Assembly: GCF_015752315.1 (NCBI RefSeq)
Contig: NZ_JADOVJ010000001.1
Location: forward strand, 868,001 to 932,000
From: Nocardioides luteus
GTDB lineage: Bacteria > Actinomycetota > Actinomycetes > Propionibacteriales > Nocardioidaceae
Direction of reading: 5' to 3'
DNA length: 64,000 nucleotides
Made by a program: the position numbers and the translations under genes. The notes under the pieces were generated by a model that saw only the letters and a program-made list of their open reading frames with translations, did not search any database and was not told where the DNA came from. Of this stretch, positions 1 through 64,000 are shown piece after piece; position 1 is the first letter of the stretch, and every line of letters starts with the position of its first letter.

Positions 1-235
1 CTACACAACGCCGATCATCGCTCGCTGGCAGGACAGGTTCCCGCTGAAGGAGGCGATCGTCTACCCGGCCGACGACGCCCCGATCGGCTTCGTCATGCAG
101 AAGGGCGACGGGCGCAAGGACCAGGTCGACGAGGTTCTCGAGCAGATGATCCTCGACGGGGAGTGGCTGAAGATCAAGAAGGAGTACTTCAAGGAGTACC
201 CGCTCTCGGAGGTCTTCAAGGACAAGGGCGCCTGA
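1..235 (+). CDS. Substrate-binding protein, family 3 (C-terminal fragment)
   Basis: Only the last 77 codons lie in the window; the 5' end is outside. The reading frame ends KDKGA-stop at 233-235. It aligns residue for residue with the C-terminus of the next gene (VYPADDAPIGFV against VYPSDKAPIAFV; KEYPLSEVFKDKG against REYPLSERFREQG). The two are therefore tandem paralogues of the bacterial extracellular solute-binding family 3, which delivers polar amino acids to ABC importers. No permease or ATPase is visible in the window, so the transported solute is unknown. Confidence 0.85.
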   Translation, partial: YTTPIIARWQDRFPLKEAIVYPADDAPIGFVMQKGDGRKDQVDEVLEQMILDGEWLKIKKEYFKEYPLSEVFKDKGA

Positions 236-249
236 GCCTGAACCCGCTC

Positions 250-264
250 GCCCCACTTTGGGGC
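250..264 (+). terminator. Short hairpin after the first binding-protein gene
   Basis: GCCCC-actt t-GGGGC, a 5-bp stem 15 nt after the stop codon with no U-tract. It is a weak candidate for an intrinsic terminator between the two paralogues. Confidence 0.3.
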
Positions 265-355
265 GCCTGAAGTCCAGTAGCCTACGATGCCCGCTGGCCC
301 GGCTCGCCCCGGGTCGCGTGTCTCGGCGCACCCCTCCCCCACACCAGGACGTCGT

Positions 356-1174
356 ATGAAATCCCTGAAGTTCATCCTTGCGGGCGCGGTCACCCTTCTG
401 GTGATCCTGATCGTGGTCTCCAACACGGTGGAGACGACCGGCCCGTCCTCCGCCAGGCGCAGCAGCGCTGCCGACGACGGAGCTCTCAAGATCGGCGTGC
501 TGGACAGCAGGCCGGTGTACTACCACGAAGGATCCTCGGCCAAAGGCTTCGACTACGAGATGGCCCTCGGCGTCACGCAGTCCCTCGGCATCAAGCCGGA
601 GTTCGTCCCGATGGACTTCGCCGATCTGTTCACCGCGCTCGACGCGGGCGACATCGACATGATCGCGTCCCAGGTGAGCGTGACCGAGGAACGCGAGAAG
701 GTCTACGACTTCTCGCACCCCTACTTCGTCACCTACCTGTCCTTCACCACCCCGAAGGACTCACCGATCAAGAAGCTCAAGGACGTCAACGGCACCAGGG
801 TCGCCATCGTGGACGGCACCGCGCAGGAAAGCATCCTCAAGGCGCGGTTCCCCAAGGCCGAGATCGTGAAGCGGAAGAACGAGGCGGCCGCGCTCGAGGC
901 AGTCGCCTCGGGCAAGGCGGACTCGTTCTTCTACGACGCGCCGTTCACCGAGGGGCTGATCAAGAGTGCCCCGATCCCGATGGAGGAGCGGATCGTCTAC
1001 CCCTCCGACAAGGCTCCGATCGCCTTCGTCTTCCGCAAGGGCGACGGGCTCAAGGACCAGGCCGACGACGCGATCGACGAGATGATCGTCGACGGCACCT
1101 GGCTGCGGATCAAGACGGACTACTTCCGTGAGTACCCGCTCTCGGAGCGGTTCCGGGAGCAGGGCGTCGAGTAG
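356..1174 (+). CDS. Extracellular solute-binding protein, family 3
   Basis: 272 aa. The N-terminus MKSLKF is followed by about 16 hydrophobic residues, which reads as a signal peptide or anchor; there is no lipobox cysteine. The mature part carries family-3 features: an early beta strand LKIGVLDS, then KGFDYEMA, then DMIASQVSVTEEREKVYDFSHPY, the usual ligand-site stretch. I chose ATG 356 rather than the upstream in-frame ATG 287, because 287 lies just after a TACGAT -10-like box and would add an uncharged, non-signal N-terminus. The likely role is high-affinity amino-acid uptake. It is a tandem paralogue of the truncated gene upstream. Confidence 0.85.
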   Translation: MKSLKFILAGAVTLLVILIVVSNTVETTGPSSARRSSAADDGALKIGVLDSRPVYYHEGSSAKGFDYEMALGVTQSLGIKPEFVPMDFADLFTALDAGDIDMIASQVSVTEEREKVYDFSHPYFVTYLSFTTPKDSPIKKLKDVNGTRVAIVDGTAQESILKARFPKAEIVKRKNEAAALEAVASGKADSFFYDAPFTEGLIKSAPIPMEERIVYPSDKAPIAFVFRKGDGLKDQADDAIDEMIVDGTWLRIKTDYFREYPLSERFREQGVE

Positions 1175-1201
1175 CACGCACCACCCGCTAAGGTTCCGGT
1201 C

Positions 1202-1285
1202 ATGAGCGAGCGTCAGCGAGCGACAGTAAGCCTCAGGCCGTCGCCTCCGTATTATTCGCCCTTCGCGACGGAGGCGACGGCATGA
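1202..1285 (+). CDS. 27-aa leader peptide upstream of the DUF808 gene
   Basis: The ATG at 1202 lies 8 nt after TAAGGT, fitting a leaderless transcript. The frame runs 27 codons (starting MSERQRAT, with the tract RPSPPYYSPF) and its TGA overlaps the ATG of the DUF808 gene as ATGA. The second half of the ORF is itself the hairpin that hides the downstream ribosome-binding site. I infer translational coupling: a ribosome on the leader opens the hairpin. It could also be a fortuitous ORF in a repeat. Confidence 0.45.
   Translation: MSERQRATVSLRPSPPYYSPFATEATA
1238..1280 (+). promoter_or_regulatory. RBS-sequestering hairpin before DUF808
   Basis: A perfect 13-bp inverted repeat: CCGTCGCCTCCGT (1238-1250) and ACGGAGGCGACGG (1268-1280), with a 17-nt loop containing the AT-rich run ATTATT. 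The 3' arm contains GGAGG (1270-1274), the Shine-Dalgarno of the gene starting at 1282, so folding would block initiation. Confidence 0.6.
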
Positions 1286-2241
1286 GCGCCGGACTCTTCG
1301 CACTCCTCGACGACGTAGCCGCCATCGCCAAGCTGGCGGCTGCGTCCGTCGACGACGTCGGCGCTGCCGCCGGCAAAGCCTCGGCCAAGGCCGCGGGTGT
1401 CGTCATCGACGACACCGCCGTGACGCCGCAGTACGTCCACGGCATCGCCGCCGAGCGCGAGGTGCCGATCATCAAGAAGATCGCCCTCGGCTCGCTGCGC
1501 AACAAGCTGCTGATCATCCTTCCGGTGGCGCTGATCCTGGCGCAGTGGGCGCCGTGGGCGATCACCCCGATCCTGATGATCGGTGGTGCCTTCCTCGCCT
1601 TCGAGGGCGTCGAGAAGGTGCTGGAGTGGGTCCGGCCGCACGCGGAGACCCACGAGACGCCGGTCGTCCTCGAGGGGCCCGAGGCCGAGAAGACGATGAT
1701 CGCCGGAGCCGTACGCACCGACCTGATCCTCTCCACCGAGATCATGGTGATCGCGCTCAACGAGGTCATCGACCAGGGCTTCTGGATGCGCCTCGGCGCG
1801 CTCGTCGCGGTCGCCTTCCTGATCACGATCGTGGTCTACGGCGTCGTCGCCCTGATCGTGAAGATGGACGATGTCGGCCTCTCGCTCTCCCAGCGCTCCG
1901 GCGCCTTCGCCCAGCGGTTCGGCCTGGGCATGGTCTCGGCCATGCCGAAGGTGCTCACCGTGATCTCGATCGTCGGCACCGTCGCGATGCTCTGGGTCGG
2001 TGGCCACCTGATCCTGGTCGGTCTCCACGACGTCAACGGTCTCGCCGCCGGCCACCCCGGCTGGTCGTGGCCCTACGACACCGTCCACCACCTCGAGGAA
2101 GAGGTCCACCACGCGCTCGGTGCCGTCGGCGCGGCAGCCGGCTGGCTGGTCAACACCTTCTTCTCCGCGGTCGTCGGCCTCATCGTCGGCGCGATCGTGG
2201 TCGGCGTGCTCCACCTGCTGCCGTTCAAGAAAAAGCACTGA
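1282..2241 (+). CDS. DUF808 family membrane protein (YedI-like)
   Basis: 319 aa, the usual length for this family. It opens with the family signature SAGLFALLDDVAAIAKLAAASVDD in three pieces (LLDDVA, IAKLAA, DDVGAA) and the segment DDTAVTPQYVHGI. Several hydrophobic helices follow: about 75-95, 150-200, 225-250 and 285-310. The C-terminus is LPFKKKH. The molecular function of DUF808 proteins is unknown to me; E. coli YedI is the best-known member. Its translation appears to be controlled by the overlapping leader ORF and hairpin at 1202-1285. Confidence 0.85.
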   Translation: MSAGLFALLDDVAAIAKLAAASVDDVGAAAGKASAKAAGVVIDDTAVTPQYVHGIAAEREVPIIKKIALGSLRNKLLIILPVALILAQWAPWAITPILMIGGAFLAFEGVEKVLEWVRPHAETHETPVVLEGPEAEKTMIAGAVRTDLILSTEIMVIALNEVIDQGFWMRLGALVAVAFLITIVVYGVVALIVKMDDVGLSLSQRSGAFAQRFGLGMVSAMPKVLTVISIVGTVAMLWVGGHLILVGLHDVNGLAAGHPGWSWPYDTVHHLEEEVHHALGAVGAAAGWLVNTFFSAVVGLIVGAIVVGVLHLLPFKKKH

Positions 2242-2330
2242 CCGTCGGCGGATTCCGGGGCTAGCCTCGGAGCATGCACCCGATCTAACTCTCCGGGCAC
2301 GACCTCTCCGAGCGCAGCCGTACGCTGCGT

Positions 2331-3527
2331 GTGCTCGCCTACCACGCCTCGCGTGACGCGGTCCCGCTCTATGCGGTCTACGCCCTGCTCTTCGCCGAGC
2401 ACGGGCTCTCCGCCGGGCAGATCTCGTCGCTGTTCGTGATCTGGTCGGTGACGGCGTTCGTCGCCGAGGTGCCCTCCGGTGCCTGGGCCGACACCGTCGA
2501 CCGACGCCACCTGCTGGTGGCCTCGGCGCTCATCCATGCCGCCGCGTTCGCGGCCTGGACGTGGTGGCCGTCGTACGCCGGGTTCGCCCTGGGCTTCGTG
2601 CTGTGGGGTGTGTCCGGTGCGCTGATGTCGGGAACCTTCGAGGCGCTGCTCTACGACGACCTGGTGGTGCGTGGTGAACGCGCGCGCTACCCGCGCCTGA
2701 TCGGCAATGCGCGTTCCTCCGCGCTGGTGTTCACCCTGCTCGCGGAGCTGGCGGCGGTGCCGCTGCTGCACGCCGGCGGCTATCAGCTGGTCGGGGTGGC
2801 GTCGATCGGGGTGGCGCTCGTCCAGGGCCTCCTGGCCGCGACGCTGCCGGTGTCGCGGTCGGCGCGCCACGGTGGACGTGAGACGGACGGTGACTCGGAC
2901 GAGGGCGCCGCCGGATATCTGGTGATGCTCCGCGCCGGACTCTCCGAGGCATCCCGCACCCCCTCGGTACGCCGCGCGCTGCTGGTGGCGTCCGTGCTGG
3001 TCGGGATGACGGCGTACGACGAGTTCTTCCCGTTGGTCGCCGATGCCCATGGCGTCGCGGCGACCACCGTCCCGGTCCTGGTCGCGCTCGCCACGCTCGC
3101 CCAGGCGGTCGGCACGGCGCTGGCCGGCCGCACCGCGCGGATGTCACCACGTACGCTCGCGGCGGTCGTCGGGGCAGGGGCAGCGCTGATCTCCGCGGGT
3201 GCGCTCGTGCACCCCTATGTGGGCTTCCTCGGCATCGCGCTCGGCTACGGCCTGCTCAACAACGCCATGATCGTGGCCGAGACCCGGCTCCAGGACAGCA
3301 TCCAGGGCCCCGCCCGGGCCACCGTGACCAGCGTGCTCGGGGTGGGGGAGGAGACGGTGGCTCTGGTCACGTACGCCTTCGTCGGTCTCGGGTCCGGTGT
3401 CATCGGGGTGCCGGTGGCGGTCGCGCTGGTCGGGCTGCCGCTGGTCGCAGGTGCGGTGATGAGTCACCTGATGATCATGTGGCGTTCGCCGTCCAGGATT
3501 ACCGCGGACGCCGAGGGCCGCTTGTAG
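2331..3527 (+). CDS. MFS transporter, start region disrupted
   Basis: 398 aa from GTG 2331 in this reading, with 10-12 hydrophobic segments and the MFS loop 2-3 motif GAWADTVDRRHLL, typical of major facilitator exporters. The coding frame clearly extends further upstream (LSGHDLSERSRTLR). There it meets ATG CAC CCG ATC TAA at 2274-2288. That ATG sits 6 nt after TAGCCT, the standard leaderless arrangement of this genome. Either the gene carries a nonsense codon at position 5, or a 4-codon mini-ORF precedes reinitiation. No good RBS precedes GTG 2331. The substrate is unknown. Confidence 0.7.
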   Translation: MLAYHASRDAVPLYAVYALLFAEHGLSAGQISSLFVIWSVTAFVAEVPSGAWADTVDRRHLLVASALIHAAAFAAWTWWPSYAGFALGFVLWGVSGALMSGTFEALLYDDLVVRGERARYPRLIGNARSSALVFTLLAELAAVPLLHAGGYQLVGVASIGVALVQGLLAATLPVSRSARHGGRETDGDSDEGAAGYLVMLRAGLSEASRTPSVRRALLVASVLVGMTAYDEFFPLVADAHGVAATTVPVLVALATLAQAVGTALAGRTARMSPRTLAAVVGAGAALISAGALVHPYVGFLGIALGYGLLNNAMIVAETRLQDSIQGPARATVTSVLGVGEETVALVTYAFVGLGSGVIGVPVAVALVGLPLVAGAVMSHLMIMWRSPSRITADAEGRL

Positions 3528-3538
3528 TCTGGGAAGAC

Positions 3539-3581
3539 CCTGCGTGGGAGATCCCGCTGGTGCGCAGATGCGCGACGCAGG
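3539..3581 (+). ncRNA. Three-way-junction element in the ahcY 5' UTR
   Basis: CCTGCGT (3539-3545) pairs perfectly with ACGCAGG (3575-3581). Between them lie two hairpins with identical AGAT loops: GGG-AGAT-CCC (3546-3555) and GCGC-AGAT-GCGC (3562-3573). A -10-like TAGTCT at 3525-3530 would start the RNA a few nt before the closing stem. The element sits 28 nt before the ahcY start. It does not match the SAH riboswitch consensus as I remember it. Confidence 0.4.
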
Positions 3582-3609
3582 CCCGCATGACATTCGGTAA
3601 GGAATAACC

Positions 3610-5049
3610 ATGGACTACAAGGTTGCCGACCTGAGCCTGGCCGAGTTCGGCCGCAAGGAGCTCACCCTCGCCGAGCACGAGATGCCGGGCCTGATGGCCA
3701 TGCGCGAGCGCTACGGCAAGGACCAGCCGCTCAAGGGCGCCCGCATCGCCGGCTCGCTGCACATGACCATCCAGACCGGCGTGCTCATCGAGACGCTGAC
3801 CGCCCTCGGCGCCGACGTGCGCTGGGCCACCTGCAACATCTTCTCGACCCAGGACCACGCCGCCGCGGCCGTCGTCGTGGGCAAGGGCACCCCGGAGGAC
3901 CCCCAGGGCACCCCGGTCTTCGCCTGGAAGGGCGAGACCCTGGCGGAGTACTGGGACGAGGCCGAGAAGGTCTTCGACTTCACCGACGAGGCCGGCAACA
4001 AGATCGGCCCCAACATGCTCCTCGACGACGGCGGCGACATCACGCTGCTCGTCCACAAGGGTGTCGAGTTCGAGAAGGCCGGCGCCGTGCCGGGCCAGGA
4101 CTCCACCGACAACGAGGAGTTCAAGGAGGTCCTTCGGGTCCTCGACCGGTCGCTGAAGAACGACCCGCAGCGCTGGACCAACATCGCCAACGGCATCAAG
4201 GGCGTCACCGAGGAGACCACCACCGGTGTCCTGCGCCTCTACGACCGGTTCAAGGAGGGCTCGCTCCTCTTCCCGGCGATCAACGTCAACGACTCGGTCA
4301 CCAAGTCGAAGTTCGACAACAAGTACGGCTGCCGCCACTCGCTCATCGACGGCATCAACCGCGCCACCGACGTGATGATCGGCGGCAAGGTCGCCGTCGT
4401 GTGTGGCTACGGCGACGTCGGCAAGGGCTCGGCGGAGTCGCTGCGCGGCCAGGGTGCTCGCGTCATCGTCACCGAGATCGACCCGATCTGCGCGCTGCAG
4501 GCTGCGATGGACGGCTACGAGGTCCGCCGCCTGGAGTCGGTCGTCGAGACCGCCGACATCTTCATCACCACGACCGGCAACTTCGACATCATCCGGGTCG
4601 AGCACTTCGAGAAGATGAAGAACCAGGCCATCGTCGGCAACATCGGTCACTTCGACAACGAGATCGACATGGCCGGCCTCGCGAAGATCCCGGGCATCGT
4701 CAAGGACGAGATCAAGCCGCAGGTCCACCAGTGGATCTTCCCCGACGGCAAGAAGATCATCGTGCTCTCCGAGGGCCGCCTGCTCAACCTGGGCAACGCC
4801 ACCGGTCACCCGAGCTTCGTGATGTCGAACTCCTTCACCAACCAGACGCTGGCCCAGATCGAGCTCTTCACCAAGACCGACGACTACCCGATCGGCGTCT
4901 ACGTCCTGCCCAAGGCGCTCGACGAGGAGGTCGCCCGCCTCCACCTCGACGCCCTCGGCGTCGAGCTGACCGAGCTCAACCAGGCTCAGGCCGACTACCT
5001 CGGCGTCCCGGTCGAGGGTCCCTACAAGGCGGACCACTACCGCTACTGA
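3610..5049 (+). CDS. ahcY: Adenosylhomocysteinase
   Basis: 479 aa, full length. It hydrolyses S-adenosylhomocysteine to adenosine and homocysteine using bound NAD, clearing the product inhibitor of methyltransferases. Visible hallmarks are [21 protein letters not shown], in pieces SLHMT and GVLIETL, near the N-terminus, the NAD-binding GYGDVGKG at about 266-273, the [10 protein letters not shown] stretch, and the C-terminal KADHYRY that reaches the neighbouring subunit in this family. It lies upstream of mtrA, as sahH does in mycobacteria. The 5' UTR holds a compact structured element, and a strong hairpin terminator follows the stop. Confidence 0.97.
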
Positions 5050-5060
5050 TCACCGTCCGA

Positions 5061-5112
5061 GTCGGCGCGTCCGTCCCACAAGACCGGGGCAGACGCGCCG
5101 ACGCGGCGTTTT
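5061..5112 (+). terminator. Terminator after ahcY
   Basis: GTCGGCGCGTC (5061-5071) and GACGCGCCGAC (5092-5102) form a perfect 11-bp stem with a 20-nt loop, followed by TTTT at 5109-5112. Confidence 0.75.
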
Positions 5113-5162
5113 CGGGTGGCTCATGTGATGCGTCGCACGCACCGGGTGACAGAATCGGACAC

Positions 5163-5870
5163 ATGGCCGATCGCAGCGCTCCCGACCAGCCCGCCAAGGG
5201 AAAGGTCCTCGTCGTCGATGATGATGCCTCGCTGAGCGAGATGCTGGCGATCGTGCTGAGACAGGAGGGCTTCGACTCGCAGCTGGTCGCTCGTGGTGAC
5301 CTGGCGCTGCCGGCCTTCCACAACTACAAGCCCGACGTGGTGCTGCTGGACCTGATGCTTCCCGGGATGGACGGCATCGAGGTGTGCAAGCAGATCCGCA
5401 AGGAGTCGGGCGTGCCGATCGTCATGCTCACCGCCAAGGGCGACACGGTCGACGTGGTCGTCGGGCTGGAGTCCGGGGCCGACGACTACGTGGTGAAGCC
5501 GTTCAAGCCCAAGGAGCTGATCGCGCGGATCCGGGCCCGGGTCCGCAGGCACGGCGAGTCGCTGCCCGAGATCCTGGAGATCGGCGACCTCACCATCGAC
5601 GTCGCCGGCCACCAGGTGACCCGTGGCGGCGAGCAGATCCAGCTCACCCCGCTGGAGTTCGACCTGCTCGAGTGTCTGGCCCGCAAGCCCCACCAGGTCT
5701 TCTCTCGCGAGGTGCTGCTGGAGCAGGTGTGGGGCTACCGGCACGCCGCCGACACCCGGCTGGTCAACGTGCACGTCCAGCGACTTCGCTCCAAGGTCGA
5801 GCACGACCCGGAGAATCCCGAGATCGTCGTCACCGTCCGTGGCGTCGGCTACAAGGCAGGGCCCGTGTGA
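5163..5870 (+). CDS. mtrA: Two-component response regulator MtrA
   Basis: 235 aa OmpR/PhoB-type regulator. The receiver domain covers about 14-125 with the acidic pair VDDD, phosphoacceptor Asp near 63 (VVLLDLMLPGMDG) and the switch Lys in YVVKPFKPKEL. The C-terminal winged helix ends RLRSKVEHDPENPEIVVTVRGVGYK. The start ATG lies 7 nt after CAGAAT, so the transcript is probably leaderless. It is the first gene of mtrA-mtrB-lpqB with 4-nt overlaps. MtrA regulates cell division and wall-remodelling genes in actinobacteria. Confidence 0.96.
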   Translation: MADRSAPDQPAKGKVLVVDDDASLSEMLAIVLRQEGFDSQLVARGDLALPAFHNYKPDVVLLDLMLPGMDGIEVCKQIRKESGVPIVMLTAKGDTVDVVVGLESGADDYVVKPFKPKELIARIRARVRRHGESLPEILEIGDLTIDVAGHQVTRGGEQIQLTPLEFDLLECLARKPHQVFSREVLLEQVWGYRHAADTRLVNVHVQRLRSKVEHDPENPEIVVTVRGVGYKAGPV

Positions 5871-7483
5871 CACTCCAGCAGGTCGTCCGCGCAGCCGCCC
5901 GGACGCCCAAGAAGCTCCTGACCACCTGGCGCCGGTCGATCCAGACCCGTGTCGTGGTCTACACCGTGCTGCTCACCGCGGCCGCCGTCAGCCTGGTCGG
6001 GCTGATCCTGCTCGACCAGATCGGCGACGAGCTGGTCCAGGACCGGGTCGCGGCGGCGAAGGCGGAGGCCTCCGAGGAGCTCTCCGCGGCCCGCTCCAGC
6101 ATCGCGGAGACCTCGGGGGCCAACGGGGGCACGCCGCTGCAGCGCAACGACCTGGGTGACCCGATCATCCAGCGCAGCCTCTCGCGCGGCTACGGCGTGG
6201 TCATGGCCGGTCCGGTGACGTCGACCTCCGGCCGGATCAGCGACGACGGTGTCGAGTGGACACCCGGTGTGGACGTACGCAGCGTCCCGCGGGCCCTGGA
6301 GGACCGGTTCCAGACGATCCGTGCCGAGCCGGCCTGGACCTACACCCGGATCTCCTACGACGACGGCGAGCGCTCCTCGACACCCGGCATCGTGATCGGG
6401 TCGCAGCTGGAGCTGCACGACGACACCTACAACATCTACTTCCTGTTCCCGATGGACCAGGAGCAGGAGACGCTCGGCGTCATCACCCGCGGGCTGCTGG
6501 CCGCCGGCGCGATCCTCATCCTGCTGATCGGCGTCGGCAGCTGGATCGTGACCCGCCATGTCGTCACGCCCATCCGGATCGCCCGCCGGACCGCGGAACG
6601 ACTCGCCGCCGGCCGCCTCGAGGAGCGGATGGTCGTGCACGGCGAGGACGACCTCACCGGCCTGGCGATCTCGTTCAACCAGATGGCCAGCGGCCTGCAG
6701 AACCAGATCCGGCAGCTCGAGCACCTCTCCCGGGTCCAGCGACGGTTCAGCTCGGACGTCTCCCACGAGCTGCGTACGCCGCTGACCACCGTCCGCATGG
6801 CCAGCGACGTCCTCCACGAGGCCAGGGACCGGTTCGACGCGCCGACAGCCCGGGCGGCCGAGCTGCTGCAGACCGAGCTGGACCGGTTCGAGACCCTCCT
6901 GGGCGACCTGCTCGAGATCAGCCGCTTCGACGCCGGAGCCGCGGTGCTCGACCTCTACGACACCGACCTGACCGCGCTGGCCCAGGCCGTCGTCGAGGCG
7001 TACGAACCGCTGGCCGCCAAGCGCGACATCGAGCTCAAGGTGGTCGCCCCGGACCACCCGTGCATCGCCCAGGTCGACCATCGCCGGGTCGAGCGGATCG
7101 TACGCAACCTGGTGGCCAACGCCACCGACCATGCGCTCGTGGGCCAGACCGTCACCATCCGGGTCGACAGCGACGAGCACGCCGCCGCGCTGACCGTGCG
7201 CGACCACGGGGTCGGGCTCGCCCCGGGAGAGACGGCCCTGGTCTTCAACCGGTTCTGGCGGGCCGATCCCGCGCGTGACCGCTCCAGCGGCGGGACCGGC
7301 CTCGGCCTGTCGATCTCGCTCGAGGACGCGCACCTCCACGGCGGCTGGCTGCAGGCCTGGGGTCGCCCGGACCAGGGGGCACAGTTCCGGCTCACGCTCC
7401 CACGCTACGCCGGGGCCGCGCTGCGGCACAGCCCGCTCCCACTCGTCCCCGCGGATGCCCGCGACACCCTGGAGGCATCGTGA
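5867..7483 (+). CDS. mtrB: Sensor histidine kinase MtrB
   Basis: 538 aa from GTG 5867, overlapping mtrA by 4 nt. Two membrane segments (VVVYTVLLTAAAVSLVGLIL and the later GLLAAGAILILLIGVGSWIV) flank an extracytoplasmic sensor region. HAMP follows, then HisKA with phospho-His near 300 in VSHELRTPLTTVRM, then HATPase with the N-box RIVRNLVANATDHA and the G-box GGTGLGLSIS. It phosphorylates MtrA; LpqB, encoded next, is known to modulate this kinase in mycobacteria. Membrane-bound. Confidence 0.96.
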   Translation: MTLQQVVRAAARTPKKLLTTWRRSIQTRVVVYTVLLTAAAVSLVGLILLDQIGDELVQDRVAAAKAEASEELSAARSSIAETSGANGGTPLQRNDLGDPIIQRSLSRGYGVVMAGPVTSTSGRISDDGVEWTPGVDVRSVPRALEDRFQTIRAEPAWTYTRISYDDGERSSTPGIVIGSQLELHDDTYNIYFLFPMDQEQETLGVITRGLLAAGAILILLIGVGSWIVTRHVVTPIRIARRTAERLAAGRLEERMVVHGEDDLTGLAISFNQMASGLQNQIRQLEHLSRVQRRFSSDVSHELRTPLTTVRMASDVLHEARDRFDAPTARAAELLQTELDRFETLLGDLLEISRFDAGAAVLDLYDTDLTALAQAVVEAYEPLAAKRDIELKVVAPDHPCIAQVDHRRVERIVRNLVANATDHALVGQTVTIRVDSDEHAAALTVRDHGVGLAPGETALVFNRFWRADPARDRSSGGTGLGLSISLEDAHLHGGWLQAWGRPDQGAQFRLTLPRYAGAALRHSPLPLVPADARDTLEAS

Positions 7484-9198
7484 GGTCCTTCTTCGCCGTC
7501 GTCCTGACCGCGGTCGCGCTCCTCGTCTCGGCGTGCTCGAGCGTGCCCGACTCCGGCTCCGTGCAGCGCGTCGACCTGGCCGCGCCGGACGCCCAGGAGG
7601 AGCTCATCCCCTACAACCCCGGCGCGCCACGAGCGGGCGCATCACCGGGGGAGATCGTCGACGGGTTCCTCGACGCGATGAAGGCCACCCCGATGAGCAC
7701 GGCCTACGCCCGCCGCTACCTCACCAAGGACGCGGCGAAGAACTGGGCGCCGGCCGGCCGCACCCTGGTCTACGGCGAGCTCGGCAGCCACGTCGGCTCC
7801 TCACCCCGGGTCTCGGTGGAGCTGGAGGACGCCGGCTGGCTCGACGAGCGCGGCGTGTGGCGCGGTGCACTGGCCGCCTCCCAGGCGATCCTCGACTTCG
7901 AGCTGACCCGCACCGAGGGCGAGTGGCGGATCAGCTCGGCCCCGGACGCCCTGGTGGTCGAGGAGGACTGGTTCCTGACCCATTTCGCCCGCAGCAACCT
8001 CTACTACGTCGAGCCGACCGGCCACACCCTGGTGCCGGAGCCGATCTTCGCGCCCAAGGGCACCGCCTACGCCACCACCCTCGTCTCCAGCCTGCTGAGC
8101 GGCCCGGGTGAGGAGGAGCGAGGCGTGATCCGCAGCGCGCTCCCGGCCGCGGCCGACGAGCCGCGCTCGGTGAACATCCGCGACGGGGTCGCCGAGGTCG
8201 ACCTGGCCGGTGACCTGGGCGACCTCGACTCCGAGGAGCTCCAGCTCATGGGCGCCCAGCTCGCCTGGACCCTGCGCCAGGACGCCAGCGTGGAACGTAT
8301 CCGGCTCACGATCGACGGCGAGCCGGTGGTGCTGCCGGGCTACGGCGACACGTTCGACGTCGACAGCAGCGGGGGCTACGACCCCAACGGCACCTCGGCC
8401 AGGGTCGATCTCTACGCGTTGCGTGATGGTGCGCTGGTGACCAGCACCGGCGAGAACGGCGACCCGTGGGTCCCGGTGCTCGGCGGCTGGGCCGACTCGC
8501 ACGGGGTGACCGACGTCGCCGTCGACGCCGCCAACTCGAGCGCGGCCGCGATCACCGCCGACCGCACCGGCGTCCTCGTCGGCAAGCTGGCCAGCGACGG
8601 AGAGATCACCCAGGCGCCCGTGAAGGGCACCCGGCTGCTCCGGCCCTCCTGGGACCTCGCCGGCCGGCTGTGGCTGGTGGACAAGGACTCGACCGGCGCC
8701 CGGGTGATGTACGTCGACGGCGACCGCCGCGTGCGCGTCGCCATCCCGGGCGTCACCGGCGAGAACGTGACCCGGTTCCTGGTCTCGCGCGACGGCACCC
8801 GGTTCGTCGCGGTGATCGACGGCGTGTCCTCGGACCGCATCGTCGTCAGCCGGCTGCAGGCCTCCTCCAAGGGCCAGATCGTGTCCGGTACGTCGGCGGT
8901 CCTGCTGCCGCACCCGGATTCCGCGACCATGCGGGTCACCGACATCGCCTGGACCTCGCCGACCACCATCGTCGCGGTCCAGCAGATCAGCTCGACCGCG
9001 CTCTTCCAGTCGGTCTCGCTCGACGGCGCGCCCAGCGGCGAGCGCTACACCCTCAGCGACCGGGTCACCGGCGTCGTCGGCTCCCCGGTGGCCTCGGCCC
9101 GTCTCTACGCCGTCTCCGGCACCACCCTGCTCGACCCGCTCGACCGGTTCGACCTCGGGATGCCGTCCAACATCTCCGACGTCACCTACCAGGGCTGA
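7480..9198 (+). CDS. lpqB: Lipoprotein LpqB
   Basis: 572 aa. The signal peptide ends in the lipobox VSAC, giving a lipid-anchored extracytoplasmic protein. A GerMN-type domain is centred on LLSGPGEEERGVIRSALP through DVDLAGD-like strands, followed by a beta-propeller-like half. The GTG start overlaps the mtrB stop by 4 nt, so the three genes are translationally coupled. In mycobacteria LpqB binds the sensor part of MtrB and tunes signalling for cell-wall homeostasis; this role is inferred from the family and the operon. Confidence 0.94.
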   Translation: MRSFFAVVLTAVALLVSACSSVPDSGSVQRVDLAAPDAQEELIPYNPGAPRAGASPGEIVDGFLDAMKATPMSTAYARRYLTKDAAKNWAPAGRTLVYGELGSHVGSSPRVSVELEDAGWLDERGVWRGALAASQAILDFELTRTEGEWRISSAPDALVVEEDWFLTHFARSNLYYVEPTGHTLVPEPIFAPKGTAYATTLVSSLLSGPGEEERGVIRSALPAAADEPRSVNIRDGVAEVDLAGDLGDLDSEELQLMGAQLAWTLRQDASVERIRLTIDGEPVVLPGYGDTFDVDSSGGYDPNGTSARVDLYALRDGALVTSTGENGDPWVPVLGGWADSHGVTDVAVDAANSSAAAITADRTGVLVGKLASDGEITQAPVKGTRLLRPSWDLAGRLWLVDKDSTGARVMYVDGDRRVRVAIPGVTGENVTRFLVSRDGTRFVAVIDGVSSDRIVVSRLQASSKGQIVSGTSAVLLPHPDSATMRVTDIAWTSPTTIVAVQQISSTALFQSVSLDGAPSGERYTLSDRVTGVVGSPVASARLYAVSGTTLLDPLDRFDLGMPSNISDVTYQG

Positions 9199-9270
9199 TT
9201 CTCCACAGCTCTATCCACAGGTACGCCGCACCCGGTTGCCCCGCGGCAGCCACCCTGGTCGACTCGACCC

Positions 9271-10017
9271 ATGAGCCTTCGAGCAACCGTGCCTGATCGT
9301 CTCGGGCTCCGCTTCGACCTCGCCAACGCCTGGCACGACCTGGTCGTGGGCGGTCGCTGCGTCGGCTGCGACCGGCCGGGCCGCCTGCTCTGCCGCGACT
9401 GCCACGCCGCGCTCCCGGACCGGGCCGGGGCGAGCCCGCCGAGCCCGGCGCCGCCGGGCATCGTCCCGGCCTTCGCCGCGGGACCCTACGAGGGCACCCT
9501 CAAGCAGTTCGTCATCGGGCTCAAGGAGCGCCAGCTCCTCGGTCTGCGCCGGCCGCTGGCCGGTCTGCTCGCGCTCTCCGTCCTCGAGGCGATGGCGCAG
9601 ACCGGCGCCGGTCCCACGGTCCTGGTGCCGGTCCCGTCGCGGCCGGCGTCGGTGCGAGAGCGCGGCCTGGACAGCACCGCGGCCATCACCCGCCGGGCAG
9701 CCGCGATGCTGAGGCAGCACGGGCTCGGCGTACGCCACCACCGGCTGCTGCGCACCAGACCGGGCGTCGCGGACCAGGCCGGCCTCGACTCACGGCAGCG
9801 GCAGGCCAACCTGGCCGGGTCGATCACCTGCCCGGCGTCCGGCATCCGGACACTTGCCAGAACGATCCCGCGGGCGAGGTTCATCGTCTGCGACGACGTG
9901 ATCACCACCGGCGCGACCGCGCGGGAGGCTCAACGAGCGCTGGAATCGGTCGGTCTGGAGGTGACGGCGATCGCAACCGTGGCGGCCACCCAGCGTCGGT
10001 CTCGCGTTCAAATGTAG
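9271..10017 (+). CDS. ComF family phosphoribosyltransferase-like protein
   Basis: 248 aa. The N-terminal zinc-ribbon shows CVGCDRPGRLLCRDC (two CxxC pairs). The C-terminal type-I phosphoribosyltransferase fold contains the PRPP loop FIVCDDVITTGATA. Homologues include ComFC, needed for DNA uptake in competent bacteria, but this gene is conserved between lpqB and hpf in non-competent actinobacteria, where its role is unclear. A membrane-free cytoplasmic protein is predicted. Confidence 0.85.
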   Translation: MSLRATVPDRLGLRFDLANAWHDLVVGGRCVGCDRPGRLLCRDCHAALPDRAGASPPSPAPPGIVPAFAAGPYEGTLKQFVIGLKERQLLGLRRPLAGLLALSVLEAMAQTGAGPTVLVPVPSRPASVRERGLDSTAAITRRAAAMLRQHGLGVRHHRLLRTRPGVADQAGLDSRQRQANLAGSITCPASGIRTLARTIPRARFIVCDDVITTGATAREAQRALESVGLEVTAIATVAATQRRSRVQM

Positions 10018-10083
10018 GAAACCACCATGTAATTCTGTTGAAGGCCTTTCATGGGGAACATCGGCGAACTACCGTCACTACAT

Positions 10084-10341
10084 GGAGTCCGCCTGGGTCC
10101 GTGGTTGCGTCGCAGGGAGGTCCGCACTGCGGGCATCCGAGCGGCAAGCCGATGCCAGTCGCAGGCGAAACGGTCCACGTAACCCTGGAGACAGGGGATC
10201 ACGGTGCGGCTTAGAGATAAGTCCTGCCCCTGCCCTCCCGTCAGATACGGGAACCAGCAGGGAGAAGGTGGAGTGGCACCAAGCTGCTAAGCCTCTGCAG
10301 GCGGTTGTGGGGTCGAAGACCAGGTCGGCCGGGCGGACTCC
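10084..10341 (+). ncRNA. Large structured RNA upstream of hpf (raiA-motif candidate)
   Basis: A 390-nt gap precedes hpf. GGAGTCCGCCTGG (10084-10096) pairs with CCGGGCGGACTCC (10329-10341), a 13-bp closing helix with one G-U. Inside are CTGCG-GGCATC...GATGCC-agt-CGCAG, GGCTTA-GAGA-TAAGTC with a GNRA tetraloop, and CCCTGC...CCCGT-cagat-ACGGG...GCAGGG. A competing or pseudoknot pairing is possible between GGCTTAG and CTAAGCC. A conserved large ncRNA called the raiA motif is known upstream of raiA/hpf genes in Firmicutes and Actinobacteria. Position and complexity fit; the family name is my inference. A further hairpin (CCCGG-aGGTCA...TGACC-at-CCGGG, about 10346-10376) lies before the hpf RBS. 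Confidence 0.7.
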
Positions 10342-10408
10342 GTACCCCGGAGGTCACATGCGCTGACCATCCGGGATCCCGCCAACCCCGAAACACCGGG
10401 AGGTACCC

Positions 10409-11050
10409 ATGGAAGTTGTCGTCACGGCCCGCAACGCCGAGGTCTCAGACCGCTATCGCGCTCACGTAGCAGAGAAGCTCGCGAAGCTCGAGAAGCACGA
10501 CCACCGGATCATCAGAATCAACGTGGAGGTCGACAACGAGCCCAACCCGCGCCAGCACAAGGGCGCCGTACACGTCGAGCTCACTGCGTACTCGAAGGGT
10601 CCGGTCATCCGGGCCGAGGCGTGTGCCGAGGACAAGATGGGGGCGCTGGACCTGGCTGTCGACAAGATGGCTTCCCAGATGCGCCGCGCCGCTGACCGCC
10701 GCAGGGTTCACCGCGGCCGTCGTACGCCGGTTTCCGTGGGACAGGCACTGGCGGGCATCGAGCCCGACGGCCTGGCCACGACGTCCGAGTCGGAGCAGTT
10801 CGAGGAGGAGGAGATCCGGGAGCACCAGGTCGGACCGATCACCGTGACGGGGGAGGGGCCCTTGGTGGTCCGGGAGAAGACGCACACCGCGGAGCCGATG
10901 ACGCTCGACCAGGCGCTCTACGAGATGGAGCTGGTCGGCCACGACTTCTACCTCTACATCGACAAGGACTCGACGCGGCCCTCGGTCGTCTACCGCCGGA
11001 GGGGATACGACTACGGGGTGATCGCGCTCAACCGCGCAGACCTCGTCTGA
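10409..11050 (+). CDS. hpf: Ribosome hibernation-promoting factor, long form
   Basis: 213 aa. The N-terminal S30AE domain covers about 1-105 (VVVTARNAEVSDRYRAHVAEKL, in pieces TARNAEVSDR and HVAEKL). A variable linker rich in E is followed by the C-terminal dimerisation domain (MTLDQALYEMELVGHDFYLY, SVVYRRRGYDYGVIAL). Long HPF dimerises 70S ribosomes into inactive 100S particles in stationary phase or stress. RBS GGGAGG lies 5 nt before ATG 10409. The leader contains the structured RNA described above. A hairpin terminator follows. Confidence 0.95.
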   Translation: MEVVVTARNAEVSDRYRAHVAEKLAKLEKHDHRIIRINVEVDNEPNPRQHKGAVHVELTAYSKGPVIRAEACAEDKMGALDLAVDKMASQMRRAADRRRVHRGRRTPVSVGQALAGIEPDGLATTSESEQFEEEEIREHQVGPITVTGEGPLVVREKTHTAEPMTLDQALYEMELVGHDFYLYIDKDSTRPSVVYRRRGYDYGVIALNRADLV

Positions 11051-11071
11051 GGGCTGTCGCCTAAGCACGTC

Positions 11072-11112
11072 GGCCGGGACTTTTCCATCCCTCAGATGGA
11101 TGAGTCCCGGCC
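11072..11112 (+). terminator. Hairpin after hpf
   Basis: GGCCGGGAC (11072-11080) and GTCCCGGCC (11104-11112) form the outer stem. An inner stem TCCATC-cctca-GATGGA continues it. There is no 3' T-run. It is placed between hpf and the next promoter. Confidence 0.55.
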
Positions 11113-11152
11113 ATTCCCTCATGTGTCATGGGATACGTGCCATGATGCGTTC

Positions 11153-11833
11153 GTGTCATCTACATCTGGTGCCGATCGTGAGCCGGTCCGCGTCTTGGTT
11201 GTCGACGACCAGGAGCTCTTCCGGAGAGGTCTGGTCGCGCTGCTGGCGAGCGAGCCCGGGATCGAGGTGATCGGTGAGGCGACCAACGGCATCGAGGGCA
11301 CCGAGCGAGCCGCGGCTTCGGCTCCGGACGTCGTGCTGCTCGACGTACGCATGCCCAAGCAGACCGGGCTCGAGGCCTGCGTCGCGATCAAGGAGGCCGT
11401 TCCCTCGGCCAACATCATCATGCTGACCGTCTCTGACGAGGAGGCCGACCTCTACGACGCGGTCAAGGCCGGCGCGATGGGCTACCTCCTCAAGGACTCC
11501 TCGATCGACCAGGTCGCCCAGGCGATCCGGGTGGTCGCCGACGGCCAGTCCCTGATCAGCCCCTCCATGGCGGTCAAGCTGATGGAGGAGTTCAAGCAGA
11601 TGTCCCGGCCGGACCGCTCCCCGGTCCCCGGCCCCAAGCTCACCGACCGCGAGCTCGAGGTCCTCGGCCTGGTCGCCAAGGGACTCAACAACCGCGAGAT
11701 CGCCAAGCGGCTGTTCATCTCCGAGAACACCGTCAAGAACCACGTACGCAACATCCTGGAGAAGCTCCAGGCCCACTCGCGCATGGAGGCGGTCATGTAC
11801 GCCGTGCGCCAGAAGCTCCTCAACGTCGACTGA
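11153..11833 (+). CDS. NarL/LuxR-family response regulator
   Basis: 226 aa from GTG 11153, which lies 6-7 nt after CATGAT (leaderless pattern); an in-frame ATG at 11096 would fall upstream of that box. The receiver has VDDQ, phosphoacceptor Asp near 64 (VVLLDVRMPKQTGLEA) and Lys in YLLKDSS. The C-terminal LuxR helix-turn-helix is LTDREREVLGLVAKGLNNREIA-like, with NNREIAKRLFISENTVKNHV. No partner kinase is adjacent, so it is an orphan regulator with unknown targets. Confidence 0.92.
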   Translation: MSSTSGADREPVRVLVVDDQELFRRGLVALLASEPGIEVIGEATNGIEGTERAAASAPDVVLLDVRMPKQTGLEACVAIKEAVPSANIIMLTVSDEEADLYDAVKAGAMGYLLKDSSIDQVAQAIRVVADGQSLISPSMAVKLMEEFKQMSRPDRSPVPGPKLTDRELEVLGLVAKGLNNREIAKRLFISENTVKNHVRNILEKLQAHSRMEAVMYAVRQKLLNVD

Positions 11834-11940
11834 GCTGTTAGGTTGACGCCAGCGTCGCGTGCCGGTGACAGACCGTGTCAGGCATGGAGGCGCCGGACAC
11901 GAAGGAACACGACTGATGTTGTCGTCCCCTTCGCCCTCAC

Positions 11941-12411
11941 GTGACTGAGGGCGAGAAGACCAGGCTGATCGCCTGGGCAGATGAGATGCGGCGGGTCCAC
12001 GACCGGCTGCGCACGGCACTGCGAGTGACGCAGGAGGCCATCGCCGCGGGAGATCCCGCCGAACCCGCGGCCCGTGACCTGCTGCTGTTCTGCCACGGGT
12101 TCTGCGCGGCCCTGACCGGCCACCACGAGGGCGAGGACCGGGAGCTCTTCCCGGTGATCGCCCGAGCCCGTCCCGAGCTGCGCGAGACGATCCGCAAGCT
12201 GGAGCAGGACCACTCCATGATCGGCCACCTCCTCGGCGGCCTCCAGGCCGCCGTCGACCGGGCCGCCACCCCCGAGGAGCTCGGCAAGCACCTCGACGGC
12301 GTCTCGGCGATCATGGAGTCCCACTTCCGCTTCGAGGAGCGCCGGCTCCTGAGCGTGCTCGGCACCCTCAGGCTCGACGCGGACGTCGGCGAGGTCTTCG
12401 GCCCGCTCTGA
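11941..12411 (+). CDS. Hemerythrin domain protein
   Basis: 156 aa helical bundle. Candidate iron ligands are visible in order: the VHDRL His near 20, the H in LLFCHGF, HHEGEDRELFP (HxxxE-type), a DHSMIGH pair, and HFRFEERR near the C-terminus. This resembles the metal-binding pattern of bacterial hemerythrin-like proteins, which bind di-iron and sense or carry oxygen, NO or iron. It starts at GTG 11941 without an obvious RBS. A perfect inverted-repeat terminator follows. Confidence 0.85.
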   Translation: MTEGEKTRLIAWADEMRRVHDRLRTALRVTQEAIAAGDPAEPAARDLLLFCHGFCAALTGHHEGEDRELFPVIARARPELRETIRKLEQDHSMIGHLLGGLQAAVDRAATPEELGKHLDGVSAIMESHFRFEERRLLSVLGTLRLDADVGEVFGPL

Positions 12412-12428
12412 CCCGCGATCGGGCGATG

Positions 12429-12465
12429 GAGCCGGTTCCGGACGGGAGTTGTCCGGAACCGGCTC
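12429..12465 (+). terminator. Perfect inverted-repeat terminator
   Basis: GAGCCGGTTCCGGAC (12429-12443) and GTCCGGAACCGGCTC (12451-12465) form a perfect 15-bp stem with loop GGGAGTT. It runs directly into TAGAGT, the -10 box of the next gene, so terminator and promoter abut. Confidence 0.75.
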
Positions 12466-12478
12466 TAGAGTCGGACTC

Positions 12479-13690
12479 GTGCCCCGCTCTCAGACACTCA
12501 GCCGCTCGCAGGCCCGCCGGATCGCGCTGGCGGCGCAGGGCTTCGCCGACAAGCCCCACACCACCCCCACGATGCGTACGTTCCAGCGCACGCTGGAGCG
12601 CACCGGGGTCCTCCAGGTCGACTCGGTCAACGTCCTGCAGCGCGCGCACTACATGCCGCTCTACAGCCGGATGGGGGCGTACGACACCGGGCTCCTGCAC
12701 CGCGCGAGCAGCGGGCACCGGGACCGGCGGATGGTCGAGTACTGGGCGCACGTGCAGGCGTTCATGCCGGTCGAGCTGTGGCCGCACATGCAGTGGCGGA
12801 TGGACCACTACCGCGCCCAGAAGGGCTCCAAGTGGTGGGGGAGCGTGCCGGACGGGATGAAGGAGAAGGTGCTCGCGCTGGTGGCCGAGCAGGGGGCGCT
12901 CACCGCGCGCGAGGCGGCCAAGGCGCTCGACGACGCCGGCCCGCAGACCAAGGACCACTGGGGCTGGAACTGGTCCGACTCGCGCAAGACCCTCGACATC
13001 CTCTACATGTTCGGCGAGCTGGCGATCTCGCACCGCAACGACCAGTTCGAGGTCGCCTACGACCTGCCCGAGCGGGTCATCCCGCGGGTCCACCTCGACG
13101 CGCCGACGCCGTCGAGGGAGGAGGCCCACCGCGAGCTCGTACGCCGCGCCGCGAGGTCCCACGGGGTCGGCACCGCCAAGGACATCGCCGACTACTTCCG
13201 GATGCGCGTGGACGACACGACACGCGCGCTGAACGAGCTCATCGACGCCGGCGAGGTGGAGCCGGTGACGGTCGAGGGCATCCGCAAGCAGGCGTACCTC
13301 TTCTCCGGGTCCCGCCTGCCGCGCCGTATCGATGCCCGTGCGCTGCTGAGCCCGTTCGACCCGCTGGTCTGGGAGCGCGAGCGCACCGAGGCCCTCTTCG
13401 ACTTCTTCTACCGGATCGAGATCTACACGCCGGCGCCGAAACGGATCCACGGCTACTACGTGCTCCCGTTCCTCCTCGGGGAGCACATCGTCGGCCGCGT
13501 CGACCTCAAGGCCGACCGCAAGAGCGGAATCCTCCAGGTCAAGGGCGCGTTCACCGAGCCGCACGCCCCCGTGGAGACCGCCGTGGAGCTGGCTGCCGAG
13601 CTCGAGCGGCTCGCCGGCTGGCTGGGTCTGGAGGCCATCGCGGTCGATCCGAAGGGCGACCTGGCGCCGCTCCTTGCGCCGTTGGTGTGA
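12479..13690 (+). CDS. YcaQ-type winged-helix protein (putative crosslink-repair glycosylase)
   Basis: 403 aa from GTG 12479, 7 nt after TAGAGT (leaderless). It belongs to the winged-helix DUF1006/HTH_42 family, whose members E. coli YcaQ and Streptomyces AlkZ are DNA glycosylases that unhook alkyl lesions and interstrand crosslinks. The N-terminal stretch LQVDSVNVLQRAHYMPLYSR contains the Q-x-D form of the catalytic motif as I know it for the family. C-terminal strands VGRVDLKADRKSGILQVKGAF are also typical. The substrate is not predictable from sequence alone. Confidence 0.82.
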   Translation: MPRSQTLSRSQARRIALAAQGFADKPHTTPTMRTFQRTLERTGVLQVDSVNVLQRAHYMPLYSRMGAYDTGLLHRASSGHRDRRMVEYWAHVQAFMPVELWPHMQWRMDHYRAQKGSKWWGSVPDGMKEKVLALVAEQGALTAREAAKALDDAGPQTKDHWGWNWSDSRKTLDILYMFGELAISHRNDQFEVAYDLPERVIPRVHLDAPTPSREEAHRELVRRAARSHGVGTAKDIADYFRMRVDDTTRALNELIDAGEVEPVTVEGIRKQAYLFSGSRLPRRIDARALLSPFDPLVWERERTEALFDFFYRIEIYTPAPKRIHGYYVLPFLLGEHIVGRVDLKADRKSGILQVKGAFTEPHAPVETAVELAAELERLAGWLGLEAIAVDPKGDLAPLLAPLV

Positions 13691-13756
13691 GCAGGCGACC
13701 GGCAGGTGGGTAGAGTGAGCGTGCTATCTGTCTGCCGCTAGTAGGAGCCCGCCACC

Positions 13757-16654
<2,898 letters not shown>

Positions 16655-16675
16655 GGTCGCCTCGGTCGAGTTCCC

Positions 16676-16714
16676 GTGGAGCGCTGTACGTACCTTGTAC
16701 GTACAGCGCTCCAC
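16676..16714. terminator. Bidirectional terminator between secA and the Rv3235-like gene
   Basis: A perfect 18-bp inverted repeat with a 3-nt loop (CTT): GTGGAGCGCTGTACGTAC at 16676-16693 and its complement at 16697-16714. It lies between convergent genes and can serve both. Confidence 0.8.
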
Positions 16715-16731
16715 GCGTTTCCGGCCCTGTT

Positions 16732-17295
16732 CTAGTCGTAGCCGCCGAAGTTGAGCACCGTGCAGATCCAGCTCTCGCCGTTGCGCTCGAAACGGACCGC
16801 GAGCGCTCGCAGGCCGGCGCCGAAGCGGATCGTGACGGTCGCCTCGACGATGTCGTCGGAGACCTCGTAGACGTGGCAGCGGTGGACGCGGGGGCGGACG
16901 GGCTGGTTGCGGCCGGTGCCGGGCTCGTACGCCCCTGAGCGCGCCGTGAGGCTGGCGCGGTACCTCAGCTCGGCGTAGACCTCCTTGGTCGTCCAGCGGA
17001 CCAGCTGGCTCGCGGGACGGTCACCGCCGACGACCTCGGCGGCCTTCTGGGCGAACTGCGGAACCCAGCCGCGCAGATGGCCGTTGGCCGGGACGATCGG
17101 GATCGGGGGCGGGAGGTCGCCGTCCTCGATGTCGTCCGCGGGCTCGTCGCCGCGTGGGCGGGGTGGGTCCAGGCGTGGCTGGAGCTCGAAGCCCAGCGTT
17201 CCTTGGACGTCGGCAAGAGGCACTGCTTCATGCGGAGGCCGAGACGGTCTCGGCTCCTCTCCGGGATCGGGTTCCCGAGACGGTAGAGCGCTCAT
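16732..17295 (-). CDS. Rv3235 family protein
   Basis: 187 aa. A proline/acid-rich N-terminal half (about 1-75) precedes a conserved alpha/beta domain (FAQKAAEVVGGDRPASQLVRW, HRCHVYEVSDDIVEATVTI, RALAVRFERNGESWICTVLNFG). This matches the actinobacterial Rv3235 family found near secA1; its function is unknown. RBS AAGGAG precedes ATG 17295. It is last in the minus-strand series mgtE-like/DUF1003/mrp/tatB, but separated from tatB by about 124 nt with no recognisable element beyond its own promoter region. Confidence 0.75.
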   Translation of the reverse strand: MSALPSREPDPGEEPRPSRPPHEAVPLADVQGTLGFELQPRLDPPRPRGDEPADDIEDGDLPPPIPIVPANGHLRGWVPQFAQKAAEVVGGDRPASQLVRWTTKEVYAELRYRASLTARSGAYEPGTGRNQPVRPRVHRCHVYEVSDDIVEATVTIRFGAGLRALAVRFERNGESWICTVLNFGGYD

Positions 17296-17419
17296 AGGAG
17301 CAAACTCCTTTCTTCGCAGTCAACCTCCTCTTACCCGAATCCTTCGGCTCTAAACCGACGGGTAACAGAATGGGTCTGCTGTGACGAAAGGAGACAGAAG
17401 TGACTGGCTCTGGGGAGAC

Positions 17420-17749
17420 CTACGTCGCCTGGTCGTCGTAGGGCGGCTTCTCGCCGGCCAGAAGGGGCTTGGGCGCCTTGGCGCGGGCCTCTTCCTCCTC
17501 GATGTCGGCGAGGGCTTCCTGGATCTGCCTGCTGACGATGCGACGTGGGTCGAGGTCGCGCAGCTCCAGGTCCTGATAGGCGGGCCCGAGCTCTCCGCGC
17601 AGGTCGTCGCGCGCGTTGTTGGCCAGGTTGCGCACCTGGTGGAGGAGGCGGGCGATCTGCCGTGCCATGTCGGGGATCTTGTCCGGCCCGAAGACCAGGA
17701 TCGCGATCACGACGATGACGGCGAGCTCCGCGAAGCCGATGCCGAACAC
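17420..17749 (-). CDS. tatB: Twin-arginine translocase subunit TatB
   Basis: 109 aa. One N-terminal membrane helix with the TatA/B signature MFGIGFAELAVIVVIAILVFGP, in pieces GFAELAVI and LVFGPDKIP (the E and FGP are the hallmarks), then an amphipathic helix and an acidic tail. The length and long tail fit TatB rather than TatA. It is the receptor subunit of the Tat system that exports folded proteins such as the cholesterol oxidase predicted at 58.8 kb. It lies 17 nt downstream of mrp. Confidence 0.9.
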   Translation of the reverse strand: MFGIGFAELAVIVVIAILVFGPDKIPDMARQIARLLHQVRNLANNARDDLRGELGPAYQDLELRDLDPRRIVSRQIQEALADIEEEEARAKAPKPLLAGEKPPYDDQAT

Positions 17750-17766
17750 GCGCCGAACCTACAGGG

Positions 17767-18912
17767 TCAGAGCTTGGAGGTGGGAGTGAGGCCCAGCTGC
17801 ATGCCCGCGAGCCCGCGTCCGCGGCCCGAGATCGTACGCGCCACCTCGGCCAGGACCTTGGCGGACTCCGCCGTCGGGTCGGACTCGACGATCGGCTTGC
17901 CCGCGTCGCCCGCCTCGCGCAGCGTCTGCTCCAGCGGCACCTGGCCGAGCAGCGGCACCTTCGAGCCGAAGCGCTGCGAGAGGGTGTCGGCGACCCGCTG
18001 GCCGCCCCCGGAGCCGAAGACCTCCATCTTGGAGCCGTCGGGCAGGACGAGCCAGGACATGTTCTCCACGACGCCGACGACGCGCTGGTGCATCATCTCG
18101 GCCATCGTGCCGGCCCGCTCGGCCACCTCGGCGGCGGCCTCCTGCGGGGTGGTGACCACGACGATCTCGGCGTTGGGCAGGTGCTGGCCGAGGGAGATCG
18201 CCACGTCGCCGGTGCCCGGGGGCAGGTCGAGCAGCAGCGCGTCGAGGTCGCCCCAGTAGACGTCGGAGAGCATCTGGACCAGGGCCCGGTCGAGCATCGG
18301 TCCGCGCCAGGCGACGACCTGGTCGCGGCGAGGCTTGAGCATCCCGATGGAGATCACCGAGACGCCGGCGGCGGTCGGGACCGGCATGATCAGGTCGTCG
18401 ACCTGGGTCGGCCGGGAGTCGGCCACACCCAGCATCGCGGGCACCGAGTGGCCGTAGATGTCGGCGTCGACGATGCCGACCTTGAGGCCCTGCTGGGCGA
18501 GCGCGACGGCCAGGTTGACCGTGACCGACGACTTGCCGACACCGCCCTTGCCCGACGCGATCGCGAAGACCTTGGTCAGCGAGCCCGGCTGGGCGAAGGG
18601 GATCTCCCGCTGCGCCTGGCCGCCGGTGAGCCCGTTGCGCATCTCGGTGCGCTGCTCGTTGGTCATCACGCCCAGCTCGAGGTCGACGCCGGTGACGCCG
18701 TCGACCTTCTCGAGCGCCGCGGTGGTGTCGCGGTTGATGGTGTCCTTGAGCGGACAGCCGGCGACGGTCAGCAGCACCTTGACGCTGACGAGACCTGCGT
18801 CGTCGATCGATACGGAGTCGACCATCCCCAGCTCGGTGATGGGACGTTTGATCTCCGGGTCCTGAACGGTCGCCAGAGCTGCGTTGACACGGTCGAGAAG
18901 CGGGCTACTCAC
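17767..18912 (-). CDS. Mrp/NBP35-family iron-sulfur carrier ATPase
   Basis: 381 aa from GTG 18912, which lies 8 nt after TAGGCT on the minus strand (leaderless). The N-terminal DUF59/MIP18 domain has the thiol LLTVAGCPLKDTI. The P-loop deviant Walker A is ASGKGGVGKSSVTVNLA; then DADIYGHSVPAMLG and the LLDLPPGTGD motif follow. Mrp proteins transfer or assemble Fe-S clusters. The canonical CxxC of some members is not seen in the C-terminal part. Mycobacteria also keep mrp near tatB and a MgtE-like gene. Confidence 0.9.
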   Translation of the reverse strand: MSSPLLDRVNAALATVQDPEIKRPITELGMVDSVSIDDAGLVSVKVLLTVAGCPLKDTINRDTTAALEKVDGVTGVDLELGVMTNEQRTEMRNGLTGGQAQREIPFAQPGSLTKVFAIASGKGGVGKSSVTVNLAVALAQQGLKVGIVDADIYGHSVPAMLGVADSRPTQVDDLIMPVPTAAGVSVISIGMLKPRRDQVVAWRGPMLDRALVQMLSDVYWGDLDALLLDLPPGTGDVAISLGQHLPNAEIVVVTTPQEAAAEVAERAGTMAEMMHQRVVGVVENMSWLVLPDGSKMEVFGSGGGQRVADTLSQRFGSKVPLLGQVPLEQTLREAGDAGKPIVESDPTAESAKVLAEVARTISGRGRGLAGMQLGLTPTSKL

Positions 18913-18923
18913 GGTATGCAAGC

Positions 18924-19472
18924 CTACGTCGTGCGTGGGGACTCTCCCGCATCGCCCGAGGGCTGGTCGATCTGATCACGCTGACGGTCGCGCTCGTCGA
19001 GCTCCTCCAGGAGCAGCCGGAGCTCGGAGCGGAGGTAGTCGCGGGTGGCGACCTCGCCGAGCGCCATCCGCAGCGACGCGGTCTCCCGGGCGAGGAACTC
19101 CATGTCGGCCTTGGACTGGGAGGCGATGCGGCGGTCCTGCTCGGCGATCGCCCGGTCGCGGTCCTCCTGACGGTTCTGCGCGAGCAGGATCAGGGGCGCG
19201 GCGTAGGAGGCCTGCAGGCTCAGCGCCAGCGTCAGGAAGATGAAGGGGAACTCGTCGAAGCGCCACTCGCGGGGAGCGAGGATGTTCCAGGCGACCCAGA
19301 TCACCACGACCATCGTCATCCAGGCGATGAACCGGGCCGTTCCCATGTAGCGGGCGAAGGCCTCGGCGAAGGAGCCGAAGGCGTCGGCGCGGAAGGTGGG
19401 CCGCCGGACCAGGGGCCGGCGCAGCTCGCGGGGCGTGTCGAGGCGGCCGCGAGCGGCGCGTGCGTCAGCCAC
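18924..19472 (-). CDS. DUF1003 membrane protein
   Basis: 182 aa. Two adjacent membrane helices (FIAWMTMVVVIWVAWNI and FPFIFLTLALSLQASYAAPLIL) are typical of DUF1003, followed by the family stretch LLAQNRQEDRDRAIAEQD and a long C-terminal coiled-coil. Its start overlaps the end of the MgtE-like gene by 8 nt, so the two are co-translated. The function is unknown; the coupling to a soluble Mg-sensor-like protein suggests a shared membrane complex. Confidence 0.85.
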   Translation of the reverse strand: MADARAARGRLDTPRELRRPLVRRPTFRADAFGSFAEAFARYMGTARFIAWMTMVVVIWVAWNILAPREWRFDEFPFIFLTLALSLQASYAAPLILLAQNRQEDRDRAIAEQDRRIASQSKADMEFLARETASLRMALGEVATRDYLRSELRLLLEELDERDRQRDQIDQPSGDAGESPRTT

Positions 19473-20793
19473 GGCGCACCATCTCGGGCGTGATCACCTT
19501 GTTCGGACGGGTGTCGGGACGGGTGTCCGGACGAGGCTCGGTGGCCGACTCGTGACGGGCGAGCTTCTCGCGCCAGTTCTCCGGGAGCAGGTGGTCGAGC
19601 AGGTCGTCGACGGTCACCGCGCCGGCCAGATGACCGTTCTCGTCGACGACCGGGGCCGCCACCAGGTTGTACGTCGCCAGGTGGGCCGCGACCTGCTCGG
19701 TGCTGTCCTCGGGGCGCAGCGGCTCCAGGGACTCGTCGAGAGCGCCCGCGACCAGCGTCGAGGGTGGCTCGCGCAGCAGCCGCTGGATGTGGGCGATGCC
19801 GAGGAACTTGCCGGTCGGCGTCTCCAGCGGAGGACGGCACACGTAGACCAGGGCTGCCTGCGCCGGGGTGAGGTCGGGGTTGCGTACGAGAGCGAGGGCG
19901 TCGGCGATGGTCGCGTCGGGGCCGACGATGACCGGCTCCGGGGTCATCATCGAGCCGGCGGTGTCCTCCTCGTAGGACATCAGCCGGAGGACGTCCTTGG
20001 CATCCTCCGGCTGCATCAGCTCGAGCAGCAGGGTCGCGGTCTCCTCGGGCAGTTCGGCGATGAGGTCGGCGGCGTCGTCGGGCGACATCTCCTCGAGGAC
20101 GTCGGCGGCACGCTCGGAGTCCAGGGCCCGCACGATCGCGACCTGGTCGTCCTCGGGAAGCTCCTCGAGGACCTCGGCGAGGCGCTCGTCGTCGAGGGCG
20201 GCGATGACCTGGCGCTGACGCTCCGGCGGGAGCTCGTGGATCATCGTCGCCGCGTCGGCCGGGCGCATCTCGTGGATCGCCTGGACCAGGTGGGTCGCGG
20301 CCTGGGTGGGGGAGCGTCGGGCGAGGCCCTCCACGTGGTCCCACTCGACCACGTGGGTCTGCCCGCGGCGGCGCAGTCCCTTGGACGGCTCCTGCACGGC
20401 GACCCGGGAGAGCAGCCAGTCGCGGTTGCGGGCCTGCTCCATGCCGACGTCGTAGACCGTCCCGGACACGCCCGTGGGGCGGATCGTGACCTGACGGTCG
20501 AACATCTGGCCGATGACCAGCGTCTCGGTGGAACGCTGCTGGAAGCGGCGCATGTTGAGCAGGCCCGTGGTGTAGATCTGACCGGCGTCGATGCTGGTCA
20601 CCCGGGTCATCGGCACGAAGATGCGCCGGCGTCCGAAGACCTCGACGACCAGGCCCAGGACACGCGGCTGCCGGGCGTCGGATCTGACCGTGACCACGAG
20701 ATCTCGCACCTTGCCGACCTGCTCACCGAGCGGGTCGAAGATCGGCAGACCGACCAGGCGTGCCGCGTACACGCGGTTGGGCGAGGTACTCAC
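19465..20793 (-). CDS. Soluble MgtE N-domain/CBS protein with PRC-barrel-like N-terminus
   Basis: 442 aa. About 10-75 resembles a PRC-barrel (VGKVRDLVVTVRSD, IFVPMTRVTSIDAGQIYT). About 160-270 is the MgtE intracellular helical domain (MRPADAATMIHELPPERQ, EMSPDDAADLIAELPEE). Then comes a CBS pair. The chain ends at VITPEMVRRG with no membrane helices, so the channel half of MgtE is missing. The GTG start is 8 nt after CATAAC. It contains a short DTRPDTRP repeat near the end. I infer a Mg- or nucleotide-sensing partner of the overlapping DUF1003 protein. Confidence 0.85.
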   Translation of the reverse strand: MSTSPNRVYAARLVGLPIFDPLGEQVGKVRDLVVTVRSDARQPRVLGLVVEVFGRRRIFVPMTRVTSIDAGQIYTTGLLNMRRFQQRSTETLVIGQMFDRQVTIRPTGVSGTVYDVGMEQARNRDWLLSRVAVQEPSKGLRRRGQTHVVEWDHVEGLARRSPTQAATHLVQAIHEMRPADAATMIHELPPERQRQVIAALDDERLAEVLEELPEDDQVAIVRALDSERAADVLEEMSPDDAADLIAELPEETATLLLELMQPEDAKDVLRLMSYEEDTAGSMMTPEPVIVGPDATIADALALVRNPDLTPAQAALVYVCRPPLETPTGKFLGIAHIQRLLREPPSTLVAGALDESLEPLRPEDSTEQVAAHLATYNLVAAPVVDENGHLAGAVTVDDLLDHLLPENWREKLARHESATEPRPDTRPDTRPNKVITPEMVRRG

Positions 20794-20983
20794 GGCCCCA
20801 CGTTATGACATCCGCCCCAGCCGGTCGCCTCGACGCTCACGCCCTGGCCCCGAACGTGAATTCGATGATCTATCCGAACCCGCGCCGGAGCGGGGTCGTC
20901 GATCTGGCTGAGGCCTGTGTTACAAAAGTTTCCGATGTGACCAGTGTGATCGGTCGCCACCGCAGGGAGAAGGGCCCGGACGG

Positions 20984-22381
20984 ATGCGTACACAACTTCA
21001 GGCAACGTCTCGCGGGGGCCGAGCCGCCCGCGCCCTGCTCTCCGCGGGTCTCGTCGCCGCCCTCTTCGGCGGCGCGCTCGTCGCCGTGCGCGACTCGACC
21101 ACGTCGGCCCCGGCAGGCCTCGAGCCCGTCGCCTACTCGCCGCCGCGCTACCGGATGGTGCAGGCCAACATCAAGGCCAGCATGGGCACGGCGAGGTTCA
21201 AGCGGGACGTACGCGAGGTCGTCGGCACCGATCCCGACTTCATCACCTACAACGAGGTGAACGGCCGCCGGAGCGCGGATCTCGAGCCGGGGCGCTACCG
21301 GGTGTGGCGCAAGGGCGGCGACCCCTACAGGTCGGCGACGGCGGTCGCCTGGGACAACGACAAGTGGGCCGCGGCCTCGAAGGGCATCCACCAGATCAGC
21401 AACAAGCGCGGCAAGGCTGCCGACCAGCGGCTGCACTGGGGGATCAGGTACGCCAACTGGGTCACCCTCGAGAACCGCGCGACCGGCCGCAACGTGTCGG
21501 TGGTCGCCGTGCACTTCGCGCCGAAGTCCAAGCACTACGGCGACCTGGTCCGTCCTTCTGCCCGTGCGCTGAACGTGCTCGTCAAGGCCCTCGCCCGACG
21601 GGGTCCGGTGGTGGTCGGCGGCGATCTGAACGTGCAGTACGACGGCTCGCGCTACCCGCGCGACATCTTCGCCGAGCAGCACCTGGTCCCGACCTTCGAT
21701 GTCACCCAGCAGACGCCGGTCACGCACGGCCGGGACTCGACCATCGACTACGTGCTGGCCCGCGGGATCGCGCGGTTCGCCACCGGCAACCAGCGCGCCT
21801 TCGGTCTCGAGTCGGACCACAACGCGCTCCGGGTCGACTTCTCTCCGCTGCCGGTCACCTCGACCGAGGGCTCCTCCCGGGTCGGGTTCGGGCCGGGTGT
21901 CGTGGTCACCGACCCGGGACTGAGCGTCGCCGAGGAGCAGAGCGTGCTGCGTACGGTGCTGAAGTCGGTCAACAGCGCCAAGCGGGGGCAGGTCGTCCAC
22001 CTGGCCACCCGGTCCCTGACCAACGACAGGGTGGTCCGGGCGCTGAAGCGGGCCAAGTCCCGCGGGGTGCGGGTCCAGGTCGTCACCGCGGAGCGGACCA
22101 CGACCGACGAGATGCGCTCGCTGCAGCGCGTCCTCGGCAAGGACGTGGACAAGGCCAGCTGGGCCGTCCCGCGTGCGCGCGGCTACGACCGCGCCGATCT
22201 CCGTGCGACCGTGCTGCTGATCAGCAGGACGGGTGCGACCCCGGCGTTCGCCTTCAGCTCGAGCACCCAGATGTCCGCCCTGGCCGGGACCGGGAAGCGG
22301 TCGGGCTACGTGAGCGTCAGCAAGGCGTCGTACGACAAGCTCTTCAGACCGTTCTTCTCGGCAGTCGGACGGCGGGTCTGA
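20984..22381 (+). CDS. Secreted EEP-fold protein fused to a degenerate PLD-like domain
   Basis: 465 aa. A signal peptide (ARALLSAGLVAALFGGALVA) leads into an endonuclease/exonuclease/phosphatase domain with YRMVQANIKASMG, TYNEVNG (metal Glu), VVGGDLNVQYDG and ESDHNALRVDF. From about 310 the sequence VVHLATRSLTNDRVVRALKRAKSRGVRVQVV, in pieces ATRSLTNDRV and AKSRGVRVQVV, resembles phospholipase D-like domains, but the HxK is replaced (DLRATVLLIS). It probably acts outside the cell on nucleic acid or phosphoester substrates. The substrate is unknown. Confidence 0.75.
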   Translation: MRTQLQATSRGGRAARALLSAGLVAALFGGALVAVRDSTTSAPAGLEPVAYSPPRYRMVQANIKASMGTARFKRDVREVVGTDPDFITYNEVNGRRSADLEPGRYRVWRKGGDPYRSATAVAWDNDKWAAASKGIHQISNKRGKAADQRLHWGIRYANWVTLENRATGRNVSVVAVHFAPKSKHYGDLVRPSARALNVLVKALARRGPVVVGGDLNVQYDGSRYPRDIFAEQHLVPTFDVTQQTPVTHGRDSTIDYVLARGIARFATGNQRAFGLESDHNALRVDFSPLPVTSTEGSSRVGFGPGVVVTDPGLSVAEEQSVLRTVLKSVNSAKRGQVVHLATRSLTNDRVVRALKRAKSRGVRVQVVTAERTTTDEMRSLQRVLGKDVDKASWAVPRARGYDRADLRATVLLISRTGATPAFAFSSSTQMSALAGTGKRSGYVSVSKASYDKLFRPFFSAVGRRV

Positions 22382-22424
22382 GCGTCGTAGGATCGCGGTG
22401 TGGCGGGTGTCACCTGTCACTGAT

Positions 22425-22442
22425 GGTTACCGGTTGGTAACC
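22425..22442. promoter_or_regulatory. TTACC-N4-GGTAA palindrome at the acyl-CoA dehydrogenase promoter
   Basis: GGTTACC-GGTT-GGTAACC, a perfect 7-bp dyad overlapping the -10-like TAACCT (22438-22443), about 75 nt before the gene. The same core recurs at 27900-27913 before the MaoC gene, so one regulator probably controls both. Confidence 0.55.
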
Positions 22443-22516
22443 TGCCGCAGTGACGTCAGCGTGGTCTCGACGGGTCGAAACGTTGTGGCCCCGACCACCC
22501 AGATTAGGAGTAGAGC

Positions 22517-23710
22517 ATGGGTCGCCTTGCCGAGACCGAGGGTCTCACCGACATTCAGGAAGAGATCCTGAAGACCGTCCGTCAGTTCGTGGACGAGAAG
22601 GTCATCCCGGTGGCCCAGGAGCTGGAGCACGCCGATGAGTATCCGACCGAGATCGTGGAGGGGCTCAAGGAGCTGGGCATCTTCGGTCTGATGATCCCGG
22701 AGGAGTACGGCGGCCTGGGTGAGTCGCTGCTGACGTACGCGCTGTGCGTCGAGGAGATCGCGCGCGGCTGGATGTCGGTCTCGGGTGTCATCAACACCCA
22801 CTTCATCGTGGCCTACATGCTGATGCAGCACGGCACCGAGGAGCAGAAGCAGAAGTACCTGCCGAAGATGGCCACCGGTGAGGTGCGCGGCGCGTTCTCG
22901 ATGTCCGAGCCGGGTCTCGGCTCCGACGTGTCCGCGGTGTCCACCAAAGCGACCAAGCAGGCCGACGGGTCCTACGAGATCACCGGCCAGAAGATGTGGC
23001 TGACCAACGGTGGCTCCTCCACCCTGGTCGCGGTGCTGACCAAGACCGACGAGGGCGCCGAGAGCGTCTACAAGAACATGACCACCTTCCTGGTGGAGAA
23101 GACCCCGGGCTTCGGCGAGACCGCCCAGGGCGTCACGGTGCCCGGCAAGATCGACAAGATGGGCTACAAGGGCATCGACACGACCGAGATGATCTTCGAG
23201 GGTCACAAGATCTCGGCCGACCAGATCCTCGGTGGCGTGCCCGGCAAGGGCTTCTTCCAGATGATGGACGGCGTCGAGGTCGGCCGCGTCAACGTCGCCG
23301 CCCGCGCCTGCGGCCTGGCGATCCGTGGCTTCGAGCTCGGCATCGCCTACTCCCAGCAGCGCCAGACCTTCGGCAAGAAGATCGCCGAGCACCAGGCCAT
23401 CCTGTTCCGCCTCGCGGAGATGGGCACCAAGGTCGAGGTCTCCCACAACATGATGGTCCGCGCCGCCCGGCTCAAGGACACCGGCAAGCGGATGGACGTC
23501 GAGGCCGGCATGGCCAAGATGGTCGCCTCCGAGTACGCCAACGAGGTCGTCGAGGACTCCTTCCGCATCCACGGTGGCTACGGCTACTCCAAGGAGTACG
23601 AGATCGAGCGGCTCATGCGCGAGGTCAAGTTCATGCTCATCGGTGAGGGCACCAGCGACATCCAGAAGATGATCATCGGCCGCAGCCTCCTGAAGGACTA
23701 CAAGTCCTGA
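22517..23710 (+). CDS. Acyl-CoA dehydrogenase
   Basis: 397 aa, full length, FAD-dependent alpha,beta-dehydrogenation of acyl-CoA. It shows the usual order: helical N-terminus, the FAD-site stretch GAFSMSEPGLGSDVSAV, MWLTNGGSS, and C-terminal RIHGGYGYSKEYEIERLMREVKFMLIGEGTSDIQ (in pieces HGGYGYSKEYEIERLMR and IGEGTSDIQ). The Glu of EGTSDI is a typical catalytic base. RBS TAGGAG precedes ATG. Acyl chain specificity is not predictable. Its promoter shares a palindromic operator with the MaoC-SDR operon. Confidence 0.93.
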   Translation: MGRLAETEGLTDIQEEILKTVRQFVDEKVIPVAQELEHADEYPTEIVEGLKELGIFGLMIPEEYGGLGESLLTYALCVEEIARGWMSVSGVINTHFIVAYMLMQHGTEEQKQKYLPKMATGEVRGAFSMSEPGLGSDVSAVSTKATKQADGSYEITGQKMWLTNGGSSTLVAVLTKTDEGAESVYKNMTTFLVEKTPGFGETAQGVTVPGKIDKMGYKGIDTTEMIFEGHKISADQILGGVPGKGFFQMMDGVEVGRVNVAARACGLAIRGFELGIAYSQQRQTFGKKIAEHQAILFRLAEMGTKVEVSHNMMVRAARLKDTGKRMDVEAGMAKMVASEYANEVVEDSFRIHGGYGYSKEYEIERLMREVKFMLIGEGTSDIQKMIIGRSLLKDYKS

Positions 23711-23730
23711 CCCCTCCGCCGACCCTCCCG

Positions 23731-23780
23731 GCGAATCTGTAGAAGTGGGCGACGAAACTGTGGTTTCGTCGCCCACTTCT
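23731..23780. terminator. Intergenic hairpin repeat, copy 1
   Basis: AGAAGTGGGCGACGAAAC (23741-23758) and its perfect complement (23763-23780) with loop TGTG. The flanking sequence GCGAATCTGTAG before it is shared with copy 2 at 25407-25450. It lies between convergent acyl-CoA dehydrogenase and merR-like genes and is a good bidirectional terminator. Confidence 0.75.
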
Positions 23781-23799
23781 GCTGTCTCGGGGCGCGCGG

Positions 23800-24177
23800 T
23801 CAGCCGGCGGTTCCGGCCTCGAGGGTCGCCTTGTGACGGCGGTTCGTGGCGATCAGCTCGTCGAGCATGTCGCGGGTCCGGAGCAGGTCCTCGATGTGCG
23901 CGCTGAGCCGGTCGCGCTCGCCGACCATCATCTCGAAGGCCGACTCCGAGGTGTCGGCGCTCGGCCGGTCGACGCAGGGGAGGACCTCGCCGATCGTACG
24001 GCTCGAGAGCCCGCCCGCGTAGAGCCGCTGGAGGAGGATCACCCGGTCGACGGCCGCCTCGGGGTAGTGCCGCTGGCCGCTGCTGCTGCGCTCGGACTCG
24101 AGCAGCCCCTGCTCCTCGTAGTAGCGCAGCGAGCGGACGCTCACGCCTGCCCGCCTCGCGAGCTCGCCGATCCGCAT
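23800..24177 (-). CDS. MerR-family transcriptional regulator
   Basis: 125 aa from ATG 24177 with RBS AGGAGGAG; the frame stays open further upstream but only antisense to the next gene. The N-terminal winged helix MRIGELARRAGVSVRSLRYYEEQGLL is textbook MerR (RIGELARRAGVS, RYYEEQGLL), followed by a dimerisation helix. No cysteine metal site is present, which favours an organic or redox ligand. It is divergent from an old-yellow-enzyme gene and probably controls it. Confidence 0.9.
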   Translation of the reverse strand: MRIGELARRAGVSVRSLRYYEEQGLLESERSSSGQRHYPEAAVDRVILLQRLYAGGLSSRTIGEVLPCVDRPSADTSESAFEMMVGERDRLSAHIEDLLRTRDMLDELIATNRRHKATLEAGTAG

Positions 24178-24211
24178 CGAACTCCTCCTGTGGTGATCTC
24201 CGGCACAAGAC

Positions 24212-24243
24212 TTGCCTCTGACGTCAGTGTCAGGTTCTAGCGT
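24212..24243 (+). promoter_or_regulatory. MerR-type promoter with elongated spacer
   Basis: -35-like TTGCCT (24212-24217) and -10-like TAGCGT (24238-24243) are separated by 20 bp, the over-long spacing used by MerR activators. The spacer holds the dyad CTGAC-gtcagt-GTCAG (24218-24233). Confidence 0.6.
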
Positions 24244-24280
24244 ACGTGGCGAACCACTGCCACTCCCAAGGAGCTCACCT

Positions 24281-25375
24281 GTGACCAGCCTCTTCGACCG
24301 CCACCACCTGGGCCCGCTGACGCTGCCGAACCGGATCGTGATGGCGCCGATGACCCGCGCCCGAGGCACCGCCGACGGCCTCGCGACGCCGTCGATGGCG
24401 ACGTACTTCGCGCAGCGGGCGACCGCCGGCCTGCTCATCTCCGACGGCATCGCCCCCAACCGCGTCGGCACCTCCAACCCCAACACCGCGGGACTGCGTA
24501 CCGAGGTCGAGGCCGCCTCCTGGCGGCAGGTCACCGACGCGGTCCACATCAACGGCGGCCGGATCTTCGCCCAGCTCATGCACGGCGGCCGGATCTCGCA
24601 CGAGTCGATCTCCGGCCTCCAGCCGGTGGGCCCGTCCGCTGTCGCCGCGGCGGCCGACGTCTTCACCCCGACCGGGCCCCAGCCCGCGCCGGTGCCGCGT
24701 GCCCTGGAGACCGCAGAGGTCGCGGAGCAGGCCGGGTCGTACGCCGAAGCCGCCCGCCGTGCGGTGGGCGCCGGGTTCGACGGGGTCGAGCTGCACGGGG
24801 CCAACGGCTACCTGATCAGCCAGTTCCTCTCGACCAACGCCAACCTGCGCACCGACCGCTACGGCGGCTCGGTGGCCAACCGGATCCGGTTCGCCGTCGA
24901 GGCGGTCGAGGCGACGGTCGACGCCGTCGGCGGCGACCGCACCGGCATCCGGCTCTCGCCCGGCGCCGGGCTCTGGGACGTCGCCGAACCCGACCATGCC
25001 GAGCTGTATGCGGCTCTGCTCACCGAGCTCAACCGGCTCGGGCTGGCGTACGTCCACATCGAGGCCACCACCGACGAGGCGACCCTGCTCGACCTGCGCA
25101 AGCGGTGGGACGGGACCATGATCGTCAACCCGAGCTCCTGGCTGACCCGCGGTGAGGCGGCGTTCGGGGACAGGCCGACGGATCTGGCCTCCGCGGACCG
25201 CTGGCTGGGACTGGGCGCCGACCTGGTGAGCTTCGGCCGGGCGTACCTCGCCAACCCGGACCTCGTCGAGCGCCTTCGTCGCCGGCTTCCCCTCGCCGAG
25301 TCCGACCCGGCGACCTACTACACCGGTGGTGACGCCGGCTTCCTGGACCTTCCCGCCCATCACCAGGTCGCCTGA
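24281..25375 (+). CDS. Old-yellow-enzyme family alkene reductase (NemA-like)
   Basis: 364 aa from GTG 24281 with RBS AAGGAG. FMN-dependent TIM barrel: N-terminal LFDRHHLGPLTLPNRIVMAPMTRAR, in pieces LGPLTLPNRIVMAPMTR, GGRIFAQLMHGGRISH, the GVELHGANGYLISQFLS segment (HGAN, catalytic pair region) and TDRYGGSVANRIRF. It reduces activated C=C bonds of enones, maleimides or nitro compounds with NADPH. The adjacent divergent MerR regulator and promoter geometry suggest induction by electrophiles. Confidence 0.92.
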   Translation: MTSLFDRHHLGPLTLPNRIVMAPMTRARGTADGLATPSMATYFAQRATAGLLISDGIAPNRVGTSNPNTAGLRTEVEAASWRQVTDAVHINGGRIFAQLMHGGRISHESISGLQPVGPSAVAAAADVFTPTGPQPAPVPRALETAEVAEQAGSYAEAARRAVGAGFDGVELHGANGYLISQFLSTNANLRTDRYGGSVANRIRFAVEAVEATVDAVGGDRTGIRLSPGAGLWDVAEPDHAELYAALLTELNRLGLAYVHIEATTDEATLLDLRKRWDGTMIVNPSSWLTRGEAAFGDRPTDLASADRWLGLGADLVSFGRAYLANPDLVERLRRRLPLAESDPATYYTGGDAGFLDLPAHHQVA

Positions 25376-25406
25376 CGCCTCGATCGAGTCCGCACGAACG
25401 GATGCC

Positions 25407-25450
25407 GAATCCGTAGTCGTGGGCGACGAAAGTAGATCTTCGTCGCCCAC
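25407..25450. repeat. Intergenic hairpin repeat, copy 2
   Basis: GTGGGCGACGAA (25419-25430) and TTCGTCGCCCAC (25439-25450), loop AGTAGATC, preceded by CGAATCCGTAG. Shares about 26 bp of near-identical sequence and orientation with copy 1 at 23731-23780. The two copies bracket the merR-like/OYE pair. Confidence 0.65.
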
Positions 25451-25552
25451 AACCACGGTCTCGTCCGGAAAAACTGAAGATTCGTCGGGGTCGTTGTCGT
25501 AGGTTGGTCTTTACCCGAGCAACGACTCGGCAATGCCGATGGAGGGGAAGCG

Positions 25553-25723
25553 ATGACCAACGACGATCTCAAGGCCAAGATGCGCGAGGCGCTGGAGAAG
25601 AAGAACAACCAGGACCACGCACACGCCGAGAGCGCCGGGGCCAAGGAGAAGGCGCACGGGTCCGAGGTCGTCGGCGGTGCGCCGAAGATGCACCGCCGAA
25701 AGGCGGGTGGCGGCGGCTCCTGA
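25553..25723 (+). CDS. DUF5302-like small protein
   Basis: 56 aa, from ATG 25553 with a strong RBS GGAGGGG. The N-terminal MTNDDLKAKMREALEKKNN and C-terminal KMHRRKAGGGGS match the small charged DUF5302 family of actinobacteria (acidic helix, His-rich middle, R/K-rich end). Function unknown. It stands alone between the hairpin repeat and the sulfotransferase gene, 56 nt upstream of the latter. Confidence 0.75.
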   Translation: MTNDDLKAKMREALEKKNNQDHAHAESAGAKEKAHGSEVVGGAPKMHRRKAGGGGS

Positions 25724-25779
25724 CGCTACGATGCCCCCTCGGGGGTGTCAGGTCGGGCTGGTCGAGAGGTAACGAGAAG

Positions 25780-26931
25780 TTGGCGCGCCGGGTAGTGCTC
25801 CATGTCGGGGCGATGAAGTCTGGGACGACGTATCTGCAGGGTGCCCTGTACAAGAACAAGGCACTTCTCGAGGAGCGCGGTTTTCTGGTCCCCGGAGCGC
25901 GCTGGCGCCACCAGATCGAGGCCGTTCTCGACGTCAAGGGCCGCCGGACGCATCCGCAGGGCGACCCGGTCACCGGTGCCTGGGACCGGCTGGTCGCCGA
26001 GGTCGACGAGTGGGACGGCACGGCGCTGATCTCCGTCGAGCTCCTCGCGCCGGTCGGCCCGGAGACGGTCGAGCGGGTGGCGACGAGCTTCAAGGGCGTG
26101 ACGCCTGAGGTCGTCCTCTCCTTGCGCGACATCAACCGGCAGATCCCGTCGATGTGGCAGGAGCTCATCCAGAACGGCATGGACTGGACCTGGGCGGAGT
26201 TCCTCACCGCGGTCAACAAGAGCCGGCCCGGCTCTCCCGAGCGCCGCCACTCCAAGCCCGGCAAGCGGTTCTGGTCCGAGCAGGACATGGTCGCCATCGC
26301 CCGGCGCTGGGGCCAGGCCGGCCCGCTCCACCTGGTCACCGTGCCGCCTCCGGGCAGCCCGGCGACCCTGCTGCTGGAGCGTTTCGGGGCGGCGATGGGC
26401 TTCGATCCCGAGGGGATGACGACCCCGCCGCCGAAGAACACCTCCCTCGGCGCCGCGACCGTCGAGGTGCTGCGGGGACTCAATGCCGAGCTGGACCGGC
26501 GAGGGCTGGCCTACCCGGCGGCGATGGGGCTGCGCAAGCACGTCCTCGGCAAGCGCCTGATGCCGGCGCTCACGGTCGACGACCCGCGCATCGGGCTTCC
26601 GGCCCCGCGATGGACGCAGGCGTTCACCCGCGACCAGGACGCGGAGCTGCGCGGCCTGGACGCCACCATCCACGGGGATCTCGACGACCTGGCCCCCGTG
26701 GACGTACGCGGCATCGACCCGCGCAAGGTCACCGACACGCAGGTCCGAGACGCCGCCGTGGCTTCGTACGCGGCACTGCGTGCGGATCTCGACAAGAAGC
26801 TCGCCGACCCGACCATTCCTGGTGAGGCCATCGACCCGGGGGAGGGCCGCAAGGCTCCGGCGCGCGCCGTCTCCGCCCTGGCCGACCTCGTCGAGTGGTC
26901 CGTCCGGCGAGAGGAGCTGGTCCGCACGTAG
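25780..26931 (+). CDS. Sulfotransferase-family protein
   Basis: 383 aa from TTG 25780, preceded by AGAGGT; the upstream in-frame sequence is not protein-like. The N-terminal VVLHVGAMKSGTTYLQGALYKN contains the PAPS 5'-phosphosulfate loop KSGTTYL. A second conserved stretch is VVLSLRDINRQIPSMWQELIQNG, with the R/S residues expected near the 3'-phosphate site. It would move sulfate from PAPS to a carbohydrate or lipid. The next gene is a glycosyltransferase, suggesting a sulfated surface glycan. Confidence 0.78.
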   Translation: MARRVVLHVGAMKSGTTYLQGALYKNKALLEERGFLVPGARWRHQIEAVLDVKGRRTHPQGDPVTGAWDRLVAEVDEWDGTALISVELLAPVGPETVERVATSFKGVTPEVVLSLRDINRQIPSMWQELIQNGMDWTWAEFLTAVNKSRPGSPERRHSKPGKRFWSEQDMVAIARRWGQAGPLHLVTVPPPGSPATLLLERFGAAMGFDPEGMTTPPPKNTSLGAATVEVLRGLNAELDRRGLAYPAAMGLRKHVLGKRLMPALTVDDPRIGLPAPRWTQAFTRDQDAELRGLDATIHGDLDDLAPVDVRGIDPRKVTDTQVRDAAVASYAALRADLDKKLADPTIPGEAIDPGEGRKAPARAVSALADLVEWSVRREELVRT

Positions 26932-26957
26932 GACCTCAACACAATCGGGGGAATTCT

Positions 26958-27893
26958 TTGTCAAGCAGCTGGAGCCTGCGCCGTCGGCGCAGACTCGCCG
27001 AGGAGGCGGGCGACACCATCGTCGCGACGCCGCGGATCGCGGTGCTCACGATCGCCCGCGACGAGGGCGAGATGCTCGCCCGCTGGGTCGACCACTACGG
27101 CCGAGCGGCGGGTCACGAGAACCTGATCGTCTTCGACGACGGCTCGACCGACGGTTCCACCGACGACCTGCCGTGCACGGTCCAGCACCTGCCCGGCTTC
27201 CGGAAGGGCAACTTCGAGGTCGGCCGGATGAGCCTGGCCAGCGGGGTGGCCCAAGGTCTCCTCGGCGTCTACGACGTGGTCATCTTCACCGACGTCGACG
27301 AGTTCCTCGTCCCCGACCCGGCGAGGTACGCCGACCTGTCGGACTACCTCGCCAGGCGGCCCGAGCGGGTGATCGCTCCCTTCGCCCTCAACGTGGTCCA
27401 CCACACCGCGGTCGAGGGACCGCTGATCAACGGCAAGCCGATCCTCGGCCAGCGGGCGTACGCCCAGTTCGCGCCGTTGATGTGCAAGCCGTCGGTCAAG
27501 CGGGTGCCGGCCGCCTGGAGCTCCGCCTCCCACGGGATCAGGGCGCCGTTCGTGCCTGATCCCGGCCTGTTCATGCTCCACATGAAGTTCGCCGACGTGG
27601 ATCTGCTCCGGCGGCAGGCCGACCGTCGCAACGAGCTCGCCAAGGCGGTGGGCCGCGGCAAGGGCAGCTCGTGGGGACGCTCCGGCGACGATCTCGCCGA
27701 CCTGCTGACCAGGGTGACCGCCTCGGTGTCCGCCGATGTCGAGGAGTTCGACCCGACCTCGGTGCTACCGGCCAGGCTCGTGCGCGAGGAGAAGCAGAAG
27801 GGGCTGCACCGCGCCGTCGGCGCGGGCCACATCGACAACCTCCGCAACCAGCCGTTGCTACGCATCCCGGAACGCCTCCACGGGATGGTCTGA
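26958..27893 (+). CDS. Family 2-like glycosyltransferase
   Basis: 311 aa from TTG 26958 (RBS GGGGGA). IAVLTIARDEGEMLARWVDHY and NLIVFDDGSTDGSTDDL are the opening motifs of GT-A glycosyltransferases, and VVIFTDVDEFLVPDP holds the DxD metal site. The overall pattern (ARDEG...FTDVDEFL) resembles GT2/GT92-like proteins. The N-terminus SWSLRRRRRLAEEAGD is strongly basic and could touch the membrane. It follows the sulfotransferase after 26 nt; the two probably modify the same product. Confidence 0.78.
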   Translation: MSSSWSLRRRRRLAEEAGDTIVATPRIAVLTIARDEGEMLARWVDHYGRAAGHENLIVFDDGSTDGSTDDLPCTVQHLPGFRKGNFEVGRMSLASGVAQGLLGVYDVVIFTDVDEFLVPDPARYADLSDYLARRPERVIAPFALNVVHHTAVEGPLINGKPILGQRAYAQFAPLMCKPSVKRVPAAWSSASHGIRAPFVPDPGLFMLHMKFADVDLLRRQADRRNELAKAVGRGKGSSWGRSGDDLADLLTRVTASVSADVEEFDPTSVLPARLVREEKQKGLHRAVGAGHIDNLRNQPLLRIPERLHGMV

Positions 27894-27897
27894 GCTA

Positions 27898-27915
27898 GGT
27901 TACCCTCCGGTAATC
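27898..27915. promoter_or_regulatory. TTACC-N4-GGTAA palindrome before the MaoC-SDR operon
   Basis: GGTTACC-ctcc-GGTAATC overlaps the -10-like TAGGTT (27896-27901), about 50 nt before the MaoC start. It is the second copy of the operator seen at 22425-22442, with one mismatch in the outer arm. Confidence 0.55.
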
Positions 27916-27950
27916 AACGCTTCGCCAGACTCACCGACGAGAGGCCGCAG

Positions 27951-28985
27951 ATGAGCAAGACGAACCCCGGCAACTTCTTCGAGGACTTCCAGGTCGGCCA
28001 GGTCATCGAGCACGCGACGCCGCGCACGGTGACCGAGGGAGACCGGGCTGCGTACGGGTCGCTCTACCCGACCCGCTTCGCGGTGCCCTCGAGCGCGGCC
28101 TTCGCGGCCTCGGTGGGTCTGGGCGTGCACCCGGTGGAGGAGCTGATCGGCTTCCACATCGCCTTCGGCAAGACCGTCCCGGACGTGTCGCTGAACGCGG
28201 TCGCCAACCTCGGCTACGCCGAGTGCCGCTTCCACCAGCCGGTGGTGCCGGGCGACACGCTCTCGACCAGGTCGGAGGTGATCGGCCTCAAGCAGAACTC
28301 CAACGGCAGGTCCGGCGTCGTCTACGTACGCTCCACCGCCACCAACCAGCGTGGCGAGGTCGCCATCGACTGGGCGCGTTGGGTGATGGTCCACAAGCGC
28401 GACCAGGAGGCCGCGGCCCCCGAGACCGTGATCCCGGAGTTGGCCGCTGTCGTCGACGCGAAGAACCTGATCGTGCCGAAGGGCCTCGACTTCACCTCCT
28501 ACGACTTCACCGCCGCCGGTGAGCCGCACCGGCTCGGCGACTACGAGGTCGGCGAGAAGATCGACCACGTCGACGGGGTGACCCTGACCGCCTCCGAGCA
28601 CCAGCAGGCCACCCGGCTGTGGCAGAACACCGCGAAGGTGCACTTCAACGTCGAGGCGCGGCCCGACGGCCGCAACCTCGTCTACGGCGGCCACATCATC
28701 TCGCTGGCCCGGGCGCTGTCGTTCAACGGCCTCGCCAACGCCCAGCTCATCGCCGCGATCAACGCCGGCGCGCACACCTCCCCGGCTTTCGCGGGCGACA
28801 CCGTCTACGCCTGGTCGGAGGTGCTCGACCGCGTGGAGACCGACGCCCCGGGTGTCGGTGCCCTTCGACTGCGCCTGGTCGCCACCAAGGGACGCGACGA
28901 GTCGATGACCCTGCGCGGCGAGGACGGCAAGTACGCCCCCGGGGTGCTGCTCGACCTGGACTACTGGGCGCTCATCCCTGTGTAA
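27951..28985 (+). CDS. MaoC double-hotdog hydratase (mesaconyl-CoA hydratase-like)
   Basis: 344 aa with two hotdog halves. The opening MSKTNPGNFFEDFQVGQVIEHATPRTVTEGD, in pieces SKTNPGNFFEDF and HATPRTVTEGD, and FHIAFGKTVPDVSLNAVANLGYAE are very close to what I remember of mesaconyl-CoA hydratase (beta-methylmalyl-CoA dehydratase, Mch) of the ethylmalonyl-CoA and 3-hydroxypropionate pathways. Neither crotonyl-CoA carboxylase nor ethylmalonyl-CoA mutase is in the window, so the exact substrate is inferred. It is 10 nt upstream of an SDR gene. Confidence 0.8.
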   Translation: MSKTNPGNFFEDFQVGQVIEHATPRTVTEGDRAAYGSLYPTRFAVPSSAAFAASVGLGVHPVEELIGFHIAFGKTVPDVSLNAVANLGYAECRFHQPVVPGDTLSTRSEVIGLKQNSNGRSGVVYVRSTATNQRGEVAIDWARWVMVHKRDQEAAAPETVIPELAAVVDAKNLIVPKGLDFTSYDFTAAGEPHRLGDYEVGEKIDHVDGVTLTASEHQQATRLWQNTAKVHFNVEARPDGRNLVYGGHIISLARALSFNGLANAQLIAAINAGAHTSPAFAGDTVYAWSEVLDRVETDAPGVGALRLRLVATKGRDESMTLRGEDGKYAPGVLLDLDYWALIPV

Positions 28986-28995
28986 GGAGCACGTC

Positions 28996-29787
28996 ATGGC
29001 AGGTAAGAAAGCACTCTTCGTCTCCGGCTCCGCCCAGGGGATCGGCAAGGCGATCGTCGAGAAGTTCGCGACCGAGGGCTGGTTCGTCGGCGTCTACGAC
29101 ATCGACGCCGACCTGGCGCGTGACGTCGCCGCGATCCTCGGCTCCGACAACGCCATCGGTGGCACGCTCGACGTCACCGACCCGGCCTCCTGGAAGGCGG
29201 CCCTGGAGGAGTTCGCCACCGCGGCCGGTGGTCGCCTCGACCTGCTGGTCAACAACGCCGGCATCCTGCGCGCCGGCCGCCTGGCCGACGTCGACCTGGC
29301 CCAGCACCACCAGACCATCGAGATCAACGTCAACGGCGTGATCAACGGCTGCCACACGGCCTACCCCTACCTCCGGGCCACCCCGGGCTCCGGCGTCATC
29401 AACGTGTGCAGCGCGAGCGCGATCTACGGCCAGCCGGAGATCGCCTCCTACAGCGCCTCCAAGTACGCCGTGCGGGGGCTCACCGAGGCGCTGGAGCTGG
29501 AGTGGCGCAAGGAGGGCATCCGGGTGCAGGCGGTCTGGCCGCTGTGGGTGCGGACCGCGCTGCTCGAGGGCAACGTCGCCTCCTCCCACCAGACGCTCGG
29601 CATCCGGCTCACCGTCGAGGACGTCGCCGACCAGGTCTGGGAGATGGCCCAGCCGCGCAAGGGACTGCTCCGGCTGCCCAAGGTGCACACCACCGTCGGC
29701 CTCCCGGCCAGGGCGCTCTCGACCGCTGCCGACCTCGCCCCCAACGTGTTCGTCCGCGAGGTCAACCGGCTCATCACTCGGGCGTAG
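28996..29787 (+). CDS. Short-chain dehydrogenase/reductase
   Basis: 263 aa classical SDR. The cofactor loop is SGSAQGIGKAI and the structural motif LVNNAGIL. The catalytic Ser lies in CSASAIYG and the YxxxK in ASYSASKYAVRG. The Asp in VYDIDAD after strand 2 favours NAD over NADP. It is co-transcribed with the MaoC hydratase (10-nt gap), so it probably oxidises or reduces the hydrated acyl intermediate or a related alcohol. Confidence 0.88.
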   Translation: MAGKKALFVSGSAQGIGKAIVEKFATEGWFVGVYDIDADLARDVAAILGSDNAIGGTLDVTDPASWKAALEEFATAAGGRLDLLVNNAGILRAGRLADVDLAQHHQTIEINVNGVINGCHTAYPYLRATPGSGVINVCSASAIYGQPEIASYSASKYAVRGLTEALELEWRKEGIRVQAVWPLWVRTALLEGNVASSHQTLGIRLTVEDVADQVWEMAQPRKGLLRLPKVHTTVGLPARALSTAADLAPNVFVREVNRLITRA

Positions 29788-29823
29788 CGCGTCGCCTGGG
29801 CGGATGGCTGGTTGGATGGGGGT

Positions 29824-30378
29824 ATGGCGCTCTACCTCGTCAGGCACGGCACCACCGAGTGGTCCCTCAACGGCCGGCACACCTCCCGCACCGACCTTCC
29901 CCTCCTGCCCGAGGGGGAGGAGGCGGCCAAGCTGCTCGCGTCCCGCCTCCAGGACCAGAAGTACGCCGCGGTCCTGACCTCCCCGCGACAGCGGGCGCTG
30001 CGTACGGCTGAGCTGGCGGGCTTCCCCGACGCCGAGGTCACCGAGGACCTGGTCGAGTGGGACTACGGCGACTACGAGGGCATCACCACCGACGAGATCC
30101 ACCGGACCGACCCCGGCTGGAGCCTGTGGACCGGGTCGACGCCCGGGGGAGAGGCGGCGGCCTCCGTCCAGGAGCGGCTCGGCCGGGTCGTGAAGGCTGC
30201 CCGCGAGCGCGACGGCGACACCCTGGTCTTCTCCCACGGACACGCGCTGTGCGCGCTCGCGGCGGTGTGGCTGGAGCTCCCGGTCACCGAGGGACGGCTC
30301 TTCCGGCTCGACACCGCGACCGTCTCGATGCTGGACGCGCACCACGGCCAGCCCGTCGTCAAGCAGTGGAACACCTAG
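29824..30378 (+). CDS. Histidine phosphatase family protein
   Basis: 184 aa. The N-terminal LVRHGTTEWSLNGRHTSRTD carries the catalytic RHG, with the second Arg in SPRQRALRTAEL and the acid residue region VEWDYGDYEGITTDEI. The late His is in LVFSHGHALCALA. This is the phosphoglycerate-mutase-like phosphatase fold; the substrate could be a sugar phosphate or small phosphoester. The start ATG follows GGATGGGGGT. It is cytoplasmic and probably an independent unit. Confidence 0.88.
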   Translation: MALYLVRHGTTEWSLNGRHTSRTDLPLLPEGEEAAKLLASRLQDQKYAAVLTSPRQRALRTAELAGFPDAEVTEDLVEWDYGDYEGITTDEIHRTDPGWSLWTGSTPGGEAAASVQERLGRVVKAARERDGDTLVFSHGHALCALAAVWLELPVTEGRLFRLDTATVSMLDAHHGQPVVKQWNT

Positions 30379-30466
30379 CCGGACCGAACGGGTCCGCGGG
30401 AAGACGAGCGACCGACGCTCGACCCTGACGCTTGACCAGACGGATGCCACGGGTCACCGTTGGGGG

Positions 30467-31120
30467 GTGGCACTTGCGGTTGGCTGTCCACGCTGCGCGA
30501 CGCCGGTGGCGAGCATCGGCGCCGGCGGCACCCGGTCCTGCCCAGAGCACGGCGTGGTGACGCCGCTGTGGCATACGGACGTGGCCTCCTACGAGGATCT
30601 GGTCCAGGTTCTCTCGCTGGCCGGCGACGTACCCACCTACGTGCCCTGGCCGATCGAGTCCGGCTGGTCGATCGCGGACCTGGCCGTGGTCGGCGACGAG
30701 GGCAAGGGAGCGGCGACCCTGGTCACCGTGACCGGCGTGACGCCCGACGACGGCCAGGTGGAGATGACCGTGGTCACCGAGGAGGCCGGTGTCGGGCTGG
30801 GCGCACGGTGCGCGCGCACCGAGGGACCGGATCCCGGCATCGACGCCTGCACCGGGCCACCCACGACGCGGGTCCGCGTCGGCGGGCAGCTGGTGCCGCT
30901 GTGGCCGATCACCCAGTGGACCAACGGCGCCGAGGAGTGGGAGCGGTCCGTGATGGTCGGCGAGGCCGCCGGCCGCTGGCTGTGGCTGGTCTTCCGGCCG
31001 GCCACCGCGATGCTGACGCTGCAGGACGGCTGGCACCTGCGCCAGGTCGGCGACCTCGGCGTCCAGATGGTCGAGCTGCCCTTCGGTGGCCCCGGTGGAT
31101 CTTGGTCGAACTCCCCGTAG
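30467..31120 (+). CDS. DUF6758 family protein
   Basis: 217 aa. It opens with a zinc-ribbon-like CPRCATPV...CPEHG, then the family blocks YVPWPIESGWSIADLAVVGDE, EEAGVGLGARCARTEGPDPG and EAAGRWLWLVFRPA. Homologues in Streptomyces also sit next to PHP-domain and MarC genes, as here. Function unknown. Its stop codon is the first base-paired element of the 165-nt palindrome that follows. Confidence 0.75.
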   Translation: MALAVGCPRCATPVASIGAGGTRSCPEHGVVTPLWHTDVASYEDLVQVLSLAGDVPTYVPWPIESGWSIADLAVVGDEGKGAATLVTVTGVTPDDGQVEMTVVTEEAGVGLGARCARTEGPDPGIDACTGPPTTRVRVGGQLVPLWPITQWTNGAEEWERSVMVGEAAGRWLWLVFRPATAMLTLQDGWHLRQVGDLGVQMVELPFGGPGGSWSNSP

Positions 31121-31282
31121 AGGCTCCGCGAGCAGAGGCGACCTGCTGCGCGCCGCGATACGCGCACTCTCGCGGCGTTGCCGCCTCTCGACGGTGCAAC
31201 CAGACCGCCGTCGAGACGGCGCCTTGCGAGAGTACGCGTCTCGCGCCGCTCGCGACGGCCGCCTCTGCTCGCGAAACCTCTA
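31118..31282. repeat. 165-nt long palindrome bridging DUF6758 and PHP genes
   Basis: Nested inverted pairs from the outside in: TAGAGG (31118-31123)/CCTCTA (31277-31282); CGCGAGCAGAGGCG (31127-31140)/CGCCTCTGCTCGCG (31260-31273), 14 of 14; ACTCTCGC (31166-31173)/GCGAGAGT (31226-31233); TCTCGACGG (31186-31194)/CCGTCGAGA (31208-31216). The arms start at one gene's stop codon and end in the next gene's -10 box. Fits a MITE/REP-like insertion or an extended terminator. Confidence 0.75.
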
Positions 31283-31292
31283 GGATGTGCAG

Positions 31293-32168
31293 GTGCGCAT
31301 CGACCTCCATACTCACTCGCGGGTGAGTGACGGGACCGATTCGCCCACCGAGCTGATCCAGGCGGCGAAGGCCGCGGGCCTCGATGTCGTCGCGATCACC
31401 GACCACGACACCGCCGCCAGCTGGGACGAGGCGGCCGCTGCGGCCGCCGAGGCCGGGATCGAGCTCGTACGTGGCATGGAGATCAGCGCCAACCACGCCG
31501 GGCACGGTGTCCACCTGCTGGCCTACCTGCCCGACCGGACCTATCCGCCGCTGGTCGAGGAGCTCGCCCGCGTGCTCGCCGGCCGCGACGGACGGCTGCC
31601 GCTGATGCTGGACCGGCTGGCCCGCCTCGGCATCGAGGTGTCCCTCGAGGACGTCGCGGCGGTCTCCGGCGATGCCGCCGCCTCGGGGCGCCCCCACCTC
31701 GCCGACGCGCTCGTCGCCAAGGGGTACGTGCTCAGTCGTGACGAGGCGTTCAACCGTTATCTCGGGGCCGGCAAACCTGCGTACGTCAATCGCTACGCGG
31801 CCCCGCTCGAGCCGATGATCCGCACCGTCGCCGCCGCCGGCGGAGTCACCGTGATCGCCCACCCGTGGGGCCGGTCGGGGCGCGAGCAGCCCGACGAGGC
31901 GGCCCTGTCCGCACTGGTCGACGCGGGCCTGTCGGGGCTCGAGGTCGACCACCAGGATCACACCCCGGAGACCCGCGAGAAGCTGCGCGTGATCGCCCGC
32001 AACCTCGACCTCGTGGTGACCGGATCCAGCGATTACCACGGCACCGGGAAGGTGGGTCACCATCTGGGAGTGAACACCACTGCACCGGCCGAGTACGAGC
32101 GGCTCCTGGAGCGGGCCGCCGCAGCCTCGGCGGCCTCCGGACGCACCACCCCCGAGGTCGTACGGTGA
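31293..32168 (+). CDS. PHP-domain phosphoesterase
   Basis: 291 aa from GTG 31293, 6 nt after TAGGAT (leaderless); GTG 31287 is an alternative. Metal-binding motifs of the PHP family are clear: RIDLHTHSRVSDGTDSP, ITDHDTAASW, and a late GSSDYHG. The length and order match the YciV/TrpH group, known as 3',5'-nucleoside bisphosphate phosphatase or 5'-3' exoribonuclease (RNase AM) in E. coli. It overlaps marC by 4 nt, so it is translationally coupled. Confidence 0.88.
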   Translation: MRIDLHTHSRVSDGTDSPTELIQAAKAAGLDVVAITDHDTAASWDEAAAAAAEAGIELVRGMEISANHAGHGVHLLAYLPDRTYPPLVEELARVLAGRDGRLPLMLDRLARLGIEVSLEDVAAVSGDAAASGRPHLADALVAKGYVLSRDEAFNRYLGAGKPAYVNRYAAPLEPMIRTVAAAGGVTVIAHPWGRSGREQPDEAALSALVDAGLSGLEVDHQDHTPETREKLRVIARNLDLVVTGSSDYHGTGKVGHHLGVNTTAPAEYERLLERAAAASAASGRTTPEVVR

Positions 32169-32764
32169 CCGAGATCTTCGTCTCCACGTTCGTGACGCTC
32201 TTCGTGATCATGGACCCGGTCGGGACGATCCCGATCTTCCTGTCGCTGACCGCGGGACAGTCACCGGGCAAGCAGCGCCGCGCGGCGCTCCTCGCGGTCG
32301 CGGTCTCGTTCCTGGTGATCACGATCTTCGCGCTCTTCGGCCAGGCGATCCTGCACTTCCTGCACATCTCCCTCGAGGCGCTGCAGTGCGCCGGCGGCCT
32401 GCTCCTCCTGCTGGTCGCCCTCGAGCTGCTCACCGACAACTTCGACGACCCCGTCGCCGCCGCCGGAGCCAACGTGGCGATGGTGCCGCTCGGCACCCCG
32501 CTCCTGGCCGGCCCCGGCGCCATCGTCGCCACCATGGTCTTCACCCAGGAGGTCGACTCCGTCGGGAGCGCCTTCGGGCTCGGCCTCGGACTCGCCGTCG
32601 TCCACATCGCCCTGCTGATCGCGATGATCTTCTCCATCCCGATCCTGAAGGTCCTCAAGGAGTCCGGCGTCCTGCTCATCACCAGGATCGCCGGTCTGCT
32701 CCTCTCCGCGATCGCCGTCCAGATGGTCGCCGACGCGGTCACGACGTTCATCGCGAACGCCTGA
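32165..32764 (+). CDS. MarC-family integral membrane protein
   Basis: 199 aa, six predicted membrane helices (FVSTFVTLFVIMDPVGTIPIFL through MVADAVTTFIANA). The signature MDPVGTIPIFL in helix 1 and the repeat MVPLGTPLLAGPGAI are those of MarC/UPF0056 proteins, whose transport role is unresolved. GTG 32165 overlaps the PHP stop codon by 4 nt. Confidence 0.88.
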   Translation: MTEIFVSTFVTLFVIMDPVGTIPIFLSLTAGQSPGKQRRAALLAVAVSFLVITIFALFGQAILHFLHISLEALQCAGGLLLLLVALELLTDNFDDPVAAAGANVAMVPLGTPLLAGPGAIVATMVFTQEVDSVGSAFGLGLGLAVVHIALLIAMIFSIPILKVLKESGVLLITRIAGLLLSAIAVQMVADAVTTFIANA

Positions 32765-32781
32765 GCCGTTTCCGTCCCGGA

Positions 32782-33546
32782 CTACTTCCGGCCGAGCGAC
32801 TGGAACTTCTGGAGTACGCCGGAGGGAACCGCTCGCGCGACGGTGGCCAGGGCCTTGTAGCGCTTGCTCGGGATCGAGAAGGTCTTGTCGTCCTCGTAGT
32901 CGTCGAGGGCCTCGCGGACCAGGTCGTCGACGTCGAGCCACATCCAGGCCGGGGCGGAGTCGTAGCCGGAGCCGAGGCGCTCGTGGAACTCGGTCTTGGT
33001 GAACCCGGGCAGCAGGGCCATCACCTTGATGCCCTTGCCGGCGTACTCGTTGTGGGCCCACTCGGTGAACGAGTTGATCCAGGCCTTGGCGGCGGAGTAG
33101 GTGCCGCGGGGGAGGTAGGAGGCGACGGAGCCGACGTTGATGATGCCGCCGTGGCCGCGGGTCACCTGAGCACCGAGCGCCGCGTGGGACAGGCGTAGCG
33201 GGGCGATGACGAGCACCTCGGCCATCGCGGTCTCCTCGTCGGCGGTGTTGTCGAGGAACCGGTGCTTGAGGCCGTGGCCGGCGTTGTTGACGAGCAGGTC
33301 GACCGGATGGTCGAAGTCGGCCAGCCGGGTCTCGACCCTGGCCAGGTCGGCGCTGTCGGTCAGGTCGGCGCGGAGCACCTCGACGTCGACGCCGTGGGCC
33401 TCGGTGAGGTCCTTGGCGACGCGGTTGAGACGCTCCTCGTCACGGGCGACGAGCACGAGGTGGTGGCCCCGCGCGGCGAGCTGCTGGGCGAAGGCGAGTC
33501 CGATGCCGGCGGTCGCGCCGGTGATCAGGGCGGTGGGGTTCGACAT
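32782..33546 (-). CDS. Short-chain dehydrogenase/reductase, NADP-type
   Basis: 254 aa. TGATAGIGLAFAQ is the cofactor loop and VARDEERLNR the strand-2 region with a basic residue that favours NADP. LVNNAGHG and the YxxxK of GTYSAAKAW complete the classical SDR set. The C-terminal part (PAWMWLDVDDLVREALDDYE, FSIPSKRYKALATVAR) resembles the SDR subgroup annotated as DltE-like or ketoacyl reductases. Convergent with marC; substrate unknown. Confidence 0.85.
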   Translation of the reverse strand: MSNPTALITGATAGIGLAFAQQLAARGHHLVLVARDEERLNRVAKDLTEAHGVDVEVLRADLTDSADLARVETRLADFDHPVDLLVNNAGHGLKHRFLDNTADEETAMAEVLVIAPLRLSHAALGAQVTRGHGGIINVGSVASYLPRGTYSAAKAWINSFTEWAHNEYAGKGIKVMALLPGFTKTEFHERLGSGYDSAPAWMWLDVDDLVREALDDYEDDKTFSIPSKRYKALATVARAVPSGVLQKFQSLGRK

Positions 33547-33713
33547 GGGGCAATCCTGCCACCACCGCGGGCGCGCGATACGGGCGTCGCGCCGTCGGAT
33601 CCACCGAGGAATCCCGGTTTCTGTCTGTCGTGTGACAGTTGACTTGCGGTCGTGCGAGTTTGGATGATGTTCGACGTGGATTGGGCATGCGGACTCGGGC
33701 GCGTGATGGAGAC

Positions 33714-34385
33714 GTGAGCAGCGGTGGGCGACATCGGATGATGTCCCGGCCCCTCAGGCGCATCAAGATGCTCTTCGCCGCGTCCTTGCTGACCTCGGCC
33801 GGCCTGTACGGCGGGATCGAGATCGTCGCCGAGCCCGAGGCCGACGGCCGGACCGCCGTGGCCGACAACGGCATGAAGATGGGCGTCGACGACGAGGCGC
33901 GCACCCCGGTCTGGCCGCACGAGGCCCAGCGTGAGGCGGGGATCAACCGCTACGTCGATGCTCGGACCGCGGCCCGGGAGAAGGTGCTTCCCGCCGACTC
34001 CGGCCGGGGTCGCCGAGCGGTCTTCTCGATCAGCCGTCAGCGGGTCTGGATGGTGTCCGCGGCCGACAAGGTGCGGCGTACCTATCCGGTCTCGGGCAGC
34101 GTCTACGACAACCTCGAGCCCGGCACCTACAAGGTCTTCTCCCGCTCCAAGCACGCGAGGGGGATCGACGACTCCGGCACGATGCAGTGGTTCGTACGCT
34201 TCGCCAAAGGCCCCAGGGCCGCGATCGGGTTCCACAACATCCCGGTGGACAAGGGCAAGCGCGTGCAGACCCGCGCGCAGCTCGGCACACCCCTGTCGCA
34301 CGGGTGCATCCGCCAGGCCGAGCCGGACGCGAAGGCCATGTGGCGCTTCGCCCGGCTCGGCACCAAGGTGGTCGTGATCCCCTAG
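33714..34385 (+). CDS. L,D-transpeptidase (YkuD domain)
   Basis: 223 aa from GTG 33714; other in-frame starts exist at 33687 (ATG) and 33738 (ATG), and the choice is uncertain. A basic stretch and one hydrophobic segment (MLFAASLLTSAGLYGGIEI) mark a signal anchor. The catalytic domain starts at VFSISRQRVWMVSAADKVRRTYPVSG and ends with HNIP and the active-site motif SHGCIRQ (nucleophilic Cys). It would form 3-3 peptidoglycan crosslinks or attach proteins. A TTGACT...GATGAT promoter-like pair lies at 33639-33668. Confidence 0.87.
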   Translation: MSSGGRHRMMSRPLRRIKMLFAASLLTSAGLYGGIEIVAEPEADGRTAVADNGMKMGVDDEARTPVWPHEAQREAGINRYVDARTAAREKVLPADSGRGRRAVFSISRQRVWMVSAADKVRRTYPVSGSVYDNLEPGTYKVFSRSKHARGIDDSGTMQWFVRFAKGPRAAIGFHNIPVDKGKRVQTRAQLGTPLSHGCIRQAEPDAKAMWRFARLGTKVVVIP

Positions 34386-34400
34386 GGGCTCAGCCGAGGC

Positions 34401-35873
34401 TCAGGCGTCGGCCTTCGGCGCGGAGCTGCCGCCCGAGCCCGAAGAGCGGCGGCGACGACGGCGACGGGGAGCGGAGCCCTCGGCGCCGGCCTCGCCCTCG
34501 GCGGGCTTGGCGGAGGCAGTGGCCTCGGCGCCCGGAGCAGCGGACTGCTCGACGACCTGGCCGCCACGGGACCGGGTGCGCTGGCGGTTGCGGTTGCGGG
34601 GAGCGCGCTCGCGCTTCTCGCCGTCCGTGCCGGCGTCCTTGTCCTTCGGCTTCTCCGGCGTGGCCTTCTTGATCCGGCCCTTGGTGCCCTTCGGGATGCC
34701 CATGTCGTGCAGGAAGTGCTCCGAGGAGGAGTAGGTCTCCTGCGGGTCGTCGAAGGGGAGGTCGAGAGCCTTGTTGATCATCTTCCACTTGTGGAGGTCG
34801 GCCCAGTCGACCAGCGTCACGGCGACACCGGAGGCACCGGCACGGCCGGTGCGGCCGATGCGGTGGACGTAGGTCTTCTCGTCGTCGGGGGTCGTGTAGT
34901 TGACCACGTGGGAGACGCCGGTGACGTCGATGCCGCGGGCGGCGACGTCGGTGGCCACCAGGACCTCGACCTTGCCGTCACGGAACTTCTGCATCACCCG
35001 CTCGCGGGCGGCCTGCTGCATGTCGCCGTGCAGGGGAGAGGCCGGGAAGCCGCGCTCGGCGAGATCGTCGGCCACGCGCTGGGCCTGCCGCTTGGTGCGG
35101 GCGAAGACGACGACCTTGTCGTGGTCCTCGCACTGCAGCAGGCGGCCGATCATCTCGGGCTTGTCGAGGTCGTGGGCCTGGTAGACGAACTGCGCGGTGG
35201 CGGGCACCGTCTCGCGCTCGGCCGCGGACTCGGCGCGGATGTTCATCGGGTGGCGCATGTAGGAGCGGGCCAGGGCCACGATCGCGCCCGGCATGGTGGC
35301 CGAGAACAGCAGGGTCTGGCGGGTCTCCGGGGTCAGCGTGACCAGCTTCTCCACGTCGGGCAGGAACCCGAGGTCGAGCATCTCGTCGGCCTCGTCGAGG
35401 ACCAGCGCGTGCACGTGGGAGAGGTCGAGGACCTTGCGGTTGGCCAGGTCGATCAGCCGGCCCGGGGTGCCGACGACGATGTCGACGCCCTTCTCCAGCG
35501 CCTCGATCTGGGGCTCGTAGCCGGCGCCGCCGTAGACGGTCAGCACGCGGAGGCCGCGGTCCTCGGAGATCATCGAGATCTCGGCCGAGACCTGCATGGC
35601 GAGCTCGCGGGTCGGCGCCACGATCAGCGCCTGCGGCTTGCCCTGCGGAAGGTCGATGTAGTCGCGGTCCTTGGGGGACACGCTGCGCTGCACGACCGGG
35701 ATGCCGAAGGCCAGCGTCTTGCCGGAGCCGGTGCGGGCCTGGCCGATCAGGTCGGTGCCCTGCAGGGCGACCGAGAGCGTCATCTCCTGGATGGCGAACG
35801 GGGTGGTGATGCCTTTGCGCTCGAGCGGAGCGCAGATCTCGGGATGCACCCCGAGGTCCTTGAACGTTGTCAT
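34401..35873 (-). CDS. DEAD-box RNA helicase (RhlE-like)
   Basis: 490 aa from ATG 35873 (MTTFKDLGVHPEI). In-frame ATG 35900 is possible. Motifs: Q-motif with PFAIQ, Walker A ARTGSGKT, DEAD as VLDEADEML, SAT (FSATMP), the ARGIDV and HRIGRTGRAG motifs. After about 390 a low-complexity basic tail (RNRNRQRTRSRGG, RRRRRRRSSGSGG) follows, typical for RNA binding in actinobacterial RhlE. It remodels structured RNA in ribosome assembly or decay. It is divergent from a ferritin-like gene, as rhlE is in mycobacteria. Confidence 0.93.
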   Translation of the reverse strand: MTTFKDLGVHPEICAPLERKGITTPFAIQEMTLSVALQGTDLIGQARTGSGKTLAFGIPVVQRSVSPKDRDYIDLPQGKPQALIVAPTRELAMQVSAEISMISEDRGLRVLTVYGGAGYEPQIEALEKGVDIVVGTPGRLIDLANRKVLDLSHVHALVLDEADEMLDLGFLPDVEKLVTLTPETRQTLLFSATMPGAIVALARSYMRHPMNIRAESAAERETVPATAQFVYQAHDLDKPEMIGRLLQCEDHDKVVVFARTKRQAQRVADDLAERGFPASPLHGDMQQAARERVMQKFRDGKVEVLVATDVAARGIDVTGVSHVVNYTTPDDEKTYVHRIGRTGRAGASGVAVTLVDWADLHKWKMINKALDLPFDDPQETYSSSEHFLHDMGIPKGTKGRIKKATPEKPKDKDAGTDGEKRERAPRNRNRQRTRSRGGQVVEQSAAPGAEATASAKPAEGEAGAEGSAPRRRRRRRSSGSGGSSAPKADA

Positions 35874-36047
35874 GTTTTCGTCGCTACTCGCTTGTCTCAT
35901 CGAATGCGGCGAGCGACTCACGGGTGTCTCGAGCTTGCCAAGCGAGTGCCACGCCGCGCACATACGGGAACCAGACCACCGCGATATCGAGTTGAATATC
36001 TGCAGTGCTGGGTCGGTCAAAAGGCATTCTATCGGTAGGGTTCTCCC

Positions 36048-36749
36048 GTGGTTGCATCCTCAGAGTTCACGGGTCCTCAGAATCCCTTCGATGATCCTGT
36101 TTACAAGGCTGCCGTCATCGACCTGTTGGGTGCGGTCGCCTACGGCGAGGTCTCGGCCGTCGAGCGACTGACCGACGACGCGAAGATGGCTCCCTCGCTG
36201 GAGGACAAGACGGCCCTGCTCGCGATGGCGGCCGCGCAGCACGCCAAGATCCAGCCGGTCCTGGACCGGCTCGTGGAGCTCGGGGTCGACCCGTACGTGG
36301 CCATGGAGCCGCTGCGCGAGGGGTTCGACGAGTTCCACCGCCACACGAAGCCCGCCGACTGGTGGGAGTCGCTGGTCAAGGCCTACGTCGGTGACGGTCT
36401 CGCCAACGACTTCTACCGTGAGGTCGCGAGGTATCTGGACGAGGAGACCCACAAGCTCGTGGTCACCACCCTCGAGGACGCCGGCCGGGCCGACTTCGTC
36501 GTCGACCGGGTGCGGGCCGGCATCGAGGCCGACCACCTCATCGGTGGCCGGCTCGCGCTGTGGGGCCGTCGCCTGATGGGCGAGGCGATCATCCAGGCGC
36601 AGCAGGTCGCGGCCACCCGTGAGGGCCTCAGCGAGCTGATCACCGGCGGTCACCTCCCGGGCCTCGACCTCGGCACCATCGGCGAGATGCTCACCCGCCT
36701 GACCCAGCGGCACGTCGAGCGCATGGGCAAGCTCGGGCTCGAGCACTGA
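36048..36749 (+). CDS. Ferritin-like fold protein
   Basis: 233 aa. GTG 36048 lies 6 nt after TAGGGT (leaderless). All-helical, with candidate diiron ligands spaced over four helices: E in AYGEVSAVERL, H in AAAQHAKIQPV, and a second pair around YLDEETHKL and EADHLIGG. It matches the ferritin-like proteins found beside rhlE in actinobacteria, distantly related to tRNA hydroxylase MiaE. Function unproven. A C39-type peptidase gene begins 6 nt after its stop. Confidence 0.75.
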   Translation: MVASSEFTGPQNPFDDPVYKAAVIDLLGAVAYGEVSAVERLTDDAKMAPSLEDKTALLAMAAAQHAKIQPVLDRLVELGVDPYVAMEPLREGFDEFHRHTKPADWWESLVKAYVGDGLANDFYREVARYLDEETHKLVVTTLEDAGRADFVVDRVRAGIEADHLIGGRLALWGRRLMGEAIIQAQQVAATREGLSELITGGHLPGLDLGTIGEMLTRLTQRHVERMGKLGLEH

Positions 36750-36755
36750 GGTTCC

Positions 36756-37817
36756 TTGAGTCCTGACATCTGCTGGACCGGCTGGTCGGGGGCGCAGATC
36801 GCGCCTGATGCCGGTGTCTGGGTGTCTCCCGAGGTCAGCCCCGGGTTTGCCTTCGACGAGCTGGTCGCCTCCTGGAACGTGGTGACGCCGCCCGGGAGCT
36901 GGGTGGAGGTCGCGGCTCAGGTGGTCGCCGAGTCGGGGGAGCGGAGCGGCTGGCTGGTGCTGGCGCGCTGGTCCTCGGACCCGGCGTTCACGTCCACCTC
37001 GGTCGCCGGTCAGGACGACCCCGTCGCGGTCGCGGCCGACGACACCATCCTGGGCCGGGACGGGCGCCGCTTCACCACGTTCTCGTTGCGGCTGAGCCTG
37101 CACGGTCCCGCCGACGGCCTGCCGCAGGCGAGCCTGCTCGGGGCGATGGTCTCGGCGGATGCCCGGGGCTCGCAGCCGGCACCGGGCACGGTGGCTCGCG
37201 GGGCGGTCGTGGGTGGCGTACCGGCCTATTCGCAGCAGCTCCACCGCGACCGCTACCCGCACTGGGACGGTGGCGGCCAGTCGTGGTGCAGCGCCGCCTC
37301 GACCGCGATGATCGCCGACTTCTGGGGTGCCGGGCCCACCCCCGCCGAGACCGCCTGGGTCGACTACGACACCCCCGATCCGCAGGTGCCGTTCACCGTG
37401 CGGGAGGTCTACGACGAGTCCTTCGGCGGCGCCGGCAACTGGGCCTTCAACACCGCCTATGCGGGCTCGCGCGGCCTGGTCGCGTACGTCACCAGGCTCC
37501 GCTCGTTCGCCGAGGCCGCCCGGTTCGTCGAGGCCGGGATCCCGCTGGTGCTGGCCGTCTCGCACCAGGCCGGCGAGCTGACCGGCGCCGGGTACGTCAC
37601 CAACGGCCATCTGCTCGTGCTGACCGGCTTCGTGGACGACGGCCGCCCCGTCGTCCACGACCCTGCCTCCCACAAGATCGCGAGCGATGCGGAGGTGCGG
37701 GCGACGTACGACCTCGGCGAGCTCGACCGTGCCTGGGCCCGCTCGGGGCGGATCGTCTACGTCATCCGGCCGCCGCACGTGGTGCCGCCGGAACCGCCGG
37801 CTCAGCGCAACTGGTGA
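36756..37817 (+). CDS. C39-family peptidase
   Basis: 353 aa from TTG 36756, 6 nt after the ferritin-like stop, with GAGG four nt before. About 1-140 is a beta-rich region (WVEVAAQVVAESGERSGWLVLARW). The papain-like domain from about 150 has VPAYSQQLHRD, the nucleophile in SWCSAASTAMIADFW, and the catalytic His in GHLLVLTGF with HDPAS after it. No signal peptide is visible, which is odd for this family; either a start further upstream is missed or it acts in the cytoplasm. Confidence 0.82.
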   Translation: MSPDICWTGWSGAQIAPDAGVWVSPEVSPGFAFDELVASWNVVTPPGSWVEVAAQVVAESGERSGWLVLARWSSDPAFTSTSVAGQDDPVAVAADDTILGRDGRRFTTFSLRLSLHGPADGLPQASLLGAMVSADARGSQPAPGTVARGAVVGGVPAYSQQLHRDRYPHWDGGGQSWCSAASTAMIADFWGAGPTPAETAWVDYDTPDPQVPFTVREVYDESFGGAGNWAFNTAYAGSRGLVAYVTRLRSFAEAARFVEAGIPLVLAVSHQAGELTGAGYVTNGHLLVLTGFVDDGRPVVHDPASHKIASDAEVRATYDLGELDRAWARSGRIVYVIRPPHVVPPEPPAQRNW

Positions 37818-37847
37818 TCCTGCACTGGGCCGGCCCGTGCACATGCA

Positions 37848-37881
37848 GAAGCGGTCCCGCCCCGAGGGGCAGGACCGCTTC
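37848..37881. terminator. Hairpin between convergent C39 and GlsB-like genes
   Basis: GAAGCGGTCC (37848-37857) pairs with GGACCGCTTC (37872-37881); an inner GCCCC-ga-GGGGC stem stacks on it. Bidirectional terminator. Confidence 0.75.
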
Positions 37882-37899
37882 GCATGACCTGGGCGAGGC

Positions 37900-38211
37900 T
37901 CAGGCCTTGGACCTTCCGGTGATTCCAGATGCGACGACGACCGCGACAGCGGCGACGACGACCTGCCAGATGTGACGCCACCAGTCGACACCGTTGGTGG
38001 CGTTGTCCCAGGCAGCTTCGTGGCCATCGAAGGCCGGGTTGTTCTGGCCGAAGATGACCCAGTAGAGCAGGCTTCCCACGATCATGCCGACGATGCCGCA
38101 CACGACAGTCAACCAGAGCGGGATGTTGTCCTTGTCGCCTGGCGCAAGCCACTTGCCAAGCAAACCGATGACAACACCACCGATGAGGGTGACGAGAATG
38201 GTCCCGATCAT
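37900..38211 (-). CDS. GlsB/YeaQ/YmgE-family stress membrane protein
   Basis: 103 aa. Three small hydrophobic segments: GTILVTLIGGVVIGLLGKWLAPG, WLTVVCGIVGMIVGSLLYWV, and the C-terminal VVVAAVAVVVASGITGR. GKWLAPG and GIVGMIVGSLL are the transglycosylase-associated-protein signature. Members are induced by stress; the mechanism is unknown. The insertion FGQNNPAFDGHEAAWDNATNGVDWWRHIW before the last helix, in pieces FGQNNPAFDGHEA and GVDWWRHIW, is longer than in the E. coli members. RBS GAAGGGAAAA precedes ATG. Confidence 0.85.
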   Translation of the reverse strand: MIGTILVTLIGGVVIGLLGKWLAPGDKDNIPLWLTVVCGIVGMIVGSLLYWVIFGQNNPAFDGHEAAWDNATNGVDWWRHIWQVVVAAVAVVVASGITGRSKA

Positions 38212-38350
38212 GCCCTTTTCCCTTCAGGTTGTGGTTGGCGCCAACGATGCGCCTATTCCTCGATATTGCACCTGTTGAGACGGCTTTGCACGGGCAACAT
38301 GGCCCAAACCAGGAACTTCTCCGTCGGAATCAGGGTCATCCCCGACTGAA

Positions 38351-38572
38351 TCAGCCGGCGAAACCGACCTTGCCGACCTTGGCCGGGCCGATCTCGACGT
38401 AGGCGAGCTTCTCGGTCGGGACGATGACCTTGCGGCCCTTGCTGTCGGTCAAAGCGAGCACAGCGCCGCCGCCGAGGGCGTCGGCGATGAGCTTCTCCAC
38501 CGATTCGCTGGACTCCTCGGTCTCCACGACGAGCTCACGGGCGGCCTGCTGGACGCCGATCTTGACCTCCAC
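38351..38572 (-). CDS. DUF3107 family small protein
   Basis: 73 aa from GTG 38572 with RBS AAGGAGG. The sequence VEVKIGVQQAARELVVETEES and KVIVPTEKLAYVEIGPAKVGKVGF is typical of DUF3107 (TB9.4 in mycobacteria), which sits beside the same TetR gene there. Function unknown. The 140 nt between it and the GlsB-like gene contain that gene's promoter region and nothing else recognised. Confidence 0.88.
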   Translation of the reverse strand: MEVKIGVQQAARELVVETEESSESVEKLIADALGGGAVLALTDSKGRKVIVPTEKLAYVEIGPAKVGKVGFAG

Positions 38573-38658
38573 GGGTCCTCCTTGCGATGGGTCGATCAAT
38601 GCTTCGGAATCCTCTCACACGGAAGGTGAGGAACCCCGTCGTTGCGCTACGAGCGGAA

Positions 38659-39291
38659 TCAATCCGTCTTGGGGTAGCCGCCGATGCCGCGCCAGGCGAG
38701 GCCGGCGACGAGCCGCGCCGCGTCGGCCTGGGAGAGATCGCCGTTGTTGTGGAGCCAGTAGCGTGCGCTGACCTGGATCTGGCCGACGAGGCCCACGGCG
38801 AGCAGGTGGGAGGCGGTGGCGGCGAAGCCGGTGTCCTCGGCGATGACCTCGGCGATGACCTCGGCACACTCGTTGGTGACCCGGTCGACCTGCTCGCGCA
38901 CGGCGGGGTCGTTGGTCAGGTCGGACTCGAAGACGAGCCGGAAGGCACCGGACTCGGAGGCCACGTAGTCGTAGAAGACCTCGACGGTGCGGGCCACGCG
39001 CTCCTTGTTCTCGTCGGTCGACGCCAGGGCTTCCCGGCAGCGATCGATGATCTCGCTGGCGGACTTCTCCAGCAGGGCGAGATAGAGGTCGAGCTTGCCG
39101 GGGAAGTGCTGATAGAGAACGGGCTTCGAGACCCCGGCCCGCTCCGCGATGTCGTCCATCGCGGCAGCGTGGAAACCGTAGGCGACGAAGACCTCGAGAG
39201 CGGACTCGAGAAGCTGGGCTCGTCGCTCCGTTCGGGGCAGTCGCGCCCCTCGCGGTCGAGTGGGGTCGAGCTCGGATTGGTGCGTGGTCAC
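38659..39291 (-). CDS. TetR-family transcriptional regulator
   Basis: 210 aa from GTG 39291, 6 nt after TAGGCT on the minus strand (leaderless). The N-terminal HTH is TERRAQLLESALEVFVAYGFHAAAMDDIAERAGVSKPVLYQHFPGKLDLY (in pieces DDIAERAGVSKPVLYQHF). The ligand domain follows. It corresponds to the TetR gene next to DUF3107 and moeZ in mycobacteria (Rv3208 as I recall). The ligand is unknown. Adjacent moeZ is divergent and might be a target. Confidence 0.9.
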   Translation of the reverse strand: MTTHQSELDPTRPRGARLPRTERRAQLLESALEVFVAYGFHAAAMDDIAERAGVSKPVLYQHFPGKLDLYLALLEKSASEIIDRCREALASTDENKERVARTVEVFYDYVASESGAFRLVFESDLTNDPAVREQVDRVTNECAEVIAEVIAEDTGFAATASHLLAVGLVGQIQVSARYWLHNNGDLSQADAARLVAGLAWRGIGGYPKTD

Positions 39292-39418
39292 CCCAGCAGC
39301 CTACCCGCTGGTACTCGGATCGCGGGACGCGTCGTTGCCTTGCCCACGGATGAGGGAACATGGAGAAGTGCCCGCGGTGTTCAAGCAGGCATACGTACGT
39401 CCGAACTGAGGAGCCGTT

Positions 39419-40633
39419 GTGTCCCTAGCCCCGCTCGTGGAGCCCGCTGACGAGCTGACGATCGACGAGGTGCGCCGCTACAGCCGCCACCTCATCATCC
39501 CCGATGTCGGCATGGACGGGCAGAAGCGCCTGAAGAACGCCAAGGTGCTGGTCATCGGCGCCGGCGGTCTCGGCTCGCCCGCCCTGCTCTACCTGGCCGC
39601 GGCCGGCGTCGGCACGCTCGGCATCGTCGAGTTCGACGAGGTCGACGAGTCCAACCTGCAGCGCCAGATCATCCACAAGCAGTCGACCGTGGGTCAGCCG
39701 AAGGCCGACTCGGCCGCGGCTGCGATCCGGGAGGTCAACCCGTACGTCAACATCGTGCTGCACGACGTGCGGCTCGACAACGACAACGTGCGCGAGATCT
39801 TCACCGGCTACGACCTCATCGTCGACGGCACCGACAACTTCGCGACCCGCTACATGGTCAACGACGCGGCCTACTTCCTGGGCATCCCGTACGTCTGGGG
39901 CTCGATCTACCGCTTCGACGGCCAGGCCTCGGTGTTCGCGCCGACGCTGACCGACGACGCGCCCTGCTACCGCTGCCTCTACCCGGAGCCCCCGCCCCCG
40001 GGCATGGTCCCCTCCTGCGCCGAGGGCGGCGTGCTGGGCGTGCTCTGCGCCTCGATCGGCTCGATCCAGGTCAACGAGGCCATCAAGATGCTGACCGGCA
40101 TCGGTGAGCCGCTCGTCGGCAAGCTGATGATCTACGACGCACTCGAGATGGAGTACCGCAAGCTGAAGGTCCGCAAGGACCCCAACTGCGCGCTGTGCGG
40201 CGAGAACCCGACGGTCACCGACCTGATCGACTACGACGCCTTCTGCGGTGCCCTCTCGACCGAGGCCGCCGACGCCGCGGCGGGCTCGACCATCTCGGTC
40301 ACCCAGCTCGCCGAGATGATCAAGGAGCGCCAGGAGGGCAGCCGCGACTTCGTCCTCGTCGACGTGCGCGAGCCCAACGAGTACGAGATCAACAAGATCC
40401 CGGGCGCCGTCCTGATCCCCAAGGGCGAGTTCCTCAACGGCAACGCGATCCCGCAGGTCGCCGAGCTCACCTCAGATGGTGCCAAGCCGCTCGTGTTCCA
40501 CTGCAAGAGCGGCGTACGCAGCGCCGAGGTGCTGGCGATCGCCAAGGGCGCGGGTTACTCGGACGCGGTCCACGTCGGCGGCGGCGTGGTGGCGTGGGTC
40601 AACCAGATCGACCCGTCGCAGCCTTCGTACTGA
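39419..40633 (+). CDS. moeZ: Adenylyltransferase/sulfurtransferase MoeZ
   Basis: 404 aa. The N-terminal E1-like domain has VLVIGAGGLGSPALLYLAAAGVGTLGIVEFD, in pieces IGAGGLGSPALLYLAAAGVG, plus LQRQIIHKQSTVGQPKADSA. The zinc site is formed by CYRCLYPEP and CALCG. The C-terminal rhodanese domain has its active-site loop HCKSGVRSAEV. MoeZ activates the C-terminus of ubiquitin-like sulfur carriers (MoaD, CysO, ThiS-like) by adenylation and thiocarboxylation. RBS GAGGAG, GTG start. A strong terminator follows. Confidence 0.94.
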   Translation: MSLAPLVEPADELTIDEVRRYSRHLIIPDVGMDGQKRLKNAKVLVIGAGGLGSPALLYLAAAGVGTLGIVEFDEVDESNLQRQIIHKQSTVGQPKADSAAAAIREVNPYVNIVLHDVRLDNDNVREIFTGYDLIVDGTDNFATRYMVNDAAYFLGIPYVWGSIYRFDGQASVFAPTLTDDAPCYRCLYPEPPPPGMVPSCAEGGVLGVLCASIGSIQVNEAIKMLTGIGEPLVGKLMIYDALEMEYRKLKVRKDPNCALCGENPTVTDLIDYDAFCGALSTEAADAAAGSTISVTQLAEMIKERQEGSRDFVLVDVREPNEYEINKIPGAVLIPKGEFLNGNAIPQVAELTSDGAKPLVFHCKSGVRSAEVLAIAKGAGYSDAVHVGGGVVAWVNQIDPSQPSY

Positions 40634-40671
40634 CCAGTCACTTATCAACGAAGTCGCTTACTGAACTGTTG

Positions 40672-40711
40672 GCCAGCGGTGGCCCCTCTGGGGTCGCCGC
40701 TGGCTTTCTTT
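40672..40711 (+). terminator. Intrinsic terminator after moeZ
   Basis: GCCAGCGGtGGCCCC-tct-GGGGtCGCCGCTGGC (40672-40704) is followed by TTTCTTT. The best canonical rho-independent terminator in the window. Confidence 0.88.
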
Positions 40712-40794
40712 GAGCGTGGCGAAACCGATAGTTTTGCGATCGCAGCTGCGGGGGGCGGAGTTGCATCAATGCCCGAACCTCGGAGGATTCGACG

Positions 40795-41085
40795 TTGTCC
40801 ACACGCGCTCGTCTCAGCGCGACGCTCGCCGGTGCCACCCTGGCCGGCGGACTGTTTCTCGGTGCCCCTGCCCACGCGAGCGACCAGACCCCGGAGCCGG
40901 CCTCCGGTGCGGCGGTCGGCTCTGCGATCGACCCGGAGAGGCTGGAGTCGAACGTCGCGGACCCGACCCGCGGCGTACCGCCGTCCTATGTCTTCGCCGG
41001 TGTCGGCGCGCTGCTGATGGGGGCGGGTGCGGGGATGGCCGTACGTCGCAAACGAGCTGAGGCTGTGGCACGCTCGGCCGAGTGA
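40795..41085 (+). CDS. Small secreted membrane-tailed protein, candidate sortase substrate
   Basis: 96 aa from TTG 40795 with RBS GGAGG. The signal peptide RLSATLAGATLAGGLFLGAPAHA ends at AHA-S (in pieces SATLAGATLAGGLFLG and APAHA). The mature part is a short Pro/Ala/acid-rich region, a hydrophobic segment SYVFAGVGALLMGAGAGMAV and the basic tail RRKRAEAVARS. This is the layout of a cell-wall sorting signal, but no LPXTG is present; VADPTRGVPPS precedes the membrane segment. It overlaps the sortase gene by 4 nt. Confidence 0.72.
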   Translation: MSTRARLSATLAGATLAGGLFLGAPAHASDQTPEPASGAAVGSAIDPERLESNVADPTRGVPPSYVFAGVGALLMGAGAGMAVRRKRAEAVARSAE

Positions 41086-41714
41086 GCAACGGTCAACCCA
41101 GCCTGAGGACCTTCATCGGCGAGATCTTCGTCGTCGTCCTCGTGGTCGCGGTCGGCGTGCTCGGCTACGCCGCGTACGACTACTACACCAAGATCGACGA
41201 GGCGCAGAAGAGCAACGCGGCCCCGCCGGCGACGACGTCCTCGATCCCGGCCGAGGCGCTCGCCGAGGTGCCGAAGAAGAAGGGCAAGGTACGCGGCGTC
41301 TCCATCCCCTCGCTCAACGTCCATGCCGACGTGGTGCCGCTGGCGATGGACGGAGGCACGCTCACGCCGCCCGCCGACGCCGCCCTCATGGGCTGGTGGA
41401 AGGGCGGCGCCAAGCCCGGTGCGGACGAGGGATCGGTGCTGATCGTCGGCCACACCCTGCACAACGGCGGCGGTGTCCTCGACCGGCTGGGCGAGGTGAA
41501 CGAGGGCGACGAGATCGTCGTGCGGACCAAGAAGGACGAGTTCAGCTACACCGTCCGGTCGGTGCGCGACCTCTCCAAGGAGCAGGTCGCCAAGCGCAGC
41601 TCGAAGCTCTTCGACCCCGACGGCGAGGCGAAGCTGGTCGTGGTGACGTGCGACGACTGGGACGGCACCTCGTTCCAGGGCAACACCGTGGTGGTCGCGG
41701 TCCCGGAGGGATGA
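41082..41714 (+). CDS. Class F-like sortase
   Basis: 210 aa. One N-terminal membrane anchor (IFVVVLVVAVGVLGYAAYDYY) and an extracytoplasmic sortase domain: VSIPSLNVHADVVPLAMDGG, catalytic His in IVGHTLHNGGGVLDRL, catalytic Cys in LVVVTCDDWDG. A typical C-terminal Arg of the triad is not obvious (SFQGNTVVVAV follows), which recalls class E/F variation but should be noted. The GTG overlaps the upstream substrate-like gene, so the pair is coupled. Confidence 0.85.
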   Translation: MSNGQPSLRTFIGEIFVVVLVVAVGVLGYAAYDYYTKIDEAQKSNAAPPATTSSIPAEALAEVPKKKGKVRGVSIPSLNVHADVVPLAMDGGTLTPPADAALMGWWKGGAKPGADEGSVLIVGHTLHNGGGVLDRLGEVNEGDEIVVRTKKDEFSYTVRSVRDLSKEQVAKRSSKLFDPDGEAKLVVVTCDDWDGTSFQGNTVVVAVPEG

Positions 41715-41750
41715 AGTCGGGGGCGCGGACGCCCGGAAACCCCGGGTGGT

Positions 41751-41767
41751 GTAAACGGGTCGTAACC
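41751..41767 (+). promoter_or_regulatory. Direct repeat resembling an MtrA box
   Basis: GTAAAC-gggtc-GTAACC: two half-sites 11 bp apart on the same face of the helix, about 60 nt before the secreted protease gene. MtrA binds direct GTAAC-like repeats in related genera; this assignment is tentative. Confidence 0.35.
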
Positions 41768-41826
41768 TCAGCCCACCGGTCCTCGTTGTTCTGTGAGTCA
41801 CATCACCTACGAACAGAGGCCCCCAC

Positions 41827-42696
41827 ATGCTCCGCACCCGTAGCTCCGTACGCCGCGCCGCAGCAATCGCCGCCGGCACTCTGACCGCCGCGCTCGTCCC
41901 GGCCCTGATCCCGACCCCGGCCCACGCCTGGGCGCCGGCGGACACGGCCACCATCACCCCGGGCGTGATGATGTACACCGACGGTGCCCAGTGCACCGCC
42001 AACTTCGTCTTCGCCGACTCCGCGGCCAACGTCTACGTCGGCTACGCCGCTCACTGCGCCGGTCTCGGCGAGGCCACCGACACCAACGGCTGCGCCGCCG
42101 AGTCGCTCCCGCTGGGCACCCCGGTGACCTTCAACGAGGGCGGCTCGCTGCTGAGCGAGGGCACCGTCCTGGGCAAGGGGAAGCTGGTCTACTCCTCCTG
42201 GCTGACCATGAAGAAGCTGGGCACCAAGGACGAGGACACCTGCGCCTACAACGACTTCGCCCTGGTCAAGGTGGACGCCGCCGACGCGGGCAAGGTCAAC
42301 CCGAGCGTGCCGATCTGGGGCGGCCCGACCGGCATCGACACCGACGGCACCGTGGCCGGTGACAAGGTCTACTCCTACGGCAACTCCTCGCTGCGCGCCG
42401 ACGTCGACCTGCTCTCGCCGAAGATCGGCCTCTCCCTGGGCGACGACGTCAACGGCACCCGCTGGTCGCACCCGCTCTACAACCTCACCCCCGGCATCCC
42501 CGGTGACTCCGGCTCGGGCTTCCTGAACGCCGACGGCAAGGCGGTCGGCACGCTGTCGACCCTGGGCCTGGCTCCGCTGGCGGGCTCCAACAACATCGGT
42601 GACATGGACCTCGAGCTGAAGTTCGCCCAGGCGAACTCGGGCATCTCCGGTCTGCATCTGGTCAACGGCACGGAGCCCTTCAGCCCCATCCTGTGA
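41827..42696 (+). CDS. Secreted trypsin-like serine protease
   Basis: 289 aa. The signal peptide RRAAAIAAGTLTAALVPALIP ends with AHA-W (in pieces AAAIAAGTLTAALVP and TPAHA). A chymotrypsin-like triad can be read: His76 in GYAAHCAG, Asp143 in YNDFALVKV, Ser228 in PGDSGSGF. Four cysteines are present in the mature chain (C at QCTANF, AHCAG, NGCAAE, DTCAYN), allowing two disulfides, which supports an extracytoplasmic role. The substrate is unknown. A tentative MtrA box lies upstream. Confidence 0.82.
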   Translation: MLRTRSSVRRAAAIAAGTLTAALVPALIPTPAHAWAPADTATITPGVMMYTDGAQCTANFVFADSAANVYVGYAAHCAGLGEATDTNGCAAESLPLGTPVTFNEGGSLLSEGTVLGKGKLVYSSWLTMKKLGTKDEDTCAYNDFALVKVDAADAGKVNPSVPIWGGPTGIDTDGTVAGDKVYSYGNSSLRADVDLLSPKIGLSLGDDVNGTRWSHPLYNLTPGIPGDSGSGFLNADGKAVGTLSTLGLAPLAGSNNIGDMDLELKFAQANSGISGLHLVNGTEPFSPIL

Positions 42697-42717
42697 CACC
42701 GCGCTAGCCTGCCGGAC

Positions 42718-43038
42718 ATGAGTGACCGGGAGGCGTACGTGGAGGCCGTTCTGCGTCTCGTCGAGCAGATCCCTCGCGGGAAGGTGACGACGTACGGTGC
42801 GATCGCCGATGCCCTCTTCGACGAGTTCGGAGGTGGGCCTCGGCAGGTCGGTTCGGTGATGGCGCGCGAGGGCGCGGGAATGCCGTGGTGGCGGGTGGTG
42901 CGGGCCGATGGCTCGCTCCCCGCCTCCCACGGCGAGGAGGCCCGGCAGGCCTATCTCGAGGAGGGCACGCCGCGACGCGTCTCGGGGGCGGTGGACCTGC
43001 GCCAGGCGATGTGGCTGCCGCCTACGATGATCCCGTGA
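42718..43038 (+). CDS. Alkyltransferase-like protein (MGMT family)
   Basis: 106 aa. ATG 42718 lies 7 nt after TAGCCT (leaderless). [17 protein letters not shown] and [14 protein letters not shown] are the MGMT DNA-binding HTH. At the active-site position PCHR is replaced by PWWRVV, so the alkyl-accepting cysteine is absent. ATL proteins bind O6-alkylguanine and hand it to nucleotide excision repair. Its stop overlaps the next gene's GTG by 4 nt. Confidence 0.88.
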
Positions 43039-43703
43039 TGTATCGCGTCCTCCACGCCATCGTGCCGCCCGTCCTCCGAGCAGTCTGGCGCCCTACGGTG
43101 ACGGGGGCCGAGAACGTCCCGCGCACCGGTGGGGTGATCCTGGCCAGCAACCACCTCAGCTTCGCCGACTCCATCGTGATCCCGTCGGTCTCGCCCCGGC
43201 CGGTGCACTTCCTGGCCAAGTCCGACTACTTCACCGGCACCGGGATCAAGGGTGCTGCCCAGCGCGCGTGGTTCGAGGGCATGGGGATGCTGCCGGTCGA
43301 CCGCGACGACCCGCAGGCCGCGCTCGGCTCGCTGGAGGTCGCGCTGGAGGTCCTCGGCAAGGGCGAGGCGTTCGGGATCTACCCGGAGGGCACCCGCTCG
43401 CGCGACGGGCGGCTCTACCGCGGGCGTACGGGGGTGGCGCACCTGGCGCTGACCGCCGGCGTACCCGTGGTGCCGGTGGGGCTGCGGGGGACCGCGGAGC
43501 TGCAGCCGGTGGGGTCGAGCCTGCCGCGGCTGGCGAAGGTCACGGTCGAGTTCGGAGAGCCGATCCAGGTGGCCGGGCGCTTCGACGGCGTACCTCTGGG
43601 CAAGGCCCGCCGGGTCATCACCGACGAGGTGATGGAGGCGATCGCCGCGCTGAGCGGCCAGGACGTGGCCGGGGTCTACAACGAGCGGCCGGCCGACGCC
43701 TGA
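43035..43703 (+). CDS. 1-acyl-glycerol-3-phosphate acyltransferase family (PlsC)
   Basis: 222 aa from GTG 43035, 6 nt after TACGAT; ATG 43038 is adjacent and in frame. The catalytic HX4D is SNHLSFADS, the glycerol-phosphate site is [15 protein letters not shown], and [14 protein letters not shown] is the third block. It acylates lysophosphatidic acid or a related acceptor at the membrane. It overlaps the ATL gene but has its own promoter-like -10. Confidence 0.9.
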
Positions 43704-43786
43704 TCGCCTGTTGCGCTGGGGCCCGAAGGGGCGCACTCTGGAGGGTGACCCAGTACATCAGAGGGCTAGCAGCCGAGGTGAGGCAG

Positions 43787-44485
43787 ATGGCCACGACGAC
43801 CGTGTTGCAGGAAGAGCTGCGACACAAGCACGAAGAGCTCGCTGGGCGCCTGGCCCACGCTCGGAGCATCATCGCCAGGCCGGAGCAGACCCGTCGGGGC
43901 TGCCCGCCGATCGACCAGTTCAACGCCGGTACGTCTCGACACCTGCACGCGGTGGACGAGGCGCTGCTGCCGGCCGTCAGGTCCGAGTGCGAGGGCGGGG
44001 GGCGTCTGGTCCACGACTATCTCCCCACGGCCAAGCACCTGGAGGTGCTCCTCTTCCACGTGAAGGCGCACGAGTACGGCTCCACCTGGGAGACCGCCCA
44101 CGAGTGGCCGACGCTCTGGGGCGAGGTCGAGGAGGCGCTCTACGCCCAGGAGGAGAAGGAGGACGAGCTGGTCGCGCACCTCGCCGAGGAGGCCTCCGAC
44201 GACGTGCTCGTCCTCGTCGCGGCGCGGTTGACGGTGGCCGAGCGGAGGGCGCCCTCCCGCCCGCACCCCTACCTGCCTCACACCGGCCTGCCCGGGAAGG
44301 TCGTACGCCGCGTGGCGCGGCCCGTCGACGCGATCTGGGACAAGGTCGAGGGCCGTTCGGTCGGCGGGCCGAAGCCGATGCCGCACAAGGCGCCGGGGCT
44401 GCTCGGGCAGTATCTGCTCGGCGATCCGCGCTTTCCCGAGGAACCGGCTGACGACACCCGGCACAATGAGCCGGGTGACCGCTGA
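43787..44485 (+). CDS. Hemerythrin-like protein
   Basis: 232 aa from ATG 43787; GTG 43745 in frame is an alternative. Helical N-terminal 140 aa contains candidate ligands: HKHEELAGRLAHARS, FNAGTSRHLHAVDEALLPAV (H..HxxDE), LLFHVKAHEYGSTWE and EEKEDELVAHLAEE. This resembles hemerythrin HHE proteins, though the spacing is loose. The C-terminal third (LPHTGLPGKVVRRVARPVDAIWDKVEG) is unique and basic. Function unknown. Overlaps the cupin gene end to start. Confidence 0.6.
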   Translation: MATTTVLQEELRHKHEELAGRLAHARSIIARPEQTRRGCPPIDQFNAGTSRHLHAVDEALLPAVRSECEGGGRLVHDYLPTAKHLEVLLFHVKAHEYGSTWETAHEWPTLWGEVEEALYAQEEKEDELVAHLAEEASDDVLVLVAARLTVAERRAPSRPHPYLPHTGLPGKVVRRVARPVDAIWDKVEGRSVGGPKPMPHKAPGLLGQYLLGDPRFPEEPADDTRHNEPGDR

Positions 44486-44915
44486 TCCCATCACCTCCGA
44501 CCTCGATCTCGCGCCGCACCCCGAGGGCGGGGCGTTCCGGCAGACCTGGGCCGCCCCCGAGACCGTGACCCTGCCCGACGGCCGCGTGCGCCCGACCGCG
44601 ACCCTGATCTACTTCCGGCTCCTGGCCGGGGAGTCGTCCGCGTGGCACCGCGTCGCCTCCGACGAGATCTGGCTGGCCCACACCGGCGTCGTGTCCCTGC
44701 AGTACGGCGGCGCCGGTGTGGCCCCGGTCGACGGCGAGACCGTGCTCGTCGGGGTGGACGTCGCCGCCGGCCAGGTGCCGCAGGCGGTCGTGCCGGCGGG
44801 GGTGTGGCAGCGTACGGTCCCCTCGGCCGAGGACGCGCTCGTCTCCTGCGTGGTCTCGCCCGGGTTCGACTTCGACGACTTCGAGCTCGCCGCAGAGTCA
44901 GGCGTCACGGAGTAG
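44475..44915 (+). CDS. Cupin-5 (DUF985) domain protein
   Basis: 146 aa from GTG 44475, 7 nt after CACAAT; ATG 44466 is also in frame and would fall inside the -10. LAPHPEGGAFRQTW is the family start, followed by RPTATLIYFRLLAGESSAWHRVASDEIWLAHTG (cupin motif 1, H and E residues) and a late VVSPGFDFDDFEL. It is a small beta-barrel of unknown substrate. It overlaps the hemerythrin-like gene by 11 nt. Confidence 0.82.
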   Translation: MTADPITSDLDLAPHPEGGAFRQTWAAPETVTLPDGRVRPTATLIYFRLLAGESSAWHRVASDEIWLAHTGVVSLQYGGAGVAPVDGETVLVGVDVAAGQVPQAVVPAGVWQRTVPSAEDALVSCVVSPGFDFDDFELAAESGVTE

Positions 44916-44920
44916 GACCG

Positions 44921-45211
44921 ATGGAGTACGCCTTCGAAGGAGCCGTGATCGAGTGGCGCGGGCCGGCGCCGTTCTACTACGTCCCCATGCCCGTCGAGGA
45001 CGCCGAGGACCTCAAGGAGGACGCCCGCGGTCTCGAGTACTGGGGCCAGGTCGCCGTCACCGCCACCATCGGCGCGACCACCTTCACCACCGCGCTCTTC
45101 CCCAAGGACGGCACCTACCTGCTGCCCCTGAAGGTCGTCGTGCGGAAGGCGGAGGGGATCGACCTCGACGATGTCGTCGCGGTGCGGATGAGGTTGGGGC
45201 ACGACGTCTGA
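44921..45211 (+). CDS. DUF1905 domain protein
   Basis: 96 aa from ATG 44921, with GGAG eight nt before. The family core is WRGPAPFYYVPMPVEDAEDL, GQVAVTATIGATTFTTALFPKDGTYLLPLKVVVRKAEG (in pieces VAVTATIGATTFTTALFP and YLLPLKVVVRKAEG), and DDVVAVRMRL. DUF1905 forms a small beta-barrel; the function is unknown. It is 5 nt after the cupin gene and probably in the same mRNA. Confidence 0.82.
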   Translation: MEYAFEGAVIEWRGPAPFYYVPMPVEDAEDLKEDARGLEYWGQVAVTATIGATTFTTALFPKDGTYLLPLKVVVRKAEGIDLDDVVAVRMRLGHDV

Positions 45212-45240
45212 GTGTCGGTGCTCTCTGATTGGCTGGTCCT

Positions 45241-48200
45241 GTGAGTGTCGCGTACCGCCTTGCCCCGCCGCCGAGTGCTGCCGCCGTGCCGGTGCTCGAC
45301 GAGCACCAGCGGTCGGTCGTGGAGCATCCCGGCGGGCCGCTCCTGGTGCTGGCCGGGCCCGGGACGGGCAAGACCACCACGCTGGTGGAGGCGGTGGTCG
45401 ACCGGATCGAGAACCGCGGCGTACGTCCCGACCAGCTGCTGGCGCTGACCTTCTCCCGCAAGGCGGCCGAGCAGCTGCGTGACCGGGTGACGGCGCGGCT
45501 GGGCCGGACGCTGTCCGGGGCGGTCTCCTCGACGTTCCACTCCTTCGCCTACGGGCTGGTGCGGAGGTACGCGCCGGCCGAGCTCTACGCCGCCCCGCTG
45601 ACGCTGCTCTCGGCCCCCGAGGCCGATGTGGTGCTGCAGGAGCTGCTGGCCGACAACCCGGAGTCGGTGCGGTGGCCGGAGCGGTTCCGGATGGCGGTCG
45701 GCACCCGCGGGTTCGCGCGCGAGGTGCAGACCGTGATCGCGCGGGCGCGCGAGCGTGGGCTCGATCCCGACCAGCTGGTCGCGCTCGGCCGTGACGAGGG
45801 GATCGAGGAGTTCGTCGCCGCCGGGTGGTTCCTGGAGCAGTATCTGGACGTGCTCGGCGCCCAGTCGGCCATCGACTACCCCGACCTGATCATGCGCGGC
45901 GTGATCGAGGCCGAGCGGCACGCGGCCGAGCTGCGGGCCGAGTTCGCGTGCGTGTTCGTGGACGAATACCAGGACACCGACCCGAGCCAGGTCGCGCTGC
46001 TGCAGGCGCTGGCGGGCGACGGCCGCGACCTGATCGTGGTCGGCGACCCGGACCAGTCGATCTACGGGTTCCGGGGCGCGGACGTCAACGGGATCCTCGA
46101 CTTCCCGTCGCAGTTCCTGACCCGCGAGCGCCGGCATGCGCCGGTGGTCGCCCTGGGCACCACCCGCCGGTTCGGCTCCCGGCTGCTGCGGGCGTCGCGG
46201 TCGATCGCCGCGGGCATCTCGGTGCGTGGCTCGATCCCGGCCTCGGCCTACGACACCTTCCGCAACCCGCATCCGCTGGCCTCCGACCCGGGCCGTGCCG
46301 AGGTGCTCACCTTCGACACCGACCGCGCCGAGACCGAGCACATCGCCGACCTGCTGCGCCGGGCGCATCTCGAGGACGGCCTCGACTGGTCCGACATGGC
46401 GGTCCTGGTGCGCTCGGGCCGCACCTCGATCCCGCAGCTGCGCCGGTCGCTGACCGCCGCCGGTGTCCCGGTCGAGGTCGCCTCCGACGAGACTCCGCTC
46501 GTCCGCGAGCCCGCCGCGGCCGTCCTCCTCGACGCGCTCGGGGTCGTGGTCGACGCCGACGTCGAGTCGGACCTCGACGAGCGCTACGTACGCCCCGAGC
46601 GCTGCGAGGAGCTGCTCACCGGCCCGCTCGGCGGCCTCGACGCCACCGACGTCCGCGCGCTCGTCCGCACCCTGCGGGCTCGCTTCCCGGACGTCGCTGC
46701 GCACGATCTCGTACGTCGCGCCGTTCTCGATCCGACGCTGCTCGCCGCCTCCGCTGGTCGAGCCGCGAGGCCGCCTGCGGCCGAGCGTGTCGAGACCAAC
46801 ACAGTCGAATCGAGCGCCGATGGCGACCGTGTTGGTCTCGACACGGATTCGCTCGTACCTCACGAATCCGGCTCGACCAGCGGGGCTGGCGGGGAGCGGG
46901 TGCTGGGACGCGTACGCCGGCTCGCGGTGCTTCTCGCCGAGGCCCGGGCGACGCTGAAGGACGGCGCCGGGGCGGAGCAGGTGCTGTGGACGCTGTGGGA
47001 CGGTGCCGAGTGGGGGCAGCGGCTGCGGGCGCAGGTCGAGTCGGGCGGTCCCGCGGCACGGCTGGCCCACCGTGACCTGGACGCGGTCGTGGCTCTCTTC
47101 GACACCGCCGCCAAGATCGAGGGCCGTCAGGAGTTCACCTCGGTCGAGACCTTCCTGGCCACCCTGCGCGCCCAGGAGATCCCGGCCGACACCCTGGCCG
47201 ACAAGGGTGTGCGTGGCTCCTCGGTGCGGCTGCTCACCGCCCACCGCTCCAAGGGCCTGGAGTGGGGTCTCGTCGTCGTCGCCCACGTCCAGGAGGGTGC
47301 GTGGCCCGACCTGCGCCGTCGCGACTCGCTCCTCGGCCCCGACCGGATCGCCCCGGCACTGCCGGACGGTCGTCATGGCGGGCTGCTGCCGCCGCTGACC
47401 CGGTCGGCGATGCTCGCCGAGGAGCGCCGGCTCTTCTACGTCGCCGCCACCCGCGCCCGGTCCCGGCTGGTCGTGACCGCGGTGAAGTCGCCCGACGACG
47501 ACGGCGACCAGCCGTCGCGGTTCATCAACGAGCTCGGCCTGCGCGAGGACCAGATCCGGCACCGGGTCGGCCGGCCGGCGCGCCCGCTCTCGCTCGCCGG
47601 CCTGGTCGCAGAGCTGCGCCGCACCGCCGCCGACCCGGCTCAGCCCCTCGCGCTGCGCGAGGCCGCCGCGAGGAGGCTGCAGAAGCTGGCCGCCACCGAG
47701 GTGCGCGGCAAGCGGATCGCCCTCGCCGCGGATCCCTCGACCTGGTGGGGGCTGCGGGCCCCGACGTACGCCTCGGCCGCGGTCCGTCCCGAGGACCGTC
47801 CGATCACGCTGAGCGCGTCCGCGCTGGAGGCGATCCTGACCTGTCCCGCGCAGTGGTTCCTGGCCCGTGAGGCGGGCGGCGCGGTCACGGACTCCTCGAG
47901 CCAGGGCTTCGGCAAGGTGGTGCACGCGATCGCCGAGCAGCTCGCCCGTGGCGACCTCGACGCCGCCACCGTCGAGGACCTGATGCCGTTCGTGGACGAG
48001 GTGTGGGGCCGCCTCGAGTTCCGTACGCCCTGGTCCGCCGCCCGTGAGCGGGAGGCGGTCCGGGAGGTGCTTGCCCGGTTCCTGACCTGGCACCGGCGTC
48101 CCGGCGCGCGCACGGTGATCGGGTTCGAGGAGCAGCTGACCGCGAAGGTCTCGCTCCCCAGCGGGGAGACGGTGCGGCTCAACGGCTACGCCGACCGGCT

Positions 48201-48582
48201 GGAGCTCGACGAGAGCGGCCGGATCGTGGTGGTCGACCTGAAGACCGGGAAGTACCCGCCCACCGCGCAGGAGGTCAAGGAGCACGGCCAGCTCGGCCTC
48301 TACCAGCTGGCGGTGGAGCACGGTGCGGCCGCGTCGCTGGCGGAGGGCGCGACCTCCGGGGGAGCGGAGCTGATCCAGCTGCGCCACCCGGCGGGTTCGG
48401 GGAGCGAGCTGCCGAAGGTGCAGGTGCAGGCACCGGAGCCGCCCGAGATCATCAACCAGCTGGAGAAGGCGGTGGCGACGGTGCGCGCCGAGGAGTTCGT
48501 GGCCAGGCCCGGCAAGCAGTGCGACCGGTGCCAGTTCGTGGCGCTCTGCCCGGCGCAGACCTCGGGATCGGTGCTCTCATGA
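45241..48582 (+). CDS. adnA: AdnA-like helicase-nuclease subunit
   Basis: 1113 aa from GTG 45241. UvrD-like motor: GPGTGKTTTLVEAVVDRI (Walker A), LTFSRKAAEQLRDR, FVDEYQDTDPSQ (Walker B), GDPDQSIYGFRGA, LLTAHRSKGLEWGLVVVA, FYVAATRARSRLVV. The RecB-like nuclease has VVDLKTGKYPPT (D..K). A four-Cys Fe-S staple is likely from LTCPAQWF and KQCDRCQFVALCPA. AdnAB resects double-strand breaks in actinobacteria. A 133-bp palindromic element lies in frame at 46751-46883. It overlaps adnB by 4 nt. Confidence 0.9.
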   Translation: MSVAYRLAPPPSAAAVPVLDEHQRSVVEHPGGPLLVLAGPGTGKTTTLVEAVVDRIENRGVRPDQLLALTFSRKAAEQLRDRVTARLGRTLSGAVSSTFHSFAYGLVRRYAPAELYAAPLTLLSAPEADVVLQELLADNPESVRWPERFRMAVGTRGFAREVQTVIARARERGLDPDQLVALGRDEGIEEFVAAGWFLEQYLDVLGAQSAIDYPDLIMRGVIEAERHAAELRAEFACVFVDEYQDTDPSQVALLQALAGDGRDLIVVGDPDQSIYGFRGADVNGILDFPSQFLTRERRHAPVVALGTTRRFGSRLLRASRSIAAGISVRGSIPASAYDTFRNPHPLASDPGRAEVLTFDTDRAETEHIADLLRRAHLEDGLDWSDMAVLVRSGRTSIPQLRRSLTAAGVPVEVASDETPLVREPAAAVLLDALGVVVDADVESDLDERYVRPERCEELLTGPLGGLDATDVRALVRTLRARFPDVAAHDLVRRAVLDPTLLAASAGRAARPPAAERVETNTVESSADGDRVGLDTDSLVPHESGSTSGAGGERVLGRVRRLAVLLAEARATLKDGAGAEQVLWTLWDGAEWGQRLRAQVESGGPAARLAHRDLDAVVALFDTAAKIEGRQEFTSVETFLATLRAQEIPADTLADKGVRGSSVRLLTAHRSKGLEWGLVVVAHVQEGAWPDLRRRDSLLGPDRIAPALPDGRHGGLLPPLTRSAMLAEERRLFYVAATRARSRLVVTAVKSPDDDGDQPSRFINELGLREDQIRHRVGRPARPLSLAGLVAELRRTAADPAQPLALREAAARRLQKLAATEVRGKRIALAADPSTWWGLRAPTYASAAVRPEDRPITLSASALEAILTCPAQWFLAREAGGAVTDSSSQGFGKVVHAIAEQLARGDLDAATVEDLMPFVDEVWGRLEFRTPWSAAREREAVREVLARFLTWHRRPGARTVIGFEEQLTAKVSLPSGETVRLNGYADRLELDESGRIVVVDLKTGKYPPTAQEVKEHGQLGLYQLAVEHGAAASLAEGATSGGAELIQLRHPAGSGSELPKVQVQAPEPPEIINQLEKAVATVRAEEFVARPGKQCDRCQFVALCPAQTSGSVLS
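46751..46883. repeat. Palindromic element inside the adnA reading frame
   Basis: Nested perfect inverted repeats: CCGCTGGTCGAGCCG (46751-46765)/CGGCTCGACCAGCGG (46869-46883), GTGTCGAGACCAACAC (46787-46802)/GTGTTGGTCTCGACAC (46829-46844), and GGATTCG/CGAATCC (about 46844-46869). The reading frame stays open and encodes a low-complexity insert (SAGRAARPPAAERVETN...). Looks like a repeated actinobacterial mobile palindrome. Confidence 0.78.
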
Positions 48583-51500
48583 ACCCGATGAGGGTCGAGA
48601 CCCCCGAGGAGCTCGCCAAGCTGATGGGCCACGACTGGCTCTACAGCGAGGAGCAGTTCCGCGCGATCACCGCACCGCTGGAGCCGGCCGTGGTGATCGC
48701 CGGTGCCGGGTCCGGCAAGACGGCGGTCATGGCCGCCCGCGTCGTGTGGCTGGTCGCCACCGGCCGGGTGCTTCCCGGGGAGGTGCTCGGTCTGACCTTC
48801 ACCACGAAGGCGACCGCCGAGCTGGCCACCAGGATCCGGGAGTCGCTGCAGAAGGCCGGCCTGTGGCCGGAGCGTCGCGAGGGCCCGCCGCGGCCCGGCG
48901 AGGACGCGGAGGAGGAGCCGACCGAGCCGACGGTCGCGACCTACCACTCCTACGCCTCCGGCCTGCTCTCCGAGCACGGGCTGCGGATCGGGCACGAGCC
49001 CGACACCCGGCTGATCGCCGACGCGACCCGCTACCAGCTCGCCGCGCGGGCGGTGGCCCGGCACACCCACCCGGTGGAGAAGCTGACCGACTACCCGAAG
49101 CTGGCCGTGCAGCAGTTGCTCGCGCTCGACTCCGAGCTCTCCGAGCATCTCGTCGACCCCGCCACCCTGCGGGCCTACGACCGCAACGAGCGGTCGCTGT
49201 TCGCGCTGGAGGTGGCTGACCTCAACGCCCAGCTCGCCGACGGCAAGCGGGTCAAGACCAAGCTGACCAAGGTCGAGAAGGCGATCGACGCGATCGACAA
49301 GCGCTACGAGCTGCTCGACCTGGTCGACGGCTACCGGCGCCTCAAGGACCGGCTCGGGCTGCTGGACTTCTCCGACCAGATCGCGCTGGCCGCCCGGCTG
49401 GCCGTGGAGACCCCCGAGGTCGGCGAGATCGAGCGCGGCAAGTTCAAGGTGGTGCTCCTCGACGAATACCAGGACACCTCGGTGGCCCAGGCCCAGATGC
49501 TCGCCCGTCTCTTCGGCGACGGACACCCGGTGACCGCCGTCGGCGACCCCAACCAGGCGATCTACGGCTGGCGCGGTGCCTCGGTGAGCAACATCCTCGA
49601 GTTCGGCCGCGACTTCCCGACCAAGGACGGGCGTCGTCCGTCCTACTCCCTGACCGTCAACCGCCGCTCCGACGCCCGCATCCTCGCCACCGCCAACCAC
49701 CTCGCCGCCCAGCTCTACGAGGGTCGGGAGAAGGAGCGCCTGGTCGCCGCCGAGGGCGCGCGTGACGGTGAGGTGCGGGTGCATGTCCACGAGACGTACG
49801 ACGACGAGCTGGTCTGGCTCGCGGACAAGGTGATCGAGGCTCATGAGGCGGTCGGCGAGTGGAAGGAGATCGGCGTCCTGACCAGGGACAACTCGCAGGC
49901 CGCGGCGGTCTTCGACGCGCTCACCGCTCGCGAGATCCCGGTCGAGATCGTCGGCCTGAAGGGGCTGCTCCGGCTGCCCGAGGTGGCCGAGGTCGTCGCC
50001 ACCATGGAGCTGCTCCACGACGTCACCGCCAACGCCGCGCTGCTCACCCTGCTCGCCGGCCCGCGCTGGGCGATCGGGCCGCGTGACCTGGCCATCCTCG
50101 GCCGCAGGTCACGTGACCTGGCCGGGGTCGTCGGGGGTGCGGAGGAGTTCGCCGACATCGAGCGGCAACTGGAGGCGGCGGTCGAGGGCACCGACCCCAC
50201 CGAGATCCCCTCGCTCAACGACGCGCTCGAGGACCCGGGCGACGCCGCCGACTACGACTACTCCCCGCAGGCGCGGGAGCGGTTCAAGCTGCTCGCCGAC
50301 GAGCTCCGTGGGCTCCGGCGAGCGGTCAACGAGCCACTCCTCGACCTGGTCCGGCGGATCATCGACGTCACCGGCATCGACGTCGAGCTGGCCGCCTCGG
50401 TCTCCCCGGCGGCGTCGGCCCGGCGCGACAACCTCGATCTCTTCGTGCAGGCGGTCGCCGAGTTCGAGGGGCTCGACGGCCAGGTCACCCTCGCCGCGCT
50501 GCTGGCCTACCTGGAGGCGGAGGACGAATACGGCCAGGGTCTCGACGTCGCCACCCCGTCCGAGGCCGACTCGGTCAAGCTGCTCACCGTCCACCGTGCC
50601 AAGGGGCTGGAGTGGGACGTCGTCTTCCTGGTCGGGGTCACCCACAAGAAGTTCCCGACCGGCCAGACGCGATCCTCCTGGCTGACCGTCCCCTCGGTCA
50701 TGCCCGCCGCGCTCCGCGGCGACCGCGACGACCTGCCCCAGCTCCACGGTCACGACGCCGACTCGATCGACGAGCTCCTCGCCGAGCGCAAGGAGCACGA
50801 GCGCGTCGAGGAGCTCCGGCTGGCCTACGTCGCCTGGACCCGCGCCCGCCACATCCAGTTCGTCTCCTGCTGGCGCTGGTCACCCTCGCTCAAGGAGGGC
50901 CGCGGGCCGTCGGTCTACGTGGAGAAGACCCGCGAGGCGCTGCTCCAGTGGGGCGCCAAGCCCGACCGCTGGGCAGACGTGGTCGTGAAGGGCGAGGAGG
51001 AGAGCCCCTACGCCGCCCTCGAGGTCGACCTGCCCTGGCCGATCAACCACCACACCCCCGAGGTGGAGCGCCGCCTGGAGGCGGCCAGGCTCGTCCGGGA
51101 GGTGGGGCCGGGGCCCGACGATCTCGACGACCTCACCCTGCTAGAGACGGTGAACCAGTGGGACGAGGAGATCGAGCGGCTGCTCACCGAGGCGGAGCGC
51201 GAACGTGCTCCCGAGGTGGTCGTGCCGCTGCCCTCCTCGCTGTCGGCCACCGCCATGTCCAAGCTGCGCGACGACCCGCTCGGCTTCGCCGCCGACCTGG
51301 TCCGCCCGATGCCGCGCAAGCCGTCCTCCCAGGCCCGCTTCGGCACCCGGTTCCACGCCTGGGTCGAGGCCCGCTTCGGCCAGCAGGACCTCTTCGACCC
51401 CGACGACCTCCCCGGCCGCGCCGACCACGGCATCGAGGACGAGTCCGGGCTCGAGGAGGTCATCGCCGCCTTCGAGCAGGGACCGTTCGCCGACCGGCCA

Positions 51501-51803
51501 CCGTTCCGGGTCGAGGCCGCCTTCGCGATCGTCCTGGCCGGTCAGGTCGTACGCGGCCGGATCGACGCGGTTTACCAGGAACCCGACGGAAGCTTCCTGA
51601 TCGTCGACTGGAAGACCAACCAGGCCCAGAACGCCGACCCGCTCCAGCTCGCGCTCTATCGGCTCGGGTGGGCTGAGCTGATGGGGCTGCCGCTGTCGAA
51701 GGTTCGGGCGGCGTTCTACTACGTGCGGTCGGGGAGGTTGGTCGAGCCGCCTGGGCTTGCTGATCGGGGGGAGTTGGAGCGGATCCTGGGTGGGGATCGC
51801 TAG
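48579..51803 (+). CDS. adnB: AdnB-like helicase-nuclease subunit
   Basis: 1074 aa, overlapping adnA as ATGA. Motor motifs: IAGAGSGKTAVMAARVVWLV, LTFTTKATAELATRI, VVLLDEYQDTSVAQAQML, GDPNQAIYGWRGAS, LLTVHRAKGLEWDVVFLVGV and LAYVAWTRARHIQFV. The C-terminal RecB nuclease block is FLIVDWKTNQAQNADPLQLALY. AdnB is the lead motor in the mycobacterial AdnAB complex. A structured 3' element begins about 30 nt after the stop. Confidence 0.92.
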   Translation: MNPMRVETPEELAKLMGHDWLYSEEQFRAITAPLEPAVVIAGAGSGKTAVMAARVVWLVATGRVLPGEVLGLTFTTKATAELATRIRESLQKAGLWPERREGPPRPGEDAEEEPTEPTVATYHSYASGLLSEHGLRIGHEPDTRLIADATRYQLAARAVARHTHPVEKLTDYPKLAVQQLLALDSELSEHLVDPATLRAYDRNERSLFALEVADLNAQLADGKRVKTKLTKVEKAIDAIDKRYELLDLVDGYRRLKDRLGLLDFSDQIALAARLAVETPEVGEIERGKFKVVLLDEYQDTSVAQAQMLARLFGDGHPVTAVGDPNQAIYGWRGASVSNILEFGRDFPTKDGRRPSYSLTVNRRSDARILATANHLAAQLYEGREKERLVAAEGARDGEVRVHVHETYDDELVWLADKVIEAHEAVGEWKEIGVLTRDNSQAAAVFDALTAREIPVEIVGLKGLLRLPEVAEVVATMELLHDVTANAALLTLLAGPRWAIGPRDLAILGRRSRDLAGVVGGAEEFADIERQLEAAVEGTDPTEIPSLNDALEDPGDAADYDYSPQARERFKLLADELRGLRRAVNEPLLDLVRRIIDVTGIDVELAASVSPAASARRDNLDLFVQAVAEFEGLDGQVTLAALLAYLEAEDEYGQGLDVATPSEADSVKLLTVHRAKGLEWDVVFLVGVTHKKFPTGQTRSSWLTVPSVMPAALRGDRDDLPQLHGHDADSIDELLAERKEHERVEELRLAYVAWTRARHIQFVSCWRWSPSLKEGRGPSVYVEKTREALLQWGAKPDRWADVVVKGEEESPYAALEVDLPWPINHHTPEVERRLEAARLVREVGPGPDDLDDLTLLETVNQWDEEIERLLTEAERERAPEVVVPLPSSLSATAMSKLRDDPLGFAADLVRPMPRKPSSQARFGTRFHAWVEARFGQQDLFDPDDLPGRADHGIEDESGLEEVIAAFEQGPFADRPPFRVEAAFAIVLAGQVVRGRIDAVYQEPDGSFLIVDWKTNQAQNADPLQLALYRLGWAELMGLPLSKVRAAFYYVRSGRLVEPPGLADRGELERILGGDR

Positions 51804-51841
51804 CGACTTCTTTCGGCGCGCATTGGCTGCTTTGATTTTGT

Positions 51842-51995
51842 GGTTGGTGTTTGCCGCCGACCCGTTACGGGAGGGTGTTCTCAGCGGCGTCCGGAGTAAA
51901 GGACGGCCTGCGGCCGCCGGCTTCGCCGGCCGCTTCGCGGTCCTTGACACCGGCCGTCGCTGAGAATTTTGGCTGGTTATCGGGTCGGCGGCAGG
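51842..51995 (+). repeat. Structured 3' element, copy L (after adnB)
   Basis: Three nested stems: GCCGCCGACCC (51853-51863)/GGGTCGGCGGC (51982-51992); TTCTCAGCG (51878-51886)/CGCTGAGAA (51958-51966); and a GC-rich core with AAGGAC at about 51898-51904 and GTCCTT at about 51940-51945 enclosing GCGGCCGCCGGC...GCCGGCCGC. The inverted copy R at 52258-52412 keeps all three stems; in the middle stem both strands differ in a compensatory manner (TTTCTCGAC/GTCGAGAAA). Confidence 0.78.
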
Positions 51996-52040
51996 GGTTT
52001 GGCGCGGTGATGTGGGTTGGGCAGGGGCTTGGGATCTGGA

Positions 52041-52209
52041 GTGAACGAATTTTCGTTCACTGCTGTCGACCGTGCCCAAGGGTGGCTGAGTCCGTGAAAG
52101 AAAATTCTCTTTCACACGGAGGAGGCTGGGCGGATTGGTGGGGGTGAACGAATTTTCGTTCACCCAGGAGAGCGTCTTCTTCCGCGGGGGTGAATGAATT
52201 TTCGTTCAC
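52041..52209. repeat. Cluster of four AT-rich 20-22 bp hairpins
   Basis: GTGAACGAATTTTCGTTCAC at 52041-52060 and 52144-52163, a 22-nt variant GTGAAAGA-aaattc-TCTTTCAC at 52094-52115, and GTGAATGAATTTTCGTTCAC at 52190-52209. Centres are 46-54 bp apart. The non-repeat stretches between them are 26-33 nt and unrelated. The cluster sits between structured elements L and R in a gap between convergent genes. Confidence 0.8.
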
Positions 52210-52257
52210 CGTGGAGCGTCCGCCTCCCGAGGGGCGACTGTCTCCCGGCCACACTGG

Positions 52258-52412
52258 GGCCGCCGCCCCTGATAGCCAGCCAAATCTTTCTCGACATGGT
52301 CCGGTGTCAAGGACCGCGAAGCGGCCGGCGTAGCCGGCGGCCGCAGGCCGTCCTTGACTCCGGGGCAGGTCGAGAAATACTCGAGGACAGGGTCGGCGGC
52401 CCAGACCAGCCA
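52258..52412 (-). repeat. Structured 3' element, copy R (after the membrane protein gene)
   Basis: The inverted counterpart of copy L, about 40 nt after the stop of the minus-strand gene. On the minus strand it reads TTGTGGCTGGT, GGCCGCCGACCC, TTTCTCGAC, then the GGAGTCAAGGACGGCCTGCG core and its partner, GTCGAGAAA, TTTGGCTGGCTATC and GGGGCGGCGGCC. About 60 bp of the core differ from L at only two or three positions. Confidence 0.78.
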
Positions 52413-52450
52413 CAAACAACAGTGCCCGCCGGCGGCCATTAGAAGCGGAA

Positions 52451-54280
52451 CTACTTCACCGTCCGAGCAACCTCCGGCAGTTCCCCCGACTCCCGCAGCG
52501 AGTCGAGCAGATCCCCAGGAAGGATCCAGACGGTCGCAAGCGGGAACGGCCGCTCGCGCAGCATCACCGCGCCGGTGACGAAGGAAGGCTCACCGTTCGG
52601 GCAGGAGAAGACGATGTCGTCCCCCCACTCCCACTGGCGCTTGACGATGGTGGGGAGCATCCACCACATCAACCAGTTGCGCTCCGAGTTCATCGACGAG
52701 CGGCGGCGGGGGCAGTTGTTGTCGTAGGCGACGACGGCTTCTGGGTGCTCGGCGAGGATCGAGCGGAGCTCGCCGACGACCGGGGTGTCGCGGTTGAAGT
52801 GGTCGTGGAACTCGTTCGAGGCCACGTCGGCGACGGCAGAGCCGGCGGTGCCGACCACCAGGACGAGCGCGGTGACGACCACCGAGCGCACCCGGTCGGA
52901 GAGTCGCGGGCTCACTCGGGAGAGGGCCGCGAGGATCGTCCAGATCGCCAACGGGATCAGCGAGCAGAGAGTCGCGATCAGCCAGAAGCGGTTGTCGTTG
53001 GTGAAGGACGGGATCGGCCCGGGCTGCGGGAACTGCCCGTCCGGAAGCGCCCACCACCACGGGATCGCGCCCGGGATGTGGGCCGGGGTGGTGTACGCCC
53101 AGGTGGGTGCGTCGGGGGCGACGACGAGGATGGTCACCAGCGAGACCCCGGCGACGATCACCCATGTCCAGACCAGGACGGCCCGGGAGCGTACGGCCTG
53201 GATCGCAGCACAGACCCCAGCCAGCACCAGGACCGCGAAGACCGGGTCGATGTAGCGCCCGTAGATCCAGTAGTCGAAGCGCCGCCACTCCATCGTGAAC
53301 AGCGAGTACTCGTTGCCCCAGTTCAGGCAGCTGAGGACGTACATCGAGCCGGCCGCGATCAGCACGAACCCGGCGGGCCCGACCTGCCGCTCGCGGAGCT
53401 CCTTCCAGAACGCCGCGGTCACCACGACCAGGCCGACGACCACGACGCCGAAGCTGCCGATCATCTGTGTCCAGGCCTCACCGGCGAAGGTGTCGACCCA
53501 GAAGCGCGGGTTGGCGTGCACGACCTTCTCGAAGAAGCCCTGCGCCTGGATGAACTTCCACGGCACCAGCTGCGCGTGGAACCAGAGCGCGGCCTTGTTG
53601 GCGATCACGGCGAGCACACCGGTGGTGACCAGCCCGACGAGCGCGATGAGCGCGACCTGCCGCTTGCGTACGAGGAGACCGTGCACGAGGAGGCAGATCA
53701 GCCACAGCGCGACCGCGGCGACGAAGACCTGCATCCGGGCGTGCGAGAACAGGGCCAGTCCGGTGACCAGGCTGAGCAGGAGTACGCCGCGGTAGCTCGG
53801 CTTCTCCCAGAGCCGGAACGCGACCAGCGTCGCCACGACGACGAGCAGCGTGATCAGCCGCTCGGAGAGGATGTAGTCGGCCTGGATCGCGCGTGGCGGC
53901 AGGGCCATCACGACGGCGCCGGCGACCACACCCTGCGCCGGGGTGACGCCGCTGAGCCGCACCGCGACCCGGGCCAGTGGCCAGATCGTGAGCATGCTGA
54001 TCACCAGGCCGACGACGATCGCCAGCTGGTAGAAGACGAAGACATTGGACGTGACCAGCCACAACGGCGCCAGCAGCACACCCCAGCCGGGGTAGTAGCC
54101 GGGGGTGTTCAGCTGGGGCGCGTCGAGGCCCAGAACGGTCCGCCCATGGATGACCGTGCCGATCTCGTCGTACATGAACGAGAGGTTCGAGCCCCAGGCG
54201 ACGTAGACGTTGATCGCGAGAGCGACCACGACGGAGACGACAGCGGCGATGCGCCAGAACCGATCCACGCCGCGGAACAT
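52451..54280 (-). CDS. Polytopic membrane protein, GT-C glycosyltransferase-like
   Basis: 609 aa with about 11-13 membrane helices and a soluble C-terminal part. The first loop has FMYDEIGTVIHGRTVLG, an Asp-Glu pair after helix 1 as in GT-C enzymes that use lipid-phosphate sugars. Further GT-C-like features are weak (YGRYIDPVFAVLVLAG, typical of Arg/Asp in arabinosyl- and mannosyltransferase-like proteins). RBS GAGG is seven nt before ATG 54280. Function unproven. Its promoter must lie inside or beside the divergent nudC gene. Confidence 0.65.
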   Translation of the reverse strand: MFRGVDRFWRIAAVVSVVVALAINVYVAWGSNLSFMYDEIGTVIHGRTVLGLDAPQLNTPGYYPGWGVLLAPLWLVTSNVFVFYQLAIVVGLVISMLTIWPLARVAVRLSGVTPAQGVVAGAVVMALPPRAIQADYILSERLITLLVVVATLVAFRLWEKPSYRGVLLLSLVTGLALFSHARMQVFVAAVALWLICLLVHGLLVRKRQVALIALVGLVTTGVLAVIANKAALWFHAQLVPWKFIQAQGFFEKVVHANPRFWVDTFAGEAWTQMIGSFGVVVVGLVVVTAAFWKELRERQVGPAGFVLIAAGSMYVLSCLNWGNEYSLFTMEWRRFDYWIYGRYIDPVFAVLVLAGVCAAIQAVRSRAVLVWTWVIVAGVSLVTILVVAPDAPTWAYTTPAHIPGAIPWWWALPDGQFPQPGPIPSFTNDNRFWLIATLCSLIPLAIWTILAALSRVSPRLSDRVRSVVVTALVLVVGTAGSAVADVASNEFHDHFNRDTPVVGELRSILAEHPEAVVAYDNNCPRRRSSMNSERNWLMWWMLPTIVKRQWEWGDDIVFSCPNGEPSFVTGAVMLRERPFPLATVWILPGDLLDSLRESGELPEVARTVK

Positions 54281-54305
54281 ATACCCACCTCATAGGCTCT
54301 GACGG

Positions 54306-55217
54306 GTGGACTCCCCGAAGCTGCCCATCCATCTGAGAATCACCCAGGATCCCCACGACCGCTCCGGCCATCTGCGCGCCGACGACGGCTGGGTCGAGAA
54401 GGCCTGGACGGACGAGACCACGAGGGTCCTCGTGGTCGCCGGCAACAGGGTCGAGCCGTCCGGCGAGACCGGGGTGAGGTGGCGTACGCCGGCAGACTCC
54501 CCGGAGGGGATCCGGCTGCTCCTCGGCGACACCGCCGACGGGGCCAGGTTCGCGGTGCTCACCGGCCGCGAGGAGGCCGGCGAGACCTGGCGTGACCTGC
54601 GTGGGCTCTTCCCCGCGATGCTCGCCGACACGACCGAGGCGAGCTTCCTGATGCACGCGATCGGCCTGGCCGAGTGGCACCGGGCGACCCGGTTCTGCTC
54701 ACGGTGCAGCGGCAGCCTGGTGCCGCGCGCGGCCGGTCACGAGCTGGCCTGCCCGGAGGGCCATCTGACCTTCCCGCGCACCGACCCCGCGGTGATCATG
54801 CTGGTGACGTCGGGCGAGCCCGGGACCGACGAGGAGCGTTGCCTGCTCGGCAACCACACCCGCTGGCCCGCGCCGAACTTCTCCACGCTCGCCGGCTTCG
54901 TCGAGCCGGGGGAGTCCCTCGAGGACGCGGTCCGTCGCGAGGTCGCCGAGGAGGTCGGCGTACGCGTCGGGCAGGTCGACTACTTCGGCAACCAGCCGTG
55001 GCCGCTGCCGGCCAGCCTGATGCTCGGCTTCTTCGCCCGTGCGGCGTCGACCGAGATCACGGTCGACGAGGACGAGATCCGCGAGGCGCGCTGGTTCACC
55101 CGCGCCGAGCTCGCCGCCGTCGCGCGCAGCGGCGAGATCAAGCTGCCCAGCGGCATCTCGATCAGCCGGTCGCTGGTCGAGGCCTGGTACGGCGGCGAGC
55201 TGCCCGGATCGTGGTGA
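54306..55217 (+). CDS. nudC: NAD(+) diphosphatase NudC
   Basis: 303 aa from GTG 54306, 7 nt after TAGGCT (leaderless). The zinc-ribbon region is RFCSRCSGSLVPRAAGHELACPEGH. The Nudix box is GFVEPGESLEDAVRREVAEEVG, and the NudC-specific QPWPLPASLMLGF follows it. NudC hydrolyses NAD(H) to NMN and AMP and can remove NAD caps from RNA. It lies between adnAB and mrx1/uvrD2 as in mycobacteria. Confidence 0.93.
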   Translation: MDSPKLPIHLRITQDPHDRSGHLRADDGWVEKAWTDETTRVLVVAGNRVEPSGETGVRWRTPADSPEGIRLLLGDTADGARFAVLTGREEAGETWRDLRGLFPAMLADTTEASFLMHAIGLAEWHRATRFCSRCSGSLVPRAAGHELACPEGHLTFPRTDPAVIMLVTSGEPGTDEERCLLGNHTRWPAPNFSTLAGFVEPGESLEDAVRREVAEEVGVRVGQVDYFGNQPWPLPASLMLGFFARAASTEITVDEDEIREARWFTRAELAAVARSGEIKLPSGISISRSLVEAWYGGELPGSW

Positions 55218-55232
55218 CGGAGACCGAGGAGG

Positions 55233-55478
55233 TCAGACCAGCTCGGCGAGCTTCGCCTTGACCTGAGCGATCGACGGGTTGGTCATTGCGGTGCCGTCCG
55301 AGTAGACGAGGGTGGGGACGGTCTGGTTGCCGTCGTTGACCTGCTCGACGATCTGGGCGGCCTCGGGCACCTGCTCGATGTCGACCTCGTCGAAGGTGAT
55401 GTCCTCACGGCCGAGCTGTCCCTTGAGTCGCTGGCAGTATCCACACCAGGGCGTGGTGTACATGGTGAAGCTACTCAT
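55233..55478 (-). CDS. mrx1: Mycoredoxin (Mrx1)
   Basis: 81 aa from ATG 55478 with RBS AGGAG. MSSFTMYTTPWCGYCQRLKG carries the glutaredoxin-like active site CGYC at 12-15 after the TTPW that marks mycoredoxins. TVPTLVYSDGT supplies the cis-Pro. It reduces mycothiol mixed disulfides. Convergent with nudC (15-nt gap) and divergent from uvrD2. Confidence 0.93.
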   Translation of the reverse strand: MSSFTMYTTPWCGYCQRLKGQLGREDITFDEVDIEQVPEAAQIVEQVNDGNQTVPTLVYSDGTAMTNPSIAQVKAKLAELV

Positions 55479-55567
55479 CGGGATCTCCTCATCAGAACTG
55501 TCGGTGCGAGCCAATAGTGTTGACCCGCAAGGCACAACGTTCCCACCCCGAGGAGTTCTTCCCGCCC

Positions 55568-57619
55568 ATGACCCCCGAGTCCCTCCTCGCCGCACTGGAC
55601 CCCGAGCAGCGCCGGGTGGCCGAGGCGCTGCGCGGTCCGGTCCGGGTGCTGGCGGGTGCGGGGACGGGCAAGACCCGGGCCATCACCCACCGGATCGCCT
55701 ACGGCGTCGCCACCGGCGTCTACGCGCCGCAGGAGGTCCTCGCGGTCACCTTCACCACCCGGGCCGCCGGGGAGATGCGTCAGCGGCTGCGCGCGATGGG
55801 CGCCGGCGCGGTCCAGGCGCGTACGTTCCACTCCGCTGCCCTCCGCCAGCTGCGGTTCTTCTGGCCCAAGGTCTACGGCACCGAGCTGCCCACCCTGACC
55901 GAGTCGAAGATCCCGCTCATCCGCGCGGCCGCGCAGCGCCAGCGGATCAACGTCGACCAGGCCCAGGCACGCGACCTGGCCTCGGAGATCGAGTGGTCGA
56001 AGGTCTCCAACGTCCACCCCGACGACTACCCGAAGTCGGCCGAGGCGCGGGGCCGGGAGGTCGGCGGGCTGACGCCGTCGATGGTGGGGCACATCTACGC
56101 GGCGTACGAGGACGTCAAGCGCACCCAGGCACGCATGGACATGGAGGACGTGCTGCTGCTGACCGCCGGGCTCCTGGAGCACGACGAGCGGGTCGCGGCG
56201 CAGGTCAGGCGGCAGTACAAGTGGTTCACCGTCGACGAGTTCCAGGACGTCTCGCCGCTGCAGTCGGCTCTGCTCGACCTGTGGCTGGGCGGGCGCAACG
56301 AGATCTGCGTCGTCGGCGACCCGGCCCAGACGATCTACACCTTCGCCGGTGCCGACGCTGCCTACCTCCGTGACTTCCCGAAGAAGCATCCCGGTGCCAC
56401 CTCGGTCGAGCTGGTCCGCAACTACCGCTCCTCGCCGCAGGTGGTGAGGGCGGCCAACAAGATCCTGGAAGGCACGCCCAGCGCCGGTGTGCAGCTGCAG
56501 GCGCAGCGTGACGCCGGGCCTGCCGTCGAGCACGTCGAGCAGCCCGACGAGGTCGCCGAGGCCGAGGGCGTCGCCGCCGAGATCCTGCGCCTGCACCAGT
56601 CCGGCAAGCCCTACAACGAGATGGCGATCCTGTTCCGGATCAACGCCCAGTCGGAGGCCTACGAGGACGCCCTCACCGCCCGCCGGATCCCCTATGTCGT
56701 ACGCGGCGCCGCCCGGTTCTTCGACCGGCCCGAGGTCCGCGAGGCCGTCACCCGGATCCGAGGTGCGGCGCGAGGCGGCCAGGGAGCAGTGATCGGTGAC
56801 GAGCTGCTGGAGTCGGTCCACGGGATCCTGGCCGGGATGGGCTGGACCTCGGAGCCGCCGGACGGCCGCGGCCAGACCCGCGACCGCTGGGAGTCGTGGC
56901 AGGCGCTGATCGACCAGGCGCGCGCCTTCGCAGCAGCAGGTGGCGACCTGGCCGGCCTCGTCGCCGAGCTCGACCGCCGCGCGGCCGAGCAGCACGCGCC
57001 GGTGCCGTCGGGAGTGACTCTGGCGACCTTCCACGCAGCCAAGGGGCTCGAGTGGGACTCGGTCTTCCTGGTCGGGCTCCAGGACGGCACGATGCCGTTC
57101 ATCCTCCGCGGCGAGGAGCCGACCCCGGCCGAGATCGAGGAGGAGCGGCGCCTGCTCTACGTCGGCCTCACCCGGGCGCGGGTGGACCTGACCCTGTCCT
57201 GGGCGCTGGCCCGCCAGCCGGGCCAGGCGGCGCGGCGCCGGCCGTCGCGGTTCCTCGACCCGCTGCGACCGGCACGGTCTACGGCACCGGCACGCCGGCC
57301 CGGCTCCGGCAAGGCGCGGATGTGCAAGGCCTGCGGCGGACCGCTCGGCTCGGCGGCCGAGAAGCGGATGGGCCGCCACGAAGGCTGCGACGCGCCTTAC
57401 GACGAGGAGCTCTACGGCCGGCTGAAGCAGTGGCGCAAGGAGACCGCCGAGGCGATCCGCAAGCCGGCGTTCGTGGTCTTCACCGACGCGACCTTGGAGC
57501 AGATCGCCGAGCAGAAGCCGGGCACGCTCCAGGATCTGCAGCGCATCGCCGGCATCGGCCGCGGCAAGGTGGAGGCGTACGGCTCGGAAGTCCTTCAGGT
57601 GATCTCCGCCGAGGCGTAA
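55568..57619 (+). CDS. uvrD2: ATP-dependent DNA helicase UvrD2
   Basis: 683 aa from ATG 55568; TTG 55517 in frame is an alternative. Motifs: LAGAGTGKTRAITHRIAYG, FTVDEFQDVSPLQSALLDLW, GDPAQTIYTFAGAD, TFHAAKGLEWDSVFLVGLQDG, LLYVGLTRARVDLTLSW. The C-terminus has the Cys motif CKACGGPL...GCDAPYDEELY and an HRDC domain (FVVFTDATLEQIAEQKPGTLQDLQRIAGIGRGKVEAYG, in pieces TDATLEQIAEQ and IAGIGRGKVEAYG). This is the essential UvrD2 type of mycobacteria, a 3'-5' helicase. Confidence 0.93.
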   Translation: MTPESLLAALDPEQRRVAEALRGPVRVLAGAGTGKTRAITHRIAYGVATGVYAPQEVLAVTFTTRAAGEMRQRLRAMGAGAVQARTFHSAALRQLRFFWPKVYGTELPTLTESKIPLIRAAAQRQRINVDQAQARDLASEIEWSKVSNVHPDDYPKSAEARGREVGGLTPSMVGHIYAAYEDVKRTQARMDMEDVLLLTAGLLEHDERVAAQVRRQYKWFTVDEFQDVSPLQSALLDLWLGGRNEICVVGDPAQTIYTFAGADAAYLRDFPKKHPGATSVELVRNYRSSPQVVRAANKILEGTPSAGVQLQAQRDAGPAVEHVEQPDEVAEAEGVAAEILRLHQSGKPYNEMAILFRINAQSEAYEDALTARRIPYVVRGAARFFDRPEVREAVTRIRGAARGGQGAVIGDELLESVHGILAGMGWTSEPPDGRGQTRDRWESWQALIDQARAFAAAGGDLAGLVAELDRRAAEQHAPVPSGVTLATFHAAKGLEWDSVFLVGLQDGTMPFILRGEEPTPAEIEEERRLLYVGLTRARVDLTLSWALARQPGQAARRRPSRFLDPLRPARSTAPARRPGSGKARMCKACGGPLGSAAEKRMGRHEGCDAPYDEELYGRLKQWRKETAEAIRKPAFVVFTDATLEQIAEQKPGTLQDLQRIAGIGRGKVEAYGSEVLQVISAEA

Positions 57620-57653
57620 AAGTCCTTCACGGAAATTCCTCGAAATCAACGGG

Positions 57654-57692
57654 TTTAATCGTTTGCGGGCTACCTGCCCGGCCAGTTAGTGT
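57654..57692 (+). promoter_or_regulatory. Putative whiB7 promoter with AT-rich WhiB7 element
   Basis: TTTAATC (57654-57660) directly precedes -35-like TTGCGG (57663-57668), and TAGTGT (57687-57692) follows after 18 bp. WhiB7-dependent promoters carry an AT-rich stretch just upstream of -35, so autoregulation is plausible. Confidence 0.5.
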
Positions 57693-57757
57693 TCTTCCAT
57701 CAAGTAAAGCCGCGTGCTGCTCAAGCGCGCCCGACAGCCCCGAAGGAGGTGGCCCCA

Positions 57758-57973
57758 GTGAAGATCAACCAGATCAAGACGCCGATCAATGGCATCGCCA
57801 TGTCCGCGTGCGGCCACCCCGAGCTGTCCAGCCCGACCTGGGCCACCCCGGCTGCCGGTGCCTTTGCGGGCGCCGGTTACGGCATGCGCGTCGAGGGACT
57901 CGTGTCCCCGCAGGCGGATGCCATCAAGGTCAAGTCCCTTGGGATTCGAGCCTGGAGCTGTCCGACTACGTAG
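57758..57973 (+). CDS. Leader ORF of the whiB7 attenuator
   Basis: 71 codons from GTG 57758 with a near-perfect Shine-Dalgarno AAGGAGGTGG five to six nt upstream. It starts VKINQIKTPINGIAMSACGHP and shows normal G/C third-position bias up to about codon 60. The TAG stop (57971-57973) is located in the loop of the antiterminator hairpin. WhiB7 leaders of mycobacteria and Streptomyces use a uORF to couple ribosome inhibition to readthrough; a similar role is inferred here, although 71 codons is long. Confidence 0.7.
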   Translation: MKINQIKTPINGIAMSACGHPELSSPTWATPAAGAFAGAGYGMRVEGLVSPQADAIKVKSLGIRAWSCPTT

Positions 57974-58040
57974 AACCACGTAGTCACAGCAGCCTCCAGG
58001 CCGCGGAACCCGAAACCCGGGATCCGCGGCCTTTCTGTTT
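57950..58040 (+). promoter_or_regulatory. Antiterminator/terminator switch in the whiB7 leader
   Basis: Antiterminator: GCCTGGAGCTG (57950-57960) pairs with CAGcCTCCAGGC (57990-58001, one bulged C), with inner stem GACTACG (57964-57970)/CGTAGTC (57979-57985) whose loop holds the uORF stop codon. Terminator: AGGCCGCGGA (57998-58007)/TCCGCGGCCT (58023-58032), then TTTCTGTTT. The two share 57998-58001, so they exclude each other. Confidence 0.8.
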
Positions 58041-58077
58041 CTCAAAACCCGCGATCAGTCACAAAGGAGGTGTACAT

Positions 58078-58377
58078 ATGACCAGCATTCTCGAGCCCGA
58101 GGTCAAGCTCGGCGTTCTCCACGACCGCGCCAACCGCTACGACGAGGACCTGCTGCCCTGCCGGGCCAACAACCCCGAGCTGTGGTTCGCCGAGTCTCCT
58201 GCCGACGTCGAGTTCGCCAAGGCGCTCTGCGCGACCTGCCCCGTGCAGCCGCTCTGCCTCGCCGGCGCCCTCGACCGGCGTGAGCCCTGGGGCGTCTGGG
58301 GCGGCCAGCTGCTCCTGCAGGGGAAGGTGATCCCCCGCAAGCGGCCCCGTGGCCGGCCCCGCAAGGACGCCGCCTGA
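58078..58377 (+). CDS. whiB7: Transcriptional regulator WhiB7
   Basis: 99 aa, RBS AAAGGAGG seven nt before ATG 58078. Four Fe-S cysteines at 28, 51, 54 and 60 (LLPCRAN, LCATCPVQPLC). The WhiB7-specific EPWGVWGG turn follows, and then the AT-hook RGRPRK near the C-terminus. WhiB7 binds sigma-A and activates intrinsic antibiotic-resistance genes under ribosome stress. It follows uvrD2 as in mycobacteria, behind a full attenuation leader. Confidence 0.95.
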   Translation: MTSILEPEVKLGVLHDRANRYDEDLLPCRANNPELWFAESPADVEFAKALCATCPVQPLCLAGALDRREPWGVWGGQLLLQGKVIPRKRPRGRPRKDAA

Positions 58378-58433
58378 TCGACCGAACAGCACCGAAGCAC
58401 AGACAGCCGTTTCAACGACGAAAGGCGACAGCC

Positions 58434-58475
58434 ATGAACACGATTGTGATGACCATGGGCGCCGGAGCCCGCTGA
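58434..58475 (+). CDS. 13-codon putative peptide after whiB7
   Basis: MNTIVMTMGAGAR-stop, preceded by AAAGG 7-8 nt upstream. It lies 21 nt before the next small gene. Too short to judge; could be a leader for that gene. Confidence 0.25.
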   Translation: MNTIVMTMGAGAR

Positions 58476-58496
58476 CCAGCAGGAGAACCACCAGAC

Positions 58497-58691
58497 ATGA
58501 ACACCAACCGAGTACGGAGCACTCAGATGAACTTGCTTTACGAAGACCTGGCGCGCGCGCAAATGGCCGCGCGCCTGGGAGAGGCGCGTGAACTGCGGCG
58601 AGGCCATGCCCTCGTCAAGGCCGCTCGCCTGGGCCGCAAGGCCGAGCGAGCCGCCGTCCAGGCGAAGCTGGCTCTTGCCCGCGCGCTGTAA
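58497..58691 (+). CDS. Small basic helical protein
   Basis: 64 aa from ATG 58497 (AGGAG upstream); a shorter version from ATG 58527 (MNLLYEDLARAQM) has 54 aa. The chain is Arg/Ala-rich and helical (LYEDLARAQMAARLGEARELRRG, AARLGRKAERAAVQAKLALARAL), with no Cys. Similar short proteins occur in Nocardioides-like genomes as far as I remember. Function unknown; perhaps RNA- or DNA-associated because of its charge. It ends before a strong terminator. Confidence 0.65.
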   Translation: MNTNRVRSTQMNLLYEDLARAQMAARLGEARELRRGHALVKAARLGRKAERAAVQAKLALARAL

Positions 58692-58742
58692 GTCCCCCAT
58701 GGGACACCAGACCTCACCCCTCTGATCGCGGGTGTGGAAGAT

Positions 58743-58779
58743 GACCGGCCGGTCCGAGAAACCCTCGGACCGGCCGGTC
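58743..58779 (+). terminator. Terminator after the small basic gene
   Basis: GACCGGCCGGTCCGAG (58743-58758) and CTCGGACCGGCCGGTC (58764-58779) form a perfect 16-bp stem with a 5-nt loop. Confidence 0.8.
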
Positions 58780-58781
58780 CT

Positions 58782-58811
58782 ACCTTTTCCGGCACCTACC
58801 TCCGGAAAAGG

Positions 58812-58812
<1 letters not shown>
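58782..58812 (-). terminator. Terminator of the cholesterol oxidase gene
   Basis: ACCTTTTCCGG (58782-58792) and CCGGAAAAGGT (58802-58812) form a perfect 11-bp stem directly at the stop codon of the minus-strand gene. It abuts the plus-strand terminator at 58743-58779. Confidence 0.6.
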
Positions 58813-60485
<1,673 letters not shown>

Positions 60486-60501
60486 CTAGAACATGTTCTA
60501 G
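60486..60501. promoter_or_regulatory. KstR-type operator between cholesterol oxidase and the divergent operon
   Basis: CTAGAACATGTTCTAG, a perfect 16-bp palindrome. Its inner 14 bp, TAGAACATGTTCTA, match the KstR consensus TNNAACNNGTTNNA exactly. It sits in the divergent promoter region, 28 nt from one start and 54 nt from the other. Confidence 0.75.
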
Positions 60502-60555
60502 TATGCCGGTGGGGGTGTCAGAGGTTTCGCAACATTCACGCGACAGGGAGGTCGC

Positions 60556-61656
60556 ATGGTCACCGTATGCGTATGGGGCACGGGAAACATCGGTCGACTC
60601 GCCATCCGGGCCGTCGACGCACATCCACGGCTCGAGCTCACCAGCGTGCTCGTCCACGACCCCGCGAAGGTCGGTCGCGACGCGGGTGATCTCGGAGAGG
60701 TCGACCATGGCCTCGGTGTCGCCGCCACCGACGACATCGACGCGGTGCTCGCGACGCGCCCCCAGGCGATCGTGTATGCCGCGTCCGGCGACATCCGCCC
60801 CGACGAGGCCCTCGCCGACATCGTGCGCGCGCTCCGGGCCGGCGCCGTGGTCGTCACGCCCGCGCTCTACGCGCTCTACGACCAGCGCAACGCTCCGCCG
60901 GAGATGCGCGAGCCGGTGCTCGCTGCGATCGCCGAGGGCGGCGGGTCGCTCTTCGTCTCCGGCGTCGACCCGGGCTGGGCGAACGACGTGCTGCCGCTGC
61001 TGGTCAGCGGTCTGGGGAGCACCGTGGACGTCGTCCGGTGCCAGGAGATCTTCGACTACTCGACCTATGACCAGCCCGACTCCGTCCGCTATCTCGTCGG
61101 GATGGGCCAGCCGATGGACTACGACGCCCCGATGCTCGCCGAGACCGTGCCGACCATGGTGTGGGGCGGCCAGGTCCGGCTGATCGCCCGTGGTCTCGAC
61201 GTCGAGCTCGACGAGATCCGGGAGACCGTCGAGCGGCTGCCGCTGGACGAGACTGTGACCACCGCGTCGATGGGCGACTTCGAGAAGGGCACCCAAGGGG
61301 CGGTGCGCTTCGAGGTCCAGGGGATCGTCGCCGGCGAGCCGCTCGTCGTCGTCGAGCACGTCACCCGTATCCATCCCTCCTGCGCCCCGCACTGGCCGAC
61401 GCCGCCCGACGGCGACGGTGCCCACCGGGTGATCATCGAGGGTGACCCGCGGATCGAGGTCACGGTCGAGGCGACCGACAAGACGGGCAACCGGGCCGGG
61501 GGCGGCAACGCCACCGCGGTCGGGCGACTCGTCGGCGCGATCGAGTGGCTCATCGACGCAGACCCAGGACTCTACGACGCGCTGGACGTGCCGCTGCGTC
61601 CGGCGATCGGCAGGCTCGGTGTGGCCAGGGCCGCCCAGGAAGGTGTGACCGCATGA
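60556..61656 (+). CDS. Dihydrodipicolinate reductase-like / DAP dehydrogenase-like oxidoreductase
   Basis: 366 aa, RBS GGGAGG, ATG 60556. The Rossmann start VTVCVWGTGNIGRLAIRAV is followed by IVYAASGDIRPDEALADI, then SGVDPGWANDVLPLLVSGLG. This matches the NAD(P)H-binding DapB/amine-dehydrogenase-like proteins often found in actinobacterial sterol and lipid gene sets. The true substrate is unknown. It shares the operator region with cholesterol oxidase and is coupled (ATGA overlap) to the AhpD-like gene. Confidence 0.8.
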   Translation: MVTVCVWGTGNIGRLAIRAVDAHPRLELTSVLVHDPAKVGRDAGDLGEVDHGLGVAATDDIDAVLATRPQAIVYAASGDIRPDEALADIVRALRAGAVVVTPALYALYDQRNAPPEMREPVLAAIAEGGGSLFVSGVDPGWANDVLPLLVSGLGSTVDVVRCQEIFDYSTYDQPDSVRYLVGMGQPMDYDAPMLAETVPTMVWGGQVRLIARGLDVELDEIRETVERLPLDETVTTASMGDFEKGTQGAVRFEVQGIVAGEPLVVVEHVTRIHPSCAPHWPTPPDGDGAHRVIIEGDPRIEVTVEATDKTGNRAGGGNATAVGRLVGAIEWLIDADPGLYDALDVPLRPAIGRLGVARAAQEGVTA

Positions 61657-62135
61657 TCATCGACGTCCCCGACGGCAAGGACCCGATCGCGTACGTCTGG
61701 GGCGAGATGGTCCCCGGGATCGGCCCGGCCGCGGCCGGCCTCTCGCTCGCCGTCTACGAGCACACCACGCTCGGGCTCCGTGAGTTCGAGGCCGCGCGGC
61801 TGCGGATCGCGCAGATCAACGGTTGCGTGTTCTGCCTCGACTGGCGCACCGAACGTGACGGCCAGAAGGTCGAGGAGTCGTTCGCCGAGGCGGTGGAGGA
61901 ATGGCGTACGACGGACGCGTTCGACGAACGCACCCGGCTCGCCGCCGAGTACGCGGAGCGCTACGCGAGCGACCACCACGGGATCGACCAGGCCTTCTGG
62001 GACCGGATGTCGGCCCACTACACCGATGCCGAGATCGTCGAGCTGAGCATGTGCCTCGGGTCGTGGCTGGCCTTCGGGCGGCTCAACCACGTCCTGGGCC
62101 TCGACACCGCCTGCGTGCTGCCTGCCCGGACGTAA
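61653..62135 (+). CDS. Carboxymuconolactone decarboxylase/AhpD-like protein
   Basis: 160 aa; ATG 61653 overlaps the upstream stop by 4 nt. LREFEAARLRIAQINGCVFCLDWRTERDG contains the CxxC of the AhpD-like alkylhydroperoxidase family (CVFC) and the surrounding helices; ELSMCLGSWLAFGRLNHVLG follows. It probably detoxifies peroxide generated by the adjacent oxidase activity or acts in sterol catabolism. Inference from context only. Confidence 0.85.
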   Translation: MIIDVPDGKDPIAYVWGEMVPGIGPAAAGLSLAVYEHTTLGLREFEAARLRIAQINGCVFCLDWRTERDGQKVEESFAEAVEEWRTTDAFDERTRLAAEYAERYASDHHGIDQAFWDRMSAHYTDAEIVELSMCLGSWLAFGRLNHVLGLDTACVLPART

Positions 62136-62214
62136 CACGGTCCTGACAATCAGGTGATGCAGAATTTCGGTGTTGCGCCCTCTGAGCCGCAGGATTTCGA
62201 CCTATCGTTGATAC

Positions 62215-62379
62215 ATGAAGACCTGCGATTTCTGCGGATGCTACGAGGCCGACCCCCACCGCCTCCTCGCATGGACCACCGCGGTTGAGCGTGGGCGCTC
62301 GAAGGCGTTCTGCGAGGCATGCTCGCGACGTCACGTGCGCTCCATGGAAGCCAAGCTCGACTCCGACTGGTGGGCCTGA
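62215..62379 (+). CDS. Small zinc-ribbon protein
   Basis: 54 aa. ATG 62215 lies 6 nt after TATCGT (leaderless). Two Cys pairs: MKTCDFCGC near the start and CEACSRRH in the second half, a probable treble- or zinc-ribbon. It ends SDSDWWA-like (LDSDWWA). Function unknown. It converges with argS (2-nt gap). Confidence 0.65.
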   Translation: MKTCDFCGCYEADPHRLLAWTTAVERGRSKAFCEACSRRHVRSMEAKLDSDWWA

Positions 62380-62381
62380 GC

Positions 62382-64000
62382 TCACATCCTTCGAGGCGCC
62401 TCGATGCCGAGGAGCCTGAGTCCGTCTGACAGCACTCGCCGGGTCGCTTCGCACAACGCGAGCCGGGTCTGCCTGACCTCGCCGTCCGCCTTGAGCACGG
62501 GACAGTTCTCGTAGAAGGCGGTCAGCGCGGTCGACAGACCGTAGAGGTACGCCGTCAGGTGATGCGGTTCCAAGGTGTCCGCGACCTTGGCGACCACGGG
62601 TGCGAAGCCGGTCAGCTCCAGCGCGAGTCGCTGCTCGGCCGGGTGGGACAGGGTGCCGACGGCGCGATGTCCTGAGCCTGTCGGAGGGTACGTCTGCTGC
62701 GGTGCCTGCGCGAGGATGCTGCACACCCGGGCATGGGCGTACTGCAGATACGGGCCGGTCTCACCGGTCGTGGCCGACATCCGGGCGAGGTCGAAGGCGT
62801 AGTCGCGGGCGAGGTGATTGGAGAGGTCGGCGTACTTCACGGCGGCGTTGGCCACGGCGCGTACGACCTCGGGGTTGTCATAGCGCGCGGCGACGGCCTC
62901 CTCGGCGTCGTCGAGGAGTGAGGTGAGGGTGACCGTCTCGCCCGAGCGGGTCTTGAAGGGCCGGCCGTCAGCGCCGAGCACGGTGCCGAAGCCGATGTGC
63001 TGGACCTCGACCGAGTCGGGCAGCCAGCCGGCGGCGCGGGCGACGGCGAAGACCATGTCGAAGTGGTGGCTCTGCCGGTGGTCGACCACGTAGACGACCC
63101 GGTCGACCGCCAGGTCGTCGACCCGGTGCCGGATCGTGGCGAGGTCGGTGGCGGCGTAGCCGAACCCGCCGTCGGCCTTCCGCACGATCAGCGGCAGCGG
63201 TGCGCCGTCGCGACCGGCGAAGCCGTCGGGGTAGACGACCTGGGCACCGGCCGACTCGGTCAGCAGACCCGATGCCCGAAGGTCGTCGACGACGCCGGGA
63301 AGCTGCGGGTTGTAGCGGCTCTCGCCGTCGAAGTCGTCCCTGGTCAGGAGTACGCCGAGCCGACTGTAGGTGGTCTCGAACTCGGCCAGCGACGCCTCCA
63401 CGAGCGCCTGCCAGAGCGCAAGCGTGGTCGGGTCGCCGGACTGCAGCGCCACCACCCGGCGCCGGGCGGACGCGGCGAAGCCCGGGTCGTCGTCGAAGCG
63501 CGCCTTGGCCCGCTGGTAGAGGGCGAGCAGCTCGCTCATGTCCAGGCCGGCGACGGCCGCGGGGTCATGGAGATCCTCACCGAGCAGCTCCTCGACCAGC
63601 ATGCCGAACTGGGTGCCCCAGTCACCGAGATGGTTCTGCCGAACCACGTCGTGGCCGGCGTAGGTCAGCACCCGGGCCAGGGAGTCGCCGATCACCGTGG
63701 AGCGCAGGTGGCCGACGTGCATCTGCTTGGCGACGTTGGGGGAGGAGTAGTCGACGACGACCCGTTGCGGTGTCTCCGGTGTGGGGACGCCCAGGTGGGG
63801 GTCGGTCAGCAGGTCGCCGACGGCCTCGCCGAGGACGGCGGGGGACCAGGTGAGGTTGAGGAACCCGGCGCCGGCCAGCTCGGCGGTGGCGAGATCGCCG
63901 AGGTCGACGGCATCGAGGAGGCGGGTGCCGATCTCCCGCGGCGCCAGGCCGAGCGGACCGGCCAGCCGCAGCGGGAGGTTGGACTGGAGATGCCCGAACT
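62382..64000 (-). CDS. argS: Arginyl-tRNA synthetase (5' part outside the window)
   Basis: The last 539 codons are visible and run off the 64000 end. The class I HIGH-like motif is HVGHLRST (SSPNVAKQMHVGHLRST), followed by NHLGDWGTQFGMLVEEL. The catalytic half includes YAATDLATIRHRV, VYVVDHRQSHHF and GFGTVLGADGRPFKTRSG; the C-terminal anticodon domain begins around YAHARVCSILAQA. A 20-bp repeat-like sequence is read in frame at 62668-62687. Charges tRNA-Arg. Confidence 0.95.
   Translation of the reverse strand, partial: FGHLQSNLPLRLAGPLGLAPREIGTRLLDAVDLGDLATAELAGAGFLNLTWSPAVLGEAVGDLLTDPHLGVPTPETPQRVVVDYSSPNVAKQMHVGHLRSTVIGDSLARVLTYAGHDVVRQNHLGDWGTQFGMLVEELLGEDLHDPAAVAGLDMSELLALYQRAKARFDDDPGFAASARRRVVALQSGDPTTLALWQALVEASLAEFETTYSRLGVLLTRDDFDGESRYNPQLPGVVDDLRASGLLTESAGAQVVYPDGFAGRDGAPLPLIVRKADGGFGYAATDLATIRHRVDDLAVDRVVYVVDHRQSHHFDMVFAVARAAGWLPDSVEVQHIGFGTVLGADGRPFKTRSGETVTLTSLLDDAEEAVAARYDNPEVVRAVANAAVKYADLSNHLARDYAFDLARMSATTGETGPYLQYAHARVCSILAQAPQQTYPPTGSGHRAVGTLSHPAEQRLALELTGFAPVVAKVADTLEPHHLTAYLYGLSTALTAFYENCPVLKADGEVRQTRLALCEATRRVLSDGLRLLGIEAPRRM
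62668..62687 (-). repeat. REP-like 20-mer inside argS
   Basis: On the minus strand CCTCCGACAGGCTCAGGACA, close to the CCTTCGACAGGCTCAGGAC-type repeat that I know from many GC-rich bacterial genomes. It codes for PPTGSGH within the anticodon-domain part of ArgS. Confidence 0.45.

Follow-up and report, generated by a model that had tools for sequence, protein, structure and literature searches.

A raiA-motif RNA in front of hpf

The large structured RNA located in front of the hpf gene of Nocardioides luteus raises the question of whether it belongs to the raiA family, as an earlier note had proposed from the letters of the DNA, and, if so, whether it is only a noncoding RNA. Within the window (the whole stretch of 64,000 nucleotides that was analyzed), the covariance-model search that the note had suggested as a check detected a single Rfam match above the gathering score, namely RF03072 (raiA; E 1.5e-32; Table 1), which is also the sole match to this family in the entire 5.8-Mb genome. 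Judged from this match, the stretch 5' of hpf is a true raiA-motif RNA, as proposed, and its membership in the family is ordinary. The RNA is flanked by a comF-like gene and hpf; a comF upstream and a raiA/hpf gene downstream are common, albeit not universal, neighbors of RF03072 RNAs, and both are present in the window. Relatives of comF are found at all 91 Actinomycetes raiA loci and at 21 of the 30 loci from other classes, and hpf is located downstream of the RNA in 88 of the 91 Actinomycetes loci. With strict filters, Infernal detected raiA RNAs in 44 of 58 genomes of relatives, in 37 of 147 genomes from the order, in 101 of 394 from the class and in 133 of 396 from the phylum.

Farther downstream (11096-13690), genes for a LuxR-type response regulator, a hemerythrin-domain protein and an AlkZ-like protein separate hpf from an open reading frame (ORF) at 13757-16654 that was taken for secA by eye. 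Actinomycete-type raiA RNAs also appeared in two metagenome-assembled genomes (MAGs) that are perhaps mislabeled bins, one titled Bifidobacterium breve (L125, confirmed by Rfam) and the other Spirochaetaceae (L147, detected by DNA pattern only).

Table 1. Features of the raiA-hpf locus in window coordinates
Feature	Position	Strand	Basis or remark
comF-like gene, 5' of the RNA	9271..10017	+	phosphoribosyltransferase domain, E 1.3e-5, just under the Pfam cut-off
-35-like hexamer TTTCAT	10047..10052	+	17 nt before the -10 box; weak
-10 box TACCGT (TANNNT)	10070..10075	+	6 nt before the ATG
Predicted transcription start and leaderless ATG	10082..10084	+	G of the ATG base-paired in P1
Putative leaderless upstream ORF, 94 codons and TGA	10082..10366	+	spans the entire raiA RNA; stop 42 nt upstream of hpf
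raiA RNA (RF03072)	10088..10337	+	133 bits vs gathering score 101.3; sole genome match
P1, 5' strand, 13 bp	10084..10096	+	covariation
P1b/P1c, 5' strand	10099..10106	+	partners 10326-10328 and 10318-10322; 354/354 and 586/590 cells paired
P2 region, length varying in threes	10107..10147	+	inserted compared with the Rfam consensus; length divisible by 3 in 88/91
P3 and pk-1 5' strand (10157-10163)	10148..10174	+	P3a 484/484, P3b 363/363, pk-1 843/847 cells paired
P5, variable hairpin	10183..10199	+	length and frame-class comparison
pk-2 (10202-10203 with 10314-10315) and pk-1 3' strand (10205-10211)	10202..10211	+	
P7 and P8, variable hairpins	10226..10297	+	
P1, 3' strand	10329..10341	+	covariation
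hpf Shine-Dalgarno GGGAGG	10398..10403	+	sequence
hpf, long form	10409..11050	+	domains Ribosomal_S30AE and Ribosom_S30AE_C

Covariation was analyzed in an alignment of 121 loci, 3 rows of which have a misplaced 5' end. The 13-bp helix closing 258 nt that the note had described (P1) is conserved with many two-sided changes: 1467 of the 1543 cells are paired (1143 of 1153 within Actinomycetes), compared with 518 to 773 of 1543 for five slid control pairings, and compensatory changes are present in Nocardioides as well as in other Actinomycetes. Covariation also extends to the two pseudoknots of the cryo-EM structure (PMC11751092; mapped on the window by us): the 7 bp of pk-1 comprise several pair types, and the two pairs of pk-2 form in 120 and 114 of the 121 loci, the first being C-G in 90 and T-A in 30. 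In folding, the strand 10082-10343 surpasses 199 of 200 shuffles (z -3.62).

Other elements of the fold proposed in the note did not hold up. The GNRA-capped stem (GAGA, 10214-10217) has a GNRA loop in only 7 of the 121 loci, and the supposed second structured part that includes the hpf ribosome-binding site (10338-10408) folds unremarkably (z -0.75 for 10338-10430), the spacers from the RNA to hpf varying in length and sequence even among Nocardioides. The suggested pseudoknot between GGCTTAG (10208-10214) and CTAAGCC (the true place of which is 10287-10293) was rejected: although 579 of its 847 cells are paired, more than in slid controls (190-424), its bases overlap those of the real pk-1, and positions 10213/10288, 10210/10291 and 10211/10290 pair in only 4, 52 and 70 of the 121 loci, respectively. 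The stretch that the note delimited begins 2 nt 3' of the predicted transcription start, A10082, and a start codon at the 5' end together with an open frame through the RNA was overlooked.

A promoter-like box and a start codon at the edge of P1

The conservation of these elements was assessed in a set of 194 distinct Actinomycetes loci, in which three 5' ends had been moved and to which 117 loci had been added using a DNA pattern blind to frame and start codon; all 18 pattern-found loci that were tested are members of RF03072. A TANNNT box starts 9 to 15 nt before the start codon in all 194 loci, exactly 12 nt before it in 149, compared with 0 to 4 of 191 loci at six other offsets, and among the 91 RNA-aligned Actinomycetes loci it is found at the identical base in 80. 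At the -35-like position, 67 of these 91 loci have T at -41 and 70 have T at -40. The codon at the 5' end of the RNA is ATG in 181 loci, GTG in 12 and CAG in one, that is, of the two elements of a leaderless-type start, the -10 box is present in 194 and RTG in 193 of the 194 loci. The conserved ATG begins 2 nt before P1; its A is the expected transcription start and its G (G10084) pairs with 10341 in all 91 loci (GC in 86, GT in 5).

We infer that transcription starts at A10082. A sigma-70 promoter scan of 9950-11200 found no promoter with its consensus, which is a generic one, and no transcription start-site map for Nocardioides was present among the literature matches listed. In mycobacteria, mRNAs beginning with AUG or GUG are translated whereas other codons failed in this position (PMC4633059), and the ATG and GTG starts seen here fit this restriction.

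A frame free of stops through the RNA

The frame set by the 5' start codon is free of stops across the RNA in 188 of the 194 loci, compared with 16 and 7 for the other two plus frames, which hold on average 2.3 and 2.8 stops. The loci are related and hence not independent; after clustering at 80% identity, the frame is open in 83 of 88 (the others in 10 and 6), and at 70% identity, in 24 of 28 (the others in 3 and 2). It is open in all 53 loci from the window's family (almost every one from the window's genus), in 8 of 8 of a second family (f4) and in 27 of 30 of other Actinomycetes; the corresponding counts for the other plus frames are 3 and 0, 1 and 0, and 0 and 2. None of the 30 copies from other classes of the phylum is open in any plus frame. 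The same division is apparent in three conserved cores, each of which holds a stop mostly in one frame: the used frame avoids the stop-bearing frames in 91, 91 and 89 of the 91 Actinomycetes loci, and they are hit in 4, 23 and 12 of the 30 loci of other classes. An antisense ORF as the cause of the open frame was rejected, given that no minus frame, unlike the used plus frame, is open in nearly all loci: among the 53 loci of the window's family, the three minus frames are open in 17, 5 and 6, among the 8 of f4 in 5, 1 and 2, and among the 30 of other Actinomycetes in 4, 15 and 1.

The frame is closed in 6 of the 194 loci, 3 of which have hpf downstream. Further loci from deep families are open in 15 of 20 cases and closed in 5, at least 4 of the 20 repeating loci of the pattern set, so that these counts are not summed with the 194. 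Four of the five closed deep loci have hpf (three with an RTG start and one with CTG) and one lacks both hpf and the start codon: L284, L285 and L299 retain the start codon and have a stop within the RNA and hpf downstream, whereas L292 and L300 have lost the start codon, L300 being the locus without hpf. Codon-position G+C is weakly gene-like in P2 of the window's family (0.77/0.67/0.83) and shows no gene pattern in the other segments; as support, it is weak and was set aside.

Length variation preserves the frame and not the peptide

The P2 region is 21 to 63 nt long in 88 of the 91 loci, with differences that are always multiples of 3; the exceptions are 29 nt (L019), 5 nt (L088) and 50 nt (L101). 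In L019, the frame stays open, and no other of the 91 loci has a P5 of the same frame class. One of the P2 gap classes would bring in a stop; it is represented in none of the 117 pattern-found loci (109, 0 and 8 in the three classes) and, with a looser anchor, in one of all 194 (182, 1 and 11). When nearest disjoint pairs were taken from the hpf tree, 26 of 91 differed in P2 length, 19 of these 26 by a multiple of 3 (p 4e-5); with a narrower anchor that drops six loci, the count is 20 of 26 in 89 pairs (p 7e-6), both p values treating the pairs as independent. Chimeras made by randomly shuffling the variable segments among loci are open in 64.8 of 91 cases on average (maximum 73 in 300 shuffles) compared with the 88 observed, and within the window's family, in 47.1 on average (maximum 52) compared with 53 of 53. 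The other variable segments are less constrained individually: the length of P5 is a multiple of 3 in 40 of the 53 loci of the window's family, that is, it is freer than P2, and P7 and P8 hop between open frames.

The peptide sequence itself, by comparison of the translations, is not fixed. The pseudoknot loop is read in two frames, yielding SRCGLEVS or ITVRLRSK depending on the species, and the last conserved block is read in all three frames outside the window's family. The QADASRRRNGPRK block is in the same frame in 88 of the 91 loci. A database search with the ORF peptide yielded 15 relatives at E <= 0.001, of which two bear the name hypothetical protein; the peptide matched no Pfam family.

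Relationship between the open frame and hpf

In the used frame, 122 of 188 loci have their first stop after the RNA no more than 45 nt from the hpf start, compared with 51 and 61 in the other frames (48, 21 and 26 of 85 after clustering at 80%). Of the open ORFs followed by hpf (185), 92 have their stop 10-80 nt in front of hpf and 13 within 9 nt of it, 36 extend 10-60 nt beyond its start, and the remaining 44 stop outside the range from 80 nt before to 60 nt after the start. The possibility that the ORF is an N-terminal extension of hpf was rejected: before final deduplication, only 7 of the 83 ORFs that run past the start were in the hpf frame. Four untruncated loci of the 194 lack hpf within approximately 1.5 kb, of which three are closed (L097, L099, L125) and one is open (L075); thus, the frame is closed in 3 of the 4 loci without hpf and in 3 of 188 with it (Fisher 7e-5), a comparison of small numbers. 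This link between the loss of hpf and the loss of the frame is weakened by the four closed deep-family loci that have hpf.

Among 41 selected Actinomycetes that lack a raiA match, 32 carry, within 260 nt of hpf, a TANNNT box that precedes an RTG by 5-8 nt, compared with 0 and 2 of 41 in control sets, and the more specific combination of TANCGT, 6 nt and ATG is found in 20 of the 41 and in none of the loci in two control sets. All six raiA-less genomes of the window's genus that were examined retain a leaderless-type start, with ORFs of 18-75 codons that end 26-67 nt before hpf. Given this retention in raiA-less relatives, the promoter in front of the RNA is probably hpf's own and the RNA probably lies within the hpf leader. 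Terminator-like sites occur within 120 nt after the RNA in 21 of 188 loci, compared with 17 of 30 in other classes, and between the RNA and hpf in 18 of 188.

Several raiA-less relatives have peculiarities of their own. In the window's genus (L243-L248), the TANCGT box and a leaderless ATGGA start persist before hpf, and L245 and L247 retain the GGGTCCGTGGTTGCG piece of P1 as a remnant in the absence of the raiA RNA. In the family f3 (L250, L255-L261), an ORF of the leaderless type with 47-50 codons is located approximately 170-180 nt before hpf, ends 26-30 nt before it in 8 of 8 loci and contains recurring Cys and Trp codons. In another genus of the window's family (g9), a -10 box and a leaderless-type ORF of 1-3 codons are found 36-55 nt before hpf in 7 of 11 loci (L252, L262, L264, L266, L267, L273, L274).

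A tentative model and the alternatives

HPF idles 70S ribosomes. Leaderless starts, for their part, are made mostly by 70S ribosomes (PMC9031893). Combining these two properties, we propose a switch between translation and folding: a leaderless upstream ORF would run through the raiA leader, and its translation would compete with the folding of the RNA to control hpf, a model that we consider moderately likely. The raiA-motif RNA would be the 5' leader of the hpf mRNA; transcription from A10082 would yield an mRNA that begins with AUG, at which a 70S ribosome could start without a Shine-Dalgarno sequence and translate through the RNA to the stop near the hpf start. Given that the G of the AUG is paired in P1 at all 91 loci, closure of P1 should be incompatible with an initiating ribosome, so that the folded and translated forms would be mutually exclusive. 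The second strand of P1 is made approximately 245 nt after the first, and a ribosome could thus load before the helix closes. With ribosomes loaded, the RNA would be unfolded, translation would end beside hpf, and hpf translation would be helped by coupling; with no ribosome loaded, the RNA would fold, its own start codon would be closed and hpf would rely on its own Shine-Dalgarno sequence. HPF, by idling 70S ribosomes, would feed back on the leader. Translation and its competition with folding are inferred here from sequence comparison, and which way hpf is affected is a guess and the weakest step of the model: in Mycobacterium tuberculosis, such upstream ORFs act in both directions, one being required for its downstream gene and another being suppressive (PMC11260477).

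One alternative is an ordinary raiA/ModT RNA, separate, stable and acting in trans as in Clostridia, with the open frame being a by-product of high G+C and shared ancestry. The clear membership in RF03072, the trans complementation reported for Clostridia (PMC11706538), the weak codon-position signal and the closed frames in a quarter of the deep-family loci are all in line with this explanation, but it does not readily account for the stops in the other two frames, the start codon at one fixed place, the P2 indels in threes on the hpf tree or the empty stop-giving P2 class, and we consider it quite unlikely. It is also conceivable, although unlikely, that the ORF matters only for keeping a ribosome behind RNA polymerase and so preventing Rho termination in the long hpf leader. 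Such a role would explain selection against stops rather than for a fixed peptide, as well as the stops near hpf; tight folding of the leader, however, should itself hinder Rho, and a short ORF is kept in relatives even where the leader is short.

Were the peptide (a basic protein that has 94 residues in the window and differs in length at other loci) the product that matters, the constant frame of the QADASRRRNGPRK block and the database relatives would be expected, but hardly the reading of the pseudoknot loop in two frames and of the last block in three, nor the lack of a Pfam family, making this explanation very unlikely. Most improbable, in our view, is a cis-acting riboswitch for a ligand of unspecified kind. 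The Rfam type of the family (Cis-reg; riboswitch), the probable hpf promoter before the RNA and the spacer of at most 60 nt to hpf in 58 of 188 loci agree with it; against it, a generic-consensus scan detected no terminator in 9950-11200, comparison of the spacers and folding of 10338-10430 revealed no conserved expression platform, and the RNA acts in trans in Clostridia (PMC11706538).

Comparison with known systems and implications

The description of the raiA motif in the earlier note as located before raiA/hpf stands, whereas its "unknown function" is in part dated: knock-out phenotypes in Clostridia and cryo-EM structures have been described (PMC11706538, PMC11751092). The clostridial RNA, ModT, works in trans and has effects on sporulation and c-di-GMP, and in C. 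difficile, it has its own promoter and two termination sites (PMC11706538). The structures were obtained with the C. acetobutylicum RNA (PMC11751092, PMC12286853), and the functional work in PMC11706538 and a study cited there concerns Clostridia. An ortholog host, Acetohalobium arabaticum, is labeled Actinomycetota in PMC11706538 but belongs to Bacillota in the NCBI taxonomy; accordingly, no actinobacterial copy seems to have been tested in that study. The RNA described here resembles the clostridial raiA/ModT in model score, P1, P3, pk-1, pk-2 and the upstream comF, and differs in the P2 insertion in threes, the start codon at the predicted 5' end, the stop-free frame, and the downstream hpf with few terminators in between.

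With the leaderless upstream ORFs of mycobacteria (PMC4633059), the putative ORF shares an RTG at the 5' end, a stop that is often at the start of the next gene and, in one mycobacterial example, a peptide sequence that is not fixed; as described there, the mycobacterial ORFs are not read through a conserved structured RNA family, unlike the one considered here. The upstream ORFs of the M. tuberculosis B12 riboswitches before metE and ppe2 (PMC11260477) are likewise located in structured leaders, that of metE within the B12 aptamer, and are translated and alter the gene behind them, as is proposed for the present ORF. They are short and have Shine-Dalgarno motifs, whereas the ORF described here would start at the predicted first base and span the whole RNA. 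No report joining a raiA RNA with a leaderless or upstream ORF is present among the literature matches listed; the text of PMC11706538 does not contain the terms leaderless, open reading frame or peptide, and that of PMC11751092 does not contain leaderless, open reading frame or uORF. The ORF through the raiA RNA is thus the new part, as far as these searches show.

More generally, the locus is a warning that a genuine covariance-model match need not preclude a genuine ORF in the same place. The start codon and the protected frame through the raiA RNA lead to a cis hypothesis tied to ribosome hibernation that is testable by a few point mutations. As a plausible but still tentative extension, across much of the class Actinomycetes the raiA RNA may be not a noncoding RNA but a two-state leader, the whole body of which is a leaderless ORF, folded when no ribosome starts on it and unfolded when one does, and which would thereby inform hpf, whose product idles 70S ribosomes, about the supply of active ones.
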